Positions 1 through 64,000 of a stretch of DNA of 64,000 nucleotides are shown piece by piece. The stretch is from Clostridia bacterium (GTDB lineage: Bacteria; Bacillota; Clostridia; TANB77; CAG-508). The first letter of the stretch is position 1. Each line of letters begins with the position of its first letter. A program made the translations under genes and the position numbers. The stretch spans positions 28,171-92,170 of the forward strand of contig JAFTFU010000002.1 in the NCBI GenBank assembly GCA_017458285.1, given 5' to 3'. The notes beneath the pieces are model-generated. The model ran no database searches. It was not told where the DNA came from and worked only from the letters and a program-made list of their open reading frames with translations.

Positions 1-254
1 GTAGAATCAAGATACTCTAACAACAAATAATTACTTATTATCTCTATTTCTAAATCAGATAAATCACAATTAAATTGTTTTAACTCATCGTCTTTATCAT
101 TTAGATTTATTCGACATATATAAAACTTCGGTATTGCCGAAATTAAAAAATCATATAAATACTCCTCTATTTCTTCTGATGTCATTATAGGAATTTCATA
201 AGAATGGAACTTAGATAACACATTTGAATATATTTTGTTATATGGAGTAGACAT
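1..254 (-). CDS. Hypothetical virion-region protein (partial, C-terminus outside window)
   Basis: The frame is open from an ATG at 254 to the left edge, so at least 84 residues are present and the C-terminus is missing. A GGGTGAT ribosome-binding site lies just upstream. The product begins MSTPYNKIYSNVL and is rich in acidic and bulky hydrophobic residues, with no motif I recognise. It is the most distal visible gene of the capsid operon, after the major capsid gene. A neck, connector or tail-completion protein is plausible by position only. Confidence 0.6.
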   Translation of the reverse strand, partial: MSTPYNKIYSNVLSKFHSYEIPIMTSEEIEEYLYDFLISAIPKFYICRINLNDKDDELKQFNCDLSDLEIEIISNYLLLEYLDS

Positions 255-280
255 ATTAATCACCCATTCCTATGTTTAAA

Positions 281-844
281 TCAAAGTAAAGAAATTAAAT
301 CTAAGTTTAAGTATCTTTCCAAAGTTCTAATGACTGAAATATCTGTAATTTCACCATTGGCAATCATACTCTTAATCTTATTGAAAACCGCAATTTTCAA
401 ACCAGTAGGAGTAGCAATAATATTTTCACAAATGTCGCAAATAGTTGCTCTTGTATAATTTTCTCCATTCATAAGCAATTCGTATTTTTTATAATTTTTA
501 GTCAGACCGAATTTATTAATTACCCTATCGTCAAGTGGCTTTAACCATAAATCTTTAAAGTAACCCTTTGAATTTCGCCACATATTTTTTAAAGTATCGT
601 AAGTTAAAAATTCTGAATGACCTACTTGTTCCCATTCATAAAAATCATTAGTTCTATTATCTTGATAACTGACATGGGGAATAAGGGAAATTACTTCAAT
701 TTCATCTGTATCAACAAGTGGCTTAACCACTTCTGTATTTTTTATTTCAACACCATTATCCATATTGTTGATAGCAGAGCTGTCTTTTACAACAGCTCCG
801 TCATCAACAACGCTGGATTTAGATGTGGATTTTGTTCTTGCCAT
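281..844 (-). CDS. Hypothetical virion-region protein
   Basis: This 187-residue product starts at MARTKSTSK, where an AAAGGTGG ribosome-binding site has good spacing; a start six codons upstream would lie on that site. The first 40 residues are low-complexity and polar and probably disordered. The rest is a compact mixed alpha/beta region including EWEQVGHSEF and an arginine- and leucine-rich C-terminus. It directly follows the major capsid gene in the late operon, so a head or head-tail joining role is likely. I do not recognise the family. Confidence 0.65.
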   Translation of the reverse strand: MARTKSTSKSSVVDDGAVVKDSSAINNMDNGVEIKNTEVVKPLVDTDEIEVISLIPHVSYQDNRTNDFYEWEQVGHSEFLTYDTLKNMWRNSKGYFKDLWLKPLDDRVINKFGLTKNYKKYELLMNGENYTRATICDICENIIATPTGLKIAVFNKIKSMIANGEITDISVIRTLERYLNLDLISLL

Positions 845-913
845 ATTTGCTCCACCTTTCAATCTAAAACCAATTTATAATTATATAAATAAACAGACAA
901 AACCATTTTACGG

Positions 914-1948
914 TTAATTAAAAGTAAACAATCCAGTGTAAGTAGGAAGTACAAGTCCCATTCCAATAAGTGTCTGAACTTGAAAATCAATAGTCATATC
1001 ATTGTTCTTCTTGCCTGTAGTGTCCATGTCTGACCTTGTGTCACCAATAACCTCCAGTTTAATAGGTTTAGTATCGCCGCCAAGAATAAAGAGTTGAGAA
1101 TCATTAAGTGCAAGATTAAATGTACCAGACTGAAGCGTTTGAGGAATAACCATAAGTTTATTACCTTCCCACTCACCGATAGAACCTGTAGCTGCTTTTG
1201 CCTCTTTCTGAGAGTTAGAGAACATCTTGTCAGGAACGATACCAGCGAGTTTTCTTAAAGCACCTTTAGTACCAGCAATAGTAAGACTTGCATAACCACC
1301 AGCAGCGGCTACTTTATCACAAAGACCGCCAACAGCAGCTTCGGAGTTTCCGTTTGAAGAGAAATCAGAAGGAATAGCATTGGCAACATTTTGGAACTGT
1401 GCATAAAGTCTATCCTGTATATATTTATTAATTGAAAGATAAACTTTATCAATCAGTTTCTCCAAAGGTGTAATGCCAATAAGGAATCTTTCAAGCTCCT
1501 CATAAACATGAATATAAATCCACTCTTTAGGAAGTGTAATCTCAGAACCAAGATCAATAGCTTGTCTATTAGTGTCCCAGTGGTTACCGGCGAATGTTGC
1601 AACAGAAAGCAAGCCACCTTCAGAATAAAAAGCAGACTTATCGCCCAATGCTCTATTCTTAACCTCCACAAAAGAGTCAATAAAAGGAGATTCAAGAACG
1701 TTATCGCCGATAGTGACATTTACAATCTCCTCAATAATCTCAAACATTACGATATTATTACGTCTAAATGCCTGATAAAGAGTTTTCCCTTTAAGAATGT
1801 CCTCTTGAATAGTTTTTCTCAAATAATTTTCAAGGTCTTTCTTTGTAACCTTTTCATTATCAATATGTGCAGAATAATCATTCCTTGCAAGGTCAAGAGC
1901 AAGGTCAAATACTTGCTGTTCTTGCTGTGTAAAATTAGTATATGCCAT
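914..1948 (-). CDS. Major capsid protein
   Basis: This 344-residue protein is probably the main shell subunit of the head, with an HK97-type fold. Evidence is its place after portal, protease/scaffold and decoration genes, and its typical make-up: a helical N-terminus (MAYTNFTQQEQQVF), a central region rich in Ala/Gly, and a beta-rich C-terminal half ending TYTGLFTFN. The start has a strong AAAGGAG-type site. It shares its first residues, MAYT, with the upstream decoration gene. I recall that SPbeta-like phages have a capsid gene in the same position. Assignment rests on synteny and composition, not on a signature motif. Confidence 0.8.
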   Translation of the reverse strand: MAYTNFTQQEQQVFDLALDLARNDYSAHIDNEKVTKKDLENYLRKTIQEDILKGKTLYQAFRRNNIVMFEIIEEIVNVTIGDNVLESPFIDSFVEVKNRALGDKSAFYSEGGLLSVATFAGNHWDTNRQAIDLGSEITLPKEWIYIHVYEELERFLIGITPLEKLIDKVYLSINKYIQDRLYAQFQNVANAIPSDFSSNGNSEAAVGGLCDKVAAAGGYASLTIAGTKGALRKLAGIVPDKMFSNSQKEAKAATGSIGEWEGNKLMVIPQTLQSGTFNLALNDSQLFILGGDTKPIKLEVIGDTRSDMDTTGKKNNDMTIDFQVQTLIGMGLVLPTYTGLFTFN

Positions 1949-1971
1949 AATTAATCACTCCTTTTCTTTGA

Positions 1972-2547
1972 TTATACGGTTACATCTGTAATTTTAATTT
2001 CATATATATCCGTCTTACTACCGTATGTATGTGCAGCAGTTACAAGAGTAGCACCAGATATACGCTTACGCATAACCTGACCAACAACTACACCAGATGA
2101 AGGTTTAGTAGTAGCGGCAACAAGTTTACCTGTTGTACTATCAATAGATGTATATACGGCGGTTGTAGTAAAGTCTGTAACAGTAGTAACGACAGACTGG
2201 GTAGCAGATGTCACGCCATCAATAGAAATACCAAATTCATCATTTTTCTTTACTACTCTTACTCTAAATCTTGTGCCAGCAGGAATAATATAGTTATCCC
2301 TACGCTGATTTGTAATTCTACTTGTATCTTCAGTCCATGCAGGATTATCTACTACAACAATATCACCAATTTTAAGACCTGATTTTGTACCAGCCTTAAA
2401 GTTATATGTATTAGATTCACCAGTTGCAAGACCGTCAAGATAACCAAATGTACCATTTTCAATATCTGTAGTTGCAACAGCATCAAAAATTCTTTCCGCA
2501 TAACGTGTGCTACCAAGGTTTACGCTTTCAAAAACTGTATATGCCAT
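1972..2547 (-). CDS. Probable capsid decoration or head-stabilising protein
   Basis: The 191-residue product is almost entirely predicted beta strand, with many Thr, Val, Ser and Gly residues and no cysteine. Its N-terminal part (FESVNLGSTRYAERIFDA) is typical of head-associated proteins encoded between scaffold and major capsid genes. A GGAGGAG ribosome-binding site precedes the ATG. Gaps to both neighbours are about 20 bases, so it is co-transcribed with them. A decoration role is inferred from position and composition; a minor capsid protein is the alternative. Confidence 0.55.
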   Translation of the reverse strand: MAYTVFESVNLGSTRYAERIFDAVATTDIENGTFGYLDGLATGESNTYNFKAGTKSGLKIGDIVVVDNPAWTEDTSRITNQRRDNYIIPAGTRFRVRVVKKNDEFGISIDGVTSATQSVVTTVTDFTTTAVYTSIDSTTGKLVAATTKPSSGVVVGQVMRKRISGATLVTAAHTYGSKTDIYEIKITDVTV

Positions 2548-2568
2548 AATAAAACTCCTCCTTAAATT

Positions 2569-3360
2569 TTATTCGCCGACAGGAATGTTACCGTATTTTG
2601 TAACAACAAATTTACTGTCAGTAGTATCATCATCCATAATTCCTAACTTAACTGAATCATTTTTACTGAAATTTGTTCCCATATTTTGCTTACCAAAAAT
2701 TGCATAACATTTTACTTCAATATCAGAAACAGTCATATCTTCTAAAAGACCTTTTTCAAAATTGTCTTTTAAAGAAATAAAATCAGCATTATCTTTTAAT
2801 GCTGATTCAAATTTTGTAAATATTTGATTTTTCTCAGCTATTTCCGCAGTTTTGTTTCTTACCTGTTCATCTTGAACATAAGCATCATACTTGATTTTCA
2901 TATCATCATATTTCGCTTTTATAGCAATATAATCTTTTTGTACGGCAGTACAATCATTTTGTACAGCTGTATAATCAGCCTGTATGTCTGCGACCTTTTG
3001 ATTTGCTTCTTCGACTTTCTGAAATGCTTTATCTTCAATTTGAGTAATATCAGCGCCAATATCAAAAACAGTTTCAGAAGATTGTGTACCATCTACATAA
3101 TCTTCATAAACTATTTTCTTTCTTTTAGCGGATTCAAAATTAACAATAGGTTTATCACCATCTACTGTATAAGGACAGCCGTAAAATCCATAATTCTTTC
3201 TATCACGAACAATTACTTCGCTGTCTTGAATATCTACTAAACGATAACGAGAGATAGAATCACCCCATCTATCTGTTATCATTTCACTTTGAGAAACAAT
3301 ATTGCCAATATCTTCAAATTGTTCTATTGTAGTCTGAAAGTCTGTATTAGAATTAGACAT
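2569..3360 (-). CDS. Internally started scaffold protein, nested in the protease gene
   Basis: Inside the protease-scaffold frame an AAGGAGGT ribosome-binding site lies 8 bases before an in-frame ATG (MSNSNTDFQTTIEQ). This would give a separate 263-residue protein made only of the coiled-coil scaffold half. The arrangement parallels the nested protease and scaffold genes C and Nu3 of phage lambda. The consensus strength of this internal site, better than the one for the full-length protein, is the main evidence. Separate translation is inferred. Confidence 0.65.
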   Translation of the reverse strand: MSNSNTDFQTTIEQFEDIGNIVSQSEMITDRWGDSISRYRLVDIQDSEVIVRDRKNYGFYGCPYTVDGDKPIVNFESAKRKKIVYEDYVDGTQSSETVFDIGADITQIEDKAFQKVEEANQKVADIQADYTAVQNDCTAVQKDYIAIKAKYDDMKIKYDAYVQDEQVRNKTAEIAEKNQIFTKFESALKDNADFISLKDNFEKGLLEDMTVSDIEVKCYAIFGKQNMGTNFSKNDSVKLGIMDDDTTDSKFVVTKYGNIPVGE

Positions 3361-4110
3361 TTTTTCATTACCTCCTTGCGTAAAATCAGTGTTTTGACTT
3401 TGTGTTGAATTAGAATTTATTTTTGCAAATTCCGTGTATTTATTATTCAATTCATCTTGTATTTTCTTTATAAAATCTGATACAGTAAATTGAACTTCAA
3501 CAGTTGAGTTAATCATTGCAGGACTATATTTGTCGCCTAAAATACAAGCAGCTCTAAATGAAAACTTTGTAAAATGGAACAATCCATTTTCATCCTCATA
3601 TCCATCATAGGAATCTTCATCATCCCATAATTCCATAGAATGAGATTTAATAATATCTCTTTTCATTATTTCTGAGCTATCTTCAAACATATCCCACATT
3701 ATACCATCAACGACTAAAAATGTTCTTGTCTCACCATCATCACATAATCTTTCCTCGTAATGTGCATTATTATCTTCAGATGATAAAATAACACCATAAG
3801 CTGAACCAACATATTTATGTTCAATCCCATTTTCAGTTTTTACGATAATATATCTATGGTCAGAAAAATCGTTTGTATCTTTATCATCTTTACTCCCATT
3901 ATCTTCTACGAAGCCAACAATAGGTACATATTGTAAAGTAGGAATAGCTTTATCAACTACTTCTTTTTCAAAAACTGAACCGTTAAAGTTCTGACCAAGA
4001 TGTAAAAGCCATATTTTTACTTTGATAAATCTTTTACTTTCGTCATTTATATCATCTATCTTTTGAAACATTACAGGAAGTGATAATTTTGACTTGACTT
4101 TTACTGACAT
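2569..4110 (-). CDS. Prohead protease fused to scaffold
   Basis: The 513-residue protein has an N-terminal capsid-maturation protease domain of about 220 residues. The sequence KSHSMELWDDE at about 150-160 gives the His-Ser core seen in phage serine proteases. A linker follows, then a scaffold-like region with a coiled coil at about 340-430 (repeats such as ADYTAVQNDCTAVQKD). The protease would cleave the scaffold and capsid precursors during head assembly. It lies between portal and decoration genes, as expected. A strong internal start at residue 251 probably also gives the scaffold alone. Confidence 0.8.
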   Translation of the reverse strand: MSVKVKSKLSLPVMFQKIDDINDESKRFIKVKIWLLHLGQNFNGSVFEKEVVDKAIPTLQYVPIVGFVEDNGSKDDKDTNDFSDHRYIIVKTENGIEHKYVGSAYGVILSSEDNNAHYEERLCDDGETRTFLVVDGIMWDMFEDSSEIMKRDIIKSHSMELWDDEDSYDGYEDENGLFHFTKFSFRAACILGDKYSPAMINSTVEVQFTVSDFIKKIQDELNNKYTEFAKINSNSTQSQNTDFTQGGNEKMSNSNTDFQTTIEQFEDIGNIVSQSEMITDRWGDSISRYRLVDIQDSEVIVRDRKNYGFYGCPYTVDGDKPIVNFESAKRKKIVYEDYVDGTQSSETVFDIGADITQIEDKAFQKVEEANQKVADIQADYTAVQNDCTAVQKDYIAIKAKYDDMKIKYDAYVQDEQVRNKTAEIAEKNQIFTKFESALKDNADFISLKDNFEKGLLEDMTVSDIEVKCYAIFGKQNMGTNFSKNDSVKLGIMDDDTTDSKFVVTKYGNIPVGE

Positions 4111-4122
4111 ACCATCACCGCC

Positions 4123-5664
4123 TTACATATTATTTTTATCTCCATCAACACTCTTTTCACCTTCATCAGATAATGGTTTGCCTACCGAATCATTTGTAGG
4201 TCTGCCAGTCTGACTCGAAGAATTATAAGAAGAATTGAGGGGAACAAAGTTATTTTTAAAATCAAAAATATCTTTATGCAAAATATAAGACCCCATCGTT
4301 CTTGATGGAGTCATGTCTAATGTTGCTAACCATTTATCAATAACCGTTGCACCTAAAGTACAAGCCTCCTTGTATCGTTTAGAAACATTATCTCTATTAA
4401 AAATTGTAATATCCAATAGATAAAAATTGAACTTATATGTTTTTTTGTTATATCCTTTTAATTTAATATAACGATTGCACCATCGTTCTAATTGTCTATA
4501 AATATTGTAAATAAAAGCAGAATCATTTTCTATAGAATACGTAACTGCTGTAGCTGAAGCAGAACCATTAAACAATTCCTTGGTTTCGCCGGAGCTATTG
4601 TATAATTCATCAACTGCATCAGATACATTATTCCGAGTATTAGCAGAATCTTTAAAACTTATAGCTTGACCCGTAGAACCCAATGTATGTATTAAACCAA
4701 TATCATCACTCATATTCTCTTTGTTAATCTCTGCAAATATTCGCAATGTATCGGGTGTCAGTAAAGGCTTGTCAACCATTTTTTCATCAATAGGAACTTT
4801 CACCATAATTGCCTTATAGTTATCAGTTCTTGCTGATTGTAGTTTTAATTGTTTATAAACATCGACATCTAAAATATCTTTAATCAAATTAATTAAAACA
4901 GGGAATGGGTAAGACCATTGATTGTTAAACTTTATACAGATCTGTTTATCTGAGGGTGGCAAATACCATTTATCAATTATGTCTTTTTTGTAATCATTGT
5001 ATGCCTGTTGTACATAATCAGGATAAGCAGATAGTTTATCTTTGTTTATAGCAGATAAGTTTATTATAAAATTATATAATCCATCGTCGATTTGATATAA
5101 TTTACAAATATTATAATTTATCTCTTGATAATAAAAAGTATTATCATTTTCTACAACTAAACCACAATAAATATCTTGATAAGGCAATACTCTTACTATT
5201 TTTGAAAATTCATGTTTAATATTCATATTTTCAAATTTTGATGCGATAGCATTATAAGCTGTTTTAACAGTTTTAATATTTGCTTTATGTGAAATATCAT
5301 ATAAGTCTATCCACCAACAAAATAAAGCCATATTACCATATAACATATTTAATCTATAATAATGAGGCGAACTGTGCATTAACATTCTTGATACCGATAA
5401 TAATACTTTCCAATAATGCTTTGGATATTTTATGGCAGTTAAAATTGTATCTAACTTATATTCTCCCAAACAACCAGTTTCTAATATATTGGTATTTAAA
5501 CATAAATCATTTATCATCAATCTTCTAAAAGAGCTATAATCAATATTATTATTTTTTATTGAATCATTGAATCTTTGTTCATCTTTTTTGTAGTCTTCTT
5601 TAGAGTAAATAGTTCGATATTGATATTGTTTTTGTTTACTTTCTTTCTTAGATTTTTTGCCCAT
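4123..5664 (-). CDS. Portal protein
   Basis: This 513-residue protein is the likely portal, the ring at one head vertex through which DNA enters. It sits between large terminase and the protease, the canonical place. It has a basic N-terminus (MGKKSKKESKQK), a central alpha/beta region with aromatic-rich strands, a long helix-rich middle, and a polar tail ending DGEKSVDGDKNNM. I start it at the ATG at 5664, nine bases after GAGGTG; a GTG four codons earlier is part of that ribosome-binding site. No catalytic motif is expected in this family. Confidence 0.78.
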   Translation of the reverse strand: MGKKSKKESKQKQYQYRTIYSKEDYKKDEQRFNDSIKNNNIDYSSFRRLMINDLCLNTNILETGCLGEYKLDTILTAIKYPKHYWKVLLSVSRMLMHSSPHYYRLNMLYGNMALFCWWIDLYDISHKANIKTVKTAYNAIASKFENMNIKHEFSKIVRVLPYQDIYCGLVVENDNTFYYQEINYNICKLYQIDDGLYNFIINLSAINKDKLSAYPDYVQQAYNDYKKDIIDKWYLPPSDKQICIKFNNQWSYPFPVLINLIKDILDVDVYKQLKLQSARTDNYKAIMVKVPIDEKMVDKPLLTPDTLRIFAEINKENMSDDIGLIHTLGSTGQAISFKDSANTRNNVSDAVDELYNSSGETKELFNGSASATAVTYSIENDSAFIYNIYRQLERWCNRYIKLKGYNKKTYKFNFYLLDITIFNRDNVSKRYKEACTLGATVIDKWLATLDMTPSRTMGSYILHKDIFDFKNNFVPLNSSYNSSSQTGRPTNDSVGKPLSDEGEKSVDGDKNNM

Positions 5665-5683
5665 AACACAATTCACCTCAATT

Positions 5684-7582
5684 CTAATATATTTTAGGTT
5701 TGCGATTTAATTGCCTTAACCCTTTAGCATAATTCCTCATTGTATAATCATGCGGTAGTTTTTTAAACAATTCTTTTTCTATTTGTCTTTGCACCCAATA
5801 ATTATACGCAGCAGAACTATATCTATCTTTTCTCGCACCTGATTTTTCCTTTATCTGAATTTGCGTACCTACAACTTTATGCTGTAAACCTACTAATTCT
5901 CTGACGAACAAATCTGTGTTGATATATGGTAATTGCAAGGACAATCTATCACTTGGTATCATTTTATTATAACCTTTAAAGTTATCTTTTAATATTTCTT
6001 CACTTTCATCTTTAGAAACTAATAAATTAATTTTATTATTTTGAATACCTGTTCGCAGTTGAGTACATAATTCTGTGTTTAAACTATCATACGCTTGTAT
6101 AGCCCATATTACCTTCTGTGCATTTTGTTGAGCAAACGACTCATTCAAATCCTTATTCTTTTTTAAAACATCAGTTTCGTAACAAGCTAATGCTGGATAT
6201 ACTATTCCTGTATGGGTATCAATTAAATCTTTCATCAATTCTTGTACAATAGGCAATCCTAAACCTCCAGCATCTATTGCTAAATCAGTTGCTTTAAAAT
6301 AATCAAATAGTATTCTTATTTTTAATGCCAAATCACTACCGATAATTCCCTCTATGCTTGTTAAATAAACAAAATTTCCAATATATGTATTTCTATTTGT
6401 AGGTATAGCACGATTTAAAATAATAGAACTTGCATCGTTTTTATGCCTTGTAGAAGCCATCAATGCAATATCTACCGATAATATTCTTCTTTCGTTTAAC
6501 AATAAATCGGGTATAGCAGGAATAACTAAATTTTTAGACAAGTCATTTTTAAAATAATAAGGTATTTCAATTTTTCGTATGTTTAACAAATCATCATAAT
6601 CAAAGAAAGCACCATCTGAGTCTCCAAAAAACAACCCTTCCATTTCAATAGAAAATTTTATTTCGTCAAAATCATCTTCGCTCATTTCATCTTGTATTTG
6701 TTCTCTCGATAATAAATTATTTTTAATTGCGATTTGATATGGTAGATCGCAAACAAAGTATTTTTTATCATCTCTTAACATATTTTTAAAATACGTTCGT
6801 GCTTTTGTGAAAGACCAGTGACTTTTATAATAAGCCGAGCCTGTATATATTTCTTTGTTTCTTTCTTGTAAATGTGCGTATTCTGGTAAATCTAAATATG
6901 CTGGATGTCTTGGTGCTGTTAAAAATCTACGCAATACAGTGTTGATTGTATTCAAATCTAACATCCAAAATTCATCAATAAAAAGAATATTTGCTCTTGC
7001 ACCTCTGGCTGTATCAGATGGTGTAACGACTTTAATCCAAGAACCATTTGCAAATTGTATTTCAGCTTTGTTTTCACCAACAACAGAATACGTTATTTCT
7101 TTCCGTAGATTTTCCGAACCCCATCCATAGTTCTTCATTAAATCTTCTGTTATCTTTAACAACATTTCATTTCCTTGCCTTCTTGTACTTGCAGCAACTA
7201 CTATTTTAGTATGTGGAAATAAAATAGCATAAGTACAAGCACATATACTATCAAGAAATGTTTTACCTTGCCCCCTACTGGCGATATATAGACTATAGTT
7301 GTTATGTAAAAATTCCCATAACAATACCTTTTGAAAATTCTTTAAATTAATATTAAGATAATGCTCCACAAAGAGATGCGGATTTGCTCTAAATATCCCC
7401 ACAAATTTAGCAATCTTTTTTAAAAATTCTAAATACTTATCATTTATTTGAATAGTCTTGTGTTTTTCTATTGCCTCATTAACACTATTATCTTTGTCAT
7501 AATCCTCATAATCATTATCAGAAACATTTCTATCTAAAACCACGCCATCATCTATGTTTTTAATATTCATTTCGTCAATCAT
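5684..7582 (-). CDS. terL: Terminase large subunit
   Basis: This 632-residue protein is the packaging motor and headful nuclease. The ATPase Walker A is SRGQGKT at about 102-108 and Walker B is ILFIDEF at about 199-205, followed by the coupling-type segment LTAPRHPAY. The C-terminal nuclease domain has acidic residues in ILSVDIAL and LAIDAGGLG and ends with the KDRYSSAAYNYW segment seen in this family. The ATG at 7582 is chosen; a GTG overlapping the upstream stop at 7594 is possible. It overlaps or abuts its partner gene, consistent with translational coupling. Confidence 0.93.
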   Translation of the reverse strand: MIDEMNIKNIDDGVVLDRNVSDNDYEDYDKDNSVNEAIEKHKTIQINDKYLEFLKKIAKFVGIFRANPHLFVEHYLNINLKNFQKVLLWEFLHNNYSLYIASRGQGKTFLDSICACTYAILFPHTKIVVAASTRRQGNEMLLKITEDLMKNYGWGSENLRKEITYSVVGENKAEIQFANGSWIKVVTPSDTARGARANILFIDEFWMLDLNTINTVLRRFLTAPRHPAYLDLPEYAHLQERNKEIYTGSAYYKSHWSFTKARTYFKNMLRDDKKYFVCDLPYQIAIKNNLLSREQIQDEMSEDDFDEIKFSIEMEGLFFGDSDGAFFDYDDLLNIRKIEIPYYFKNDLSKNLVIPAIPDLLLNERRILSVDIALMASTRHKNDASSIILNRAIPTNRNTYIGNFVYLTSIEGIIGSDLALKIRILFDYFKATDLAIDAGGLGLPIVQELMKDLIDTHTGIVYPALACYETDVLKKNKDLNESFAQQNAQKVIWAIQAYDSLNTELCTQLRTGIQNNKINLLVSKDESEEILKDNFKGYNKMIPSDRLSLQLPYINTDLFVRELVGLQHKVVGTQIQIKEKSGARKDRYSSAAYNYWVQRQIEKELFKKLPHDYTMRNYAKGLRQLNRKPKIY

Positions 7583-7593
7583 AATATCGCCCA

Positions 7594-8703
7594 CTACTCT
7601 TCAGAATTGGAGTTGCCGCCTATACCACCAAAAATGTTATCAAATGATGTTTCCGAATCATAATCATCTTCATATTGTGGTTTATTAACAGTAAATTGTT
7701 TCATTAGTTTAGAGTATGTTTCAGAATAAAAGTTCTGTATTCCGACCGCTTTGCAAGTATGTCCTCTTATAAATCCATCTAATTCGCCTATATGATCTAT
7801 ATCAGCCAAATGTCCTTGTGGCGTAGGAATAGGTTTTAAAATTGTATCTTCCCATATTTCTGCCATTTCACCCAATGTGCGTTTATCGGTAGATAAAATA
7901 TCGTTTTCTTTACTTTGTTTCGGCTGTAATTTACCTGTGTCAAGCAAATCTTTAAATGTCCTATCTAAGTCTTTTGTATCTTCACCAGCGATATTAGCTT
8001 TATGTGCTTTCCATCTATTAAAACATATTGCCTTAAATACTTCTTCTTGTGCTTTAGTCTGACATTCATGCCGAGAAGTCCAATCGTCATATTCGTTTTG
8101 TAAAAACACATAATCGTCTGAATTAAGACCACTACCAAAAAACTTACTTGCTTTAGTAACAATAGCTTCTTGATTAAAATCATCATCATTAAAACTCGAC
8201 ATTAGTTTTTGTTTTTTTTTTATATCTTGATAATCTTTAAAAATTGTATCATTGTAATCTTTGGTTTTATATTGAAGTAATTTAACATGACGAAAATAAT
8301 AAGGCATAAAACTCAATTCATTTTTTGAATTATCATTCTTTTTGGTAAATTCTGTCATTGCATTTTCATACAAATCATCTGAATAATATAAATCAAATGA
8401 CATACATATTCGTTGTGTTGCTTTTTTGTCAGGATTTTTATACTCTCTATTTTGACATTCTTTTAAGTATTCATCATATATTTTATTAATACAATCTTTA
8501 CAATACGGCAATTTACCTTTTGCTTTGTATAAAATACTATCAGAATCATAGTATTCATTTATATCATTATCCTCGCCACAACAAGCACAAGACATCATAA
8601 TCTTTGCTGTTTTGTCTTTGGGAGGTCTACCTCTTGGTCTTGGGTTGGATTGCACATCAGAAAGTGATATATCAATTTTAGGTGGTCTACCTCTTTTACT
8701 CAT
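7594..8703 (-). CDS. AT-hook and zinc-finger protein, candidate small terminase
   Basis: This 369-residue protein lies immediately upstream of large terminase, the usual place for the DNA-recognising small terminase. The N-terminus carries two AT-hook-like motifs (GRPPK at about 5 and 26) that could bind the minor groove of AT-rich DNA. A zinc-ribbon follows (CACC at 39-42 and CKDC at about 68-71). The remainder is helical and charged, ending in an acidic and glycine-rich tail. No ordinary helix-turn-helix small terminase is visible nearby. Function is inferred from position and DNA-binding motifs. Confidence 0.6.
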   Translation of the reverse strand: MSKRGRPPKIDISLSDVQSNPRPRGRPPKDKTAKIMMSCACCGEDNDINEYYDSDSILYKAKGKLPYCKDCINKIYDEYLKECQNREYKNPDKKATQRICMSFDLYYSDDLYENAMTEFTKKNDNSKNELSFMPYYFRHVKLLQYKTKDYNDTIFKDYQDIKKKQKLMSSFNDDDFNQEAIVTKASKFFGSGLNSDDYVFLQNEYDDWTSRHECQTKAQEEVFKAICFNRWKAHKANIAGEDTKDLDRTFKDLLDTGKLQPKQSKENDILSTDKRTLGEMAEIWEDTILKPIPTPQGHLADIDHIGELDGFIRGHTCKAVGIQNFYSETYSKLMKQFTVNKPQYEDDYDSETSFDNIFGGIGGNSNSEE

Positions 8704-8734
8704 ACTTCACACCATCTTTCAATTTTCTTTTTTG

Positions 8735-10144
8735 TCATTTATTCATTTGTACCCTATTAGATTTAATGGGTGTGTAAATAACATCCGTTAAACCATCCTC
8801 AATATCAAAAATAAATGTTTTACATTGTCGTTTAGAAGAATACCCATTGTCTGTAGTCCACTTAGACTTTGCGCTAATAGTGGGTAATCTTTGTATTCGC
8901 ATATTAAACTCTTCCATTAAAACATTCTCAGTATGTAAATGTTGTAAAAACACCTCTGTTGTATCAACATCTGACCAATACTCTCTCGCTTCGTCTGCAA
9001 TGAGCATAGGTAATTTCTTAACATTTGCATCATGAGCAAAGCATAATAATGTTTTGCCGAATTTCATATACTTTCTTGCAAGCGGTAAATAATCAACATT
9101 TATCGTATTATCGTTTCTGTACCACGCATCAATAAACTTTGCTATCTTAAAACCAGTTTGTTCATCATGATTAGCAGGAACGTATATTACTTTTACTTTA
9201 GCTTTTTGACTTAATATATCAATAGCTTTGATTAACATATCACAACATCTTTCATAAGCATCATAATAATGAATATCGCAATCCTGTGCCGTGCCTTTGG
9301 TTGTCGTATTCTGTATGCTATCATTATTCAGCATATCACCGCCTATAATAAAAACTATTTCATTAAATTTATAATTGTTCGTTCTTGTGACTATATCTTC
9401 AATAACATAGGAAAACAAATCTTCCGCAATATCACAATCATATTCGTTTCCTGTTGTTAGCATTGAAGCTTGCAAATTCATATGTAAATCAGCTATATTT
9501 ATCAAAAGCAATTTATCGCCTTGTAAATAATCATTTCTTTCTTTAATCTTAGGCAAAGAGTAATTTCTATCTAATTTATCAAAAACTTCTTCTATCTTTG
9601 AAAGCGAAATATTATTATCCTGTATAGGTTTAACTGTCAAATAACTTGCATAGAGAGTAACAATACCATCTTGCTTACTTATAACTTGACGAATGGTATT
9701 TCTTGCACTTGATATTTGCCATAATGAACTGTCAAACCCATGAGCTTTTAAAAGATATTCGGGATCTTTACTATCATTTTCAGTCATTTCTAATAGTTTA
9801 CTGCTTGATAACGAGCCATCTTTGTTAATAGATACTTCACAGCCAAAACGCTTTTGAATATCATCAATTTTATTCTCTTGCTTGTGTTCATCACTTTGGT
9901 TATTTGTATTATTATTTTTTAATGAATTTTTGTGTTTCAAGTATTCATAAATAAAATAACCACCAAAAATCGTACCATTCGCTTTTCTGAGACTGTCGGT
10001 TGATATAGGTAATTGATATTGGTTGCATATTTCAGACCAATCTAAATCAATGTCACCATTCTTTTTATTAATAATAGTTCGCAAACATTCTTCGTATTGT
10101 TCTGCTGACAAGTCATATTGTTCCAATTCTTTTAAAATATCCAT
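8735..10144 (-). CDS. Calcineurin-like metallophosphoesterase
   Basis: The C-terminal 260 residues hold the full metal-binding set of this family: DLH at about 218, GGD at 266, NHDE at 321, a histidine in FAHD at about 370 and the HLH pair at about 400. The first 200 residues are helical and may bind DNA or a partner. Such enzymes (Mre11/SbcD-like or nucleotide phosphatases) process DNA ends or nucleotides. It precedes the terminase genes, as I recall for yonJ in SPbeta. Substrate cannot be read from the sequence. Confidence 0.8.
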   Translation of the reverse strand: MDILKELEQYDLSAEQYEECLRTIINKKNGDIDLDWSEICNQYQLPISTDSLRKANGTIFGGYFIYEYLKHKNSLKNNNTNNQSDEHKQENKIDDIQKRFGCEVSINKDGSLSSSKLLEMTENDSKDPEYLLKAHGFDSSLWQISSARNTIRQVISKQDGIVTLYASYLTVKPIQDNNISLSKIEEVFDKLDRNYSLPKIKERNDYLQGDKLLLINIADLHMNLQASMLTTGNEYDCDIAEDLFSYVIEDIVTRTNNYKFNEIVFIIGGDMLNNDSIQNTTTKGTAQDCDIHYYDAYERCCDMLIKAIDILSQKAKVKVIYVPANHDEQTGFKIAKFIDAWYRNDNTINVDYLPLARKYMKFGKTLLCFAHDANVKKLPMLIADEAREYWSDVDTTEVFLQHLHTENVLMEEFNMRIQRLPTISAKSKWTTDNGYSSKRQCKTFIFDIEDGLTDVIYTPIKSNRVQMNK

Positions 10145-10180
10145 ATATTCACACTACTTTCTTTTGTTTTTATTTAGTTT

Positions 10181-10259
10181 GGTTATTGGTAGGGCGACGT
10201 ATCCTACATTTCGGATACCTTTCCGGATGTATCGGAAACCATTTCCGCTCTCAATAACC
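10181..10259 (-). ncRNA. Structured RNA with competing hairpins
   Basis: This 79-base stretch is closed by an 8-bp stem, GGTTATTG with CAATAACC. Read on the minus strand, TTTCCG can pair either with an upstream CGGAAA (loop TGG) or with a downstream CGGAAA (7-base loop). The following GTATCC can pair with the preceding GATAC or with the later GGATAC. Such alternative pairing resembles an attenuator or riboswitch, or a degenerate tRNA-sized RNA. It lies between tRNA-Met and the phosphoesterase gene. No known riboswitch class is recognised. Confidence 0.4.
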
Positions 10260-10265
10260 TAATAA

Positions 10266-10301
10266 GGCACAGTGACAGACTATAAAGCCTACCGCTGTGC
10301 C
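10266..10301 (-). other. Hairpin GGCACAG/CTGTGCC
   Basis: A 7-bp perfect stem, GGCACAG with CTGTGCC, encloses 22 bases just upstream of the structured element at 10181-10259. There is no adjacent T-tract, so it is not a simple terminator. It may be part of the same structured leader or a processing site next to the tRNA. Confidence 0.4.
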
Positions 10302-10354
10302 GACCCGTAAAGAGTATATCTTTGTTTATAAGACCCGCAAGGGGTAGAATTGTT

Positions 10355-10430
10355 TGGGTGCAGAGGCAAGACTTGAACTTGCAATCTTCAGGATATGAAC
10401 CTGCCGAGCTACCATTGCTACTACTCTGCA
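10355..10430 (-). tRNA. tRNA-Met (anticodon CAT)
   Basis: The 76-base gene reads TGCAGAG at the 5' end, pairing with CTCTGCA, and the CCA end is encoded. The anticodon loop TTCATAT lies between CAGG and CCTG, giving CAT. The T-arm is GCAAG-TTCAAGT-CTTGC, canonical. The D-arm is weak (AGC/GCT with a GG in the loop). It sits alone in the late operon between the HU-like and phosphoesterase genes. CAT could also be an Ile isoacceptor with modified C34, but the body looks like an elongator Met tRNA. Confidence 0.88.
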
Positions 10431-10469
10431 ATATAATATTTGCAACAACAAAACAATCAAATATCCGAT

Positions 10470-10512
10470 AATAAAAAATTAAAGCTGCGACTTACCACAG
10501 TCACAGCTTTAA
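10470..10512 (-). terminator. Intrinsic terminator after the HU-like gene
   Basis: On the minus strand a stem of AAAGCTG-x-GACT paired with AGTC-x-CAGCTTT is followed by a T-rich run (TTAATTTTTTATT). This is a standard rho-independent terminator placed about 100 bases after the stop of the HU-like gene. Transcripts of tRNA-Met and the structural genes would therefore need read-through or their own promoter. Confidence 0.75.
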
Positions 10513-10617
10513 CATAATAAAAGAAAGGTGTTAAAATATGAATATTATATATAAACAGCTATTGCTGTTCATACCAAAAAATAAATAAATTAAGTATAGG
10601 ACTCACTCGTAATCCTA

Positions 10618-10947
10618 CTATTTGGAATTTAGTTTTTGACAATATGTTCTGGTGATATTAACTTTTGGTTTAATTCTACTTGATATAGTCATTTGCTTAC
10701 CAGTTAAATTATTAACCTTTGTTTGCTCAGGTGCATATTCACCTTGAATCGTCATACCTTCAAACAACTTGATTTTTATATTTTGCTCATTTGTTGTCAT
10801 AGATAAATATTGTCTTATATTATTTTCCAGTTCATTATAAATCATACGAATAGTATCTATGTCATATAATCTACCATTCTTTGCTATATCTCTTATAAGT
10901 TTGTCTTTTGTAATTGTAATTGTTTTTGTAGTTATTTCATTATTCAA
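10618..10947 (-). CDS. HU/IHF-like DNA-binding protein
   Basis: The 109-residue protein matches the histone-like HU pattern: an N-terminal helical part (KLIRDIAKNG...IYNELENNI), then strands LFEGMTIQGEY, the arm region with NLTGKQMTI, and the basic end KVNITRTYCQKLNSK. HU proteins bend DNA and can help recombination, packaging or transcription. It directly follows the RNA polymerase gene; I recall yonN (HU-like) next to yonO in SPbeta. The start is TTG at 10947, nine bases after AGAGGTG. Sequence is divergent, so the fold call is good but not certain. Confidence 0.7.
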   Translation of the reverse strand: MNNEITTKTITITKDKLIRDIAKNGRLYDIDTIRMIYNELENNIRQYLSMTTNEQNIKIKLFEGMTIQGEYAPEQTKVNNLTGKQMTISSRIKPKVNITRTYCQKLNSK

Positions 10948-11036
10948 TTCCCTTCACACCTCTATTATAAAATTATTCTATTATGGGTTATTTTTTCTTG
11001 TTTCCCCTATTAGCAACTTTTTTTGATTTTTATAAT

Positions 11037-11051
11037 ACCTAAAAATAAGGT
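11037..11051. repeat. Palindrome site A, ACCTAAAAATAAGGT
   Basis: This near-palindrome lies between the RNA polymerase gene and the HU-like gene. Its core TAAAAATAAGG recurs at 16282-16298 and 17014-17024, and related palindromes are at 11071-11098 and 56252-56280. It may be an operator for a phage regulator. Confidence 0.45.
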
Positions 11052-11070
11052 AATTCAGTTTTGATTAAAT

Positions 11071-11098
11071 ATTCTAAATTACCCTAAATTTAGGCATT
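11071..11098. repeat. Dispersed repeat, copy 1 (ATTCTAAATTACCCTAAATT)
   Basis: A 28-base segment matches one at 56252-56280 at nearly every position apart from four or five differences that keep the palindromic centre (ACCCTAAATTTAGG here, ACCTTAAATATAGG there). The two copies are 45 kb apart in non-coding DNA. This is a candidate binding site of a phage repressor. Confidence 0.5.
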
Positions 11099-11102
11099 AT
11101 AT

Positions 11103-14051
11103 TTATTTCTCTTGTGAACTACTTAATTCCTTCCTTTTTAAATACGCACGTTTGTTTTGTTCTTTTCGCAATATTTTATTATGAACTTCATTACACTTAT
11201 TGCATCTACAAGTTTGATTATCTTTATTCTTTATTTCAAACCAATCACCACAATCAATACATTGAATTACTTTTGTTATTTGTCTCTTGTGTTTTGATAA
11301 ATTTTCATATAATACATTTCCATAGCAAGTCCATAATAAATCTTTATACTTACTGTCTTTTATACCATATAAATACTTAACAAGAATATCAGCAACTTCT
11401 CTATCTGAATATCCAAACTGCGATAATTCATTAGTAATGTCATTTATTATTGTCTGATATTTAGCCTTTTGACGTGTTTCAGTTTGCAATAAAGCATCTC
11501 TTGGTATAGTTTGCGAATCCATAGTATGTATTTTGCCAAAATATAATTTAGCTTTTTCAATATACTTTAATACAACAGGATTTGTACCTTCAATCAATCT
11601 ACCATTATCTGCTTTGCATATTTGAAATTCAATATCAGGATTACTCATTAATAATTTATAATCAGGTTTAGGCAATTTTTTTGATTTATGATTTTTAGTA
11701 TATTTACAACTTATTCTCGGATTTGGTATTAAAGAATTAAGTTTATTGACAAAACTATTGTTTATAGATACTGTTTGTTCATCAGACTTATCTTTAGCAT
11801 ATTTAAAAAAATAGGGGAGAAGATTATTTGTAAAAGATGTTATTTGTTGTTTAACCTGTTGTGGGAACTCAGGTTTATAAAGTGTTTTTGCGTAATCCAC
11901 AATGTAATTATTTTGACAACATAATCTTTTAATACAATCTATTGTTTGTTTTTTTTGCTCATCATTTCCATAAATAAAAACATCATCATTCCATATTTTA
12001 GAAATGTTATTACTATAAATTCCTATATTACCACCTGTAAATGCAGTAATTAAACCATTATAAATATTCTCATCATTTATCAAAGATGGTTTTGCCTTTT
12101 TCATTTCATAATATAATGGCACAATATTAAATTTTCTTATATTTCGTTCAGCCACATCTATTATGGCTTTGTCTGATACTACAAGCGATTTATCTCCGTC
12201 AACATCGAACTGGAGAACTTTACTTATCATATCACTGCTACTTGTATATAAAGCATTAGTACAAAACCATTCTCTTATTTTCTCTTGTCTTTCGTTTTTA
12301 TTACAAGCAATATTATTCCTAATACAATGTTCCATAAATAAATGCGGCGAACGTAAACAGTCTAACTTATCATTTAATCTAAACAGCCAACAAAACACTT
12401 CACCATCTTTTAACAATCCTCGTGGTGTTTCTATTCCCATAAACCAATGTTCGCAGGCAGCATAAAAATCAGGAAGAATAAAAGTGTATTTACCTTTGAC
12501 CTGTAATTTACCTGATTTATATTTTTTTATCAAACTATCCTTTATATCTTTTAATTTAATTCTGATATATACGTCATTAAGCAATTCAGGATAAATCTCA
12601 ATAGCCTTCTGAAATGAAGTCTTATATAGATTATAAGGTGTAACGCCAAATACATTTTTAATATTATCAACTGAGGAACAAAGATTGTTTAATTTATCAA
12701 TAGAAGATTTTGCGATTTGATATATTTCCTCATCTGTAATATCAGTTAAACTTTGAAGCATTTGATAATTGATAGTTGCATCTTTAATTCGTTCTTCTTC
12801 CGGATTGGTATAATTAGCAGAACAACGATATTGTTTAAAATATTCTTTGTACTGTTCCCAATTACAGTAATACGAATTAAACTTAAACTGACTTTTTGTA
12901 AATATAACTTGTATATCTTCTTTTATAATATCGTGTTCTACACCATATATATCTTTTATTATAGATGAACATTTATTGTCTTTTATAAATTTTACAAAAT
13001 CAAACACTCCAAGAAGTCCTTTAACAAATGGCATCCTCGCCATCTTATTACATTGCTTAACACCAAAAGCATTTGGTAATATCATTCCTGCACCGTCAGT
13101 ATGTGTTATAGGTATATAGTCTTTTTTTCGTGTAATCGAAAAATCTGCATCATCTATAAAATCAAACTCACCATAAACATTGGTTTCAAAATCATCTATG
13201 ACTATTGTTTTATCTATATCAAATTCTGTCCATTCATCTGTTGCACTATTGATTAAGGCAAGATAACTAAGATACTTATTAGAATTGCAACCGCCTTGTC
13301 TATTTATCTCATCAACAGTCAAACCACACATTAAAGTTTTTTCATATTTCTTCCATACGCTTTCTTTGATAAATATACATTTTTTTGTTCTTATCTGTCC
13401 AGCTGAAGAAGTAAAGTAAATATATTTTTCACCTTTATATTTATAGCCATTAAATAGAATATCTCTTAATATATCAAAATAATATATTTGGATAACCATA
13501 AAATCATTAGTTAATTCATTTGGTTTAGCACCGATTGTTCTTGTAAAAGCTGATTCAAAGAAAGATATAATCTTCACATTTTTATCATTTAGTTGTCTTA
13601 TATGGTCTTTGCCTTTTGTTTTTATATTATAATCTGCTTTATTCTGTAAAAGTTTAAGCAGTTGATTTTTTATATCTTTAATCTTTTTTGTTTTTAATTC
13701 TACAATTCTTTTAAGTTTAACATATTGACCAGTTAATTCTAAAATTTCTTTTGCATTATCTTTATTATCATCATTAAAAGTCATAAAAAAACTATTATCT
13801 GATTCTGCCTGTTTATAAACAGACAATAAATCTTTTTTAGACAGACCATATTCATATAATTGCCTTTCGATATTTTTAAGCCCTACATAAGTTCGTTTAC
13901 CTTTACTATGAAAGTTTTTATATACCCCACCTTTAAGCAACTGTTTGCGTTCCATTCTAATCTGATGATTAAGTTTATGTAGATACGCTTCGTGATTACT
14001 ATAAAAATCACCTGTATCAGCAGCGTATATTTGAATTTGAGAATCAAGCAA
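11103..14051 (-). CDS. YonO-like single-chain DNA-directed RNA polymerase
   Basis: This protein of about 982 residues shows two hallmarks of the two-barrel RNA polymerases of SPbeta YonO type. One is HTDGAGMILP near residue 314. The other is the metal-binding FDVDGDKS near residue 612, preceded by LRSPHLFMEH. A C-terminal zinc finger follows (CIDC and CRCNKC at about 930-955). In SPbeta such an enzyme transcribes late genes without host subunits. The start is taken as TTG at 14051, four bases after TAGGTGAT; a GTG at 14060 overlaps the upstream stop. It lies upstream of the HU-like, packaging and capsid genes on the same strand, matching a late-transcription role. Length is close to YonO (about 900 residues). 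Confidence 0.82.
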   Translation of the reverse strand: MLDSQIQIYAADTGDFYSNHEAYLHKLNHQIRMERKQLLKGGVYKNFHSKGKRTYVGLKNIERQLYEYGLSKKDLLSVYKQAESDNSFFMTFNDDNKDNAKEILELTGQYVKLKRIVELKTKKIKDIKNQLLKLLQNKADYNIKTKGKDHIRQLNDKNVKIISFFESAFTRTIGAKPNELTNDFMVIQIYYFDILRDILFNGYKYKGEKYIYFTSSAGQIRTKKCIFIKESVWKKYEKTLMCGLTVDEINRQGGCNSNKYLSYLALINSATDEWTEFDIDKTIVIDDFETNVYGEFDFIDDADFSITRKKDYIPITHTDGAGMILPNAFGVKQCNKMARMPFVKGLLGVFDFVKFIKDNKCSSIIKDIYGVEHDIIKEDIQVIFTKSQFKFNSYYCNWEQYKEYFKQYRCSANYTNPEEERIKDATINYQMLQSLTDITDEEIYQIAKSSIDKLNNLCSSVDNIKNVFGVTPYNLYKTSFQKAIEIYPELLNDVYIRIKLKDIKDSLIKKYKSGKLQVKGKYTFILPDFYAACEHWFMGIETPRGLLKDGEVFCWLFRLNDKLDCLRSPHLFMEHCIRNNIACNKNERQEKIREWFCTNALYTSSSDMISKVLQFDVDGDKSLVVSDKAIIDVAERNIRKFNIVPLYYEMKKAKPSLINDENIYNGLITAFTGGNIGIYSNNISKIWNDDVFIYGNDEQKKQTIDCIKRLCCQNNYIVDYAKTLYKPEFPQQVKQQITSFTNNLLPYFFKYAKDKSDEQTVSINNSFVNKLNSLIPNPRISCKYTKNHKSKKLPKPDYKLLMSNPDIEFQICKADNGRLIEGTNPVVLKYIEKAKLYFGKIHTMDSQTIPRDALLQTETRQKAKYQTIINDITNELSQFGYSDREVADILVKYLYGIKDSKYKDLLWTCYGNVLYENLSKHKRQITKVIQCIDCGDWFEIKNKDNQTCRCNKCNEVHNKILRKEQNKRAYLKRKELSSSQEK

Positions 14052-14056
14052 TATAA

Positions 14057-14998
14057 TCACCTACTTTTTGATATTCTATTATTTTGATTTTTAATTCTCT
14101 GTATTAATGTCGTAACACCACACATAGGATACCATGTTTTAATATAATCAATGCATTTATCATACTGCTTATTAGGCGTACACTCTGTTCTGCTACTTAA
14201 AATTCCTTTTCTTTTCATTTCTTTGTATAATTCATTTTTAAATCCTATAATATACTTTAAATTATTCTTGTCTGAATAATCTACAATATCTTGTAAGACA
14301 TATAAAACTCTATTATGAATTGTATTTTTTATTACATCATGTTGAAATGTAGTTATTTCATCACAAGGATTAATTTGTCTAAAATCATGTTCAACATCAA
14401 CAATACTATTAAGATTTATATTATCTACTGTATTTTTCGCCCAATCAATTATTAGTTGTAAGCTATCAATATATTGTTGTTTAGTTTGTTTATCAAATAA
14501 ATCTAACTCATTTGATAACAAATAATACTCACTTTGACGTTGTATGAAATCTTTACAGTTAATACAAAATTGTATAGCCTGTTTTTTAAATTTATTATGC
14601 CATTCCAATAAAATAGCATTATGAATAGGATTACTATAATCATTAAAATATTTCTTATCTCGTATTCTTATTAGTTCATTAAATCTATTATCAATTTTAC
14701 TGTCATATAAATTTCGACAAGACGACATATTCATCATAATCATATCTTCGATAATATCATCATCGTTATCATAAATTTTAACATCTACCATAACAATATC
14801 TTTCCCTAATTCTTTGCAAGCTCTAACTCGCTGGTGTCCTGACACGATTACCTTATCCTGCGTGATAACAATAGGCTCGATAACTCCACTTGTTTTGATT
14901 GACTCTAAAAACTCCTGCCATTTGTCACCCGACATATCATCAAAAAATTCTGAATTTCTTGGATGAGGTTTCAGCTCCTCAATTTTCATTAACTGCAT
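14057..14998 (-). CDS. ParB/Srx-domain protein
   Basis: The first 100 residues are a ParB-type N-terminal domain: LKPHPRNSEFF, then IVISGHQR-type sequence (VIVSGHQRVRACKELG) and the strand VDVKIYDND. ParB folds bind or hydrolyse CTP or act as nucleases. The C-terminal 200 residues are helical and not recognised. The ATG at 14998 is used because AAAGGTG sits six bases before it. The stop overlaps the RNA polymerase start, so the two are co-translated. A role as DNA-binding partner of the polymerase is possible but inferred only from adjacency. Confidence 0.75.
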   Translation of the reverse strand: MQLMKIEELKPHPRNSEFFDDMSGDKWQEFLESIKTSGVIEPIVITQDKVIVSGHQRVRACKELGKDIVMVDVKIYDNDDDIIEDMIMMNMSSCRNLYDSKIDNRFNELIRIRDKKYFNDYSNPIHNAILLEWHNKFKKQAIQFCINCKDFIQRQSEYYLLSNELDLFDKQTKQQYIDSLQLIIDWAKNTVDNINLNSIVDVEHDFRQINPCDEITTFQHDVIKNTIHNRVLYVLQDIVDYSDKNNLKYIIGFKNELYKEMKRKGILSSRTECTPNKQYDKCIDYIKTWYPMCGVTTLIQRIKNQNNRISKSR

Positions 14999-15026
14999 AT
15001 TTTTCACCTTTCTTTATTACATTATT

Positions 15027-15048
15027 AAATTATACATATTTATTAGTT
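15027..15048 (-). promoter_or_regulatory. AACTAAT/TATAAT motif, minus strand, upstream of ParB-like gene
   Basis: On the minus strand AACTAATAAATATGTATAAT lies about 30 bases before the ParB-like and RNA polymerase genes. It matches the plus-strand copies at 32429, 45512 and 45975. It holds a TATAAT box but no -35 box at the usual distance. It is a candidate phage-specific promoter. Confidence 0.5.
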
Positions 15049-15093
15049 GGATAAAATTAAAATCAAATTTACTGTTTTTAATATCAATAGTCA

Positions 15094-15384
15094 TCAATTA
15101 TCTTCATATAAATCCTCGAAACATTCTTTATAGTAACTATAAAATTCTTTCGCATAATCCTCATAGTTATCACCATTGACTATATCATACACATTAGATT
15201 TATATTCTATTTCATCTAAGCCACTACACTCATCAATATTATCTATCATATCACAAAGACTTTGCTCTATTTGTTTTATATTTTCATTTTCCGCTTTCTG
15301 TTTTAACCTCAAAATATAATATCTATTTTGTTTTGAAACAGTAGGTTTTCTTCTAATTCTATATTTTGGTTTTTGATTTCCCAT
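15094..15384 (-). CDS. Hypothetical small protein, basic N-terminus and acidic C-terminus
   Basis: A 96-residue product begins MGNQKPKYRIRRKPTVSK, strongly basic, and ends acidic (FEDLYEDN). The start at 15384 has AAAGGTGG eight bases upstream. No family is recognised. It stands between the initiator-like gene and the ParB-like gene and is probably in the same transcript. Confidence 0.55.
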   Translation of the reverse strand: MGNQKPKYRIRRKPTVSKQNRYYILRLKQKAENENIKQIEQSLCDMIDNIDECSGLDEIEYKSNVYDIVNGDNYEDYAKEFYSYYKECFEDLYEDN

Positions 15385-15421
15385 TTTAACCACCACCTTT
15401 CTATTTCATATAGTGCCAGAT

Positions 15422-16237
15422 TTATAATATATTGTGTTCCTCCAAATACTTAATCTTGTTTTCTACTTCTACTGAATAGTAACCATCACCTTTCGCTTCT
15501 AAGTACACATCAGCACCTCTTTTTTTTCGTTTATAAGTATTGCAGAAAATATTAGTAGGCGTTCTGAATTTATATTCTTTTGTTTTTTTATCGTAATACT
15601 TAACAGGACTTCTTTCTCTAACATATGTCAAACCTAAGTCAACAAGAACGCTAACCGCTTTAGATACCGTTCTTTCTGACAGCCCTATATCATCTCCTAT
15701 TGATTTATAATAAGCATTAAATGCTTCTGCGTTATCGCAATACTCATTATGCCTTATTGGTATATTGGCTCTTAGATAAAGGAACACGAGAAGAACTATA
15801 GAACTGTCAAACCTGTTGTCATAAATATTATTGCTCCTATCCGATAAAATTATATTCAGCTCATCTAAATAGATAACAGCAAATCTATTATTTAAACAGT
15901 AATTATGTATCTTATCTTTATCAAAATACAACTCTTTGCACTGCCTTTTTTTGATGTTGCCGTCATAAGATAAAAACCATTGATATTTCATATAATCTAA
16001 TAGTGGCAATATTTTTTCTGTATATGTATCATCCTTATGTGCCACACCTGTTTTTTTGCCTGCGTATTGTTTAAGATTTTCAGTATTGAATAACAGTGTA
16101 TTATCTATACCTGTTTTTGAATATAAATATGAATATACCAGTCCTCTACGTTTATCTACTGTTTTTTCAATAATAATGTCATAGGGGATTAGAATATATT
16201 TACTTTGTTGTCCTGTTAATTTCTCTTTATCAATCAT
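15422..16237 (-). CDS. Winged-helix replication-initiator-like protein
   Basis: The 271-residue product starts at MIDKEKLTGQQ, after an ACTGGAGG site. The central part has a winged-helix pattern (SIGDDIGLSERTVSKAVSVLVDLGLT) like plasmid and phage replication initiators and DnaD-type organisers. The N-terminal half (KYILIPYDIIIEK...GLVYSYLYSK) is the usual first helical domain. It is the first minus-strand gene beside a 2.3 kb AT-rich non-coding region. Binding to an origin there, or regulation of the divergent promoters, is a reasonable inference. A related-looking protein is at 25392. Confidence 0.6.
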   Translation of the reverse strand: MIDKEKLTGQQSKYILIPYDIIIEKTVDKRRGLVYSYLYSKTGIDNTLLFNTENLKQYAGKKTGVAHKDDTYTEKILPLLDYMKYQWFLSYDGNIKKRQCKELYFDKDKIHNYCLNNRFAVIYLDELNIILSDRSNNIYDNRFDSSIVLLVFLYLRANIPIRHNEYCDNAEAFNAYYKSIGDDIGLSERTVSKAVSVLVDLGLTYVRERSPVKYYDKKTKEYKFRTPTNIFCNTYKRKKRGADVYLEAKGDGYYSVEVENKIKYLEEHNIL

Positions 16238-16281
16238 TATAAACCTCCAGTTAATTATTAAATATTTCAAAATCATATTAC

Positions 16282-16298
16282 CCCCTAAAAATAAGGGG
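16282..16298. repeat. Palindrome site C, CCCCTAAAAATAAGGGG
   Basis: A short hairpin-forming palindrome lies 45 bases before the initiator-like gene start on the minus strand. It shares the core TAAAAATAAGG with sites at 11037 and 17014. It may be an operator or part of the 5' leader. Confidence 0.45.
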
Positions 16299-16519
16299 TG
16301 TTATTTTTAAAAATTAAGAAAATCTTGATTTACACCACCGTATTTTAGTAGGTAGTTCAACATTCTTCTACAAATAGATACAATATAACAAATAGATAAT
16401 TGTGGCTACGCCACTTTGTGAATGATATTTTACAAAAAATAAGAATAAATTTATATTGTTATTATATATCCGTATTAGTTAGGTAAATAAAAAATAATAA
16501 TATTATTGTGATTGTTATT

Positions 16520-16541
16520 TTGTTATATAAATTTATTAGTT
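16520..16541 (-). promoter_or_regulatory. AACTAAT motif, minus strand, upstream of initiator-like gene
   Basis: On the minus strand AACTAATAAATTTATATAAC matches the recurring intergenic motif, with TATAAC in place of TATAAT. It is about 285 bases upstream of the winged-helix gene. Confidence 0.4.
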
Positions 16542-16656
16542 TAATTCTATTATAATATATTATTATATATTTGTCAAGAAAATATATAAAATTTTTATGA
16601 AATATTTTTATTCCCATATTTTAGTTTTTATGTTTAAATCTATATTCTTGTTTAAT

Positions 16657-16736
16657 CTATAGTTTTATTTAGTCCTATGGCTGATCTGAGCAGCTATGCT
16701 GCTAACCATTAGAACTATAGACTATAAATTTATAGT
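16657..16736. other. Long imperfect hairpin and adjacent palindrome
   Basis: CTATAGTT pairs with AACTATAG across 64 bases, enclosing TATGG/CCAT pairs and an inner perfect hairpin AGCAGC-TAT-GCTGCT. A 16-base palindrome ACTATAAATTTATAGT follows directly. The GC-containing inner stem stands out in a very AT-rich region, suggesting a conserved structure. Confidence 0.45.
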
Positions 16737-17420
16737 AAGAAGTATTCCTTGTTTCTTTTTTCTTTGTCGTTTACATTATTGATATTGTGTATGAATAAGG
16801 AATAGGGGATAAGATATGTATGAGTATAGATAAACTACTTTTTATTTTTTTATCGGTAATTATTATTAGAATTATTTTTTGATTTTTTATTTTAGAAAAA
16901 TATATTTATAAAATACATAAGTTTCAGGTAATTTATCGAAATAATTCTATTCAACGGATTTTTTTAATCGGTAAATCGTTAATAATAGGTTGGTTTATTA
17001 GAAAATAGATTGCATAAAAATAAGGTTATTTAATGTATTGGTTTCCTGAGTTAGTTAGCTTATTTAAAATAATTTTATCGTTATTTAATTGGTAATTTGG
17101 TATTTTAATTATTTGTTTTAAATTTTTAAATAATTTACTTTTGTTTATTATTTTGCCTATATTTGTCTTTGTTTTAAGGTCGTATTTTCTTATAAGTTAA
17201 AGTTTATATTTTTATTTTTTTTATTTTAAATAATATATTACCGATGGATTTTCCGATAGCAAAAATATAGATTTGTGAAAATATTTTTCGTATTTGCAAT
17301 TTATTGACGTGTTATTTTGTAAATTTTTTACGAGTGATAGATGAAGCAGACTATGAAAAAAATGTGAATATAAAACGCTTTTTGTAGTGTAAAACACCCC
17401 CGATCATAGATGATTAAAAT

Positions 17421-17453
17421 TGAATATGATATTATTTGATTTTATCATATTCA
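17421..17453. repeat. Inverted repeat TGAATATGATA/TATCATATTCA
   Basis: Two perfect 11-base arms are separated by 11 bases in the non-coding region before the first early promoter. It could be an operator or a cruciform-forming origin element. Confidence 0.5.
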
Positions 17454-17463
17454 ACTCTATTTC

Positions 17464-17497
17464 AATTCTATGCTTGTTTAAATTCTATGCTTGTTTA
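17464..17497 (+). repeat. 17-bp tandem direct repeat
   Basis: AATTCTATGCTTGTTTA occurs twice back to back and is followed by a run of TATGA/TATAA-like steps to about 17522. This may be a pair of protein-binding sites (iteron-like) near the early promoters. Confidence 0.55.
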
Positions 17498-17746
17498 TAT
17501 GATATGATATAATATGATATATCAATATGGTATTTATATATCGGTATACTATGTGTTACATAGTATTATATTTCACTATTTATTCATTAACCTTCTTGAA
17601 GCTTCATACGTTCATAAAATGTTCATAATTTATTTAAAATTTATTCATGCAATCAGAGTAAAGCTATGGTATACTATAGTTATAGCAAAAACAAAGCAGC
17701 CCTTCAAGCAGTCGAAAAAAAGTTTGAAAAAACTTTAAAAATCTAC

Positions 17747-17775
17747 TTGACAAATTGTTTTAATTATGCTATAAT
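17747..17775 (+). promoter_or_regulatory. Strong early promoter P1
   Basis: TTGACA, a 17-base spacer and TATAAT form a perfect vegetative promoter. The downstream sequence TTACAGTAAATAAA resembles that after the promoters at 17996 and 45439. Confidence 0.9.
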
Positions 17776-17995
17776 AGTTACAGTAAATAAAGCAAATGAC
17801 ATTTTGAAGGCGTCGACTGTATGACTAATATACAAATTTTGTGTAGTTAGTCAAAAGTTTAAAAGTTTAAAAGTCTACTATTAAGTTTTAAAATCTGAAT
17901 GATACATTAAAGCAACAGATCTGACGACTGAAAACAATTAATTTAAAATCAGAAATTAAAACTTAAAAAAACTTAAAAAAACTTTTAAAAAATAC

Positions 17996-18025
17996 TTGAC
18001 AAACTACAAAAAAATGATGTATAAT
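17996..18025 (+). promoter_or_regulatory. Strong early promoter P2
   Basis: TTGACA, an 18-base spacer and TATAAT lie about 250 bases after P1. The sequence GTACAGTAAAG follows, echoing the start region of P1. Confidence 0.88.
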
Positions 18026-18094
18026 ATAAGTACAGTAAAGCTGATTAAAGTTAGAAGCTTTATTCTACCCGACTCTAATGTGAGTCATTACCCA

Positions 18095-18117
18095 AACTAA
18101 TTATTATATATAGTGAA
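18095..18117 (+). promoter_or_regulatory. AACTAAT motif in early leader
   Basis: AACTAATTATTATATATAGT lies 70 bases after the -10 box of P2. It is a variant of the recurring intergenic motif, with TATAGT instead of TATAAT. Confidence 0.4.
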
Positions 18118-18523
18118 ATTAAAAAGTATTAAAAACTATATGTAATAACAACATGACTGTTGAAAAAAAGTCCGAGTCCATAGCAGCGTTATCGTTTTGG
18201 CGTATAGTCAGAGTATACGGCACATTGAAAATAAAACAAGATGTCCAGCGAGTAGGTTAAAACTCCGTGTCTGAAGACTCGGCACATTGTATTGTGCATT
18301 ATCGAGAAGGCTTAGTCAATCTCGCCGACCGAAATAGAATTAAATCCTTTTTCTTTATCTTTTCAACAAATGCAACTGTATAATTGAGAGTGTTTTACAC
18401 AAACGGTTATACAGTTGCACCAACACTAAAAACAGTACCTTGACGTGGTGTGTTGGCGTGATGCTCTAAAATTAGAGTGACTAAAACTGTACTATAATCA
18501 TATTGAAAAGGTAAGTAATAGTT

Positions 18524-18706
18524 ATGAAAATTACAAAACGTACAATTAATCAAGAAATGCAAATGTCAATTTTCGATTTTGAGGGTTTTATTTCTGATGA
18601 AGTAATACTTCTTATGAGAATAATTAACAGATGCAAAGCACATAATGAAGCATTTGAAATGTCAAAAAGTGTAGAAAAAATCTATAAAACAATAACACAA
18701 AATTGA
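18524..18706 (+). CDS. Hypothetical small early protein
   Basis: A 60-residue product (MKITKRTINQEMQMSIFDFE...) is preceded by AAAAGGTAAG. It is charged and helical, with no cysteine or recognisable motif. It is the first gene behind the tandem early promoters and the structured leader, so it should be among the earliest made. Small first-expressed phage proteins often act on host functions, but nothing in the sequence proves this. Confidence 0.6.
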   Translation: MKITKRTINQEMQMSIFDFEGFISDEVILLMRIINRCKAHNEAFEMSKSVEKIYKTITQN

Positions 18707-18715
18707 CAAGCCGAA

Positions 18716-18771
18716 ACAGAGACAATATATCTAATATATTTCTCTGTCGCAACAAGGTAGTAACTTGTTGC
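18716..18771 (+). other. Two intergenic hairpins
   Basis: ACAGAGA/TCTCTGT (18716-18747) and the 8-bp perfect GCAACAAG/CTTGTTGC (18749-18771) lie directly after the first small gene. No T-tract follows. They begin a series of perfect hairpins between the early genes. Confidence 0.55.
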
Positions 18772-18829
18772 CTGACGATGGCAAACTGTCAGCATTAAAA
18801 AATTTAAAAGATAAAGGTAGGTAATAATT

Positions 18830-19219
18830 ATGACAAAAACAGTATGGATAAGTGAGTATTTTTGTGGTAATAAAATCTCTGATGAAGGACTCCGACGCGG
18901 TTATGTTGACTATGGAACGCTTGCAAAATCTTTTGACTGCATACTCAATAACGATATTATATTTAAAACTACAAATATCGGCTACTGGGATATAGTCAAT
19001 GGCTCTGAATACGATGAGGAAACAGACACCTATACAGAAATATTTCAGTATTATATCATTGACGATAAAGGTTATGATATATTGTCTGATTATACAGATG
19101 AGATAATTTTCTATAATGAAGAGCTGGATATGTATGTTTGGGGTGTAACTCATTTCGGTACAAGCTGGGATTATGTTCTGACTGACATTAAAATCGTCAA
19201 AGATAATGCAGAAAATTAA
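18830..19219 (+). CDS. Hypothetical early protein
   Basis: The 129-residue product is acidic and aromatic-rich (YWDIVNGSEYDEETDTYTEI) and has no recognised family. A GGTAGG site precedes the ATG. Its composition and small size are typical of phage early proteins that mimic DNA charge or bind host proteins, but this is only a composition-based thought. It is flanked on both sides by hairpins. Confidence 0.65.
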   Translation: MTKTVWISEYFCGNKISDEGLRRGYVDYGTLAKSFDCILNNDIIFKTTNIGYWDIVNGSEYDEETDTYTEIFQYYIIDDKGYDILSDYTDEIIFYNEELDMYVWGVTHFGTSWDYVLTDIKIVKDNAEN

Positions 19220-19357
19220 AGGCTGAGCAAGATTGTACTCAATGAACTTTACGATGATTAAACAAAGCAAGGTTTTCTAAAAGGTTTGTACCTTCACAAA
19301 ACAAGCCTTATTCCAGCGGTTTATCCGCAAATTTAAAAGATAAAGGAGTGCTATATC

Positions 19358-19756
19358 ATGGTAGATATTAACAGGAATTTTTACAAGCGTATTAATGCTA
19401 TTGCAGCAGAAGGACAATTTGATATTGAACCGATGCGACTCACTTCTGGTTATTGTTGTGTTCTGATGAGGGCGAGAAGTGTAGATGAGTATAGTAAAAT
19501 GCTTGCTGTACTCAGAAGAAAACGTAATATTGTTATAGCGGATTTTAATCACAATACGTATTCTGTACGATGCTTTTATCCTGATGACTATGCGAAAAAT
19601 CAAGAATTTTATGAAAAACAACGTAATTTAATTGATGTTTTTTGGACTGCAAAACATAATGAAAAATCGGCAGAAGAGTCAAAACAATTAGTATATAAAT
19701 ATGCAGTAGAACATGATGCCGTTAATGTTTACAATTCAATCTATCATACGGCATAA
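19358..19756 (+). CDS. Hypothetical early protein
   Basis: A 132-residue product with an AAAGGAG site before the ATG. It has a compact alpha/beta look (GYCCVLMRARSVDEYSKMLAVL, then NIVIADFNHNTYSVRC) and a helical C-terminus. I do not recognise the family. A short GCGG/CCGC hairpin precedes it and a long one follows it. Confidence 0.65.
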   Translation: MVDINRNFYKRINAIAAEGQFDIEPMRLTSGYCCVLMRARSVDEYSKMLAVLRRKRNIVIADFNHNTYSVRCFYPDDYAKNQEFYEKQRNLIDVFWTAKHNEKSAEESKQLVYKYAVEHDAVNVYNSIYHTA

Positions 19757-19786
19757 TAGAAATTGACTGTCAACTAAAAATTGGCA

Positions 19787-19838
19787 GTCACTATAATGCA
19801 CCTATGGAAAACTAATACTATAGGTGTGTTATAGTGAC
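19787..19838 (+). other. Long intergenic hairpin
   Basis: GTCACTATAATGCACCTAT pairs with ATAGGTGTGTTATAGTGAC with one mismatch, giving an almost continuous stem of about 19 bp around a 14-base loop. It lies between two early genes and lacks a T-tract. RNase III processing or attenuation is possible. Confidence 0.65.
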
Positions 19839-19878
19839 TACTACAGTCACGAAAAATAAAGATAAAGGAGCAATGATT

Positions 19879-20223
19879 ATGTATATCAATAACGCAAACT
19901 TCAGCCCTGATACACTATGGATAATTGACCTAAACAGTAAATACGCTGTAATAAATAACGATGGTTTTATTATCCATACGGAAAAAAATCTTGATGATAT
20001 GTATAAATTCATTAAATCGGATTTTGCAGGAACATACACAAAAGGTAAAGTATTTGAGGATTTTTCACATCCTTGCTATGACCCTGAACATGGAAATTAT
20101 TATACAACTCGAAGATTAGAATTTGAGTTTAATGCAAGTCCAGAGTTAAAACAAGAATACAAATACTTTAATTTGTGGATGGAAGAAATACTTGGAAAAA
20201 ACGGCACTTTGATTTATTTATAA
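19879..20223 (+). CDS. Hypothetical early protein
   Basis: A 114-residue product begins MYINNANFSPDTLW. I chose this ATG because AAAGGAG lies eight bases upstream; an ATG six bases earlier is too close. It is acidic, with a mixed alpha/beta composition, and ends GKNGTLIYL. No family recognised. The next gene starts 13 bases after its stop. Confidence 0.62.
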   Translation: MYINNANFSPDTLWIIDLNSKYAVINNDGFIIHTEKNLDDMYKFIKSDFAGTYTKGKVFEDFSHPCYDPEHGNYYTTRRLEFEFNASPELKQEYKYFNLWMEEILGKNGTLIYL

Positions 20224-20236
20224 GGTGGAATTAAAT

Positions 20237-20470
20237 ATGTATGTATATGAAATAACTGTATTTCCTAAAAAAGACAATTGGGGATATTCGTATAAAAACG
20301 GAAAAACATACAAAAGACTTGCAAATGCTGTTAAATTAGCAGAAAAACTATCAGTCAATAATGAATGTGTTTTGATAAGAATAAACGATATTGATGACGA
20401 TGACGGCAGAGAATGGAGTACAGCACCATTCATAAAGTACGAAAACGGAAAAGTTATAAAACGTTGGTAA
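20237..20470 (+). CDS. Hypothetical early protein
   Basis: A 77-residue product (MYVYEITVFPKKDNWGYSYK...) starts at the ATG behind AAGGTGGA. An acidic patch INDIDDDDGRE lies in the C-terminal third. No recognised domain. It is translationally close to the gene before it and is followed by a very long perfect hairpin. Confidence 0.6.
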   Translation: MYVYEITVFPKKDNWGYSYKNGKTYKRLANAVKLAEKLSVNNECVLIRINDIDDDDGREWSTAPFIKYENGKVIKRW

Positions 20471-20472
20471 AT

Positions 20473-20536
20473 ACTCATTCATAGTACATAATTCAAGCTA
20501 AACGAGCGGAAAAATGAATTATGTACTTTAATGAGT
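20473..20536 (+). other. Long perfect intergenic hairpin
   Basis: AGTACATAATTCA pairs perfectly with TGAATTATGTACT, extended by ACTCATT/AATGAGT, so about 20 bp in total. It lies between two early genes with no T-tract. It is the second of a series of such stems with unrelated sequences. Confidence 0.65.
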
Positions 20537-20588
20537 GTTTAGCAAATACCCTTTAACACTCAAATTTAAGGAAAAGGAGGTACAAATA

Positions 20589-20780
20589 ATGGGATATTTA
20601 GGGGAAATGTCTGACGGAAATTATATACTGTATGTTGAAGTAGGTTGTATTACTGTAGTCAAAATCTTTAAGCCTGCGGAAATATCGTTAGACAAAGTAT
20701 CACAAACTCCCATGCCTAATGGATTTTATCTTAAAATTCCTGATGTGGACTCTTTCGGCAGTAATGACGATGACGAGTAA
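20589..20780 (+). CDS. Hypothetical small acidic protein
   Basis: A 63-residue product starts MGYLGEMSDGNYILY after a perfect AAGGAGG site. The C-terminus is strongly acidic (SFGSNDDDE). It looks like one small beta-rich domain. No family recognised. Confidence 0.6.
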   Translation: MGYLGEMSDGNYILYVEVGCITVVKIFKPAEISLDKVSQTPMPNGFYLKIPDVDSFGSNDDDE

Positions 20781-20812
20781 ACAGACGGATAAACGGTAAA
20801 TGAAATTAAGCG

Positions 20813-20876
20813 GAGACAGCAGATGGAAAAAATAGCAAATATCAATAGTACAATTCCTAAATCTATCTGCTGTCTC
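20813..20876 (+). other. Long-range perfect inverted repeat
   Basis: GAGACAGCAGAT and ATCTGCTGTCTC pair perfectly across 40 bases. It lies after the small acidic gene and before a separate promoter at 20958, so it may end the first early transcript or be a processing site. Confidence 0.62.
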
Positions 20877-20957
20877 TTTGTACCAACCTTGACTTAAAAA
20901 TATTATTGAAAAGAGGTATTGACGGAAAATTATTCATCAAATAATTACATCAAATAG

Positions 20958-20986
20958 TTGAAGTTAGCGGAATAAAATGCTATAAT
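20958..20986 (+). promoter_or_regulatory. Probable vegetative promoter
   Basis: TTGAAG, a 17-base spacer and TATAAT lie just before the zinc-ribbon gene at 21003. The start would leave a leader of only about 10 bases. Confidence 0.7.
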
Positions 20987-21002
20987 GTAAGGGGTGAAAA
21001 AT

Positions 21003-21218
21003 ATGAAAAAGAAATATAAATATTTTTGTAATTCTTGCGGAAAACATTTTGTATGTGAGTCTCCTAAAAGAGACAAATTGGGATTGCTGAATGATATTGT
21101 TTGTCCTAAATGTGGAACTTACGACATTTATCCCGATACTACAGAAGGAAGTTATCAAGCAATAAAAGATTGTTTGGAATACGAAAATCAAATTGAACAA
21201 TATTTTGAGGAGGAATAA
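21003..21218 (+). CDS. Small zinc-ribbon protein
   Basis: A 71-residue product with CNSC at about 9-12 and CPKC at about 35-38, a typical zinc ribbon. The C-terminal half is acidic and helical. The ATG at 21003 follows AGGGGTG. It probably binds zinc and a nucleic acid or protein partner. It starts a new transcript from the promoter at 20958 and is three bases from the next gene. Confidence 0.65.
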   Translation: MKKKYKYFCNSCGKHFVCESPKRDKLGLLNDIVCPKCGTYDIYPDTTEGSYQAIKDCLEYENQIEQYFEEE

Positions 21219-21220
21219 AT

Positions 21221-21409
21221 ATGACAATTAGGGATTTAATATCAGAATTAGAACAATTTGACGATAATCAACAAGTTGTTATTAAAGACGATGATTATAT
21301 ACATGAAATCAGAAATGTCGCACAACGAAAAATCATAGCGACTTTTGGCGATGATAACGAACAATATATTTGCCTTTCGGCAGGAATACAAATCGGCGGA
21401 GTACAATGA
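21221..21409 (+). CDS. Hypothetical small phage protein
   Basis: A 62-residue product (MTIRDLISELEQFDDNQQVV...) resembles a small acidic family common in phages of Gram-positive bacteria: an N-terminal helix L..L..F/Y followed by strands VVI and ICLSAGIQIGG. A TGAGGAGG site lies in the end of the gene before it. Function unknown. Confidence 0.6.
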   Translation: MTIRDLISELEQFDDNQQVVIKDDDYIHEIRNVAQRKIIATFGDDNEQYICLSAGIQIGGVQ

Positions 21410-21437
21410 TGTTTAAGAGGAGGAAAAAAACGTAAAA

Positions 21438-21602
21438 GTGTTAGATAACGAAGAAACTAATGGCGGTATTAATCTTAGCGATGTTGTGGACGATTCGTCA
21501 TGGAAAATTTTTGAAGATGTTGAAAATCTGGAGGAATGGTTAGGAATAGACTACAGCAATTCAGATACACCAAGAATAATAGAAAAATTAAATTTTGAAT
21601 AA
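21438..21602 (+). CDS. Small hypothetical protein with GTG start
   Basis: An open frame of 54 codons (MLDNEETNGGINLSDVV...) ends KLNFE. It is acidic with tryptophans in SSWKIFEDVENLEEW. An AGAGGAGG site is present but about 14 bases before the GTG, longer than usual, and the codon at ideal spacing is GTA. The gene may therefore be weakly translated or have lost its start. Codon usage resembles the neighbours. Confidence 0.4.
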   Translation: MLDNEETNGGINLSDVVDDSSWKIFEDVENLEEWLGIDYSNSDTPRIIEKLNFE

Positions 21603-21609
21603 TAACAAC

Positions 21610-21649
21610 AAAGGACTGTATTCAACGGAAAATTTGAATACAGTCCTTT
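21610..21649 (+). other. Perfect intergenic hairpin
   Basis: AAAGGACTGTATTCAA pairs perfectly with TTGAATACAGTCCTTT around an 8-base loop (16 bp). It lies between two early genes, and no T-tract follows apart from the stem end itself. Confidence 0.65.
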
Positions 21650-21702
21650 ATCGTTGCAAAGAGAAAAATTCAACCTATTATAAAATATCAGGAGGTATTT
21701 AT

Positions 21703-22314
21703 ATGAAACAGACAAAAACAAGTATCAGGCAGGATAAAATGAATAGGCTTGCAAGATGTTTCGGGGCAGAAACAGGAACAAGAACGGGAAAGGCTTGCAG
21801 AGGAAAATATAGCGGTTGTACTGATTATTCAGTCACATTCAATAACAGTGAAAGACTTTATATCTGTACGGGTACAAAATACTTTGATACAAAATTAGAT
21901 GAACAACTGGCTATATATGAAAATTTTTCCACAATGAAGCCGGAAATTCTGAACACACTACACGAGATGGAGACGAAAGACAACATCAAAGCTGCGGAGA
22001 TGGGTTTACATCAGTATCATTTAATCAATGTTGACTTTGTAAAAAATGATGATTGGAATATGGGAAAGTTTTATTTTGAAATTGAAGTAAACGGTATCCA
22101 TATCTATATGGTAGAAGCAGGGCTTATTTATGCGATATATAATTCTTGTAGAGACAGGAAAACAGATTATATACCTTATGAATATAGTAATAAATTCTTT
22201 GTAGCCGGAGGGATTGAAAAAGAAAAAGCAGATTTTATCTTTAACGGTGTAGGACATCAGTCAGACGGAGATATGTACAGATTGGATGGAAATTTATTTA
22301 CGAAAATGGTGTAA
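21703..22314 (+). CDS. Hypothetical protein
   Basis: A 203-residue product begins MKQTKTSIRQDKMNRLARCFG after CAGGAGG. It has a basic N-terminus with CFGAETGTRTGKACRGKYSGC, a central strand-rich part and no clear enzyme motif. It belongs to the group of early genes with strong ribosome-binding sites. I do not recognise the family. Confidence 0.6.
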   Translation: MKQTKTSIRQDKMNRLARCFGAETGTRTGKACRGKYSGCTDYSVTFNNSERLYICTGTKYFDTKLDEQLAIYENFSTMKPEILNTLHEMETKDNIKAAEMGLHQYHLINVDFVKNDDWNMGKFYFEIEVNGIHIYMVEAGLIYAIYNSCRDRKTDYIPYEYSNKFFVAGGIEKEKADFIFNGVGHQSDGDMYRLDGNLFTKMV

Positions 22315-22342
22315 GAGTAGATAAAATAGGAGGTAATTTATT

Positions 22343-22672
22343 ATGAATGGTATAGAAAAATTGATAACACCATACATTTATGAACTAATGGTAAACGGAA
22401 ATAACATTATGTTATTCCCTGACAACAAGCAAATTATCTTGAATGAAGAAATTGATGAATGGAATTTTACACACGAGAGTATCAATAATCCAATAGATAG
22501 AATTACATTCTTCAATCATGGTGACGGATATGTAATTCATAGGCACGGAATAAAAGGCGGTGCAACGGATATTGTAATTGCAATGCAGGATATACAGAAG
22601 GGATATGAACATTTAATAAACCTTCCTTTTGAAAACACCGGAACTTTCAATTATGAGTGGTGGAAAATATAA
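22343..22672 (+). CDS. Hypothetical protein
   Basis: A 109-residue acidic product (MNGIEKLITPYIYELM...) behind an AGGAGG site. It is predicted to be mixed alpha/beta with a histidine-rich stretch NHGDGYVIHRHGIKGG. The histidines could bind metal, but no known motif is matched. Confidence 0.6.
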   Translation: MNGIEKLITPYIYELMVNGNNIMLFPDNKQIILNEEIDEWNFTHESINNPIDRITFFNHGDGYVIHRHGIKGGATDIVIAMQDIQKGYEHLINLPFENTGTFNYEWWKI

Positions 22673-22707
22673 ACTTAAAATGATAATTTTATTAGGAGGT
22701 ATTAATT

Positions 22708-23310
22708 ATGGGACAGCGTTCACAGATTTATGTTAGATACGAGGGAAAGTTGATTATTGCCAGATATTATCAATGGAATTATGGAGAGCGTATGATAAGT
22801 CGTGCAAGATATGGGATCGAACATATCAAGTGTGATATTGATGAAGGTTATACTTTTTGTTTTACTACAGAACGCTATATTAACCGTTATATCCATATCT
22901 TTGATACAAATTTTGATATGAAGGATGTAGCGATTAGTACGGATATCTTCAAAGAGTTTGAAGAATGGAAAGTCGAAGAACCCGAACTTGATTTCAAACA
23001 ATATTGTTTTACGTATCAAGATAACAATGACGGAAAACTTCTAATTGATATATCAGGGAAAACTATAAAATATGCTTTCCTTGACAGTGAAACAGACATT
23101 AAACATATTATGTCAGCAAGACAATATATGGCTTGGGATAGCATAAATTGGAGGCACTCCAAATATATTGGTGCTGCTGGAATCCGTGCTTGCAAAGATA
23201 ATATTCAGTCTATTAATTCAATGGCAAGACTTATGACAGAGCAAGAGGTTATAGATTTTCTGCAAACTGATGATTATTTTGGAAAATCACAATCAGAATT
23301 AATGTTTTAA
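22708..23310 (+). CDS. Hypothetical conserved phage-type protein
   Basis: A 200-residue product begins MGQRSQIYVRYEGKLIIARYY after TTAGGAGG. Proteins with this start are, as I recall, frequent and uncharacterised in phages and mobile elements of Clostridia. It is rich in Arg, Tyr and Trp. No catalytic motif stands out. Confidence 0.6.
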   Translation: MGQRSQIYVRYEGKLIIARYYQWNYGERMISRARYGIEHIKCDIDEGYTFCFTTERYINRYIHIFDTNFDMKDVAISTDIFKEFEEWKVEEPELDFKQYCFTYQDNNDGKLLIDISGKTIKYAFLDSETDIKHIMSARQYMAWDSINWRHSKYIGAAGIRACKDNIQSINSMARLMTEQEVIDFLQTDDYFGKSQSELMF

Positions 23311-23350
23311 AATGGCAATTTTAATATTTGTTTAAACGGAAAATCTGACC

Positions 23351-23377
23351 GCTGACCTACCGGCAATACGGGGAGAA
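23351..23377 (+). repeat. Repeated 27-base leader, copy 1
   Basis: GCTGACCTACCGGCAATACG followed by GGGAGAA precedes the leucine-rich-repeat gene. The same leader with two changes precedes the next gene at 24088. It contains a purine-rich GGGGAG and may form a small CCG/CGG hairpin. Confidence 0.6.
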
Positions 23378-23392
23378 AAGCGAGGTAAAATT

Positions 23393-24076
23393 ATGAGCTT
23401 TAAAATTGAAAACGGTGTACTCAAAAAGTATGTAGAAGAACCAGAAGTTACAAATATAGTTATTCCCAACGGCATAAAGAGCATTGATGATAATGCATTT
23501 GAGGGTTGTGAAAGTCTAACAAGTATCACCATACCCGACAGCGTGACGAGTATTGGCGATGGGGTATTTGAGGGTTGTGAAAGTCTAACAAGTATCACCA
23601 TACCCGACAGCGTGACGAGCATTGGAGATTGGGCATTTGACGGTTGCAGCAGTCTTACAAGCATCACCATACCCGACAGCGTGACGAGCATTGGAGATTG
23701 GGCATTTGACGGTTGCAGCAGTCTTACAAGCATCACCATTGACAACAGCGTGACGAGAATTGGATGGATGGCATTTGAGGGTTGCACCAACCTAACAAGC
23801 ATTACCATCCCCGACAGCGTGACGAGTATTGGCGATGGGGCATTTGAGGGTTGTGAAAGTCTAACAAGTATCAACATCCCTGATAGTGTGACGAGCATTG
23901 GATATAGGGCATTTTACGGTTGCGAAAGCCTAACAAGTATCATCATTCCTGACAGTGTAACAAACATTGGAATTGATGCATTTAGGGGTTGCAACAGCTT
24001 AACCATATATGGAAATCGTGGGAGTTATGCGGAAAAGTATGCTAAAGGCAGGGGTATAAATTTTATTACTGTTTAA
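23393..24076 (+). CDS. BspA-type leucine-rich-repeat protein
   Basis: The 227-residue protein has about seven 23-residue repeats built on LTSITIPDSVTSIGDGAFEGC, the LRR_5/BspA signature. An N-terminal cap (SFKIENGVLKKYVEEPE) and a C-terminal cap ending RGINFITV frame them. There is no signal peptide, so it should act inside the cell as a binding scaffold. At DNA level the 69-base units are nearly identical, which favours repeat gain or loss. Such proteins are abundant in gut bacteria; in a phage early region it is unusual and may be acquired from a host. Confidence 0.88.
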   Translation: MSFKIENGVLKKYVEEPEVTNIVIPNGIKSIDDNAFEGCESLTSITIPDSVTSIGDGVFEGCESLTSITIPDSVTSIGDWAFDGCSSLTSITIPDSVTSIGDWAFDGCSSLTSITIDNSVTRIGWMAFEGCTNLTSITIPDSVTSIGDGAFEGCESLTSINIPDSVTSIGYRAFYGCESLTSIIIPDSVTNIGIDAFRGCNSLTIYGNRGSYAEKYAKGRGINFITV

Positions 24077-24087
24077 CAAAATAAAAA

Positions 24088-24114
24088 GCTGACCTATCGG
24101 CTATACGGGGAGAA
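24088..24114 (+). repeat. Repeated 27-base leader, copy 2
   Basis: GCTGACCTATCGGCTATACG followed by GGGAGAA differs at two positions from the copy at 23351. It precedes the acidic gene at 24126. Confidence 0.6.
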
Positions 24115-24125
24115 CGGAGTTTATT

Positions 24126-24626
24126 ATGAGAACACAGGAACAGATTTTAATGACAATTTTGAAATGCGGCTCTCACGATTTAATGTTTTTAGACAAAATT
24201 GGATATGATGTTGATGAGATTGTCAAGGATTTAATGGATAATGGAATCCTAAATTACAATGAAATTTGGAGAGGGGTTTTTTACAAGGCTATATCTGACC
24301 TAACAAGTATTATTCAAGATAAAAAAGATGAAATTATTGAAGAAATACAGTCTCAATTAGATGAAGAACAGGAAGGTATTAGTAATAGTGAATACACAGA
24401 GGAAGAAATAAAGGGTTGCTCCGAGCATCAGCAACTAATAGCGGACTTAAAACTTATTACAAGTGGAGAATTAGATGATTTAGATGACTATTATGACTAT
24501 TATCTAAATTATACAGACACACATATATATATTAAATATCTTGACTTTTTTGAAAGATATTTGCCAGATGATATTGACGAACTTGAAAACAATATGGGTG
24601 TTTATTTTGAACGTATGAATCATTAA
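24126..24626 (+). CDS. Hypothetical acidic protein
   Basis: A 166-residue product, helical and very acidic (SQLDEEQEGISNSEYTEEE; DDLDDYYDYY). The ATG lies behind GGAG in a leader repeated from the preceding gene. No family recognised. High negative charge is reminiscent of DNA-mimic inhibitors, but that is only composition. Confidence 0.6.
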   Translation: MRTQEQILMTILKCGSHDLMFLDKIGYDVDEIVKDLMDNGILNYNEIWRGVFYKAISDLTSIIQDKKDEIIEEIQSQLDEEQEGISNSEYTEEEIKGCSEHQQLIADLKLITSGELDDLDDYYDYYLNYTDTHIYIKYLDFFERYLPDDIDELENNMGVYFERMNH

Positions 24627-24665
24627 GGAACAAGTAAGTAAAAATAATATTAGGAGGTAAATAAA

Positions 24666-24866
24666 ATGACAATAAGCGAATTTTTTGAAAACTTTAGGGA
24701 TAATCAAGTATTTGATATTGTGATTTATGATTGCAATGATGATATGGAATATTATACCACTACTGACGATATTGAAAAAGATTTTAATAAAGACTATCTT
24801 GACAATGTGGAGATTGTTAATTGGTATATGAGAGATGGCACATTTAATCTTGATGTATGTGAATGA
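24666..24866 (+). CDS. Hypothetical small acidic protein
   Basis: A 66-residue product (MTISEFFENFRDNQVFDIVI...) after TAGGAGG. Rich in Asp and Tyr, probably a single small beta domain. No family recognised. The next small gene begins 12 bases downstream. Confidence 0.6.
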   Translation: MTISEFFENFRDNQVFDIVIYDCNDDMEYYTTTDDIEKDFNKDYLDNVEIVNWYMRDGTFNLDVCE

Positions 24867-24878
24867 GGAGGTATCGTT

Positions 24879-25049
24879 ATGAGTAGAAGAATGAGTGCAA
24901 GTAGTTATAACAAAATGTTAAACAGTTATCATTTCTTTGATACAAGAGAGGACGCCCTTGCGTATATTAAATCGCACAGATGGAGAAAATATACATTATC
25001 CAGTAACGAATCAGGTACTTGTTGGACTGTATATCATAAAGAGAGGTGA
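24879..25049 (+). CDS. Small basic protein
   Basis: A 56-residue frame (MSRRMSASSYNKMLNSYHFF...) starts after an AGGAGG site seven bases upstream, a strong signal. The product is basic with several aromatic residues (SHRWRKYTL) and ends TVYHKER. The stop overlaps the ribosome-binding site of the next gene. Function unknown. Confidence 0.62.
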   Translation: MSRRMSASSYNKMLNSYHFFDTREDALAYIKSHRWRKYTLSSNESGTCWTVYHKER

Positions 25050-25056
25050 ATGTTGT

Positions 25057-25377
25057 ATGCCGTTTAAATCAGAAAAAATAAAGCTACCGAAACAGTACGA
25101 CAGAAGGATTAAACTAACTGATGAGCAAAGAGAGGAAATAAAAGAAAAATATGCTTCAGGTGTGTATAGCCAAAGAGCGTTGGCGTTAGAATATCATGTA
25201 TCACGCAGGCTTATTTCTTTTATTATAGATCCTGAGAAATATGAAATATCAAAAGAACAATATAGGGAACGGAGAAAGGATGGAAGATATAAGCCGGATA
25301 GAGAATCGTGGAATGAGACTCAACGGAAACACAGAGAATACAAAAATAGGTTATATGCAGAAGGCAAAATCGGATAA
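25057..25377 (+). CDS. Helix-turn-helix DNA-binding protein
   Basis: A 106-residue basic protein has a clear resolvase/transposase-like helix-turn-helix: LTDEQREEIKEKYASGVY then SQRALALEYHVSRRLISFI at about 40-60. The C-terminus is strongly basic. The ATG follows AGAGGTGA. It is probably a small regulator. The adjacent gene is a replication-initiator-like protein. Confidence 0.65.
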   Translation: MPFKSEKIKLPKQYDRRIKLTDEQREEIKEKYASGVYSQRALALEYHVSRRLISFIIDPEKYEISKEQYRERRKDGRYKPDRESWNETQRKHREYKNRLYAEGKIG

Positions 25378-25391
25378 CGGCAGGTGATATT

Positions 25392-26231
25392 ATGTCGGAA
25401 GTTTTTAGAGTAAACAAAACAAAAGATTATACAGTGATGTCTAATCATCATTTCAAAAATAAAAACTTATCACTCAAAGCAAAAGGTTTGTTGTCTTTGA
25501 TGTTGTCATTACCGGATGATTGGAATTATTCTATTAAGGGTTTGGTTACACTAAATAAAGATGGTAGAGATTCTATTATCGCTGCACTCAAAGAGTTAGA
25601 AAAAGAAAAATACGTTATTAGACGGAGACTGAGAAATAAAAAAGGACAGGTGACTACAACAGAATACATTATATCTGAAACACCTATTACGGATTTTCCT
25701 ACACAGGGAAATCCTATGCAGGCAAACCCTATTCAGGGAGAACCTATTCAGGAAAATCCGACACTATCAAATACTAATCAATCAAATACTTATGGTATAA
25801 AATATCTATCTATCAATCACTCATCTAATAGTAAAACGGAAAATTCAAATGTTGAAAGTTATGTTGAAAACTTTCATAATATCGTAAAGCAAGTTAAAGA
25901 ACAGATCGACTACATAAAATTTATTTATCAGAATAAGAACACAGATAAGTTAGACGAGATTGTAAATATTATAGCTGAGATATACATATCTAATAAAGAC
26001 AGAAAAATTAATGGTTATACAGTACCGTATAGTGTTATTCAAAATGTTTTTAGTAAACTGGATTATGATTGCATCGTGTATGTTGTTGACTGCATTGAAG
26101 AACAAAGTAAAAAGAAAAGAATAACAAATATAAAAAGTTATTTAATAACAGCTCTTTACAATGCGCCTTTTACGATTGGCAATTACTATTCAGCACAATG
26201 CAATTATGATATAGAAAATAATGATAATTAA
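25392..26231 (+). CDS. Replication-initiator-like winged-helix protein
   Basis: The 279-residue product begins MSEVFRVNKTKDYTVMSNHH and continues with the winged-helix pattern LSLKAKGLLSLMLSLPDDW...IIAALKELEKEKYVIRRR. This N-terminus is common in replication proteins of conjugative elements and phages of Clostridia. A Gln/Asn/Pro-rich linker (NPMQANPIQGEPIQENP) joins it to a helical C-terminal domain (about 160-265) like DnaD/DUF6017 types. It may load the helicase at an origin. A distant analogue lies at 15422. Confidence 0.75.
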   Translation: MSEVFRVNKTKDYTVMSNHHFKNKNLSLKAKGLLSLMLSLPDDWNYSIKGLVTLNKDGRDSIIAALKELEKEKYVIRRRLRNKKGQVTTTEYIISETPITDFPTQGNPMQANPIQGEPIQENPTLSNTNQSNTYGIKYLSINHSSNSKTENSNVESYVENFHNIVKQVKEQIDYIKFIYQNKNTDKLDEIVNIIAEIYISNKDRKINGYTVPYSVIQNVFSKLDYDCIVYVVDCIEEQSKKKRITNIKSYLITALYNAPFTIGNYYSAQCNYDIENNDN

Positions 26232-26241
26232 TAATAACTAC

Positions 26242-26270
26242 TTGACAAACAGATTTGTTTATGGTACAAT
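26242..26270 (+). promoter_or_regulatory. Vegetative promoter before the ribbon-helix-helix gene
   Basis: TTGACA, a 17-base spacer and TACAAT lie 43 bases before the ATG at 26313. The -35 context CTTGACAAA is shared with the promoters at 17747, 17996, 32347 and 45439. Confidence 0.85.
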
Positions 26271-26312
26271 ATTGTTGTAAAATTGTTATTTGAGTAAAAG
26301 GAGTGTTGTTAT

Positions 26313-26513
26313 ATGGAAGAAGATAAGAGAGTAACTTTTAACACTACGATTCGTAAGTCAACTGCGGATATGTTTCGTAGTTATTGCAAAGAAAACTCTT
26401 TGCCAATGAATACTGTCATGGAAACCTTTTTCAAACAGTTTGCAGATGGAGAATTTATTGTTAAAATTGGTAATGGAACAATGAAATTAGAGCTTTCAGA
26501 TTCCGAAAAGTAG
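26313..26513 (+). CDS. Ribbon-helix-helix regulator
   Basis: A 66-residue protein with an Arc/MetJ-type pattern: strand KRVTFNTTIRK, helix STADMFRSYCKENS, turn LPMN and helix TVMETFFKQFADG. Such dimers bind operators, often of their own promoter. It has its own TTGACA promoter and is followed by a 16-bp hairpin, so it forms a single-gene unit and could be a control protein for the flanking early or lysogeny genes. Confidence 0.72.
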   Translation: MEEDKRVTFNTTIRKSTADMFRSYCKENSLPMNTVMETFFKQFADGEFIVKIGNGTMKLELSDSEK

Positions 26514-26551
26514 CAAATAAACGGAGGATAAATTTTCCTCCGTTTATTTGC
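26513..26551 (+). terminator. Probable terminator hairpin
   Basis: GCAAATAAACGGAGGA pairs perfectly with TCCTCCGTTTATTTGC around a 7-base loop (16 bp). It begins at the stop of the ribbon-helix-helix gene. The 3' arm is T-rich but no clean T-run follows, so termination is likely but not certain. Confidence 0.6.
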
Positions 26552-26611
26552 ATTAAATTTCTAACAATGAAAATAATATAATTATATAAATTTATTTATT
26601 GAGGTGGTAAT

Positions 26612-27046
26612 ATGTTTTTAAATTTATTGTTGTCCGCTTTGTTTTTAGGTAGAGAATACATCAAAGAAAAAACTACACCTGTTATTCCTGCAAGTTATTG
26701 GAATAACAAAGAATTGATTTACAAAGATAGAGTAGGAAGATGTATCTCGCCCGAACAGTTTATGAAAAATCTTGAAAGTGGTAAATACTATCTGCCTGAT
26801 AAACCAAAAGAAGTAACTAAAGAATCTGCGAGAGAACCAATTAAAGAGACTAAAACGGTTTATATAGTAAGACATTCACCACATGATGGTTATTTTAGTG
26901 GGAGAAAACAATATCATGAGTTTTTACCTTCCGGCAAAAAGTTTTATCAAGCTTATGATAGTGATTGGAAAGTGTGGATTACTGTAGGTGAAAATAATGT
27001 CGATATAAAAGATTGTGACTTTATATATTTGGGTGACAAATGGTAA
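26612..27046 (+). CDS. Hypothetical protein with hydrophobic N-terminus
   Basis: A 144-residue product starts MFLNLLLSALFLGREYIKEK, a short hydrophobic stretch that could be a membrane anchor or weak signal. A Lys/Glu/Pro-rich linker follows, then a compact domain with YIVRHSPHDGYFSGRKQYHEF. Family not recognised. It precedes the recombinase gene. Confidence 0.6.
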   Translation: MFLNLLLSALFLGREYIKEKTTPVIPASYWNNKELIYKDRVGRCISPEQFMKNLESGKYYLPDKPKEVTKESAREPIKETKTVYIVRHSPHDGYFSGRKQYHEFLPSGKKFYQAYDSDWKVWITVGENNVDIKDCDFIYLGDKW

Positions 27047-27068
27047 TTAAATAAAGTGAGGTATGGTT

Positions 27069-27890
27069 ATGAATAATTCAATGGTATTGACAAATCATAA
27101 TACAGATAATATAATTTACATGACGGAAATTATTAAACCAAAAGAAAACCCAAAAAAGAAACCAAAATTAAACAAAGATGGAACTATATCAAAAAGACAT
27201 TCAAACAAAGTAGCCGGTGTTTCGTCTGAAGTATTCTCTTTTAAAACCAAAGAAGAAATTAATGCTATGATAAGTGTTTTTGATAAACGCATAAATGATG
27301 CCCCTGATGCTGATAAGTTAAGAATAGCAAGACGAAATAAATTGTTGTTTATACTTGGTATTAATTTAGGACTTAGAGCTTCGGATCTAAGAAAGATTAC
27401 ATTTAAATTCTTTTTTTCAGAAACTGATAATGGTGGATATGAATGGAATGAATATTATTCATTAGTGCCTGAGAAACAAAAAAGACAGCGTAAGTATATA
27501 AAATTATTCTTCAATGATACTGTACGAAATGCAATTCTTAATTATATCGAGTATTATCCTATAAGCGACATAGACGATTTTGTTTTTGTATCAAGGATAG
27601 GGAAAGGAAAATGTTCGATTAGCGAACCAGCGATCTGGGATATTTTAAATAAGACTGCTTTAGAAGCAGGAATACAACAAAATATAGGCAGTCATAGTCT
27701 ACGGAAAACTTTTGGTTATTGGATATGGCATGAAGCAGTTGACAAAGACAAGGCTTTAGTTATTTTACAACAATGCTTTGCTCATTCATCTACACAGATA
27801 ACAATGAAGTATATCGGAATACTTGACGATGAGATTAAAGATACTTATTACAGTATCAGTTTGGGCAGTGATGGTGTATCATTCGGATAG
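27069..27890 (+). CDS. Tyrosine recombinase/integrase
   Basis: The 273-residue protein has the catalytic set of tyrosine recombinases: Arg in GLRASDL at about 101, HSLR at 209-212, His in FAHSSTQ at about 239 and the nucleophile Tyr in MKYIG at about 249. A basic N-terminal segment (PKKKPKLNKDG) probably contacts DNA. There is no separate arm-binding domain, so it is short compared with lambda-type integrases. It could integrate or excise the phage, or resolve concatemers. The second ATG is chosen because GAGG is seven bases upstream. Confidence 0.85.
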   Translation: MNNSMVLTNHNTDNIIYMTEIIKPKENPKKKPKLNKDGTISKRHSNKVAGVSSEVFSFKTKEEINAMISVFDKRINDAPDADKLRIARRNKLLFILGINLGLRASDLRKITFKFFFSETDNGGYEWNEYYSLVPEKQKRQRKYIKLFFNDTVRNAILNYIEYYPISDIDDFVFVSRIGKGKCSISEPAIWDILNKTALEAGIQQNIGSHSLRKTFGYWIWHEAVDKDKALVILQQCFAHSSTQITMKYIGILDDEIKDTYYSISLGSDGVSFG

Positions 27891-27908
27891 AATAAATGGA
27901 GTGATTTT

Positions 27909-28157
27909 ATGTTATTTGGTAATAAAATATATGACAAATATAGTTTAAGCTATAGTAGAAAAGGGAAAAAAAATGGATACAATGCTGAAATTGTATATTC
28001 TTGTATTCATAATTATTATTTCTTCTTAATCGAAAATACAAAACGAGATTATATATTTAATTCTTTATGGCATTTTAATGGGTTTAGCGATGAAGAAGAA
28101 TGTATGATTGCTTGTGAAAACAAAATCGATGAATTAATAAGTAATAAATATAATTAG
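27909..28157 (+). CDS. Hypothetical small protein
   Basis: An 82-residue product (MLFGNKIYDKYSLSYSRKGK...) behind TGGAGTG. Aromatic-rich N-terminal half, acidic helical C-terminus with two cysteines. It follows the recombinase within 20 bases, so it may be co-transcribed. Not recognised. Confidence 0.55.
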   Translation: MLFGNKIYDKYSLSYSRKGKKNGYNAEIVYSCIHNYYFFLIENTKRDYIFNSLWHFNGFSDEEECMIACENKIDELISNKYN

Positions 28158-28211
28158 GATTTTAAGATATGAGTTATAAAGAAAATAGTCATTATTTTAG
28201 GAGGTATTATT

Positions 28212-29258
28212 ATGAGTCTTGAAAAATCAAACATCGCTTGGTCAGCAAAGCAGATAGCAGCAATGGTTAAGAATGGAAAAATTGACTTCAATCATATTGT
28301 TCAGAGATCGTTTGTTTGGGAACGTAGCAGAAAATCAGCATTGATTGAAAGTATGATACTTGGTTATCCTGTACCGAGTATTTTTGCAAAAAGAATTGAT
28401 GATGGTACAGGTAAGCGTGGTGGTAATATATATTACATTATGGATGGCAAACAGCGTTTATCAACTATTAAAGAATATCTTAGTGATGAGTTTGAATTGA
28501 CAGATTTACCAACAGTTAAATATATAGATAATGAGACTGGCAATGAAACCGAAGAAGATATTTCAGGAATGACTTTTAGTGAACTGCCTGAAAGTTTGCA
28601 AGATATATTGAAAGATGTAATGTTTAGTATTATTTATTTTGATAACCTTACCAAAGAAGAGGAAAGGGAGCTATTCAAAAGACTTAATGCTGGAAAACCA
28701 TTATCAACAAAATCAAAGGTACTTGCATCTTGTAGGGATATTGAGGGTATTCTTGACATAGGCGAACACGAATTGTTCAAAGAAATGCTCACAGAAAAAG
28801 CAAGAATGAATAAAAATCAGGTGTCTATTATAGTTAAGGCGTGGTGTATGTTAAATAAGCCTATTGAGGATATATCTTTTGAAGGTAAATCTTTAAATCC
28901 ATTTACGGAAAATCTTGTTATATCTCAGGATGAAAGAGAAAGACTCGATGAAGTATTTAATTTAATCCTTGATACACACACAACATTGTTATTTCATAAG
29001 CATAATAAAGTAGCAAAGAAGCTTTATACAGAAACACACATGATTTCGTTTATTCCATATTTTGCGAAAGCTATAGATAGTGATTATAATAGTGACATTA
29101 TGGCTGAATGGATATTCAGTTTCTTCGATAGCGACAATGGCGCAAGCATCAATTCTGAATACAATGCTGCTGCTGGTGCTGGTTCTGCAAAGCCTGTAAC
29201 TATTCAGATTAGGAATAAGGCATTAGATGAAAGTTTCAAAGAATTTTTTAATAAATGA
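28212..29258 (+). CDS. DUF262-family protein
   Basis: The 348-residue protein begins with a DUF262 (ParB-like, GmrSD N-terminal) domain: VQRSFVWERSRKSALIESMILGYPVP at about 31-57 and IMDGKQRLST at about 76-85. The DGQR-type motif is intact. In restriction systems this domain binds nucleotides and drives a nuclease, but no HNH domain (DUF1524) follows here. In phages the stand-alone protein is common and uncharacterised; defence against other phages is one possibility. AGGAGG precedes the ATG. Confidence 0.8.
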   Translation: MSLEKSNIAWSAKQIAAMVKNGKIDFNHIVQRSFVWERSRKSALIESMILGYPVPSIFAKRIDDGTGKRGGNIYYIMDGKQRLSTIKEYLSDEFELTDLPTVKYIDNETGNETEEDISGMTFSELPESLQDILKDVMFSIIYFDNLTKEEERELFKRLNAGKPLSTKSKVLASCRDIEGILDIGEHELFKEMLTEKARMNKNQVSIIVKAWCMLNKPIEDISFEGKSLNPFTENLVISQDERERLDEVFNLILDTHTTLLFHKHNKVAKKLYTETHMISFIPYFAKAIDSDYNSDIMAEWIFSFFDSDNGASINSEYNAAAGAGSAKPVTIQIRNKALDESFKEFFNK

Positions 29259-29304
29259 TAAGTTAAATTATACAAATTGTATAATTTCATAAAGTAAATA
29301 ATAG

Positions 29305-29333
29305 TTGATTTTAGGATAACGTTGTGTTATAAT
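29305..29333 (+). promoter_or_regulatory. Promoter before the MrpR-like gene
   Basis: TTGATT, a 17-base spacer and TATAAT lie about 35 bases before the ATG at 29367. The gene therefore has its own promoter, as expected for a repressor. Confidence 0.72.
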
Positions 29334-29366
29334 TATACTACTATATATAACAATCGGGTGATGACT

Positions 29367-30311
29367 ATGAACGAACAATATCAAAAATTTATAGACTCCA
29401 ATGATAGTGACAGTACAAAGAAAAGCTTAAAGTTTTATTTTGAGTTGTTGGATAAGCATTATATAGATATAAGCAGCGAAACAATCACAACTATTGAACA
29501 GTTAGAAAAAGTATTTGTTATCTGCGGTATAAATAATTTTAATAGTTTAATTAGTTTTCGTTCTGTTTTAAAGGCGTATGCGATTTTTATTAACGATAAG
29601 GTATTATTTAATTTGGTTAGGAAACTTGATATTTATAAGGTTTTAAAGAAAATCAAACCAAATATGAAGCATACTTATCTTTCATCGTCTGAATTTCAAG
29701 ACATTTATAATGCTATTGGTGTATATAATGAAGATACTTTTTCTTATAATGCTCTGTATTATAAGTCTTTGTTTCAGTCAATATACGAGGGTATATATTG
29801 CGAAGATATGAGCGTATTAAAAAATCTTAGAGCATCCGATATTGAAGGTAATGTTGTTACAATTCGTGACGATAATGGTTCTGAATGGAAAACTGATATT
29901 TCAGAACAACTTGCATCTGATTTACTTGTGCTTGCTAATAAGTCTATATGGTATAGAAAAAATCGTAATGGATTATGTAATATTAAAACAGAGGGATTGT
30001 ATTATGATTCTGTTTTCAAAGTTGAAATAAGAGCATATGATTCTAAATATTCTTATCGTAGTAGTTATTATATAAGACTGCGTAAAATTACCAAAGAGTA
30101 TATAGGTTATTCTGTAGCGCCTAAAAATTTATTTCTTAGCGGCATTATTAATCGCATAAAAGAACAATACGGCAAATCCGATGAGGAATTTGTTTTAGGT
30201 ATTCAAAATAGTGACCCATTATTAGTAGAGATTTACAATCAAGAAGCCAAAAGATGTAATTATAATGTGGGCTTTTGGAATTTTAGACAAACTGTAAGTG
30301 GTAGGATATAA
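29367..30311 (+). CDS. Integrase-like protein resembling the SPbeta repressor MrpR
   Basis: A 314-residue protein has the overall plan of a tyrosine recombinase: an N-terminal SAM-like helical domain (about 1-100) and a larger C-terminal domain. The catalytic residues are not evident: the region IRLRKITKEYIGYSVAP lacks the HxxR and final Tyr pattern. That matches MrpR (YopR), the SPbeta master repressor, which I recall as an inactive integrase fold that binds DNA. It has its own promoter, ends at a bidirectional hairpin and sits in the lysogeny region. Homology is inferred from layout and length (MrpR is about 325 residues). Confidence 0.6.
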   Translation: MNEQYQKFIDSNDSDSTKKSLKFYFELLDKHYIDISSETITTIEQLEKVFVICGINNFNSLISFRSVLKAYAIFINDKVLFNLVRKLDIYKVLKKIKPNMKHTYLSSSEFQDIYNAIGVYNEDTFSYNALYYKSLFQSIYEGIYCEDMSVLKNLRASDIEGNVVTIRDDNGSEWKTDISEQLASDLLVLANKSIWYRKNRNGLCNIKTEGLYYDSVFKVEIRAYDSKYSYRSSYYIRLRKITKEYIGYSVAPKNLFLSGIINRIKEQYGKSDEEFVLGIQNSDPLLVEIYNQEAKRCNYNVGFWNFRQTVSGRI

Positions 30312-30317
30312 GTAACG

Positions 30318-30350
30318 AATTGGCTGCCGTAAAATAAGCGACAGCCAATT
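30318..30350. terminator. Bidirectional terminator between convergent genes
   Basis: AATTGGCTG pairs with CAGCCAATT around a 15-base loop, exactly between the convergent stops at 30311 and 30360. T-runs are short, so efficiency is uncertain, but the position is typical. Confidence 0.65.
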
Positions 30351-30359
30351 ATTTGTGGT

Positions 30360-30932
30360 TTATCCTTTTTTGTTCTTTTGAATATAAGAATCGAATTGTT
30401 CATAAACTTTTCGTTCAAGAGTAGAAATTAAGAACATATTTCGTTGATATAATATTTTCATTCGTTCTGCACGAAATTTAGCAGCTTGATACGATATATT
30501 GCATACCTCTTGTATTTCTTCAGGTGTATGGAGATTTAATCCCCATAGGACACAAGCAGGGGCAAGTAGTCGAGCTGCAAACATATCAGCTTCTTGTTCT
30601 TCCGGATTACGCTTTTGGAAAGTACGATACTTTTTGTCGGCAACAAGCAAATGCCCTAATAGGATATGTCCTATTTCATGAGCAACCGTAAATCTTCTCG
30701 CCGGAATAGATTCTTTTTCGTTGTAGATAACATACCAATTCCCCTCCGCTAATATAGCCAGACCTCTTTCGCCTGACGATAATAAAGGATATTCAAGGTC
30801 GCAATTTCGTATTTGTTTTATTCCTAATTCTTTGGTAATAAAATCAACTGAAACAGGTAATTGGTTGATTTTCAATTCTATTATCGTTTTCCAAACTGCA
30901 TCTCTGACATTTTTATATTTTCCATATAACAT
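30360..30932 (-). CDS. ImmA/IrrE-type metalloprotease
   Basis: This 190-residue protein has the zinc-protease motif AHEIGHILLGH at about 82-92, with a further acidic segment EEQEADMFAARLLAP as third ligand region, the classic ImmA/IrrE family. Such enzymes cleave a partner repressor and release lysogeny. The gene directly follows the XRE repressor, the expected partner. The ATG at 30932 lies behind GAGGTGG, which is buried in the 3' arm of a long hairpin, so translation may be regulated. Confidence 0.88.
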   Translation of the reverse strand: MLYGKYKNVRDAVWKTIIELKINQLPVSVDFITKELGIKQIRNCDLEYPLLSSGERGLAILAEGNWYVIYNEKESIPARRFTVAHEIGHILLGHLLVADKKYRTFQKRNPEEQEADMFAARLLAPACVLWGLNLHTPEEIQEVCNISYQAAKFRAERMKILYQRNMFLISTLERKVYEQFDSYIQKNKKG

Positions 30933-30935
30933 AAA

Positions 30936-30976
30936 ATCCACCTCATAGGATATTGTAACCTATAAGGTGGATTTTT
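30936..30976 (-). promoter_or_regulatory. Hairpin hiding the ribosome-binding site of the protease gene
   Basis: On the minus strand AAATCCACCTTATAGG pairs with CCTATGAGGTGGATTT around a 9-base loop, with one mismatch. The Shine-Dalgarno GAGGTGG of the ImmA-like gene is inside the 3' arm. This would lower or regulate translation of the protease relative to the repressor, or act as an attenuator. Confidence 0.65.
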
Positions 30977-30980
30977 ATTT

Positions 30981-31475
30981 CTATTCTTCTGACGGTTTAC
31001 TAATCACAGTCTTTAGATTTTCAACATTAATCTCTTTATGTTCGGATATACCGTTTCTTGCCGCTTTTGATGTCGTATCGGGTGGAATTGGTAGTCCTGT
31101 GATGTTTTCGATATGTTTGTTTGAAGATTGCACTTGCGACCGTGATAACAAATATTTCAAATAATCTAAGACAATATTTTGTGTTGATGAAGGTAATTGA
31201 TGGTATATATTTAATAGTTCTTGCTCATTTGAATTAACAGCAGGAGATTCGTCTGAATAATTGCTTCTCGTAGTCCTGCCGAGTAAATAATCAACGGAAC
31301 AATCAAGGTAGTCGGCTATTTTTGCAAGTCTATCGCTTTTTATCATCCTACCGTCATAAAGATTAGTCATAGTATTAGCTGTAAATCCTAAATCAATAAA
31401 CATTTTTTGCAATACTATATTTTTTTCAAAAGCTAAAGTTTTAATTCTTTGTGCAATATCAACAGGTGAATACAT
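30981..31475 (-). CDS. XRE-family repressor (ImmR-like)
   Basis: The first 70 residues form a Cro/CI helix-turn-helix: VDIAQRIKTLAFEKNIVLQ, then DLGFTANTMTNLYDG and DYLDCSVDYLLGRT, the end pattern common in XRE regulators. The C-terminal half (PSSTQNIVLDYLKYLLSR) is helical and may dimerise or present the cleavage site for the ImmA-like protein. It is divergent from the gene at 31666, with operator-like inverted repeats between. This is the standard ImmR/ImmA control unit. Confidence 0.85.
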   Translation of the reverse strand: MYSPVDIAQRIKTLAFEKNIVLQKMFIDLGFTANTMTNLYDGRMIKSDRLAKIADYLDCSVDYLLGRTTRSNYSDESPAVNSNEQELLNIYHQLPSSTQNIVLDYLKYLLSRSQVQSSNKHIENITGLPIPPDTTSKAARNGISEHKEINVENLKTVISKPSEE

Positions 31476-31517
31476 ATAAAACCGTCCTTTATTGTGAGAA
31501 ATAACATTTGTGCTTAA

Positions 31518-31546
31518 AAGTAGAAAAATAGTATTGACTTCTACTT
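31518..31546. promoter_or_regulatory. Candidate operator AAGTAGAA/TTCTACTT
   Basis: A perfect 8-base inverted repeat with a 13-base gap overlaps the -35 box of the divergent promoter at 31534. This is where a repressor made from 31475 would be expected to bind. Confidence 0.62.
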
Positions 31547-31562
31547 ATTGAGGTATTATAAT
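31534..31562 (+). promoter_or_regulatory. Promoter of the gene divergent to the repressor
   Basis: TTGACT, a 17-base spacer and TATAAT. It overlaps one inverted repeat and is followed by another at 31577. Confidence 0.75.
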
Positions 31563-31576
31563 TATAACATAATCAA

Positions 31577-31607
31577 TCAAGAAAGAACAAAATTAAATCT
31601 TTCTTGA
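31577..31607. promoter_or_regulatory. Candidate operator TCAAGAAAGA/TCTTTCTTGA
   Basis: A perfect 10-base inverted repeat with an 11-base gap lies just downstream of the promoter at 31534. A direct repeat ATTATAACATA flanks it at about 31561 and 31612. It may be a second operator or a hairpin in the leader. Confidence 0.58.
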
Positions 31608-31665
31608 TAAAATTATAACATAGACTGTTAATAAAAGCAAGTTAAATTTAGAAAGGATGTTCATT

Positions 31666-32169
31666 ATGAAACAGAATACAGTAGAGTACACAAAGGCAAG
31701 CAATATCAATATCAATGCAGAGTTTGAACGGTTGAAAAATATAGACTTTGTTCAATTAAGACCTTATCAGATTCACTTTATAGAAAATGTTATGTCGATG
31801 AGAGAGTTTGAAGAAACTAATAATAATTTCTGCCTGTTGAAAAAAGCATTGTTTGAAAAAGAAATTAATACAATCGGTGTTTCAGTTGGTAAGAAATATA
31901 AGAATTGTTTCACAGAACATCTTCATGTACATACGGATTCACCTCGTATAGCAATAGGCAACTGGAATAAGACAGAGCCTACATTTAGCGTTAGTGATAA
32001 TAATTATACGAATGTTGTCCTGTGTTCAATCAATTTGGCTTGTATTGAAAACCTTGAAGTGAGTGTCAGCGAATTTGATGATTGTGATGTGTATGACATT
32101 TATTTTACTTATCGTGGCAGTTGTGGAATGAAACTGGATTATAACATTACGGTCAAGACTAAGAAATGA
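31666..32169 (+). CDS. Hypothetical protein divergent from the repressor
   Basis: A 167-residue product (MKQNTVEYTKASNININAEF...) starts after AAAGGATG. It is helical at the N-terminus and beta-rich at the C-terminus, with no helix-turn-helix that I can see. It stands where a lytic-switch or antirepressor gene would be in an ImmR/ImmA unit, but its family is not recognised. Confidence 0.58.
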   Translation: MKQNTVEYTKASNININAEFERLKNIDFVQLRPYQIHFIENVMSMREFEETNNNFCLLKKALFEKEINTIGVSVGKKYKNCFTEHLHVHTDSPRIAIGNWNKTEPTFSVSDNNYTNVVLCSINLACIENLEVSVSEFDDCDVYDIYFTYRGSCGMKLDYNITVKTKK

Positions 32170-32346
32170 ACGGAGGGAAAACAAAATAAATGTTTTACAA
32201 TATTACAATAGTAATTTCAGATGTGATTATCTTAGATGATTTTTGCTTAAATAGGCGAGAAGCCCCACCTATTTAAGCAAAAAAGATGTTGATAATAGAC
32301 AGCATAAGAAGTTCTATAAAAATTTTAATATTTTTTTTAAAAAGTC

Positions 32347-32375
32347 TTGACAAATCAATCTGTATAGTTTATAAT
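32347..32375 (+). promoter_or_regulatory. Strong promoter of the tRNA cluster
   Basis: TTGACA, a 17-base spacer and TATAAT form a perfect vegetative promoter about 275 bases before the first tRNA. Confidence 0.88.
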
Positions 32376-32428
32376 ATTATATAGACTAAGAAAGCGAAAA
32401 AGTAATAATGAAAATCCTAAAATAACTT

Positions 32429-32450
32429 AACTAATAAATATATATAATAA
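32429..32450 (+). promoter_or_regulatory. AACTAAT/TATAAT motif before the tRNA cluster
   Basis: AACTAATAAATATATATAAT then AA is the best copy of the recurring motif, 54 bases downstream of the -10 box at 32375. Confidence 0.55.
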
Positions 32451-32569
32451 CAAAGGTTGTGATACTAATGAGATTGATTAAAAGAGTTAATCATCTTATT
32501 TCTAATAGTGGGTTTATCCTAAAAGGCGAGTGTTGCTGATTAGCTCGCCAAAAATAAATCAGCCGTATC

Positions 32570-32636
32570 AGACTTAATAGCGGTTAGGTAAGCGCAACTT
32601 AACAAGGCAGTGAAGTACAAGCGATAAGTTAAGTCT
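32570..32636 (+). other. tRNA-sized element, possibly a degenerate tRNA
   Basis: AGACTTAA pairs with TTAAGTCT across 67 bases, like an acceptor stem, and GCG/CGC with a GTTAGGTAA loop resembles a D-arm. No canonical anticodon or T-arm (GTTCRA) is present. It lies 14 bases before tRNA-Lys and may be a tRNA remnant or a processing structure. Confidence 0.35.
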
Positions 32637-32650
32637 AATATGTTTAGTAT

Positions 32651-32723
32651 GTGTTCGTAACTCAGTTGGTAGAGTATCTGACTTTTAATCAGAGAGTCGG
32701 GAGTTCGAGTCTCCTCGGACACA
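32651..32723 (+). tRNA. tRNA-Lys (anticodon TTT)
   Basis: The acceptor GTGTTCG pairs with CGGACAC (one G-T pair). The D-arm contains AGTTGGTAGA, the anticodon arm is CTGA-CTTTTAA-TCAG, and the T-arm contains GGGAGTTCGAGTCTCC. The CCA end is not encoded. Confidence 0.95.
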
Positions 32724-32731
32724 CTACATAA

Positions 32732-32806
32732 TGCGGTATGTGTGTAATGGCAGCACATCAGACTTTGACTCTGAGAGTACAGGTTCGAGTCCTGTTACCG
32801 CAGCCA
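32732..32806 (+). tRNA. tRNA-Gln (anticodon TTG)
   Basis: The acceptor TGCGGTA pairs with TACCGCA, followed by G and an encoded CCA. The anticodon arm is CAGA-CTTTGAC-TCTG and the T-arm ACAGG-TTCGAGT-CCTGT. All stems are sound. Confidence 0.95.
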
Positions 32807-32811
32807 AATAT

Positions 32812-32899
32812 GGAGGTATGGCGAAATAGGAAGTACGCTACAGACTTAAAATCTGTTGGTAGAAATACCGTGTGGGTTCAAGTCCCACTACCTCCACCA
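32812..32899 (+). tRNA. tRNA-Leu (anticodon TAA), first copy
   Basis: A class II tRNA with acceptor GGAGGTA/TACCTCC and encoded CCA. The anticodon arm is CAGA-CTTAAAA-TCTG, a long variable arm GGTAGAAATACC follows, and the T-arm is GTGGG-TTCAAGT-CCCAC. Confidence 0.94.
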
Positions 32900-32937
32900 A
32901 TTACAACAATACATTTATATACCTCCTTTTTCTTTAA

Positions 32938-33015
32938 GACAAATCGGAAAGACGGTTGACAAATTGGAAAGACAGTTTGACAAATTGGAAAGACAGTTTG
33001 ACAGCTCGGAAAGAC
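32938..33015 (+). repeat. Tandem 20-21-bp repeats between two tRNA-Leu genes
   Basis: Units of GACAAATTGGAAAGACAGTT occur three times (20, 21 and 21 bases), followed by a partial, diverged copy. The array lies exactly between the two tRNA-Leu genes. It is non-coding and could be slippage-prone spacer or protein-binding iterons. Confidence 0.8.
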
Positions 33016-33025
33016 GAGCAAATAC

Positions 33026-33109
33026 GCTGGTGTGGCGAAATCGGCAGACGCAAGGGACTTAAAATCCCTCGGTAGCAATACCGTACCGGTTCAAATCCGG
33101 TCACCAGCA
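33026..33109 (+). tRNA. tRNA-Leu (anticodon TAA), second copy
   Basis: A class II tRNA with acceptor GCTGGTG/CACCAGC. The anticodon arm is GGGA-CTTAAAA-TCCC, the variable arm CGGTAGCAATACCG, and the T-arm ACCGG-TTCAAAT-CCGGT. CCA is not encoded. Its body differs clearly from the first tRNA-Leu although the anticodon is the same, so the two have separate origins. Confidence 0.94.
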
Positions 33110-33164
33110 CTCTACTTTGATAGAAAAATAAAACAAAACACAATGAAAGGAAAGCCAAAATATA

Positions 33165-33689
33165 ATGATTAGAATTGTAGAAAAGAATTTGTTTGACAGC
33201 AAAGCAAATTTTATCGTTCATCAGGTGAACGTTCAGGGCGTTATGGGATCAGGTGTAGCTAAACAAATAGCCGAGCAATATCCATTTGTTGACAAAGAAT
33301 ATAGAAAATATGTATTTCATTGTCAAAAGAAAAATAAAAAGATACTTGGTACAGTACAATATGTTCCAACAGAAGTATGGGCTATTGGTTTAGTTGATAC
33401 TATTAAAAATAACAGAATAGAAAAATACGATGTAGATTATAAATATATCGTAAATTTATTCGGTCAAGAAAATTACGGCACAGGACTTCAAACAGATTTA
33501 GCGGAGATGAAAAATGCTTTTATAGATATTCGTAAAAAGGCTTTAAGTGTGGGTGCATCAATAGCAATGCCCTTTAAGATAGGCAGTTGTCGTGGGGGTG
33601 CTGATTGGAAAGATGTCTATGCTATTATTAAAGAAGTCTTTGGCGATAGCGGATTAGACGTTGAAATATGTAGGTGCGATATGAAATAA
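33165..33689 (+). CDS. Macro-domain (ADP-ribose-binding) protein
   Basis: The 174-residue protein fits the macro-domain fold: VEKNLFDSKANFIVHQVNVQGVMGSGVAKQIAEQYP at about 4-40 holds the N-x-x-G-x-M-G-x-G-V-A motif that binds ADP-ribose. SIAMPFKIGSCRGGADW near 130 is the second loop. Macro domains bind or remove ADP-ribose. In a phage it might reverse host ADP-ribosylation defences or handle NAD products; that is inference. It follows the tRNA cluster and may share its transcript. Confidence 0.85.
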   Translation: MIRIVEKNLFDSKANFIVHQVNVQGVMGSGVAKQIAEQYPFVDKEYRKYVFHCQKKNKKILGTVQYVPTEVWAIGLVDTIKNNRIEKYDVDYKYIVNLFGQENYGTGLQTDLAEMKNAFIDIRKKALSVGASIAMPFKIGSCRGGADWKDVYAIIKEVFGDSGLDVEICRCDMK

Positions 33690-33696
33690 TTTATGC

Positions 33697-33718
33697 AACT
33701 AATCGATATATATAGGAA
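33697..33718 (+). promoter_or_regulatory. AACTAAT motif before the sigma-factor gene
   Basis: AACTAATCGATATATATAGG lies immediately before the ATG at 33721. The -10-like part is TATAGG, so it is a weaker copy of the recurring motif. Confidence 0.4.
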
Positions 33719-33720
33719 CT

Positions 33721-34266
33721 ATGAATAATTTAAATAAAGAACAGCAAAAATTAGTTGAAGATAACCATAACTTAATTTATAGTTTTGCTAAATCACGAAT
33801 GGTAGATACAGAGGAATATTATGATGTGTTTGCAATAGGACTGTGTAAAGCTGCTTTAATATACGATAAAAGCAAAGGAGCATTTTCTACATTGGCTTAT
33901 AAATGTATGAGTAATGAATATCATATGATTCGAAGCATAGAAACCAGACAAAAGACTATTCCTGAATCATTAATTATATCATTAGATGAGCCGATTGGTG
34001 TTTCTGAGGAAGATGGTAATGAATCTACATTATATGATTATATAATAAAAGATGTATTTCCTACTCCTGAAAATAGTACAGTAAATTCTATTGTATTTAA
34101 TGATTTTTATAATAGCGAACTAACCAAACAACAACAAGATGTTGTTAAGATTTTACTACAAGGCGAAACACAGTTTGAGATTAGCAAGATGTTGGGATTA
34201 ACACATCAAAGAATTAGTGCGATAGTGCATAGAATAAGAGAGAAATGGGTTAAATTCAACAAATAA
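33721..34266 (+). CDS. Sigma-70-family sigma factor
   Basis: The 181-residue protein has a sigma region 2 (EDNHNLIYSFAKSRMVD...YDVFAIGLCKAALIYDKSKG at about 12-60) and a region 4 helix-turn-helix (LTKQQQDVVKILLQGETQFEISKMLGLTHQRIS at about 133-167). It would redirect host RNA polymerase to phage promoters in the middle or late phase. The ribosome-binding site is weak, so the level of protein may be low. A recurring promoter-like motif sits right at its start. Confidence 0.88.
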   Translation: MNNLNKEQQKLVEDNHNLIYSFAKSRMVDTEEYYDVFAIGLCKAALIYDKSKGAFSTLAYKCMSNEYHMIRSIETRQKTIPESLIISLDEPIGVSEEDGNESTLYDYIIKDVFPTPENSTVNSIVFNDFYNSELTKQQQDVVKILLQGETQFEISKMLGLTHQRISAIVHRIREKWVKFNK

Positions 34267-34322
34267 AGATGTATAACATATCTTAAAACTATTCTTTTAA
34301 GTGATAACATAGGAGGGTTTGA

Positions 34323-36706
34323 ATGGTAAATGTATTGAGTTTGTTTGATGGGATGAGCTGCGGAATGTTGGCTATGATGGGTGCAGGAGTTAAGGTTGAT
34401 AATTATTATGCGTATGAGATTGACAAATACGCTGTAAAAACAAGTCAACATAATTTCCCACAAATAAAGCAATGTGGTGATGTATTCAAAGGAGACTATA
34501 CTTAATACGAGGGGATTGATTATCTTATAGGTGGAAGTCCCTGTGTCCCTGCTGATACAAAAATTAAAACAGATAAAGGTTATAAAAAAATCGTTGATAT
34601 ACAAATTGGAGATATGGTATTGACTCACTTAAACAGATATATGCCTGTATCAAGATTATATAAGCGTAAAACCGAACATTTGTATAATATAAAATTTAAT
34701 GGTAATGAAGTTTTGAAAATTACAGGCAATCATCCTGTTTACGTATATAGAAACAATAAATTTGAATTTGTGAGAACAGACCAGCTTACAATAAATGACT
34801 ATGTTTGTGTCAACATCAATCAAAAAACAAATAAATTAGAATATTCAGACGATATATTATGGTTAGCTGGTAGAGCAATAGCAGATGGTTATTTGTCAAA
34901 AGATAAAAATAAAGTTGTGATTTCTGTAGGTAAGAATAAAATATTAGAATTTGAACAACATCTTTCAAATATATCTTATTATATTTTACATAAAGATAGA
35001 GCTGCACCAGAATATTGCATTAACTCGCAAGAATTAACTGAGTTTTATGCTTATTTCGGAAATAGAAAAGCGTTAGATAAATATATACCAGATGAAATAT
35101 TAAATCTTCCAAAACAATTATTAAAGAAAATATATGATGGCTATATATCAGGCGATGGATTTTTAAGAAAAGATAGACCTAATACTGTAATGTGGTGCAG
35201 TTCAAGTGAAGATTTAATATTATCTATGGGGTTGTTGACAGCAAAATTATTTGGCAAATATCCAACGACGACTATTCGTGAGGGTGAATATAAGCAGCTA
35301 CCAAGTGGAATGTGTCATACAAATAAATCATATAATAGTCAAATTAGCATTACAAATAGATTGAATCCTGATTGTAAAATTATAGAAGATAAATTATTAC
35401 TTAGAATTAAAAGCATAGATAAAAACAGCATTAATACAGATGTGTATAATATAGAAGTCGCAAAAGACCATTCTTATACGGTTAATAATGTTATTGTGCA
35501 TAATTGTACGTATTGGAGTATTGCCCAATCTCCAGATAAACGAGAGACAACGGCAAGCGGATTAGGCTGGGACTTATTCAGTCAGTATGTAAGAGCTTTG
35601 CGAGAAGCGAAACCAAAATACTTCATATACGAAAATAACAAATCAATGTCAAAAGAAATTCGTAAATCAATAACGGAGACATTTGGATTTGAACCTATTA
35701 TGATAAATTCCGCACTTGTTTCGGCACAAAACCGTCAAAGACTTTATTGGGTTGGCAAAAGAAACGATGATGGTACATATAGCAAAGTCGATGTTGAACA
35801 GCCAGAGGACAGAGGGATACTGCTGAGAGATGTTTTGGACGGAGTGGCAATTAAAGAAAAATCCCCTTGTATAGATGCAAATTATTATAAAGGCGGTAAT
35901 TACACAAACGTAAAAAAACAAAGTGGACAAAGAATGTGTGTTGCCGAACCAGTGGCTTGCCGTTGTCGTGGTCGTACTGATAAAAATGGAAATGGTTATG
36001 CTAAATACGAATGTAGAGATGATTGTAAATCTAATACTCTTGATACTAATAGCACAAACGGAAATATGGTTGCTGAACCTGTTAATAAATCAATTAGAGT
36101 AGGAATTTATCCTACATCAGATGGTCGTATGTTAAATTCTCAGGGAATGAGAATTTACAGCGTGGATGGCAAATCGGTAACACAGTCTGCACAAGGAGGA
36201 GGTATGGGAGCTAAAACAGGATTGTATGCAATACCTGTTACAAAGAATTAACTGATAGTGAAATGGATTATATGGTTCGTGACTATTCGGACAGACGTTG
36301 GAATTTTTGCCAAAGACCTGCACAAGATAATAAGGCAAAATGTTTGGTAGCAAATATTGCAAAAGGTGTTCCGTATAATGTATGTGCAATACCTGTTGAG
36401 TTTGAAGATGGAATACCAACAAAAGCTATATCGTATGCTGATGGCAAGACGTATAAAGTTTATGAAGTAAAAGAGGGTCAAATAACTATTAAAGAAAAAC
36501 AATATCCTATTAAGTTACAAGATGGATATTACATTATTCGTAAATTGACTGTATCTGAATGTAAGAGATTGCAAACTGTTCCGGAATGGTTTGAATTTCC
36601 TGTAAGTGATACTCAGGCGTACCGACAATTAGGGAATGGCTGGAGCGTTGATGTAATAGCACATTTAATAAAAGCGACATTAAAAGACAAACAAGAAAGT
36701 GTGTGA
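34323..36706 (+). pseudogene. C5 cytosine DNA methyltransferase with intein, disrupted by a stop and a frameshift
   Basis: The gene starts at ATG 34323 behind AGGAGGG. Motif I (LSLFDGMSCG), motif IV (GGSP then C, split by an intein), motif VI (YENNKS), motif VIII (AQNRQRLYWVG) and motif X (LGNGWSVDVI) are all present. A TAA at 34503 interrupts the frame (GDYT-stop-YEGIDYLIGGSP); CAA to TAA would explain it. Near 36241-36251 the frame shifts by -1 (PVTK continues as ELTDSEMDYMVRDY). Both breaks separate essential motifs, so the gene is probably inactive unless recoded. It would have protected phage DNA from restriction. Confidence 0.85.
34542..35504 (+). mobile_element. Intein with LAGLIDADG homing endonuclease
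   Basis: This 321-codon in-frame element begins CVPADTKIKTDKGYKKIVDI with the block A cysteine. It has block B GNHPVYV and ends DHSYTVNNVIVHN before a Cys, blocks F and G. Two dodecapeptides, LAGRAIADGYL at about residue 108 and YDGYISGDGFL at about 200, mark a LAGLIDADG endonuclease. It is inserted immediately before the catalytic Cys of methyltransferase motif IV (GGSP/CTYWS), which would serve as the +1 residue for splicing. Confidence 0.92.
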
Positions 36707-36712
36707 TTAGTA

Positions 36713-36949
36713 ATGATAAAGTCAATATCATTATCTGCAAATGATATAGAAGAAGTAAATCGTATTGCTATGGAACAGGATAAACGAGCAACAATTCAAA
36801 TCTCGCAGAATAATATAAATATAAGTGCAAGGTCTATACTCGGTTATCATATTTTAGACTTTTCTAAACCGATGAATTTGATTGTATATGATTATGATAC
36901 AGAAAATATAATGAATAGGTTTAGTAAATGGTTTGTTGATACTATATAA
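36713..36949 (+). CDS. HPr-like small protein
   Basis: A 78-residue protein with a pattern like HPr phosphocarriers: a first helix (NDIEEVNRIAMEQ), strand ATIQIS, then ISARSILGYHILDFSKPMNL like the AKSIMG region of HPr, and a last helix (ENIMNRFSKWF). The phosphorylated His of HPr is absent, so it is not a working phosphocarrier. Such HPr-like proteins occur in phages with unknown role. A second one lies at 59607. Confidence 0.5.
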   Translation: MIKSISLSANDIEEVNRIAMEQDKRATIQISQNNINISARSILGYHILDFSKPMNLIVYDYDTENIMNRFSKWFVDTI

Positions 36950-36974
36950 AAATAAGATTTTATAGTATATCAAC

Positions 36975-36993
36975 AACTAAATATATATAATAA
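36975..36993 (+). promoter_or_regulatory. AACTAA/TATAAT motif before the SH3-domain gene
   Basis: AACTAAATATATATAATAA is a copy of the recurring motif with three bases deleted, 26 bases before the ATG at 37020. Confidence 0.5.
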
Positions 36994-37019
36994 TTATAAA
37001 GAAAGAGAGGATGTTAAAA

Positions 37020-37799
37020 ATGAAGAATATTAAAAAGTGGATTATTGGCGGTTTGATTATAGGTATGATTTCAGGTGTAGGTATTATTGCTACTGTGAAT
37101 AATAACACAGTAGATACAAATGCTGTTGATACTGTTCCTTGCGTATCAGACAATGTAATCATTAGTGATGATATTTGCACAAATAGTTCTGAAGAATATA
37201 CGATGGATGTGGTTTATACGACAGACTGGTTGCGAGTAAGAACGAATCCATCGTTTGATGCTGATATAGTAGATGTGTTTTCACCTGATACTGCTGTAAT
37301 GAGAATTGCAACGCTTGATAATGGATGGTCTAAAGTTGTTTATAACGAAGAAATAAAGTATATGCACTCTGATTATTTAAGTGAAACAGCTATTGATTAT
37401 CCAGTCGATGAAAACGACATTGATGATACTGTTGAAAATAATGATTGTATAACTGATACAGGTGTATATTATGATTGTGACAATGAAGCTTATTGCGAAA
37501 GTAATTACTGCAATGCGGATTATACAGCAGAGGAATTTCAAGAATTAGGGGTTATTTCTTGGGGAATGTATCGTTATACTTGGTATAGCGAATTAGTATT
37601 AACAGGCGAGGGGCTTGACATTGAAGGCAGACATACTGATGAAAATGGTTTCGTATGTGATATAGATAATTATATTTGTGTTGCATCTGATTCATTAGAT
37701 AGAGGAACGATAGTAGATACTCCGTTTGGTAAGCAAGGAAAGGTTTATGATTGCGGTTGTGATTCAGATGATATCATAGATTGTTATGTATCGTGGTGA
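37020..37799 (+). CDS. Exported SH3b-domain protein with cysteine-rich C-terminus
   Basis: The 259-residue protein begins with a lysine-rich start and a hydrophobic segment (WIIGGLIIGMISGVGIIATV at about 6-25), a signal peptide or anchor. An SH3b domain follows (TTDWLRVRTNPSFDADIV... at about 60-115), then an acidic linker. The C-terminal domain has KQGKVYDCGCDSDD like small 3D-type wall domains. It probably acts at the cell wall, for example in adsorption exclusion or wall modification. The second ATG is chosen for its nine-base spacing from GAGG. Confidence 0.72.
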   Translation: MKNIKKWIIGGLIIGMISGVGIIATVNNNTVDTNAVDTVPCVSDNVIISDDICTNSSEEYTMDVVYTTDWLRVRTNPSFDADIVDVFSPDTAVMRIATLDNGWSKVVYNEEIKYMHSDYLSETAIDYPVDENDIDDTVENNDCITDTGVYYDCDNEAYCESNYCNADYTAEEFQELGVISWGMYRYTWYSELVLTGEGLDIEGRHTDENGFVCDIDNYICVASDSLDRGTIVDTPFGKQGKVYDCGCDSDDIIDCYVSW

Positions 37800-38030
37800 T
37801 GGCATGAAATACAATTATTACAAAAATGCGTTAGCATTTATGTTGTTTTTATATTTATCAAATGATAAAAAATAATAAAATTCGGTTGGCATAAGGTATC
37901 TACTATGTCGTAAAACCAAAAAAGAGTATATATTTTAACTGTTATACTATTTCGCCTGATTGGTTTCCTTTACATAAATTAAAAAAAATACGCAAACAAC
38001 ACAAATGATTGATTTAACGAGGTGTTTATT

Positions 38031-38558
38031 ATGGAAAATATATTTTATGTTTTTGATGATTTTTACAATGATAATTTGAGTAAGTCAGAACAAGATTCTA
38101 TTAAAGGTATTAAGAATATTAACAAAACTACAAACAATAAGAAAAATAAAACGAAAACTAATAAGAATCCTGCAAAGGTAGATAGTGGTAATAAAAATGA
38201 TGTTATGCAGAATGAGACAATAGAAGATGTTAAACCTTTCGATATAGATACTGCTATTGCAAATGCGAAATTAAAACAAGAACAAGGCGATACTATTGTT
38301 ATTGTTCATTACACAAATGATTTGACAAATTATATAAATGCTGCTATTAGACAAGCAAGCGTTGATGGGTTTAGAGTTTGTATTGTAGATGTTTATAATA
38401 TTCTTGACCGTAGATTTGGCGAGCTTGACTTTGACATACAGACAGAAATTATTGGTAAGGTTGCTAATAAATTTAGAGAAGGAGGATATAGTGTTTTTAT
38501 GTCGCTTCGATGGGAGTTTGGTAAGATCAAGAGAAGAGCAATAAAGATTAGTTGGTAA
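38031..38558 (+). CDS. Hypothetical protein
   Basis: A 175-residue product with a low-complexity Lys/Asn-rich stretch at about 30-60 and a folded C-terminal part (GDTIVIVHYTNDLTNYINAAI...CIVDVYNILDR). The ATG follows GAGGTG. The last 20 residues (SLRWEFGKIKRRAIKISW) are basic. Family not recognised. It is preceded by about 230 bases without a credible gene. Confidence 0.58.
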   Translation: MENIFYVFDDFYNDNLSKSEQDSIKGIKNINKTTNNKKNKTKTNKNPAKVDSGNKNDVMQNETIEDVKPFDIDTAIANAKLKQEQGDTIVIVHYTNDLTNYINAAIRQASVDGFRVCIVDVYNILDRRFGELDFDIQTEIIGKVANKFREGGYSVFMSLRWEFGKIKRRAIKISW

Positions 38559-38581
38559 TAGTAAAAGAAAGGCGAAAAAAT

Positions 38582-39091
38582 ATGTTTACAGTTTTTAGAA
38601 ATGACAAAGTAGTTCTTATTAAAGAATTTGATAAAATGAGTACGGTCGGACAAGAATATGAAGTTGCAAATGTTACAGATACAGCAATTGTACTAAGAGA
38701 TACCGAAACAAAGATAGTTGTCGGAGTTGTTTGTATTGATGATTTTGATAAGTATTTTGCAAAGTCTTTAAAGTCTAAGAAGTGGACTGAGTGGACAAAA
38801 CTTATTGCTAATAATGATAGTGTTGTATTCTATAGAACGAATGGCGTTAAGGTACAAGTTAAATCTGTAAGTAATGTCATTGGTACTGCTTGTTGTAATT
38901 CAAAAGATATTTTTAATCTTTATGTAGGCATAAGAATTGCTTATTTACGTATGCAAAATAAGATACTTAATGCAACTATTGAAAAGATGGATATGGTTAG
39001 TGATATTGAGGACTGGAAGAAACTTAAAGATATTGTTTATAACAATAATAATACTATCAATAAGATTGTAAAAGATTACATAAAGACATAA
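38582..39091 (+). CDS. Hypothetical protein
   Basis: A 169-residue product (MFTVFRNDKVVLIKEFDKM...) starts after AAAGGCG. The first 60 residues look like a small beta barrel (GQEYEVANVTDTAIVLRD), the rest helical. No family recognised, though similar beta-barrel starts occur in phage proteins. It overlaps nothing and is followed 18 bases later by the next gene. Confidence 0.58.
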   Translation: MFTVFRNDKVVLIKEFDKMSTVGQEYEVANVTDTAIVLRDTETKIVVGVVCIDDFDKYFAKSLKSKKWTEWTKLIANNDSVVFYRTNGVKVQVKSVSNVIGTACCNSKDIFNLYVGIRIAYLRMQNKILNATIEKMDMVSDIEDWKKLKDIVYNNNNTINKIVKDYIKT

Positions 39092-39109
39092 CAGGAGGGG
39101 GGTGAAAAT

Positions 39110-39313
39110 ATGAGTTTGATAAGCGGGAAAAGAGAAATAACAAAAGAACAGTACGAAAGAGCAAAATGCAATCGTAATTATATAGCTGATGAAGATATGA
39201 CTGATATTTTCAATGCAAGTGAATTATATGGCTATGGTGTTTATGGTGCAAGAGTATATAAAGAAGATGATAAATATTATGTTTATTATAGTATAGGTGA
39301 TAGTTGCGATTAG
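39110..39313 (+). CDS. Hypothetical small protein
   Basis: A 67-residue product (MSLISGKREITKEQYERAK...) follows a very strong AGGAGGGGGG site. The C-terminus is tyrosine-rich (YGYGVYGARVYKEDDKYYVYY). It ends 20 bases before the cysteine desulfurase start, so the two are co-transcribed. Function unknown. Confidence 0.58.
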   Translation: MSLISGKREITKEQYERAKCNRNYIADEDMTDIFNASELYGYGVYGARVYKEDDKYYVYYSIGDSCD

Positions 39314-39333
39314 TTTACAGAGGTGTTGTTAAA

Positions 39334-40536
39334 ATGATTTATTTAGATAATGCTGCAACTACAAAACCACTAAAAGAAGTACAAGAGTGTGTTGTTGAAT
39401 ATATGACTGATAAATGGCATAACCCTTCTGCTTTATATACAAATGCAAATAAGGTTCGTTTGGATATTGAAAACGCAAGAAAAAATATAGCTAAATTTAT
39501 CAATGCTAATAGTGATGAAATATATTTTACATCTGGTGCAACCGAAAGCAACAACTGGGCTTTAAGAGGTTTTGTTGATTATTGTATTGCAAATAAGTAT
39601 AAACCCATTATTATAACTTCTGCAATGGAACATAAGTCAATTACCGATTGTTTAATTGGAATGATGTCTATTTATTCTGAGTTAAGAGTGTATGAAGTTC
39701 GTGTTCATAAAAAAACAGGATTTATAGACGAAAAACATTTGCAAAATATATTACAGATAGTTTTTGACAAATACTATAATCTATATAAATACAAAATTCT
39801 TGTTTCAGTTCAATATGCTAATTCAGAAATAGGGACTATTCAGGATATAAAAAGGATAGCACCAATAGTACACGCATATGGTGGTATTATTCATACTGAT
39901 GCAACGCAAGCTTTTGGTCATACATCTATTAATGTTGATTATGAAGATATAGATATGTTAAGTGCTTCAGCACAAAAATGTGGAGGTTTAAAAGGAACTG
40001 GAATATTGTATAAATCCAAACATTATAATTTTATCAAGCCTTTAATTTATGGCACACAAGAGAATGGCGAACGTGGCGGTACTGAAAATGTTATAGGTAT
40101 TATGGCTATGAGCAAAGCGGTTGATTATTGTAGAAATGTACAAATAAACACAGAGGTAGTGATAAAAAATAGAAATTATTTTGTTTATCAGTTAATAACA
40201 AGATTTGATTGTAAAGTCAATGGAATCATAGGAGATTATTTACATGGATTCTTTGATAATAGATCACCAAATAATATCAATGTAACATTTCCGCAAAACA
40301 TAACAGGCGAGGCATTGATTTATATGCTTGATTCTGCTGGTATTATGATTTCTTCTGGTTCAGCTTGTAATTCTCGTACTAATAAATTATCGCCTGTTTT
40401 AAAAGCTATTGGTTTGTCGGACGAAGAAATAATAAAAACGATTAGAATTACAATACCTGATAACATTACAAAAGAAGAAATAGATATTGTATTAAATGAA
40501 ATTGATAGAGCAATTAAGGTATTGACAAATAGTTAA
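39334..40536 (+). CDS. Cysteine desulfurase (NifS/IscS family)
   Basis: The 400-residue protein is a PLP enzyme that removes sulfur from cysteine. It begins MIYLDNAATTKP. The cofactor region HTDATQAFGH is at about 188-197, the PLP lysine is in SAQKCGG at about 213-219, GGTENV follows at about 249, and the sulfur-carrying Cys is in SSGSACNS at about 341-348. The usual His before the PLP lysine is Gln here. Length is normal. Possible roles are sulfur for DNA phosphorothioation, tRNA thiolation or Fe-S clusters, but no dnd, thiI or iscU-like gene is seen in this window. ATG chosen after AGAGGTG. Confidence 0.9.
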   Translation: MIYLDNAATTKPLKEVQECVVEYMTDKWHNPSALYTNANKVRLDIENARKNIAKFINANSDEIYFTSGATESNNWALRGFVDYCIANKYKPIIITSAMEHKSITDCLIGMMSIYSELRVYEVRVHKKTGFIDEKHLQNILQIVFDKYYNLYKYKILVSVQYANSEIGTIQDIKRIAPIVHAYGGIIHTDATQAFGHTSINVDYEDIDMLSASAQKCGGLKGTGILYKSKHYNFIKPLIYGTQENGERGGTENVIGIMAMSKAVDYCRNVQINTEVVIKNRNYFVYQLITRFDCKVNGIIGDYLHGFFDNRSPNNINVTFPQNITGEALIYMLDSAGIMISSGSACNSRTNKLSPVLKAIGLSDEEIIKTIRITIPDNITKEEIDIVLNEIDRAIKVLTNS

Positions 40537-40557
40537 TATATAAGAGAGGTGCATGAA

Positions 40558-41145
40558 GTGTATCTGATAAAAGATAAATCTGGTAGGTATTTAAAAACTA
40601 CAGTGGATAAAACCACATTTACCACTAATGAAGTTATGGCTGATACTTTTAATAGTCAAAGAGAAGCTACGGATTATATACATAAGCGTTTTCCAAAGAG
40701 ACGCAGACGATTGTATAAGATAGTTTTTATTAATGATGTAATTGATTTGACTCCAGATACCAACATCCAATCTAATATTAATTATTTTGACAAAAGTCAA
40801 CAGCAGATAGATAAACTAATCCAAGTGTCTATAAATCCTGAGATAGAAAAATATAGAGTACAACTCATCAAATATGATGATATGATTCTTGATATTAGGC
40901 ATTATATTAGAGATGAAACAACAAAAGCTAATGCTTGTTGGGGGTACAAAATATTTAAAGCATTGCAAGACATTGAACGTAAAAGAGCTAAATGTAAGAA
41001 AGAATTGCAAAGAATTGTGATGTTGAAAAATAAATTAGAGAAAGCTTTGATGGACACAAAAGATTTCGATTATGAACCTTATAAATATAGAGAAATTTAT
41101 GATATAAACGAATACATAAATAATCCGAATACTTATCAAATGTAA
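40558..41145 (+). CDS. Hypothetical coiled-coil protein
   Basis: A 195-residue product from a GTG start six bases after GAGAGGTG (MYLIKDKSGRYLKTTV). The first 60 residues look like a small beta domain, then a basic KRFPKRRRRLY, then a long helical, coiled-coil part with KCKKELQRIVMLKNKLEKAL. Family not recognised. It follows the cysteine desulfurase closely, but no link in function is visible. Confidence 0.58.
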   Translation: MYLIKDKSGRYLKTTVDKTTFTTNEVMADTFNSQREATDYIHKRFPKRRRRLYKIVFINDVIDLTPDTNIQSNINYFDKSQQQIDKLIQVSINPEIEKYRVQLIKYDDMILDIRHYIRDETTKANACWGYKIFKALQDIERKRAKCKKELQRIVMLKNKLEKALMDTKDFDYEPYKYREIYDINEYINNPNTYQM

Positions 41146-41163
41146 GCGACAGGAGGGCTTGAA

Positions 41164-41796
41164 TTGAATACATCTGATTTGTTTGAAAAAGAATTAAATT
41201 ACATAAAAAATGAACATATTAAAAATATGGTTATTCAAACGCTTAACACTGCACCTGAATGGTTGCAAGTAATACCAGCCAGCTCATCGGGAAAATATCA
41301 TTCTGAATATGGGTTAGGAGAAGGTGGTCTTGTCAGACATATTAAAGCAGCAGTTGATATAGCACATTCTTTAACAAAAACAGGCATATTAAATACATTA
41401 CCTTATAATTTACAAAATATAGATGTTAATTATTATGAGGATGTTATTTATGCAGCATTAATTTTACACGATTGTTGCAAGGCTGATGATACACCACAAC
41501 ACCAAACAATTTTTGAACACCCAGTTATTGCAGCAAATTTATTTTTGAAAATAGCAACTGATTATCTTAATGATAATCCTGATTTTGAGAATATTGAAAT
41601 AGTCAAGCGTTGTATATTCAGAATTTCAGATGCTATTAGCTGTCACATGGGACAATGGAATACATCAAAATATAATGATAAAGTTCTTCCAACACCACAC
41701 GATAGCATATCTTGGTTTGTTCATTTGTGTGATTATCTTGCATCACGAAAGTTTTTAAATTTTGATTTTGAAAAATATTATGAATTAGAGGGATAA
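41164..41796 (+). CDS. HD-domain phosphohydrolase
   Basis: The 210-residue protein has the HD metal-binding set: H in GGLVRHIKAA at about 60, HD in ALILHDCCK at about 99, H in FEHPVIAA, H in ISCHMGQW and D in LCDYLAS near 195. The layout resembles the HD half of YhaM-type 3'-5' exonucleases. It may hydrolyse a nucleotide or trim RNA. The start is TTG at 41164, six bases after AGGAGGG. Confidence 0.8.
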   Translation: MNTSDLFEKELNYIKNEHIKNMVIQTLNTAPEWLQVIPASSSGKYHSEYGLGEGGLVRHIKAAVDIAHSLTKTGILNTLPYNLQNIDVNYYEDVIYAALILHDCCKADDTPQHQTIFEHPVIAANLFLKIATDYLNDNPDFENIEIVKRCIFRISDAISCHMGQWNTSKYNDKVLPTPHDSISWFVHLCDYLASRKFLNFDFEKYYELEG

Positions 41797-41799
41797 ATA

Positions 41800-41979
41800 A
41801 TGAGTATTTTATCTATTGTATCTATTGTATCTATTGTATTAGGAATAATTGTTGTGTTCGGTGGTTTATTCTTTTTCTTGTTTATATACGCTCTTGTATC
41901 AGTATCAAAATTTGACGATGAAGAAGTTATGAGAAAAATAACAAATAGAGGTGACAAAAATGGTGAGGTTATCCTTTAA
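41800..41979 (+). CDS. Small single-pass membrane protein
   Basis: A 59-residue frame (MSILSIVSIVSIVLGI...) with one strong membrane segment (IVLGIIVVFGGLFFFLFIYALV), and a charged C-terminal tail of about 25 residues. GAGGG lies seven bases before the ATG. The N-terminal codons include a nine-base repeat ATCTATTGT three times. It overlaps the next gene by 20 bases. It could be a membrane-acting phage protein, for example in exclusion, but nothing specific is shown. Confidence 0.6.
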   Translation: MSILSIVSIVSIVLGIIVVFGGLFFFLFIYALVSVSKFDDEEVMRKITNRGDKNGEVIL

Positions 41980-42292
41980 GGATTTTAAAAGACATATAAA
42001 CGATATAAAAGCGTTGATGAATTTGCAGGATAGAATTGATAATTTTAAACATGAATACAATAAAAGCGGAGTTAAGGATGAATTTGAATTTTATTTTCCA
42101 ACAGGTATAGATAATATTATTCAATTATTAGCTTTATTGACTAACGATAAGGATGAATGGATTTCATATTGGGTTTATGAACTTAATTTTGGCAAACGAG
42201 CAGATGAATTAAAATGTACTGATAAAGACGGAAATAAAATACCAATGAATACTATTGAAGATTTGTGGGCGGTGTTACATAGCGAGGGATGA
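41960..42292 (+). CDS. Hypothetical protein
   Basis: A 110-residue helical product (MVRLSFKDFKRHINDIKAL...) starts after AGAGGTG inside the end of the membrane-protein gene. Its plan (helical N-terminus, then YEFYFPTG-like strand and DEWISYWVYELNFG) matches a family often seen in prophages of Firmicutes and annotated as hypothetical. Function unknown. Confidence 0.6.
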   Translation: MVRLSFKDFKRHINDIKALMNLQDRIDNFKHEYNKSGVKDEFEFYFPTGIDNIIQLLALLTNDKDEWISYWVYELNFGKRADELKCTDKDGNKIPMNTIEDLWAVLHSEG

Positions 42293-42295
42293 ACT

Positions 42296-43183
42296 ATGGA
42301 TATGACAATTAAAGAAGAAATTGCAAGAGGGCATCTTGCTTCTGAAATAGTCGGCAGAAGCAATGAAATATCATTGAACAATGTTAATGCAAAGCAAGAT
42401 TGCTTAAATACCACTAACTGCGAGTATCATTGTAATCATCAATGTGAAAAATTTCCGATAGGTAGTATTGTTTATTATGTTACACACAAATATGATATTT
42501 CTTTCGGTGTTGTAATAGCTCATTTTGCTGGAGAAGTAATGTTACAAAAATATGATGTTAATTCTCCGAGAATTATCAATGGTATTCCTGAAAAAGATTT
42601 ATATACACCTTCAAGATGGTATAAACTTCCTAAAGGTTGGACTTATAATACAAAGTTAATCAATATCGAATATGAGAAATTTGATTATGTTCAGGGTGTT
42701 TACCACGAAAAGAATTTAATAATGAATAATCCTGATAATATACGAAAATTGATTGATAATGGTGTATTGATTAAAGTTAATGATAAAGATTATTGTCAAT
42801 TTGAAACAGAAATGGATAAAAACGGTTGGAGAATTATCAGAAAATATGATATGCAAGACTATCATCCGTCAACTGTTACCGTAAGATTTGACAAAGTGTA
42901 TAATACATACGCAGAAGCCAAAAAGATAATTGATGACATTCGTGCGGAATGGAAACGGCAAGCTGCATTATCAGACAGGGAATGGTCGATTGAGCAGATG
43001 GATAAGACTTTGAATCATTGGCAACAAATCTACAAAATAACCGATGATGAAAAACAGAAATGTCGTGATTGGATAATGGAATTGAAGAACATTGAAGACG
43101 TTGAAATCAGATTGTCACAAGGATATATTCAATGGAAATATCAAAAGAACAAAAGATGGGCAACAATAGAGTTGTCTATATAA
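42296..43183 (+). CDS. Hypothetical protein
   Basis: A 295-residue product (MDMTIKEEIARGHLASEIVG...). It has a cysteine/histidine cluster NCEYHCNHQCEKF at about 41-53 that could bind zinc, then a beta-rich region and a helical C-terminus with many Trp residues. It starts four bases after the previous stop. The N-terminus resembles short prophage proteins, here extended. Function unknown. Confidence 0.58.
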   Translation: MDMTIKEEIARGHLASEIVGRSNEISLNNVNAKQDCLNTTNCEYHCNHQCEKFPIGSIVYYVTHKYDISFGVVIAHFAGEVMLQKYDVNSPRIINGIPEKDLYTPSRWYKLPKGWTYNTKLINIEYEKFDYVQGVYHEKNLIMNNPDNIRKLIDNGVLIKVNDKDYCQFETEMDKNGWRIIRKYDMQDYHPSTVTVRFDKVYNTYAEAKKIIDDIRAEWKRQAALSDREWSIEQMDKTLNHWQQIYKITDDEKQKCRDWIMELKNIEDVEIRLSQGYIQWKYQKNKRWATIELSI

Positions 43184-43275
43184 GGAAGCGAATAAATGTC
43201 TTTAATAGTTAAAAAACTATGTCTTTGCTTAAGACGAAAATAGATAGAATTAAAATAACAATGAGGGAGACAGAA

Positions 43276-44139
43276 ATGAAAACATACAAAGGATTTAATA
43301 AGGACATGACTTGTAGAGGATTTCAGTACGAAGAAGGGAAGGAGTATGAAACAGATGAAGCAGTGTGTTGTCAAAGCGGATTTCATGCTTGTGAAATGCC
43401 TTTAGACGTTTTTAAATATTATGCACCTTCTAAAAGCGTTTATCATGAAGTAGAACAATATGGCGATATTTCAAGAGACGACGAGGATACAAAAATTTCA
43501 TCTACAAACATAAAAATTGGTACGGAAATAGGAATTGCAGGAATTGTGAAGGCACAAATTGATTTTATCAAAAATAAAATCAAAAAAACAAAAGAAAAAG
43601 CTGAATCCGAAGAAGATATCGAAAGTGCGGCGACATCAGGATTTAGGAGCAGTGCCGCAACATCAGGTGATTGGAGCAGTGCGGCAACATCAGGACTTAG
43701 GAGCAGTGCCGTAACATCAGGTGATGAAAGCAGTGCCGCAACATCAGGATTTAGGAGCAGTGCGGCGACATCAGGTAATTGGAGCAGTGCGGCAACATCA
43801 GGACTTAGGAGCAGTGCGGCGACATCAGGTAATGGGAGTTGCGCCGTAACATCAGGTGATTGGAGCAGTGCCGCAACATCAGATGATGGGAGTTGTGCCG
43901 TAACATCAGGTGATTGGAGCAGTGCGGCGACATCAAATAAAAATGCTATTGTTATTGCTTGCGGGAAAAAAGCCAAAGCTAAAGGCGTTAAAGGGTCTTT
44001 TCTTGTATTGACAGAATGGAATGAAGGTAGTACAGAGTTACTTTGTGCGAAAATGGAAAGAGTTGACGGTGAAAAAATAAAATCTGATACATGGTATAGA
44101 CTTGAAAATGGCGAATTTGTAGAAGTGGTAGAAAAATAA
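43276..44139 (+). CDS. DUF7666-like repeat protein
   Basis: A 287-residue protein. The N-terminal part (MKTYKGFNKDMTCRGFQYEEG...CCQSGFHACEMPLDVF) is typical of a phage-associated domain I recall as DUF7666. Twelve 9-residue repeats of SSAATSGDW type follow at about 115-225, then a closing segment with GKKAKAKGVKGSFLVLTEW. The repeats should form a beta-solenoid. At DNA level they are 27-base tandem repeats, prone to copy-number change. ATG 43276 is chosen for its GAGGGAG site. Function unknown. Confidence 0.72.
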   Translation: MKTYKGFNKDMTCRGFQYEEGKEYETDEAVCCQSGFHACEMPLDVFKYYAPSKSVYHEVEQYGDISRDDEDTKISSTNIKIGTEIGIAGIVKAQIDFIKNKIKKTKEKAESEEDIESAATSGFRSSAATSGDWSSAATSGLRSSAVTSGDESSAATSGFRSSAATSGNWSSAATSGLRSSAATSGNGSCAVTSGDWSSAATSDDGSCAVTSGDWSSAATSNKNAIVIACGKKAKAKGVKGSFLVLTEWNEGSTELLCAKMERVDGEKIKSDTWYRLENGEFVEVVEK

Positions 44140-44221
44140 ACGGCAATGAGTGAACAGTGTAGATACGAATAATAAAGTGTAATGATAGATAAATCAAAAA
44201 TGTGTAAGGAGTATTTAATAA

Positions 44222-44416
44222 ATGAACAATGAAGAAGCAATTAAACTATTACAAAATACTGTATTAATAATGGTAGGTAAAGATAAGAAAAGTATTAATG
44301 ATGTTCGTATTGCTCTTGATTTAGCAATACGAAGTTTAAAAGCATGGAATGATTTGCCTTATAACGCAAATAACCTAATTATTGAGGTTGGGCAGAAAGA
44401 TAATTTATTAAAATAA
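44222..44416 (+). CDS. Hypothetical small protein
   Basis: A 64-residue helical product (MNNEEAIKLLQNTVLIMVGK...) behind AAGGAG. Its N-terminus is like that of the DUF551 protein at 51586 (MDNKEAIQLLYELL), suggesting a shared small helical module. Function unknown. Confidence 0.55.
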   Translation: MNNEEAIKLLQNTVLIMVGKDKKSINDVRIALDLAIRSLKAWNDLPYNANNLIIEVGQKDNLLK

Positions 44417-44480
44417 TAGCAAAAAGAGAATAGCAGAAGCACAAGGCAATATAGAAAACAATAATTACAGGAGTGATTAA

Positions 44481-45419
44481 ATGAAACAAAAACATTATAT
44501 GAATATTGAAAGATTAAAACCTGATTATGCGGATGGTTTTAGAGTAGGAGATAAAATTGTAGTGCAGGAAAAGGTTGATGGAGCTAATGCCTCTATTAGA
44601 TACGATAAAGAAACAAATATGATTAAAGCCTTTTCGAGGAAAAAAAAATTGGATTGTATGAATAATTTACGAGGATTTTATGAATGGTCACAAAAATTGG
44701 ACATTGAAAAAGTTAAATCCGTTCTTGGAGATAATCTCTGTTTGTTTGGAGAGTGGCTTGTACTTCATTCTGTTGTATATCCTAAAGAAAGATATAATAA
44801 TTTCTATTGTTATGATATTTATGATACAGATGTGCACAAGTATTTAACGCAAGATAATGTAAAACAAAAGGTTGCCGAATTGGGCTTGATTTATGTTCCA
44901 GTATTTTACGAAGGTAACTTTATATCGTGGGAACATATTAAATCATTTGTTGGCAGAACTAATTTAGGCGGCGAATATGGTGAAGGGGTGGTTATAAAGA
45001 ATGAATCACGATTAAATGACCCAAATAATCATAAGCCTTTTTATGTAAAGATTGTAGGAGAGAAATTCTGCGAAACAAAAGGACATAAGAGAAACAAGAC
45101 TATTGATACAGATAAACTTATGGAAAGAGAAAGACAACAAGAATTAGCCGAATCTATTGTTACTGAAGCAAGAGTAAGAAAGTTATTGCATAAAATGGTT
45201 GATGATGGGACTATAAGAGAAAATTGGGATAATCACGATATGGGAACGATAGCAAAAAATTTAGGTAGAGCAATACATGATGATTGTATTAAAGAAGAAG
45301 CAGCCACAGTCAATGAAATTGGTAGCGGATTTGGAAAGATTGCTTCTTCTATTTCTATGAAAATTGCAAGACAAATATTAGAAGAAAAATGCAATGAGGA
45401 TTTACATTATATTTCTTGA
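44481..45419 (+). CDS. Rnl2-like RNA ligase
   Basis: The 312-residue protein has the nucleotidyltransferase motifs of RNA ligases: adenylated Lys in EKVDGAN at about 30-36, FSRKKK at about 51, FGEW at about 92, EGVVIKN at about 168 and YVKIV at about 188. The C-terminal 100 residues are helical. It joins RNA ends, probably repairing tRNAs cut by host defence nucleases; no partner polynucleotide kinase is seen in the window. AGGAGTG precedes the ATG. Confidence 0.88.
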   Translation: MKQKHYMNIERLKPDYADGFRVGDKIVVQEKVDGANASIRYDKETNMIKAFSRKKKLDCMNNLRGFYEWSQKLDIEKVKSVLGDNLCLFGEWLVLHSVVYPKERYNNFYCYDIYDTDVHKYLTQDNVKQKVAELGLIYVPVFYEGNFISWEHIKSFVGRTNLGGEYGEGVVIKNESRLNDPNNHKPFYVKIVGEKFCETKGHKRNKTIDTDKLMERERQQELAESIVTEARVRKLLHKMVDDGTIRENWDNHDMGTIAKNLGRAIHDDCIKEEAATVNEIGSGFGKIASSISMKIARQILEEKCNEDLHYIS

Positions 45420-45438
45420 TAAATTGTTTTCAAAATGC

Positions 45439-45467
45439 TTGACAAATAAATATATATAGTGTATAAT
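45439..45467 (+). promoter_or_regulatory. Strong promoter of the replication operon
   Basis: TTGACA, a 17-base spacer and TATAAT. The downstream GACAGTAAATAAA echoes the sequence after promoter P1 at 17747. Confidence 0.9.
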
Positions 45468-45511
45468 TATATATAGTTGAATGTGACAGTAAATAAATTA
45501 CCTTATATATC

Positions 45512-45533
45512 AACTAATAAATATACATAATAA
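45512..45533 (+). promoter_or_regulatory. AACTAAT motif in the replication-operon leader
   Basis: AACTAATAAATATACATAAT then AA lies 44 bases after the -10 box at 45467 and 18 bases before the ATG at 45552. It is nearly identical to the copy at 32429. Confidence 0.55.
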
Positions 45534-45551
45534 AGAGAGGTGATGTTAAAT

Positions 45552-45980
45552 ATGGATGTAGTAAATATTTATTTATCTGGTGGTATGAGTGGTCTTTCAT
45601 TTGGGGAACAGATAGGTTGGCGATATAAAATAATTGATAGTGTTAAAAAAGATGATGCAATTACGGTAAAGCCAATATTTTTCAACCCACCTTATTATTA
45701 CACACCCTTGCATAAGTATCATAAAACTGAAAAAGAAGTAATGGAATTTGATTTATATAATTTGCGGAAGTCAGATGTTGTTATAGTTAATTTTAATGCC
45801 CCAAATAGTATCGGTACTGCTATGGAATTGATGTTAGCCAAAGAGTATAATATACCGATTATAGGCATTAATATAAACCAAACAGAACTACATCCTTGGC
45901 TGTTAGAATGTTGTGGTAGAATGTGTGAAAGTGTAGATGAAGCGATAGAGTATGTTAAAAATTATTATTTGATAAACTAA
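45552..45980 (+). CDS. Nucleoside 2-deoxyribosyltransferase-like protein
   Basis: The 142-residue protein begins VNIYLSGGMSGL, the phosphate-loop-like start of this family. MEFDLYNLRKSDVVIVNFN and SIGTAMELMLAKEYNIPII carry the conserved Asp and Glu positions (NSIGTAMELMLA). These enzymes exchange or cut bases of deoxynucleosides or nucleotides. It heads the replication operon, so a role in nucleotide salvage or modified-base metabolism is likely. ATG 45552 chosen for AGAGGTGAT spacing. Confidence 0.72.
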   Translation: MDVVNIYLSGGMSGLSFGEQIGWRYKIIDSVKKDDAITVKPIFFNPPYYYTPLHKYHKTEKEVMEFDLYNLRKSDVVIVNFNAPNSIGTAMELMLAKEYNIPIIGININQTELHPWLLECCGRMCESVDEAIEYVKNYYLIN

Positions 45981-45996
45981 TTAATATGTATAATAA
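45975..45996 (+). promoter_or_regulatory. AACTAAT/TATAAT motif before the SSB-like gene
   Basis: AACTAATTAATATGTATAAT then AA overlaps the stop of the previous gene and lies 46 bases before the ATG at 46042. Confidence 0.5.
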
Positions 45997-46041
45997 TATA
46001 ATTTATAATAATGTTAGATTTGAAAATAGGAGTAGATTTAT

Positions 46042-47205
46042 ATGACAAAAGAAAAGAAAGTGCTTAAAAGAGAAAATTGGGTGTCGTCATTTACTTTGAT
46101 TGGTAAACCAAAGCTTAATGATTATACTTTTAAAATTGATGAAAAATCAGAAAAAAGCAACTGGAGATACAGTAGTCTTAATCTTGGGGTTGATTGCGGA
46201 GAAAAGTTTGGAACTGTTTACTGTGAGATGATGGGTGGCTATTCAGAAGAAGGCAATAGTGTTATTTATGCTCACGGTAAGAATGACGATGGTTCAGACA
46301 ATTTCGATGAACAGATTGTCGTTGATTGGGATGACAGGAATAATGATGAAATTCTTGAAACCATTGGTGATTTGTCATTTATTACTGTTGGTCTTGAAAA
46401 GACAGATAAGGATAAAACTTTTTATAAAAAATTCCTTAGTGCTTATGATGCTATAGCATATATTAAAGACCATATTGATGAAAATACTGTTATCAACGTG
46501 AAGGGTTCACTGAAATATTCTACATATAATGACAGAACACAATGCAAAAAAATTATTAATAGTATTGCTTTGAGTAAAGTAAATGATGTAAGTAAATATG
46601 CAGCAAGGTTTACACAATCAATGTTACTTGATAAAGATTCGGCAAGTTTAAAGAATGTTGATAAAAAAAAGGGCATTATGTATGTAGATGCTAAAGTTCT
46701 TGATTATGTTAAGGAAATTAAGGGTACAGAAATCAAAGGTCAGTATCCATTCCCGAAGCAGTTTGAATATGTATTCCCCGACTTGACTAACGCCGAACAA
46801 TGCAAAAAGATTATGGATAAACTTTTTAAAGTTAAGAAGGGTATTACACAGATTACTTTTGAAGGAGATTTGATTGAAGGTGGGGCTGTTGTAACAACAA
46901 CGATTGATGATATTCCTGATGATATTAAGGATATGATAGATTGTGGCATTTTCACCGAAGAAGAAGCGTTGGTAAGATGTAGTTCTAATGGAAATCGAGA
47001 ACAGAGAATGGTGCTTACAAAGCCTTTTATTCGTTTGGTAGGCGATGAAAAAATGCCCGTACCTCAAATTTTTGCAGAGAAATACACTGAAGAAGATTTG
47101 ATATTTGACTTTAATGATGATAGTCAGGAAGTAGAAAATGTTGAAAACAATACAACAGAATCGGTAATTGCAAGTGACGATATGTCGTGGCTTGATAGTC
47201 TTTGA
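46042..47205 (+). CDS. Probable single-stranded-DNA-binding or recombination accessory protein
   Basis: The 387-residue protein is beta-rich at the N-terminus (RENWVSSFTLIGKPKLNDY), compatible with OB-like strands. It has an acidic linker and a conserved-looking tail DDMSWLDSL. A similar tail, DLSWLDNLS, ends the nuclease at 54206. It sits just before the Sak4-like ATPase, where phages often encode their SSB or annealing partner. The tail may dock partner proteins as the acidic tip of SSB does. Assignment is by context. Confidence 0.5.
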   Translation: MTKEKKVLKRENWVSSFTLIGKPKLNDYTFKIDEKSEKSNWRYSSLNLGVDCGEKFGTVYCEMMGGYSEEGNSVIYAHGKNDDGSDNFDEQIVVDWDDRNNDEILETIGDLSFITVGLEKTDKDKTFYKKFLSAYDAIAYIKDHIDENTVINVKGSLKYSTYNDRTQCKKIINSIALSKVNDVSKYAARFTQSMLLDKDSASLKNVDKKKGIMYVDAKVLDYVKEIKGTEIKGQYPFPKQFEYVFPDLTNAEQCKKIMDKLFKVKKGITQITFEGDLIEGGAVVTTTIDDIPDDIKDMIDCGIFTEEEALVRCSSNGNREQRMVLTKPFIRLVGDEKMPVPQIFAEKYTEEDLIFDFNDDSQEVENVENNTTESVIASDDMSWLDSL

Positions 47206-47249
47206 TTGGTGATTTAATAAATTTATAAATAACAGAAAGGAAATAAATT

Positions 47250-48410
47250 ATGGGTAAATTTGGTAAAAAGAATCATGTTAATCTTAATCCACTTTCATAT
47301 AATATTATGCTACTTGGGGAAAGTAAGGTGGGAAAAACCTCTTTAATTAAGGAAGTCTGCGAACAGCTTGTAGGTGATAATGGTTATATGTTTTTAGAAT
47401 GTGGACAAGAGCGTGGTGCAGATGCGATAGAAGGTATTAGCTATATCAACTGTCCTGAATGGAATATGGATTATGATGAATTGACCAATAGTGCAGGATT
47501 TATTGATGTTTGTGAAGATATTATTGAAAATAAGACAAGTGATTATCCTGATTTAAAGGTTGTTATATGGGACACATACGACCATTTAATAAACATAGCC
47601 GAATCTGAATCTATCAGACTGTGGAATAGATATTGCAGAGAGAATAATCAACCTGAAAAAATTGCAAAAAGTATTAATGCTGCTTGGGGTGGTTTCGGCA
47701 AAGGCGAGAAGAAAGCTATGGAACTTATGTTCGATGTCATGGGACGATTGAGAAGCGTTGGCGTATCAACTATTGTAATAGGTCATGTAAAAATTAAAGA
47801 AGTTTCAGATGTGGTATCAGGTGAAACATATCAAGTTTTAACCAGTGATCAACAACAAAACTACTTTAATGCGCTTAAAAAGAATTTACACTTTCTCGGT
47901 CTTGCATACATAGACAGACAGATTGTAAAAGAGAAAACAGGCAAAAAGAACATTGTTACAAAGCAAGAAATTACAAAGAATAAGGTTTCTGCCGAAACAA
48001 GAAAAATAAAATTTAGAGACGATTCTTATGCTGTTGACTCAGGTTCAAGATTTGCTGATATTGTGCCTGAAATTGAAATGAATGCATCTGAATTTATCAA
48101 AGCATTAACCGATGCAATTCTGAATGAACAGAAAAAATCTGGTAAAAGCGTGAGTGAAACAAAAGCAGAACAAGATAAAATTGCAAAGCTTGAAGAAGAT
48201 AAAATTACGAAAGCAGAGAAGGCAAAAAAAGAAAAAAAACAACTCGATGAGATTGTTAGTCGGATAATTGAATATTTTGTCACAAATAAGACAAATATAG
48301 ATATTATCAAACCTATTCTTGCAAAGTGTAAAGAATATGGTTACAACACGCCTAAAGATATTGACAACATAGATGTGGCAAAAGACATTCTTACTATGAT
48401 AGAAGAATAA
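47250..48410 (+). CDS. Sak4-like RecA-type ATPase
   Basis: The 386-residue protein begins with Walker A GESKVGKTS at about 23-31 and Walker B-like VVIWDTYDH at about 109-117. A RecA-core layout continues to about residue 260 (TIVIGHVKIKEV). A charged coiled-coil segment (KLEEDKITKAEKAKKEKK) and a small C-terminal helical domain follow. Sak4-type proteins promote single-strand annealing and recombination with phage SSB. AAAGGAA precedes the ATG. It follows the SSB-like gene directly. Confidence 0.8.
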   Translation: MGKFGKKNHVNLNPLSYNIMLLGESKVGKTSLIKEVCEQLVGDNGYMFLECGQERGADAIEGISYINCPEWNMDYDELTNSAGFIDVCEDIIENKTSDYPDLKVVIWDTYDHLINIAESESIRLWNRYCRENNQPEKIAKSINAAWGGFGKGEKKAMELMFDVMGRLRSVGVSTIVIGHVKIKEVSDVVSGETYQVLTSDQQQNYFNALKKNLHFLGLAYIDRQIVKEKTGKKNIVTKQEITKNKVSAETRKIKFRDDSYAVDSGSRFADIVPEIEMNASEFIKALTDAILNEQKKSGKSVSETKAEQDKIAKLEEDKITKAEKAKKEKKQLDEIVSRIIEYFVTNKTNIDIIKPILAKCKEYGYNTPKDIDNIDVAKDILTMIEE

Positions 48411-48430
48411 TCCCTATTGAAATAATGTAA

Positions 48431-48459
48431 ACCCTCATAGTGATTGCAACTATGAGGGT
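48431..48459 (+). other. Perfect hairpin between ATPase and next gene
   Basis: ACCCTCATAGT pairs perfectly with ACTATGAGGGT around 7 bases. It ends shortly before the ribosome-binding site of the next gene and has no T-tract. A processing or attenuation site is possible. Confidence 0.6.
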
Positions 48460-48476
48460 AATGTGGAGGTGATTAT

Positions 48477-48938
48477 GTGGCTAAAATGACACAACAAGAA
48501 ATAAAAGAATGGGATGAACTGTATGAATATGTACGTACAAAGATACTGAGATATGATGAAACTCAGTCTTTATCAAGGACAATGGTATTAAGATTAAAAG
48601 GATTGTCAACCAATAAATATATCGAAAATAATAATACCAAAAGTACAGCACATTATTCTTACGCTGTCATTCTAAATACTTTTAAATATTGTTATGTTGA
48701 TATTTTAAGAAGTATATCCGGTATGAATTTTGCAGACGAAAATCATAAATTTAATTACATCCTTAAAATTGTTGAGTCAAAATTAAATACAGTTTATCTG
48801 AAAATGAAAAATAATGAACAATCACAAAACGAAATGAATACCATATTAGACGATCTGTCATCACGTAGTACAGATGGCAAATATAATCCTAATCCTAAAA
48901 AAAGAAAAAATCCTTTAATTAGTGATGATATGTGGTGA
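48477..48938 (+). CDS. Hypothetical replication-region protein
   Basis: A 153-residue, mostly helical product (MAKMTQQEIKEWDELYEYV...) starts at GTG 48477, well spaced from GGAGGTGA. It ends NPLISDDMW, acidic with a Trp, reminiscent of SSB-type interaction tails. It is directly followed by the helicase gene, so it could be the helicase loader, but no motif proves it. Confidence 0.58.
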   Translation: MAKMTQQEIKEWDELYEYVRTKILRYDETQSLSRTMVLRLKGLSTNKYIENNNTKSTAHYSYAVILNTFKYCYVDILRSISGMNFADENHKFNYILKIVESKLNTVYLKMKNNEQSQNEMNTILDDLSSRSTDGKYNPNPKKRKNPLISDDMW

Positions 48939-48942
48939 TACT

Positions 48943-50463
48943 ATGGCAGAGATAAATAAAAGGGCATTAAGTGCTTTTGAGCAAGAAATGATTGATACTG
49001 CTAAGAAAATATTGGAAATAAAATTAGGCATCGAAGCTAATGTTGTCAGCATTATTTATAAAAAGCCTGAACTTTTATATGATACTGATTTGCAGATTGA
49101 GGATTTTCATAATAACATTTGGAAAGTATTTTTTGAAATAGCTCATAGTATAGTTATTGGCGAGAATAAACCTGTATTAGATGAAATGACTATTGGATTT
49201 TATCTTGATAAACATTCCAAACTAAAAGCAAAGTATAATGAATATGGTGCTTATTCAACTGTTGACAAAGCTATTAAGTATGTAGAAGTTGAAAACTTTG
49301 AAGGCTATTTATCTGATTTAAAAAAATGGAAAACTATTCTGATGTTATGCAAGAAAGGATTTCCAGTTAAAGACAAATTATCCGATTATGCTGATATGAG
49401 TTTAGAAGAAATCTATAATTATCACGAAGCGTATTTAAACAATATCTTTATTAATGCTTCTGAATCTATCCGCAGCTATAATGTATTCGACAATATGCAG
49501 GATTTTGTTAATGAATTGAATACACAAAAAGAATTTGGTTTACCCCTTTATAATGCAGATATTCTTACACAAGAAATCGGTGGTTTTAATATCAATGGTA
49601 ATATATATGGATTAGGTGCAGGAAGTGGTGTTGGTAAATCAACTATGGCATTTAATTATTTAGTTCCTTCGGCAATAAAAAACCAAGAACGAATTGTATT
49701 TATCATCAACGAGGAAGATGAAAAAAAATTTAAAAAAGAATTAATTGTGTGGGTAGCAAATAATATTTTTGCACACAAAGAGTCTGAATACTTACACAAA
49801 TACACATTAAGAAATGGAAACTTCGATGAAATAACTCTAAATCTTTTAAAGCAATGCGTGGATTGGATAGAAGCGAGAAAACAAGAATGTATTTTTACCG
49901 TTATTCCCTTGGAAAGATATTCTGTTAAAACAGTTATTAAGATTATAAAAAAATATTCAAGTGCATTTAATGTGCGAATGTTTGTATTAGACACATTGAA
50001 AGAAAGTTGTGATGCAAAAACAGATGAAATATTTAAGTCAATGATGAGAGATATGATTGCTTTATATGATGTCGTAAAACCATCGGCTAAAAATGTAGGT
50101 TTATTCGTTACATATCAGTTAGGTAAAAGTAGTTTGAAAGTTAGGCATTTAACTAATAATGAAATAGGGCAAGCAAAATCAATCATAGATGTTATGTCAG
50201 TAAATTTAATGATGAGGCGACCTTATGATGATGAATATAAAGATGGCAAACATTCTATAAAATGTTGGCAGTTTTTAGGTTCTAATCTTAATTCTAAAAA
50301 AAGCTTTGAATTAGATAAAGAAAAAAACAAAAATTATATGATAACCTTTATAACTAAAAATAGATTTGGCGATACAGATCGTTTTCAAGTTCTCTCAGAA
50401 TGTGATTTAAGCACAAATATATATAAAGATATAGGCTATTGTAATGTTCCACAAGATTGGTAG
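48943..50463 (+). CDS. dnaB: DnaB-type replicative helicase
   Basis: The 506-residue protein has an N-terminal helical domain (about 1-140) and a RecA-like C-terminal helicase domain with Walker A GAGSGVGKST at about 224-233 and FIINEEDEKK as Walker B-adjacent region. VRMFVLDTLKE (Walker B) is at about 345-355 and VTYQLGK follows. It would unwind DNA ahead of the phage polymerase. The ATG lies after GTGGTGAT, and its stop overlaps the primase gene, so both are coupled. Confidence 0.87.
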   Translation: MAEINKRALSAFEQEMIDTAKKILEIKLGIEANVVSIIYKKPELLYDTDLQIEDFHNNIWKVFFEIAHSIVIGENKPVLDEMTIGFYLDKHSKLKAKYNEYGAYSTVDKAIKYVEVENFEGYLSDLKKWKTILMLCKKGFPVKDKLSDYADMSLEEIYNYHEAYLNNIFINASESIRSYNVFDNMQDFVNELNTQKEFGLPLYNADILTQEIGGFNINGNIYGLGAGSGVGKSTMAFNYLVPSAIKNQERIVFIINEEDEKKFKKELIVWVANNIFAHKESEYLHKYTLRNGNFDEITLNLLKQCVDWIEARKQECIFTVIPLERYSVKTVIKIIKKYSSAFNVRMFVLDTLKESCDAKTDEIFKSMMRDMIALYDVVKPSAKNVGLFVTYQLGKSSLKVRHLTNNEIGQAKSIIDVMSVNLMMRRPYDDEYKDGKHSIKCWQFLGSNLNSKKSFELDKEKNKNYMITFITKNRFGDTDRFQVLSECDLSTNIYKDIGYCNVPQDW

Positions 50464-50471
50464 GTGATTTT

Positions 50472-51545
50472 GTGAACGCAGAATCCCTAAAAAAATATAT
50501 ATTTAAAAAAGAGAAGATTGAATTTATCTTGCAAGCGTTAAATTGTCACAATATACAGTATCACGATAATAATAATTATTTCTCAGCAGCTTTTCCAGAT
50601 GGTGATAATCCGAAAGGGATTATTCTTAATAATACAGAATATATCCACTTTCATAGTTTTTCAAGAAATATATCAAATGAACATAAAGATTTAATTACAT
50701 TAGTTGAATACATCAAAAAAATGTCATTTATTAATAGCATCAAATATCTACATAATTTACTTGGATTAGAGATTAAATCCAAAGACTTCATTAACACAGA
50801 AAAACCTATTACAAATCCATTATGGGTATTTGAAAGGCTAATTAGCAATACTCAATATTATAACTGCAATGATATACATTATCTGAATGAATCATTACTT
50901 GATGATTATATTCCAATTTTATATATAGGTTGGTTTAAAGAAGGTGTTATGCCTTGGTCTGCAAAGAAATTCAATATTGCTTATTCATATAAAAACAAAA
51001 GAATAATTATCCCTCATAGATCTTGGAATAATGGTAGGTTAGTTGGCGTAAACGCAAGAACTACTGTTGATAATGCAGATGAGTTAGGAATAAAAAAATA
51101 TTGGTTAACACCTTCTTATAAAAAAAGTTTAAATGTATATGGTTTGTGGGAAAACAAAACAAGTATAGAACAAAATAAACGTGTTGTAATATTTGAATCT
51201 GAGAAGTCTGTTTTAAAAAGAGATAGTTTACTTGATTCAAGTTGTGTGGCAATTTCGGGTAAAAATATTTCATCTGAACAAGTAGCAATTATATTAAGTT
51301 TAAATATAAATGAGATTGTTATTGCTTTTGATAAAGATGTATCTATTGAGGAAATTCGGTATTGTTGTTCTAAGTTTTATAAAATTCGTAAAGTGTCTTA
51401 TATTTACGACAAATGGGATATTCTTGGTAAAAAAGATAGCCCAGCAGATACTACGAATCGAAACTATCAATTTCTATTTGATAATAGAATTGTATTTGAT
51501 TATAAAGAATATCAAGAATATAAAAAGGGATTAAATAATAAATAA
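50472..51545 (+). CDS. DnaG-type primase
   Basis: The 357-residue protein has a TOPRIM core: VVIFESEKS with the catalytic Glu at about 240 and EIVIAFDKDVS with the DxD pair at about 285. KRIIIPHRSWNNGRLVGVNART precedes it, as in primases. The N-terminal zinc-binding region is degenerate: the usual four Cys/His ligands are not all visible around NCHNIQYHD. It would make RNA primers for the phage replisome. GTG 50472 follows AGGTGAT and overlaps the helicase end. Confidence 0.82.
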   Translation: MNAESLKKYIFKKEKIEFILQALNCHNIQYHDNNNYFSAAFPDGDNPKGIILNNTEYIHFHSFSRNISNEHKDLITLVEYIKKMSFINSIKYLHNLLGLEIKSKDFINTEKPITNPLWVFERLISNTQYYNCNDIHYLNESLLDDYIPILYIGWFKEGVMPWSAKKFNIAYSYKNKRIIIPHRSWNNGRLVGVNARTTVDNADELGIKKYWLTPSYKKSLNVYGLWENKTSIEQNKRVVIFESEKSVLKRDSLLDSSCVAISGKNISSEQVAIILSLNINEIVIAFDKDVSIEEIRYCCSKFYKIRKVSYIYDKWDILGKKDSPADTTNRNYQFLFDNRIVFDYKEYQEYKKGLNNK

Positions 51546-51585
51546 GTGGTTACTCTTTCCTTTAACGAAAAGTAGGTGTTATGTA

Positions 51586-52035
51586 ATGGATAATAAAGAA
51601 GCTATTCAACTCTTATATGAGCTATTGTTATTAAAGAGCGATTTTACAGAACTGTACGGTGATATGGGCGACAGTAGTCCATATGAAGAAGCGGTTGAAA
51701 TTGCAAGGGAAGCGATTGAAAAGCAAATATCCCAAAAATTAAAAAATGAAACGCTTCAAATAAACATAGAAGAAATGGATGAGAAAACAATGGAAGAAAT
51801 TGTTAAAGAATTAAACAAAGGTACTCTAAGTATAGACAGTACAATGAGCGAATGGATAAATTGCAGTGAAAGGATGCCAGAACCTTTTGAAAGAGTATTA
51901 ATATTTTGGGAATCAAGCAAAGTTATTGATGTAGCTTTATACAACGATAAAATGAATTGGTGGCAATCTATGGAAGCAGTTGCAAATAAAGCGAGCATTA
52001 AATATTGGATGCCTTTACCTGAAAGACCGGAATGA
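51586..52035 (+). CDS. DUF551-domain protein
   Basis: The 149-residue protein ends in the DUF551 pattern: SEWINCSERMPEPFERVLIFW at about 87-107, then WWQSMEAVAN and KYWMPLPERPE. The N-terminal part is helical and acidic. DUF551 proteins are very common in phages and have no assigned role. AGTAGGTG precedes the ATG. Confidence 0.82.
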   Translation: MDNKEAIQLLYELLLLKSDFTELYGDMGDSSPYEEAVEIAREAIEKQISQKLKNETLQINIEEMDEKTMEEIVKELNKGTLSIDSTMSEWINCSERMPEPFERVLIFWESSKVIDVALYNDKMNWWQSMEAVANKASIKYWMPLPERPE

Positions 52036-52041
52036 TACAGA

Positions 52042-52227
52042 ATGAGAAAACATATTTGTAAAAATTGTATATATTTATGTCCGCATTATGGTAGATATAA
52101 TAAAAAAGGAGAACGTATAATAAGTTCTTATTTTTGTAGTTGTAGTAATTTTAATCATACTATTACAAAGTTTCCGAAACAATGCAAACATAAAGTTAGT
52201 ATAGATAAGGAGAATGACAATGCGTGA
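52042..52227 (+). CDS. Small cysteine-rich protein
   Basis: A 61-residue product with CKNC, CPHY, CSCS and a final C (ICKNCIYLCPHYGRY...FCSCSN), a likely zinc-binding fold. The ribosome-binding site is weak (GGAATGA). It overlaps the next gene by 8 bases. Function unknown. Confidence 0.58.
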   Translation: MRKHICKNCIYLCPHYGRYNKKGERIISSYFCSCSNFNHTITKFPKQCKHKVSIDKENDNA

Positions 52228-52588
52228 AATACTTTTTAGAGGGAAACGGATTTATAACGGCGAATGGGTAGAAGGTTATTATGGAGCATATTACAAAGAC
52301 GGGGTAAAAATTTTTACTATAAGTCAAACAACTTTAGACGGTGAGGCGGATTATCACGTAATCCCTCAAACCGTCGGGCAGTACACAGGTTTGAAAGATA
52401 AGAACGGATCGACAAAGATTTTCGAGTATGATATAATAGATGTAAATGGAAGAAAGGTAGGCAACTATTATGAAAACTCAAATTTACTCAAAGACGGAAC
52501 TTGTTTCCTTGTTGCAAGAATGGGTACAAAAGAATGGTCACGTTCCGAGCAAGAGGCAATTAAACGCGGATGCAAATATGCCGAGTGA
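52220..52588 (+). CDS. YopX-domain protein, C-terminus replaced
   Basis: The first 75 residues are a clear YopX domain: MREILFRGKRIYNGEWVEGYY and IPQTVGQYTGLKDKNG...KIFEYDII. After VNGRKVGNYYE the frame runs into the HNH endonuclease gene, which starts at 52470 in another frame, so the normal YopX end is lost and about 40 unrelated residues follow. This looks like insertion of the endonuclease gene into yopX. The family is named after SPbeta YopX and has no clear role. Confidence 0.8.
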   Translation: MREILFRGKRIYNGEWVEGYYGAYYKDGVKIFTISQTTLDGEADYHVIPQTVGQYTGLKDKNGSTKIFEYDIIDVNGRKVGNYYENSNLLKDGTCFLVARMGTKEWSRSEQEAIKRGCKYAE

Positions 52589-53255
52589 TATGGCATATCG
52601 AAAAGCTTTTGGAAGTTGGGGGAATGCGTTAATCTATTGTGGATATAATGTTGCAAAACCATTCCCAAGTGAAAAATGTAGAGTGGCTGCCGGAAATGCC
52701 AAAAGAGGGAAAAAAGGAGAAAATGCCGCAAATTGGAAAGGTGGAAAGGTTAAAAGCAAATTTGGTTATATTCTTATTTGGGACTCTGAATATAAACGAT
52801 ATGTTCCTGAACACAGAAAAATTATGGAAGAATATTTAGGCAGAAAATTGTTAAGTAACGAAGATGTTCACCATATAAACCGTATTAAAGACGATAATAG
52901 AATTGAAAATTTGCAAGTTATAAGTCATTCTGAACACACACTTTTACACGAGAAAGAAGATAAAGTAAAGCACATTTGCAAATCAGGCAAAAAGTGCCTA
53001 TTTCCTGATTGCGAAACAATAACAAACAGTAAATACGGATTGTGTGCAAAACATTATAGAAGACAATGGGATAGACTTAAAAACGGAACAATAAGTGATA
53101 TGCATGATTTTTCTCAAAGCAAAAGAAAACATTCAGACGAAACAAAAGAAAAATTGCGAGAATGTGCAATTAAGCAAAGAAGAATTAACGGCAAATTTGC
53201 AAGCAACACCAACGACAATCCGGAACTATTGGAGGCGAGAATAAATGACGATTGA
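52470..53255 (+). CDS. HNH homing endonuclease
   Basis: The 261-residue protein has a homing-associated repeat domain (LLQEWVQKNGHVPSKRQL...FGSWGNALIYCGY at about 14-60). The HNH core is RYVPEHRKIMEEYLG and EDVHHINRIKDDNRIENLQ at about 113-153, with HSEHTLLHE. A Cys-rich zinc segment (CLFPDC, CAKHY) and a basic end (NUMOD-like KRKHSDETKEKLREC) follow. It cuts DNA lacking the insertion. It starts within the yopX gene behind AAAGGTAGG, so it is a selfish invader. Confidence 0.9.
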   Translation: MKTQIYSKTELVSLLQEWVQKNGHVPSKRQLNADANMPSDMAYRKAFGSWGNALIYCGYNVAKPFPSEKCRVAAGNAKRGKKGENAANWKGGKVKSKFGYILIWDSEYKRYVPEHRKIMEEYLGRKLLSNEDVHHINRIKDDNRIENLQVISHSEHTLLHEKEDKVKHICKSGKKCLFPDCETITNSKYGLCAKHYRRQWDRLKNGTISDMHDFSQSKRKHSDETKEKLRECAIKQRRINGKFASNTNDNPELLEARINDD

Positions 53256-53529
53256 AGAAGCAATAGAACAATTAGAGGACCTTATCCGTGACAGTAAAAG
53301 TTTTTTAGTCGGCGGTGATGATGAAATTTATCACAAGGATATTGAAGCACTTGAAACAGCAATATGGTTTTTAAAAATATTTAAGGAGGATTTTAACAAT
53401 GAGGGCAAAGGTTATTATATTGACAATGAAGGATATGAAAGATGCGATAATTGCAATGAACACGAAGCAGGGTTAAGATATTTTAAATTTTGTCCTCATT
53501 GTGGCAATAGAATAGAGGTAATTAAATGA
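53245..53529 (+). CDS. Small zinc-ribbon protein
   Basis: A 94-residue product (MTIEEAIEQLEDLIRDSK...). The N-terminal half is helical, and the C-terminal half holds CDNC and CPHCGNRI, a zinc ribbon often found at the end of small phage proteins of this type. GGAGGCGA precedes the ATG, inside the end of the HNH gene. Function unknown. Confidence 0.65.
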   Translation: MTIEEAIEQLEDLIRDSKSFLVGGDDEIYHKDIEALETAIWFLKIFKEDFNNEGKGYYIDNEGYERCDNCNEHEAGLRYFKFCPHCGNRIEVIK

Positions 53530-53999
53530 GTTATTCTTTGGAATTTGTACAACAAATAGCAAAAAATCCTCTCAGAAGTAATTTTGGGGATAGAGATTGG
53601 GACAACGCGAATGAATACGATTCATCAGTATTGTTTCATAAAGATGAAATTTCTTTGAAGCGCATTATAACAAAGCCAGATGGTTCGTTGAATAGTTGTG
53701 ATATAAAAATTAAAATCGATAAAGATGGTGACTTTCAATATTGCGTATCAGATTCATGTTTAAGCGATGGTACTTTACTACATTTGCAAATGTTACTTGA
53801 TAATATATATAGAAAAATAATATGGGGACAATCATTCTATGCACCTTTAGGCGTTCCCGAAAATCCAAGTTTAATCTCGTACACAGTGGGAAATTATGTT
53901 GTACTTACTGAATACAATAAAAAATTTGCCCCAGAAAGCAAACCTTGGCTTACGGAAAGAATAACAATTATGCTACCTGTTAAAGTTGAATTTGAGTAA
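53526..53999 (+). CDS. Hypothetical protein
   Basis: A 157-residue product (MSYSLEFVQQIAKNPLRSN...) overlapping the previous stop by four bases, with AGAGGTA before the ATG. It is beta-rich with no catalytic motif that I recognise. Position among replication-associated genes gives no clear clue. Confidence 0.6.
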   Translation: MSYSLEFVQQIAKNPLRSNFGDRDWDNANEYDSSVLFHKDEISLKRIITKPDGSLNSCDIKIKIDKDGDFQYCVSDSCLSDGTLLHLQMLLDNIYRKIIWGQSFYAPLGVPENPSLISYTVGNYVVLTEYNKKFAPESKPWLTERITIMLPVKVEFE

Positions 54000-54066
54000 C
54001 TAACAAAAATGTGATTATCAAAGTAATGTTATAAAAGCGTGATTTTAAGAGGTGGTGATAATACAA

Positions 54067-54201
54067 ATGACAGTATATTGTGATTGTGAAAACTGCGAAT
54101 ACTGGGAAGATGGATTCTGCTATTCTGATAGTATATATTTAGACGAGAATGGTGTATGTATATCTTGTATATATATAGAAAAACAAGATGACAAGGAGTG
54201 A
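54067..54201 (+). CDS. Small cysteine-rich protein
   Basis: A 44-residue frame (MTVYCDCENCEYWEDGFCYS...) with six cysteines in a CxCxxC...C...C..C spacing like small DUF1540-type metal-binding proteins. AGGTGGTGAT precedes the ATG at 8 or more bases. The stop overlaps the ribosome-binding site of the nuclease gene. It probably binds zinc or a metal cluster. Confidence 0.62.
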   Translation: MTVYCDCENCEYWEDGFCYSDSIYLDENGVCISCIYIEKQDDKE

Positions 54202-54205
54202 GCAA

Positions 54206-55441
54206 ATGGCACGACTAACAACAGAACAGCTTGAAAATATCAAGCAAAAATACAATGTAAATAGAATATGGTCTTGGTCGAGAATAAATATCTTTATGAC
54301 TTCACCGTATGAGTATTATTTAAAATATGTTATCAAAGCAAAGGAGGACAGAACAGATTGCTGTTATACTACTCTCGGAACTATTTGTCACGATACACTT
54401 GATAACTATTATGAAAATAAAATCCCTTATGAAAAAATGATAGATAATTTTGAAGATGGTTGGTTGACTGCAATAGAAATAGCTGATTTGAAATTTGATA
54501 GAAATGACGAAACAAAGAATAGTAACATTGCAAGAAAATATAAAACAGACTTGCAGCACTTCTTTAAAAATCATACAAAATACAAATATCCTTTATCAGT
54601 AGAGAAGCCTGTTGTTATAAACGTAGATAATAATATCTTCGTAGGCTACATAGATGCTATCTATAAAGATGATGATGTATATCATATCATAGACTTTAAA
54701 ACAAGTACACAATATACAGGCAAAAACTTAACAGAACATTCAGGACAGCTTGTGTTGTATGCTTTGGGGTTACATCAGGCAGGAATACCACTTGATAAAA
54801 TTCATATTAAGTTTAACTTTTTAAAATATGTTACAGTTCAGCTTCAGCAAAAGAAAAAAGATAGTCCTCCAAAATATCGTGATATTGAAAGAAGTCAATT
54901 AGGTGAAAAGTTGAAAGCAAATGTTACAATGTGGCTTAAAGATGCTGGTTATGCTCCAGAAGATATTAATAACTATATTTCAGATTTAATAATCGCTAAT
55001 GATATTAGTGTTCTCCCAAAAGAGATACAAGATAAGTACGTTATTCAGGATTGCCATACCGATATTCCACTAACAGAAGAATTGATAAATTACTGGATTG
55101 AAACAATCAAGTCAACTATTACAGATATAGAGCTGAGAGAAAAGGATTATGAAGAAGTGGGTAATGATAATATGTTCTTTGATACTGAAGAATCTGTAAA
55201 ATCACAAAGTTATTATTTTGCTACTCTATGTGGATATAGTGGTAATTTACATAAACCGTATCAGCGATACCTCAATAAATTAGACGAAGCTAAAAATGGC
55301 GGTGGTGTTTTTAGTGGCGTAGGCAACAATACAGATAACAATGAAGATTTTGTAAAAAATGGTAACGATGTAAAAATCGTATGTGCAACTGATAAAAACA
55401 TAGATAATATTGATTTGAGTTGGCTTGACAATTTATCATAA
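54206..55441 (+). CDS. RecB/Cas4-type PD-(D/E)XK nuclease
   Basis: The 411-residue protein has a RecB-family nuclease core: GTICHDTLD at about 58-66, GYIDAIY at about 146 (first Asp), HIIDFKTS at about 160 (DxK) and SGQLVLYALG at about 178 (QxxxY). There is no Cas4 iron-sulfur cysteine set. It would be the phage exonuclease for recombination. Its last residues, DLSWLDNLS, resemble the tail of the SSB-like protein at 46042, suggesting a shared docking peptide. AAGGAG precedes the ATG. Confidence 0.87.
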   Translation: MARLTTEQLENIKQKYNVNRIWSWSRINIFMTSPYEYYLKYVIKAKEDRTDCCYTTLGTICHDTLDNYYENKIPYEKMIDNFEDGWLTAIEIADLKFDRNDETKNSNIARKYKTDLQHFFKNHTKYKYPLSVEKPVVINVDNNIFVGYIDAIYKDDDVYHIIDFKTSTQYTGKNLTEHSGQLVLYALGLHQAGIPLDKIHIKFNFLKYVTVQLQQKKKDSPPKYRDIERSQLGEKLKANVTMWLKDAGYAPEDINNYISDLIIANDISVLPKEIQDKYVIQDCHTDIPLTEELINYWIETIKSTITDIELREKDYEEVGNDNMFFDTEESVKSQSYYFATLCGYSGNLHKPYQRYLNKLDEAKNGGGVFSGVGNNTDNNEDFVKNGNDVKIVCATDKNIDNIDLSWLDNLS

Positions 55442-55453
55442 GGAGATTGAATT

Positions 55454-55660
55454 ATGAAAGTATTTAGATGTGAAAAATGCAAAAGCATAGATGTGTTTAT
55501 TGATAAAGCTAATAATCATACTGGATTATATTGTGGGGATTGTGGTAAGTGGATAAAATGGCTTGCTAAAGATGAAATAAGATTAGTCGAAAGACAAATC
55601 AATAGTAAAATAGATAATAAGATAAATTCTTATTATAACAATCAGGAGGAAATTAAATGA
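55454..55660 (+). CDS. Small zinc-ribbon protein
   Basis: A 68-residue product with CEKC at about 6-9 and CGDC at about 28-31 followed by GKWIKW, a zinc ribbon, and a helical basic tail. AAGGAG precedes the ATG. It overlaps the methyltransferase gene by four bases. It may bind DNA or a partner in recombination. Confidence 0.65.
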   Translation: MKVFRCEKCKSIDVFIDKANNHTGLYCGDCGKWIKWLAKDEIRLVERQINSKIDNKINSYYNNQEEIK

Positions 55661-56250
55661 AAGATTGGAAAGGAACAGGACAATTTATTCTTTCAGGTAA
55701 TAATCGTAAAGAAAATTCAGAAATCAATGATTATTATGCGACAGAGCCAAGAGCAGTCGAGTTATTGTTAGAAAACGAAAAATTTAATAATTATATATGG
55801 GAGTGTGCGTGTGGTGGGGGACACATATCGAAAGTTTTATCTGATAATGGATATGATGTAAAATCTTCGGACATTATCAATAGAGGGTATCCGAATACAG
55901 AAATAATAGATTTTTTAAAAGTGAACAAAGAAGATATTGCGTATGATTTTAGTAGAGATATTATAACTAACCCACCATATAAATACGCTAAAGAATTTGT
56001 CGAGAAAGCTCTTGAATTATCAATGGATAGCACAAAAATTGCTATGTTCTTAAAATTGACTTTTCTTGAAGGCAAAGCAAGAAAATCAATGTTTGAAAAA
56101 TACCCACCAAAGAAAGTTTATGTTTTTTCTTCAAGAGTGTGTTGTGGGAAAAATGGCGATTTTAAACCTGAGAATAATGCAGTTGCTTATGCGTGGTTTG
56201 TATGGGTTAAAGGATTTAATGGCGAACCGATTATTAAATGGATTAACTAA
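55657..56250 (+). CDS. SAM-dependent adenine-type DNA methyltransferase
   Basis: The 197-residue protein has motif I CACGGGHISKVLSDNGYDV at about 50 and the catalytic TNPPY at about 104, as in N6-adenine methyltransferases. YYATEPRAVELLLENE at the N-terminus is typical of phage Dam-like enzymes of this small type. It would mark phage DNA, for protection or regulation. CAGGAGG precedes the ATG. No cognate nuclease is adjacent. Confidence 0.82.
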   Translation: MKDWKGTGQFILSGNNRKENSEINDYYATEPRAVELLLENEKFNNYIWECACGGGHISKVLSDNGYDVKSSDIINRGYPNTEIIDFLKVNKEDIAYDFSRDIITNPPYKYAKEFVEKALELSMDSTKIAMFLKLTFLEGKARKSMFEKYPPKKVYVFSSRVCCGKNGDFKPENNAVAYAWFVWVKGFNGEPIIKWIN

Positions 56251-56251
56251 A

Positions 56252-56280
56252 ATTCTAAATAACCTTAAATATAGGTCATT
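56252..56280. repeat. Dispersed repeat, copy 2
   Basis: ATTCTAAATAACCTTAAATA followed by TAGGTCATT matches the segment at 11071-11098. It lies between the methyltransferase and a new small-gene group. The palindromic core is ACCTTAAATATAGGT. Confidence 0.5.
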
Positions 56281-56353
56281 TAGAAAGATGATTTATAACA
56301 TAAAATTGTGCTTTTAATGTATGATTTACTATAACAAAAAGGGTGTGAAATAA

Positions 56354-56629
56354 TTGACTAAAGCAGAAGCAATTCATTTTGCCGAATGTTTAAAAAACAA
56401 CCGAACTATCAATTTTAATGATATAGAACTTTTTTGTGAAATAGCAATTAAGGCAATAAAACAAGAAGAATCCGCAAAAGGATGTAAAACTATATCTTAT
56501 AGGGATTGTTCGGATGCTATGTTAATGATGTGGATGGAAAATATTTTAACAGATGGAGAATATAATCGAATAATGGATAAACTTAATAAATCCGAGATGT
56601 GTAAGAGGTATATGAATGGTGAAACATAA
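56354..56629 (+). CDS. Hypothetical small protein
   Basis: A 91-residue helical product with a TTG start behind AAAGGGTGTG (MTKAEAIHFAECLKNNRTINF...). The N-terminus matches small phage proteins of unknown role. It overlaps the next gene by 14 bases. Confidence 0.55.
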   Translation: MTKAEAIHFAECLKNNRTINFNDIELFCEIAIKAIKQEESAKGCKTISYRDCSDAMLMMWMENILTDGEYNRIMDKLNKSEMCKRYMNGET

Positions 56630-56837
56630 GAATTGTTTTGTTAATCCTCGTTGTTCATACGATTGTCCGAATTTTCAGATTGATATAGTAAATGAAAAAT
56701 ATGGGTATGGAATTGCTGATGATATAGGGCTTGAAGAAATCAACTGTTATGATTGTAGTTATAATTCGGGAAAATGTAACGACTGTCTTTTTGAAAATAG
56801 TACAGATTGCAAAGAATATAAAAAAATGGGGGAATAA
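56616..56837 (+). CDS. Small cysteine-rich protein
   Basis: A 73-residue product with nine cysteines (CFVNPRCSYDCPNF, CYDCSYNSGKCNDCLF, CKEY), probably a zinc-binding fold. AAGAGG precedes the ATG, inside the end of the previous gene. Function unknown. Confidence 0.58.
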   Translation: MVKHKNCFVNPRCSYDCPNFQIDIVNEKYGYGIADDIGLEEINCYDCSYNSGKCNDCLFENSTDCKEYKKMGE

Positions 56838-56846
56838 ATCAAATTT

Positions 56847-57614
56847 ATGAATGAAGAAACCAAATTATTAGATTTAGAAGTAAGAAAAGCTCTTGCTAAA
56901 ATTCAGAATAACATTGATGAGTTGAATAAACAAAAAGAGTTAATAAAAAATATAGATTTTTCAAAACCAATAAATGAAGAGGAATGGCATGAAATATGCA
57001 AAACACCACTAAGAAGTTCTGATATTTTATGTGTAATTATTCGTAATATTTTCCCACAAGCAAAAAATATAAAACTTTATAGTAATGATGTAGTTTTTGA
57101 TTTACTGGATTTCAGTATCTCAATTCCCACTACAAATTGTCGAGGCATTTCAATAAGTACAAAATGGTATATTTCAGATAAAGATATACCTAAATTAGAG
57201 TTAGAGTATTATGATAATATACTTAGATTAAAAAAATATTTTGAATTAGTTGATACTAAAAGCGTTTGGTATAAATTTGTTCATTGGGATGAATTGGCTA
57301 AATGTAGAATATCAAATGCAGAGTATGACAGAAAATGGTTTTTATTCTGTAAATGGTTTTTATATTATAAATGGAAAAATGACCGCAGAAAAGATTTTGA
57401 AAAACGATTGGAACAAATGCAGCTTAATCATAAAAAAAATGTAGAAGAATACATTAGAAAAAGGAACGATGCAAAAGAACGAGTTAAAATATTAGTTAAT
57501 TTTGTATTACCTTTAATAAATAATTTTTCAACAAAATATACTAAGTATTCAGTATGGGAAATTTATACTATTGAACAAATATTAGAGATGGAAGGAATAA
57601 AAGATGATGAATAA
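56847..57614 (+). CDS. Hypothetical protein
   Basis: A 255-residue product with a coiled-coil N-terminus (KALAKIQNNIDELNKQKELI) and a basic helical C-terminus (KRLEQMQLNHKKNVEEYIRKR). The middle is beta-rich. GGGGGAA precedes the ATG at a rather long distance. Its end overlaps the transporter start by 11 bases. Family not recognised. Confidence 0.55.
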   Translation: MNEETKLLDLEVRKALAKIQNNIDELNKQKELIKNIDFSKPINEEEWHEICKTPLRSSDILCVIIRNIFPQAKNIKLYSNDVVFDLLDFSISIPTTNCRGISISTKWYISDKDIPKLELEYYDNILRLKKYFELVDTKSVWYKFVHWDELAKCRISNAEYDRKWFLFCKWFLYYKWKNDRRKDFEKRLEQMQLNHKKNVEEYIRKRNDAKERVKILVNFVLPLINNFSTKYTKYSVWEIYTIEQILEMEGIKDDE

Positions 57615-58836
57615 CAAATGGGTAAGAGCTGCGATTCCAGCACTCTTAATTCATATATCGGTAGGAACGGTTTATTGCTGGAGTACATTTAAACAAGCAA
57701 TAGCAGAGCAAATAGGAATGTCGCAGTTTTCAGTAGGCTGGGCTTTCAGCCTTGCGATATTCTTTCTCGGAATGTCGGCAGCTTTCGCAGGAAAGTTTGT
57801 AGAGAAAGATATACATAAGTCATCACTGATAGCTTGTATATGTTTTTCGGTAGGTATGATAGGAACGGGATTATGTATTAAATTTTTGACGGGTTGGGCG
57901 GCGCTTATAGGAATATATATCTGTTATGGTGCAATAATGGGAATAGGGCTTGGTGTTGGCTATCTGACTCCTGTTAAGACTTTGATGTTATGGTTTAGTA
58001 AAAATAAAGGGCTTGCAACAGGTATTAGTATAATGGGCTTTGGTTTAGCTAAAGCTATTGCGACACCGATAATGGATATATTACAGAATAAATATGGCAT
58101 TGTGGCAATGTTTGTAATTCTCGGTACAATATATTTTGTTGTAATGTTTGTCGGACATTTGCTACTCAAAAAGCCTGACGGTTGGATTGAGCCGCAAAAC
58201 ACAGAAAAGTATAATATTTTGTCTATGTTCAAGCAAAAGGAATTTATTGGAATATGGATAATGTTCTATCTTAATATTCATTGCGGATTGATGATTATAA
58301 GCTATGAAAAGCAAATTTTGAATGTTGCTTTTGCTGGAGCAGTTACACTTGCAACTATTGTTAGTGTAGTACCTTCTTGTACAGCTATATCTAATGCACT
58401 TGGTAGAATAGGTTATTCAACTGTATCTGATAAACTAAAACAAAGGAATACAATTTATAAGATTATATTTATTAGTTGTATTATAATTTCTGGTCTTATG
58501 ATTTTTACTAATGCTGCATCAGGCGTAACAAGCATTGTATTGAGTATAATTGTAATTGCGTATTTACTTATTATCAATGCTGGATATGGCGGAGGTTTCT
58601 CTACATTACCTGCATTACTATCAGAAAGATTTGGTATGAAAAAGATAAGTCAGATACATGGATTGGCTCTTTCGGCTTGGGCGGTTGCAGGGTTGACAGG
58701 TAATAATACATCAGAAATAATTTTAAGCAACGGTGGTAATTATAATATAGTAATTTCAATTGCAACTATATTGTATAGTGTTGCATTAATTATATGTTTT
58801 GCAATGGTGAGGAATAAAAAGAAAAATATAGTATAA
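57604..58836 (+). CDS. MFS transporter (OFA/oxalate-formate-like)
   Basis: The 410-residue protein is a complete major-facilitator transporter with about 12 membrane segments. SVGTVYCWSTFKQAIAEQIG at about 19-38 and GIGLGVGYLTPVKTLMLWF at about 115-133 are typical of the OFA subfamily (formate/oxalate exchangers and relatives). The central loop contains KKPDGWIEPQN. It would move a small organic anion or similar solute across the host membrane. Its codon use looks slightly less AT-rich than neighbours, a hint of recent transfer. A metabolic gene of this kind is rare in phages. Confidence 0.9.
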   Translation: MMNNKWVRAAIPALLIHISVGTVYCWSTFKQAIAEQIGMSQFSVGWAFSLAIFFLGMSAAFAGKFVEKDIHKSSLIACICFSVGMIGTGLCIKFLTGWAALIGIYICYGAIMGIGLGVGYLTPVKTLMLWFSKNKGLATGISIMGFGLAKAIATPIMDILQNKYGIVAMFVILGTIYFVVMFVGHLLLKKPDGWIEPQNTEKYNILSMFKQKEFIGIWIMFYLNIHCGLMIISYEKQILNVAFAGAVTLATIVSVVPSCTAISNALGRIGYSTVSDKLKQRNTIYKIIFISCIIISGLMIFTNAASGVTSIVLSIIVIAYLLIINAGYGGGFSTLPALLSERFGMKKISQIHGLALSAWAVAGLTGNNTSEIILSNGGNYNIVISIATILYSVALIICFAMVRNKKKNIV

Positions 58837-58864
58837 AATAATAGTAATGGGTGAAATACAATAT

Positions 58865-59578
58865 ATGATTAAATTATTACAAGGTGATTGTATTAAATTG
58901 ATGAAAGAATTGCCCGATAAGTCAATAGATATGGTTTTATGTGATTTACCTTTTGGTGTTACACAAAATAAATGGGATAAGATAATTCCTTTTGAATTGT
59001 TGTGGGGGGTATATAATCGTATCGTAAAAGAAAATGGAGCAGTAGTTTTGAATTGCCAACAGCCTTTTACTTCTAAACTTATTATGAGCAATTTAAAGAA
59101 TTTTAAGTATTGTTGGGTTTGGTATAAAAAACAATGTTCTGGTTTTCTTAACGCAAAGAAACAACCTTTACGCAACTGTGAGGATATTGCCGTATTTTAT
59201 AGAAAACAATGTACATACAATCCGATAATGCGGAAGGGGAAACCACAGTTAAAAAATACAGGTGGATATTCAAGTAATTATAATGACTTTACATATCAAC
59301 CACATATATCTGAAATGTATTATCCTACTACAATGTTAGAAATTCCTTTACAAAGATTTAAGGGTGGTCATCCAACACAGAAACCAGTTGCTCTTTTAGA
59401 ATACCTAATAAAAACATATACTAATGAGGGCGAAACAGTCCTTGATAACTGTATGGGTAGTGGTAGTACAGGTGTTGCTTGCATAAATACTAATAGAAAT
59501 TTCATTGGAATGGAACTTGATGAGGAATATTATAAAATTGCAAAAGAGAGAATAGAAAAACATATAAATAATAAATAA
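58865..59578 (+). CDS. Beta-class DNA methyltransferase
   Basis: The 237-residue enzyme has the catalytic motif IV DLPFG at about 27-31 (a D-P-P-Y variant) before the SAM motif NCMGSGSTG at about 195-203, the order of beta-class N4/N6 methyltransferases. TQKPVALLEYLIKTY precedes the SAM motif as usual. It makes a third DNA methyltransferase gene in this phage. The ATG at 58865 is chosen because GGGTGA lies upstream; an ATG six codons earlier has no site. Confidence 0.88.
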   Translation: MIKLLQGDCIKLMKELPDKSIDMVLCDLPFGVTQNKWDKIIPFELLWGVYNRIVKENGAVVLNCQQPFTSKLIMSNLKNFKYCWVWYKKQCSGFLNAKKQPLRNCEDIAVFYRKQCTYNPIMRKGKPQLKNTGGYSSNYNDFTYQPHISEMYYPTTMLEIPLQRFKGGHPTQKPVALLEYLIKTYTNEGETVLDNCMGSGSTGVACINTNRNFIGMELDEEYYKIAKERIEKHINNK

Positions 59579-59590
59579 ATATATATAATG
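59569..59590 (+). promoter_or_regulatory. Weak AACTAAT/TATAAT-like motif
   Basis: AATAATAAATAAATATATAT then AATG overlaps the stop of the methyltransferase and precedes the HPr-like gene. It retains TATAAT but lacks the C of AACTAA. Confidence 0.3.
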
Positions 59591-59606
59591 AAAGGAAAGA
59601 AGATAA

Positions 59607-59909
59607 ATGAAAGTAGCAATAGAATTAACAACAGTAAAAGATGTAGAGGATTTTACTCTTTTAGTAAAAACAGTTAAAGAAGATGTAAGGCTTATAGGCA
59701 AGGACGAAAACGGTCAGGACTGGGATATGTCGGCAAAGTCATTGTATTGTTCACTTGTAATGGCAGCAAGATTACAGAAAGAAAGAGAGCATAATGCACA
59801 CGAAGTTGACTGGAATACATTGTGGTGTGTTTGTGAAAAGGATATTTACGAACTTATTAAAAACTATGTAAGGATTAGTCCACAGAGTTCACATTCTGAT
59901 AATGAATAA
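59607..59909 (+). CDS. HPr-like protein
   Basis: A 100-residue product with an HPr-like plan: strand VAIELTTVKDVEDFTLLVKTV, strand DVRLIGKD, then WDMSAKSLYCSLVMA in the place of the AKSIMG helix, and a last helix DIYELIKNYV. The active His is absent. It resembles the protein at 36713 in plan but not closely in sequence. A protein-binding role is possible. Confidence 0.5.
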   Translation: MKVAIELTTVKDVEDFTLLVKTVKEDVRLIGKDENGQDWDMSAKSLYCSLVMAARLQKEREHNAHEVDWNTLWCVCEKDIYELIKNYVRISPQSSHSDNE

Positions 59910-59953
59910 TATATAACAAAATAATAAAGATACAAACAAACATAGTTAAAAAC

Positions 59954-59998
59954 AAAATGAGTTACACTTTTTATGAGCAAAAAGTATAACTCATTTTT
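59954..59998. terminator. Intrinsic terminator before the polymerase gene
   Basis: AAAATGAGTTA pairs with TAACTCATTTT and the stem continues into ACTTTTT/AAAAAGT. A run of five T residues follows on the plus strand and A residues precede it, so it can work in both directions. It separates the preceding operon from the DNA polymerase gene. Confidence 0.8.
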
Positions 59999-60065
59999 AA
60001 GAATGGTTAATAAATGATAAATTTGAAAATTGAGTTATATTTTATAATTAAGACAGGTGAAACAA

Positions 60066-63000
60066 ATGGCTAAGATTCATATACACACAAAGTATAGTTT
60101 GCTTGATGCAATAATTGAACCAGAAGAACTTGTAAAAACAGTCAAACAACAAGATGGCGATAAAGCAGCATTATGTGTTACAGAACACGGCAATGTTTAT
60201 TCTAATGTTGAGATATATAAACTTTGTAAAAAATATGGTGTTAAATATCTTTTGGGTTGTGAAATGTATATTTGCGATGATGTAAACAAAAAAGAAAGTT
60301 CTAACAAATATCATCATTTAGTTGTTATAGCGAAAAATGAAACAGGTAGAATAAACTTAAATACTCTTATTTCACTATCTTGTAATTATAAGTATTATGG
60401 TAAGCCCAGAATAGATTTTGATATGTTATGTAAGTATAAAGATGGTTTAATAATATCCTCTGCTTGTATGGCTGGTGAAGTTCAAAGAGCATTACTTGAC
60501 AAGGATTTTGTATCAGTAAAAAATATTATTCTTAAATATAGAAATGTATTCGGTGATGATTATTATTTGGAGTATCAAAGCCATTCAGAATATACACAAC
60601 AACTACTTAATAAATATATCGTTGAAATAGCAAAAAAGTTCAATATTAAATATATTGTTACCACTGATGCACATTATCTCAAAAAGGATGACCAAAAATT
60701 TCATAGTATATTTGTGCAAATAGGTCAAACAAGAGAAGTTGGCGAAACCTATAATGATTGTTATGTGCAAACTAATGATGAAATATTATCTATTTGTAAA
60801 AGCACTTCTGAAGAAGATAACTTGATTGCATTAAAAAACACTGATGAAATAGCTGAAAAATGCAATGTCGAATTACCATTATCTGCACCTATTATGCCAC
60901 ATAGCTCGTCATTGTCAAAGCCTTTTAAAACAGAAATTGATTACTTAAAGCATCTATGTATTAAAGGATGGCATAAAAAAAGAATAAACAAAAAACACAA
61001 TAAGGAAGAATATAAAAAAAGATTAGCATACGAAATAAACGCTATTGAAAAAATGGGATTTGAAGGTTATTTCCTTTATGTTGACAGTTATGCTAACTCT
61101 GTAACAAGAAGAGGAATAGCAAGAGGTTCAGCAGGAGGTTCACTTGTATGTTATTTGACTAATATAACAGATATAGACCCTATTGAGTACGGTTTGTATT
61201 TTGAAAGATTTATTGATGTTGGTGCTTTAACTTTGTTAGAACAAGGCAAGATAACAAAAAAAGAATTAAAAATACCTGATGTGGATTTGGATTTTGGCAA
61301 GCAAGATAGAGAAAAAGTTTATCAATATGTAATAAGTCAATATGGTGAAGATAAAGTAGTATGTTTAGGGCAATTTCAATATATGAAAGCAAAAGCAGCA
61401 ATTAAAGATATTGGAAGAGTATTAAACATACCATTTGAAATTACAAATCAAATGACATCACAATTTGGAAATGAAACAATACAAGAAGTTTTGGATTTAG
61501 GCTTATTGGACAGATATAGAAATGAATATCCTGATTTATTTATTTATGCCGAAAAATTAGCTGGATTGCCAAAATCATTCGGTTCACATCCTTGCGGAAG
61601 AGTAGCCTCTGTAAAAGAAATTATATATTATAATGCAACTGATATAGACAAAACAGGTAAAGTTGTTTTACAAGGCGATATGCACACAGCAGATGATTTA
61701 GGACTTATTAAAGCTGACTTTTTAGGACTAAGAACAGTTGATGTAATTTATGATACGCTTGAAATGATAGGTAAAGATTATGAGTATATAGCACCACATA
61801 ATATTAACCTTAAAGATAAAAAAGTTTTTGAAAATTTCCGAAATGGTTATACTTCACAGATATTTCAGTTTGAATCTACTGGTATGCAAGATACATTAAA
61901 GAAAATGGAATGTAGCTGTATTGATGATTTAATTGTTGCTAATGCGTTGTATAGACCCGGTTCACTTAAATATATTGATAATTATGCTAATCGTAAAAAA
62001 GGTATTGAAGAATTTATTTATCTACATCCTGATTTAGAAAAAATATTAAAAGATACTTATGGAATTATTGTATTTCAAGAACAGTTAATCGAAATTGGTA
62101 GATTAGCAAATTTATCTAATCCTGATGAATTAAGAAAAGCAACGGCAAAAAAGAAAGCTGAATTGTTAAATAAGATTAAACCAGAGTTGTTTGATGGATT
62201 GTCAAAAAGAGGTTGGACTGTTAATCAGCTTGATAGCCTGTGGGAATCAATGCTTGATTTTGCTAAGTACAGCTTCAATAAATCTCACGCAGCAGCTTAT
62301 TCTTTAATAGCTTATATATGTATGTATTTAAAAACATATCATCCAAAAGAATTTCTTTGTGCTTGTATAAATTCTGTTAGTGATAAACCCGAAAAAATAA
62401 ATAATGCTATTGTTGAAATCAACAGGCTAAATATACAGATTAGTGTAGGCAAGTATAACGATTGTTCAGGCAAATGTAAGTTGCATAATAACGGCATTAT
62501 GATTGGTACAGGTATTATAAAAGAATGTAATGAATCCATAGCAAATGAATTAATGTCTATTGGAAATCCATCTAATTTTAATGAATGTATTGAAAAAATT
62601 AATCATACGTCAATTACAAATAAACAATTTAAAATTTTGATTGGATTAGGTTATTTCTCAGAGTTTGGAAATAATCAATATTTATTGAATTTATTGGATT
62701 TATATAATGGCATCAAAATTAAAAGTAAAACAATTTTGCCATCAATAAAGAATTGTAAAGTAATCAGTAAAGATAAGATAGAGCAATACGCTGATTTTGG
62801 TTTAACAGAATATATTATCAAAAAATATTCAGGAAAAGAAACTGCTAAACAATATTCTGCAATAGACAATGAAGGATTGTTAAGTGAATTAACTTCTACT
62901 CTTGAAAATAAACCTATGTCCATCCAAGATAGTGTAAAATTTGAAAAAGAATATTTACAATATATTACATATATTAACGCAGATATGGCAGATTATTATT

Positions 63001-63257
63001 ACATTGTTATTGATTTTAAAACATACAAAGATGATACAAGACCATATTTGATATTAAGACAGTTACAAACAGGCAAAGAAATAAAAACAAGAATAAAACA
63101 ATCTAAAATATATAAGTCTGCACCATTTGGTGAATTTTCAATTTTAAAAATTGAGGGATTTACAGAAGATTTTAAGTGTAAATATGTTAATGATGAATAT
63201 ATTAAAACCGATGAGCGTGAATTGATACTTGAAGAATATGAAGTTATCAAACAATAA
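60066..63257 (+). CDS. dnaE: DNA polymerase III alpha subunit (DnaE type)
   Basis: The 1063-residue protein starts with a PHP domain (MAKIHIHTKYSLLDA; TTDAHYL at about 200). The C-family polymerase palm follows: RGSAGGSLVCYLTNITDIDP with the glycine loop at about 350, and IPDVDLDFG at about 402-410 with the catalytic Asp pair. The fingers (RKATAKKKAEL and NKSHAAAYSLIAY) and a shortened C-terminal region complete it. It lacks the 3'-5' exonuclease insert of PolC. It is the phage replicase, together with the helicase and primase. ATG 60066 follows AGGTG. Confidence 0.93.
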   Translation: MAKIHIHTKYSLLDAIIEPEELVKTVKQQDGDKAALCVTEHGNVYSNVEIYKLCKKYGVKYLLGCEMYICDDVNKKESSNKYHHLVVIAKNETGRINLNTLISLSCNYKYYGKPRIDFDMLCKYKDGLIISSACMAGEVQRALLDKDFVSVKNIILKYRNVFGDDYYLEYQSHSEYTQQLLNKYIVEIAKKFNIKYIVTTDAHYLKKDDQKFHSIFVQIGQTREVGETYNDCYVQTNDEILSICKSTSEEDNLIALKNTDEIAEKCNVELPLSAPIMPHSSSLSKPFKTEIDYLKHLCIKGWHKKRINKKHNKEEYKKRLAYEINAIEKMGFEGYFLYVDSYANSVTRRGIARGSAGGSLVCYLTNITDIDPIEYGLYFERFIDVGALTLLEQGKITKKELKIPDVDLDFGKQDREKVYQYVISQYGEDKVVCLGQFQYMKAKAAIKDIGRVLNIPFEITNQMTSQFGNETIQEVLDLGLLDRYRNEYPDLFIYAEKLAGLPKSFGSHPCGRVASVKEIIYYNATDIDKTGKVVLQGDMHTADDLGLIKADFLGLRTVDVIYDTLEMIGKDYEYIAPHNINLKDKKVFENFRNGYTSQIFQFESTGMQDTLKKMECSCIDDLIVANALYRPGSLKYIDNYANRKKGIEEFIYLHPDLEKILKDTYGIIVFQEQLIEIGRLANLSNPDELRKATAKKKAELLNKIKPELFDGLSKRGWTVNQLDSLWESMLDFAKYSFNKSHAAAYSLIAYICMYLKTYHPKEFLCACINSVSDKPEKINNAIVEINRLNIQISVGKYNDCSGKCKLHNNGIMIGTGIIKECNESIANELMSIGNPSNFNECIEKINHTSITNKQFKILIGLGYFSEFGNNQYLLNLLDLYNGIKIKSKTILPSIKNCKVISKDKIEQYADFGLTEYIIKKYSGKETAKQYSAIDNEGLLSELTSTLENKPMSIQDSVKFEKEYLQYITYINADMADYYYIVIDFKTYKDDTRPYLILRQLQTGKEIKTRIKQSKIYKSAPFGEFSILKIEGFTEDFKCKYVNDEYIKTDERELILEEYEVIKQ

Positions 63258-63290
63258 AATAAGTAGGTTGTACAATCAAGGAGTTTTGTT

Positions 63291-64000
63291 ATGGATAAAA
63301 AAGAAAAAGAATATAAATTTATAGGCAAGGTCGTAAGATGTATATACGATACAGAAAATTTTAGAATTTACGCTTTTGATGTTGACAAAAAGAAATATCC
63401 AGATATTAAGCACGGCAAATACAAAAACGTGTCTATTATGGGAGAGTTACCTATATTGTCATTAAATGCAGAATACACAATTACAGCTATACCTAAAGAA
63501 TCACAATATGGAACAAGTTATAAAGTTATTAATATTAAAAGAGAAAAACCTACAACAACTAATGAAGTTTATATTTTTCTTTCTGAATTTCTAACTGAAA
63601 ATCAAACCTCTGTACTAATGAAACATTATCCTGATATTATTGATAGAGTAAGAGAAAACAGATTAGATGATATTGATTTGAATAAATTAAAAGGTATTAA
63701 AGAATATACCTTTAATGTTATTAAAAACAAGATTGTAGAAAACTTTTGTTTGTTAGATTTAGTAGTTGAATTTAATGGGTATTTGAGTCTGTCTATCATT
63801 CGTAAAATATACAATAAATATTCATCAATAGAAATGCTTAAACAAAAGTTAAAAGCTGACCCTTACAAATGCCTATGTGGTTTAGCTGGCGTTGGTTTTA
63901 AAACTGCTGATAGTGTTTTACTTGATATTGAAAAAGCATCAAAAGAGAATATAGAAAATGGGAAAGAGCCTATTGTAGAATTTGATTGTGATTTAAAAAC
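63291..64000 (+). CDS. RecD2-like helicase (partial, C-terminus outside window)
   Basis: The first 236 residues match the N-terminal part of RecD2 helicases: an OB-like start (FIGKVVRCIYDTENFRIYAFD), a strand segment SQYGTSYKVINIKR, and helical repeats with KGIKEYTFNVIKN and DPYKCLCGLAGVGFKTADSVL, the helix-hairpin-helix segment before the motor. The ATPase motifs would lie beyond the right edge. CAAGGAG precedes the ATG. In phages it aids replication or recombination with the preceding polymerase. Confidence 0.78.
   Translation, partial: MDKKEKEYKFIGKVVRCIYDTENFRIYAFDVDKKKYPDIKHGKYKNVSIMGELPILSLNAEYTITAIPKESQYGTSYKVINIKREKPTTTNEVYIFLSEFLTENQTSVLMKHYPDIIDRVRENRLDDIDLNKLKGIKEYTFNVIKNKIVENFCLLDLVVEFNGYLSLSIIRKIYNKYSSIEMLKQKLKADPYKCLCGLAGVGFKTADSVLLDIEKASKENIENGKEPIVEFDCDLK

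Follow-up and report, generated by a model that had tools for sequence, protein, structure and literature searches.

A new member of the YonO RNA polymerase family within an SPbeta-type phage late module

To our knowledge, YonO of phage SPbeta is the sole enzyme of its group that has been studied in the test tube. It is a proven DNA-dependent RNA polymerase required for late genes and for plaque formation, a mutant in its catalytic triad is dead, and the enzyme is reported to pause little (PMC5467207). Its start site was mapped to position 2225998 of Bacillus subtilis 168, a site that precedes yonK and an RNA lacking annotation, with the promoter left open by its discoverers (PMC5467207). The eukaryotic RNA-dependent RNA polymerases (PF05183) belong to the same two-double-psi-barrel superfamily but act on RNA templates (PMC5467207, PMC7824862).

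In this study, we examine a 64,000-nucleotide stretch of DNA (the window), for which a YonO-type polymerase gene within an SPbeta-like late module had been predicted from the sequence. A new YonO member in a module of this type is confirmed as an observation, and its interpretation is supported by comparison with SPbeta and with other loci. The protein-coding part of the module comprises the following features.

14057..15007, minus strand: ParB-N-domain protein (PF02195, E 2.4e-7)
11103..14060, minus strand: predicted yonO-type single-chain DNA-dependent RNA polymerase (reading frame, Pfam, PHROG, BLAST, alignment)
10618..10947, minus strand: HU-like DNA-binding protein, yonN position (PF00216, Bac_DNA_binding, E 2.2e-5; phrog_379)
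8735..10144, minus strand: yonJ-like exonuclease/phosphoesterase (phrog_704, phrog_284)
7594..8703, minus strand: yonG homologue (BLAST, 31% identity to SPbeta YonG)
5684..7594, minus strand: terminase large subunit, yonF homologue (41% identity to SPbeta YonF)
4123..5676, minus strand: portal protein, yonE position (phrog_2739, as the SPbeta counterpart)
2569..4110, minus strand: yonD position, product without assigned function (phrog_3313, as the SPbeta counterpart)
1972..2547, minus strand: yonC position, by position alone (phrog_4147; SPbeta YonC is phrog_12284)
914..1948, minus strand: putative major capsid protein, yonB position, by position alone (phrog_4088; SPbeta YonB is phrog_12438)

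The yonO reading frame is uninterrupted over 985 codons when counted from its GTG, a start that would place the first 4 bases of the gene within the ParB-N gene. An in-frame TTG at 14051, the start in the original prediction, is better spaced than the GTG from the ribosome site AGTAGGTG, and the proteins of relatives begin with MLDKQ, in agreement with the TTG, which is probably the likelier start of the two. ParB-like genes also occur in five other loci (L005, L009, L011, L036 and L123), at distances from just 5' of yonO to about 4.5 kb upstream.

The encoded protein matches PHROG 8308, to which SPbeta YonO is also assigned, over residues 6-962 (E 1.9e-227), and in a BLAST alignment to SPbeta YonO its residues 152-956 are identical at 361 of 814 columns (44%). 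Residues 1-151 lie outside the BLAST alignment, though the PHROG match still covers them from residue 6 onwards, and the window protein is 146 residues longer than SPbeta YonO. It also exceeds the cut-off of the Pfam family RdRP (PF05183; 39 bits against 23.8), with the strongest match over residues 191-558; among 38 YonO family members, 26 attain E 0.001 against this profile and 12 fall short of it. The phage collection contains 37 records that match the window protein, 23 of them covering at least 80% of the query. A profile search, suggested with the original prediction, thus returned as its best match the family that contains SPbeta YonO; Pfam and NCBIfam scans yielded no unrelated family above its cut-off, the RdRP match falling in the same superfamily. 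Matches among PDB sequences, obtained with the single protein and with a 38-member profile, were taken as chance (the best was an annexin, E 0.005); the profile found no RNA polymerase catalytic chain there, which is expected at such distance and lends no support.

The two sequence signatures and the C-terminal zinc finger on which the polymerase call had been based are real features of the family. HTDGAG occupies residues 320-325 and FDVDGD residues 618-623, and in an alignment with 38 relatives, picked by us from the fetched loci, D619, D621, G622, D623, D322, G323 and G325 are invariant, while the finger cysteines C934, C937, C953 and C956 are conserved at 90% or more. These strings are therefore not chance occurrences. 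SPbeta YonO has the corresponding DxDGD triad and four-cysteine finger (PMC5467207), and FDVDGD is, by this analogy, the predicted catalytic aspartate motif.

The name of the Pfam family, together with database records (H22, H27, H31 and H32) that label homologues as RNA-dependent RNA polymerases, would fit an enzyme working on RNA, either as an RNA-dependent RNA polymerase or in RNA priming or repair, and not on late genes. We hold this to be very improbable, since SPbeta YonO, the homologue with 44% identity that has been characterised, shows a strong preference for DNA templates and is needed for late-gene transcription (PMC5467207), and since yonO is placed ahead of packaging and head genes. 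The reading that we prefer is that the gene encodes a YonO-type polymerase which would transcribe the late operon as one unit from the interval between HU and yonJ (probability about 0.92). The enzyme would be made early, together with the HU-like protein, and would bind DNA with the FDVDGD aspartates holding the catalytic metal. Transcription would begin in the HU-yonJ interval, as with SPbeta YonO, and would continue as one long unit through the exonuclease, terminase, portal, head and later genes; the 5' part of the transcript would form an RNA platform, represented in the window by a tRNA-Met and a skipping-rope RNA. Late timing and independence from the host core polymerase are extrapolated from SPbeta (PMC5467207).

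The order yonO, HU, yonJ, yonG, yonF, yonE, yonD lies on one strand in the window and is common to SPbeta, to the Psychrobacillus phage Perkons and to viral contigs. Seven of nine late genes (yonO, N, J, G, F, E and D) belong to PHROG families shared by the window and SPbeta. Direct BLAST at E 1e-3 links YonO, YonG and YonF to their SPbeta counterparts, and HU, YonJ, YonE and YonD are tied to theirs through the common PHROG families. For the proteins at the yonC and yonB positions, no BLAST match to SPbeta YonC or YonB was found at E up to 10; position is the same and size similar, and the PHROGs differ. The gaps of the window module hold no counterparts, of at least 70 codons, of yonK, yonI and yonH, which lie in between in SPbeta. 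In Perkons, ORF215 (MT325768) shows 43% identity to the window protein, with the same gene order.

This comparison bears out most of the gene assignments made earlier: an HU-like gene does lie beside yonO, the phosphoesterase is the yonJ-like gene with its exonuclease PHROGs, and PHROG matches confirm the terminase and portal. A protease label finds no support: the portal and putative capsid genes are separated by two genes whose PHROG matches (3313 and 4147) carry no function; the Pfam scan covered the first of the two, and the yonD-position protein shows a further weak PmgS-like match (E 0.005). The capsid assignment at 914-1948 stands by position, and its family (PHROG 4088) carries no function that would back it. 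Descent shared with SPbeta, as proposed, is supported by the match of gene order and families to both SPbeta and Perkons.

The window lies in a contig of 167,151 bases (C48) within a 2.36-Mb assembly. The sequence of this contig recurs 109,317 bases further on, with 0 mismatches over the 42,853 bases compared. We therefore take the phage to be a molecule of about 109 kb, closed or circularly permuted, although a concatemer assembly would look identical. Because the phage assembled as its own molecule, the host different from that of SPbeta that had been proposed is no more than a possibility. A yonO-type gene like that of the window was found in 1 of 94 genomes searched, namely the window's own assembly. 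The phage encodes its own DNA polymerase III alpha and an integrase gene (phrog_216), for which tyrosine recombinase profile matches fall under the cut-off. An RNA ligase PHROG match lies at window positions 44481-45419.

For wider comparison, loci were drawn from viral sequences (80 of 298) and bacterial genomes (80 of 139). The set analysed comprised 172 sequences, 169 with a YonO match, which reduced to 134 that are not near-identical, the window and SPbeta included. Sequence of at least 7.5 kb 3' of yonO was available for 95 of the deduplicated loci; in these, an HU homologue follows in 68, yonJ in 60, yonG in 43 and yonF in 39. Neither yonJ nor yonF lies 3' of yonO in 31 of the 95. After HU, two of these 31 (L104 and L139) encode a virion structural protein of phrog_2729 next to a member of phrog_4051, and L104 also has an endolysin gene there, so that the yonO-HU pair precedes late modules of more than one kind. 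The yonO gene itself can be interrupted. In L013, L014, L048, L049 and L051 the break falls within a conserved stretch, at codon 722 or close to it; L072, L114, L166 and several SPbeta-group phages likewise have a split yonO. An Rfam scan for an intron in the split yonO of L013, L014, L048 and L051 found none. Upstream of yonO, on the minus strand, L026 carries two pistol ribozymes and a twister ribozyme (3577-4045 and 863-922).

Like SPbeta, the window has an RNA-bearing interval before yonJ. In the window this HU-yonJ gap spans 473 bases and includes a tRNA, whereas the SPbeta gap, at about 1.9 kb, accommodates yonK and a long leader RNA; Perkons has a gap without tRNA. The window interval contains the following features.

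10545..10569, minus strand: dyad AACAGC-aata-GCTGTT followed by TATATATAA, a candidate late promoter or regulator site
10538..10588, plus strand: antisense mini-ORF encoding 16 aa behind ribosome site AAGAAAGG (with a counterpart in each of the 16 clade loci)
10478..10513, minus strand: terminator-like hairpin of 15 pairs followed by a T run (the first among 7 listed when 8 kb were scanned)
10355..10430, minus strand: tRNA-Met (cat) (Rfam)
10266..10301, minus strand: GC-rich hairpin in the leader
10181..10259, minus strand: skipping-rope RNA (RF02924, E 4.4e-12, 57.7 bits, gathering cut-off 36.7)

Of the 134 loci, the 71 in which no more than 7 kb separates yonO from yonJ or yonK were used to count tRNAs, and 63 were omitted. 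Interval tRNAs occur in 29 of the 71 loci (71 tRNAs in total), tRNAs beyond yonJ or yonK in 12 (77 tRNAs), and one or the other in 37, leaving 34 with tRNAs in neither place. All 148 counted tRNAs lie on the late strand, and across 435,794 bases upstream of yonO in the loci compared no tRNA was found 5' of the gene. Density is 0.57 tRNAs per kb in the gap against 0.095 in the flanks, figures drawn from related loci that are not independent, so that the p-value computed for this difference is too favourable. Loci L056, L063-L065, L070, L073 and L134 have repeats like GTTGTTCAACG in the yonO-yonJ gap after the yonO stop, and 1 to 19 tRNAs beyond yonJ or yonK. The first gap tRNA of L025 is called by ARAGORN as tRNA-Pyl type, and so is possibly stop-reading.

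Rfam was run at gathering cut-offs on 46 intervals, viral contigs apart from the window and SPbeta; the window was searched by E-value, with both hits above cut-off. It found tRNA in 27 intervals and other RNA families in 9, all on the late strand. Skipping-rope RNA appears in five (the window, L043, L061, L086 and L092), and DUF3800-I (L038), DUF3800-VIII (SPbeta), ROOL (L009) and drum (L026) in a single interval each. The public annotation of phage Goe14 places skipping-rope and DUF3800-VIII RNAs inside the HU-yonJ interval, hence their presence there is not new. ROOL, a giant RNA that forms cages, and GOLLD RNAs occur in phages and prophages, often close to tRNA islands, and have no known function (PMC12286853); in the available text of that paper the phrase "RNA polymerase" is absent. 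Within the open-licence literature, we found no paper naming both YonO and ROOL, and the accessible portions of papers on YonO, tRNA and phage (PMC7824862, PMC7481178) make no link from YonO to phage tRNAs.

Skipping-rope RNA might be expected to track YonO, an idea not borne out by a reverse search. This RNA was present in 14 of 199 genomes searched, one being the window's own assembly (contig C24), and none of the 14 stretches around it (5.6 to 19.9 kb, several of them short contigs; 13 from other genomes) contained YonO or its late genes, which three control loci did show in the same comparison. ROOL was found in 0 of the 199 genomes, in a run without a positive control that is hence uninformative.

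The absence of YonO from those 14 stretches would suit a different origin for the interval RNAs, which the host polymerase may make, from promoters of their own or by read-through from yonO-HU, the interval then being a hot spot for cargo with no functional link to YonO. The tRNA content of relatives varies widely, tRNAs are missing from the gaps of SPbeta and Perkons, and gap tRNAs are absent from 42 of the 71 loci. Furthermore, four more tRNAs (Lys, Gln, Leu, Leu) form a second group in the window at 32651-33110 on the plus strand, 18.6 kb upstream of yonO; farther out and on the opposite strand, this group presents a different picture from the sequence near yonO and indicates that tRNA genes also lie outside the late operon. 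Against synthesis by the host stand the restriction of all counted tRNAs to the late strand, their absence upstream of yonO in the loci compared, and the position of hairpins before the first gap tRNA. We give the host polymerase somewhat less than an even chance.

These hairpins were scored in the 35 of 134 loci with an interval tRNA. A terminator-like hairpin lies within 70 bases 5' of the first interval tRNA in 22 of the 35, compared with 0.9 expected from shuffles and with 11 of 47 in the same test before later tRNAs. The end of the hairpin is 2-8 bases from the first tRNA in 17 of those 22. Where the terminator abuts the tRNA in this way, no space is left between them for a host promoter, and we infer that the late transcript would start upstream and run through the hairpin. 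The window falls outside the 22, with 47 bases from hairpin to tRNA and the first arm beyond 70 bases. A conserved long hairpin near GGTGGCGGTGCTGCTATTCTAGCAGTATCGTCAT was also seen just 5' of the first tRNA in L009, L011, L032, L036, L046, L100 and L123, with more distant forms in L008 and L045; it is perhaps an undescribed RNA element. Taken over the family, synthesis of the recurrent RNA platform by YonO seems to us to stand at even odds.

A candidate for the start of such a transcript is the dyad that follows HU. The pattern CAGnn-loop-nnCTG followed by TTTATATA or similar, at most 110 bases past the HU stop, is present in 11 of 16 clade loci including the window, against a chance expectation of 0.05 loci (from 14 matches to the pattern in the 514,614 strand-bases outside that interval); the pattern was derived from the same clade loci on which it was scored, so that this is not an independent test. 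Its stem bases co-vary on both sides (CAGTG/CACTG, CAGCG/CGCTG, CAGCA/TGCTG), and none of the remaining 118 loci has a site for the pattern within 2.5 kb after yonO. At 10571-10544, a sigma-70-like match coincides in part with the window dyad; such matches number 56 in 8 kb against a shuffle mean of 59. From its sequence, the dyad together with TATATA is a candidate late promoter, though a doubtful one.

A different block, CTTCTTTTCATTCAT...CCTTTCTT, was considered as a promoter and dropped, as in every one of the 16 loci its opposite strand reads as a ribosome site with an ATG. In leave-one-out searches at width 18 the block came top in 11 of the 16 clade loci, and at width 24 in 10; the ranks of the window were 84 and 75, respectively. 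The antisense ribosome site and ATG are present in all 16 clade loci compared with 0.74 in shuffles, in 0 of 16 on the sense strand and in 5 of 117 other loci; in the HU-tRNA interval they often read ATGAATGAAAAGAAG. The frame of the mini-ORF that follows is closed, at 4-24 aa, in 15 of the 16 and open in L026. The 16 clade loci had been picked for showing the block, and six of the 22 listed were excluded (L049, L072, L095, L097, L101 and L106); neither mini-ORF nor dyad was found in any of those six.

The mapped SPbeta start offers a further point of comparison. Bacillus genome G129, which we take to be strain 168, matches the SPbeta interval at 100% over coordinates 2225094-2227496. If this identity holds, the start falls at position 23197 of the SPbeta locus (L003), 383 bases past the HU stop and, by eye, some ten bases after a weak dyad. 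A by-eye alignment of the window sequence ATAATATTCAT with the SPbeta start was dropped, since the SPbeta sequence can form an RNA stem arm; the fold of that 5'-transcript stem is weak (z -1.85). The full account, in which the polymerase of this family makes phage tRNAs and the skipping-rope, DUF3800, drum and (at one locus) ROOL RNAs as the head of the late transcript, past a host-type terminator and starting, in the clade, at the dyad and TTTATATATA after HU, strikes us as unlikely.

The roughly 70 loci that share these neighbour genes are diverse and provide comparative material for a search for YonO promoters, and the recurring platform of tRNAs and structured RNAs links several phage RNA families without known function to the late operon. 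If the full account held, the polymerase responsible for the platform RNAs would thereby be named and a first candidate for a YonO promoter would be in hand.
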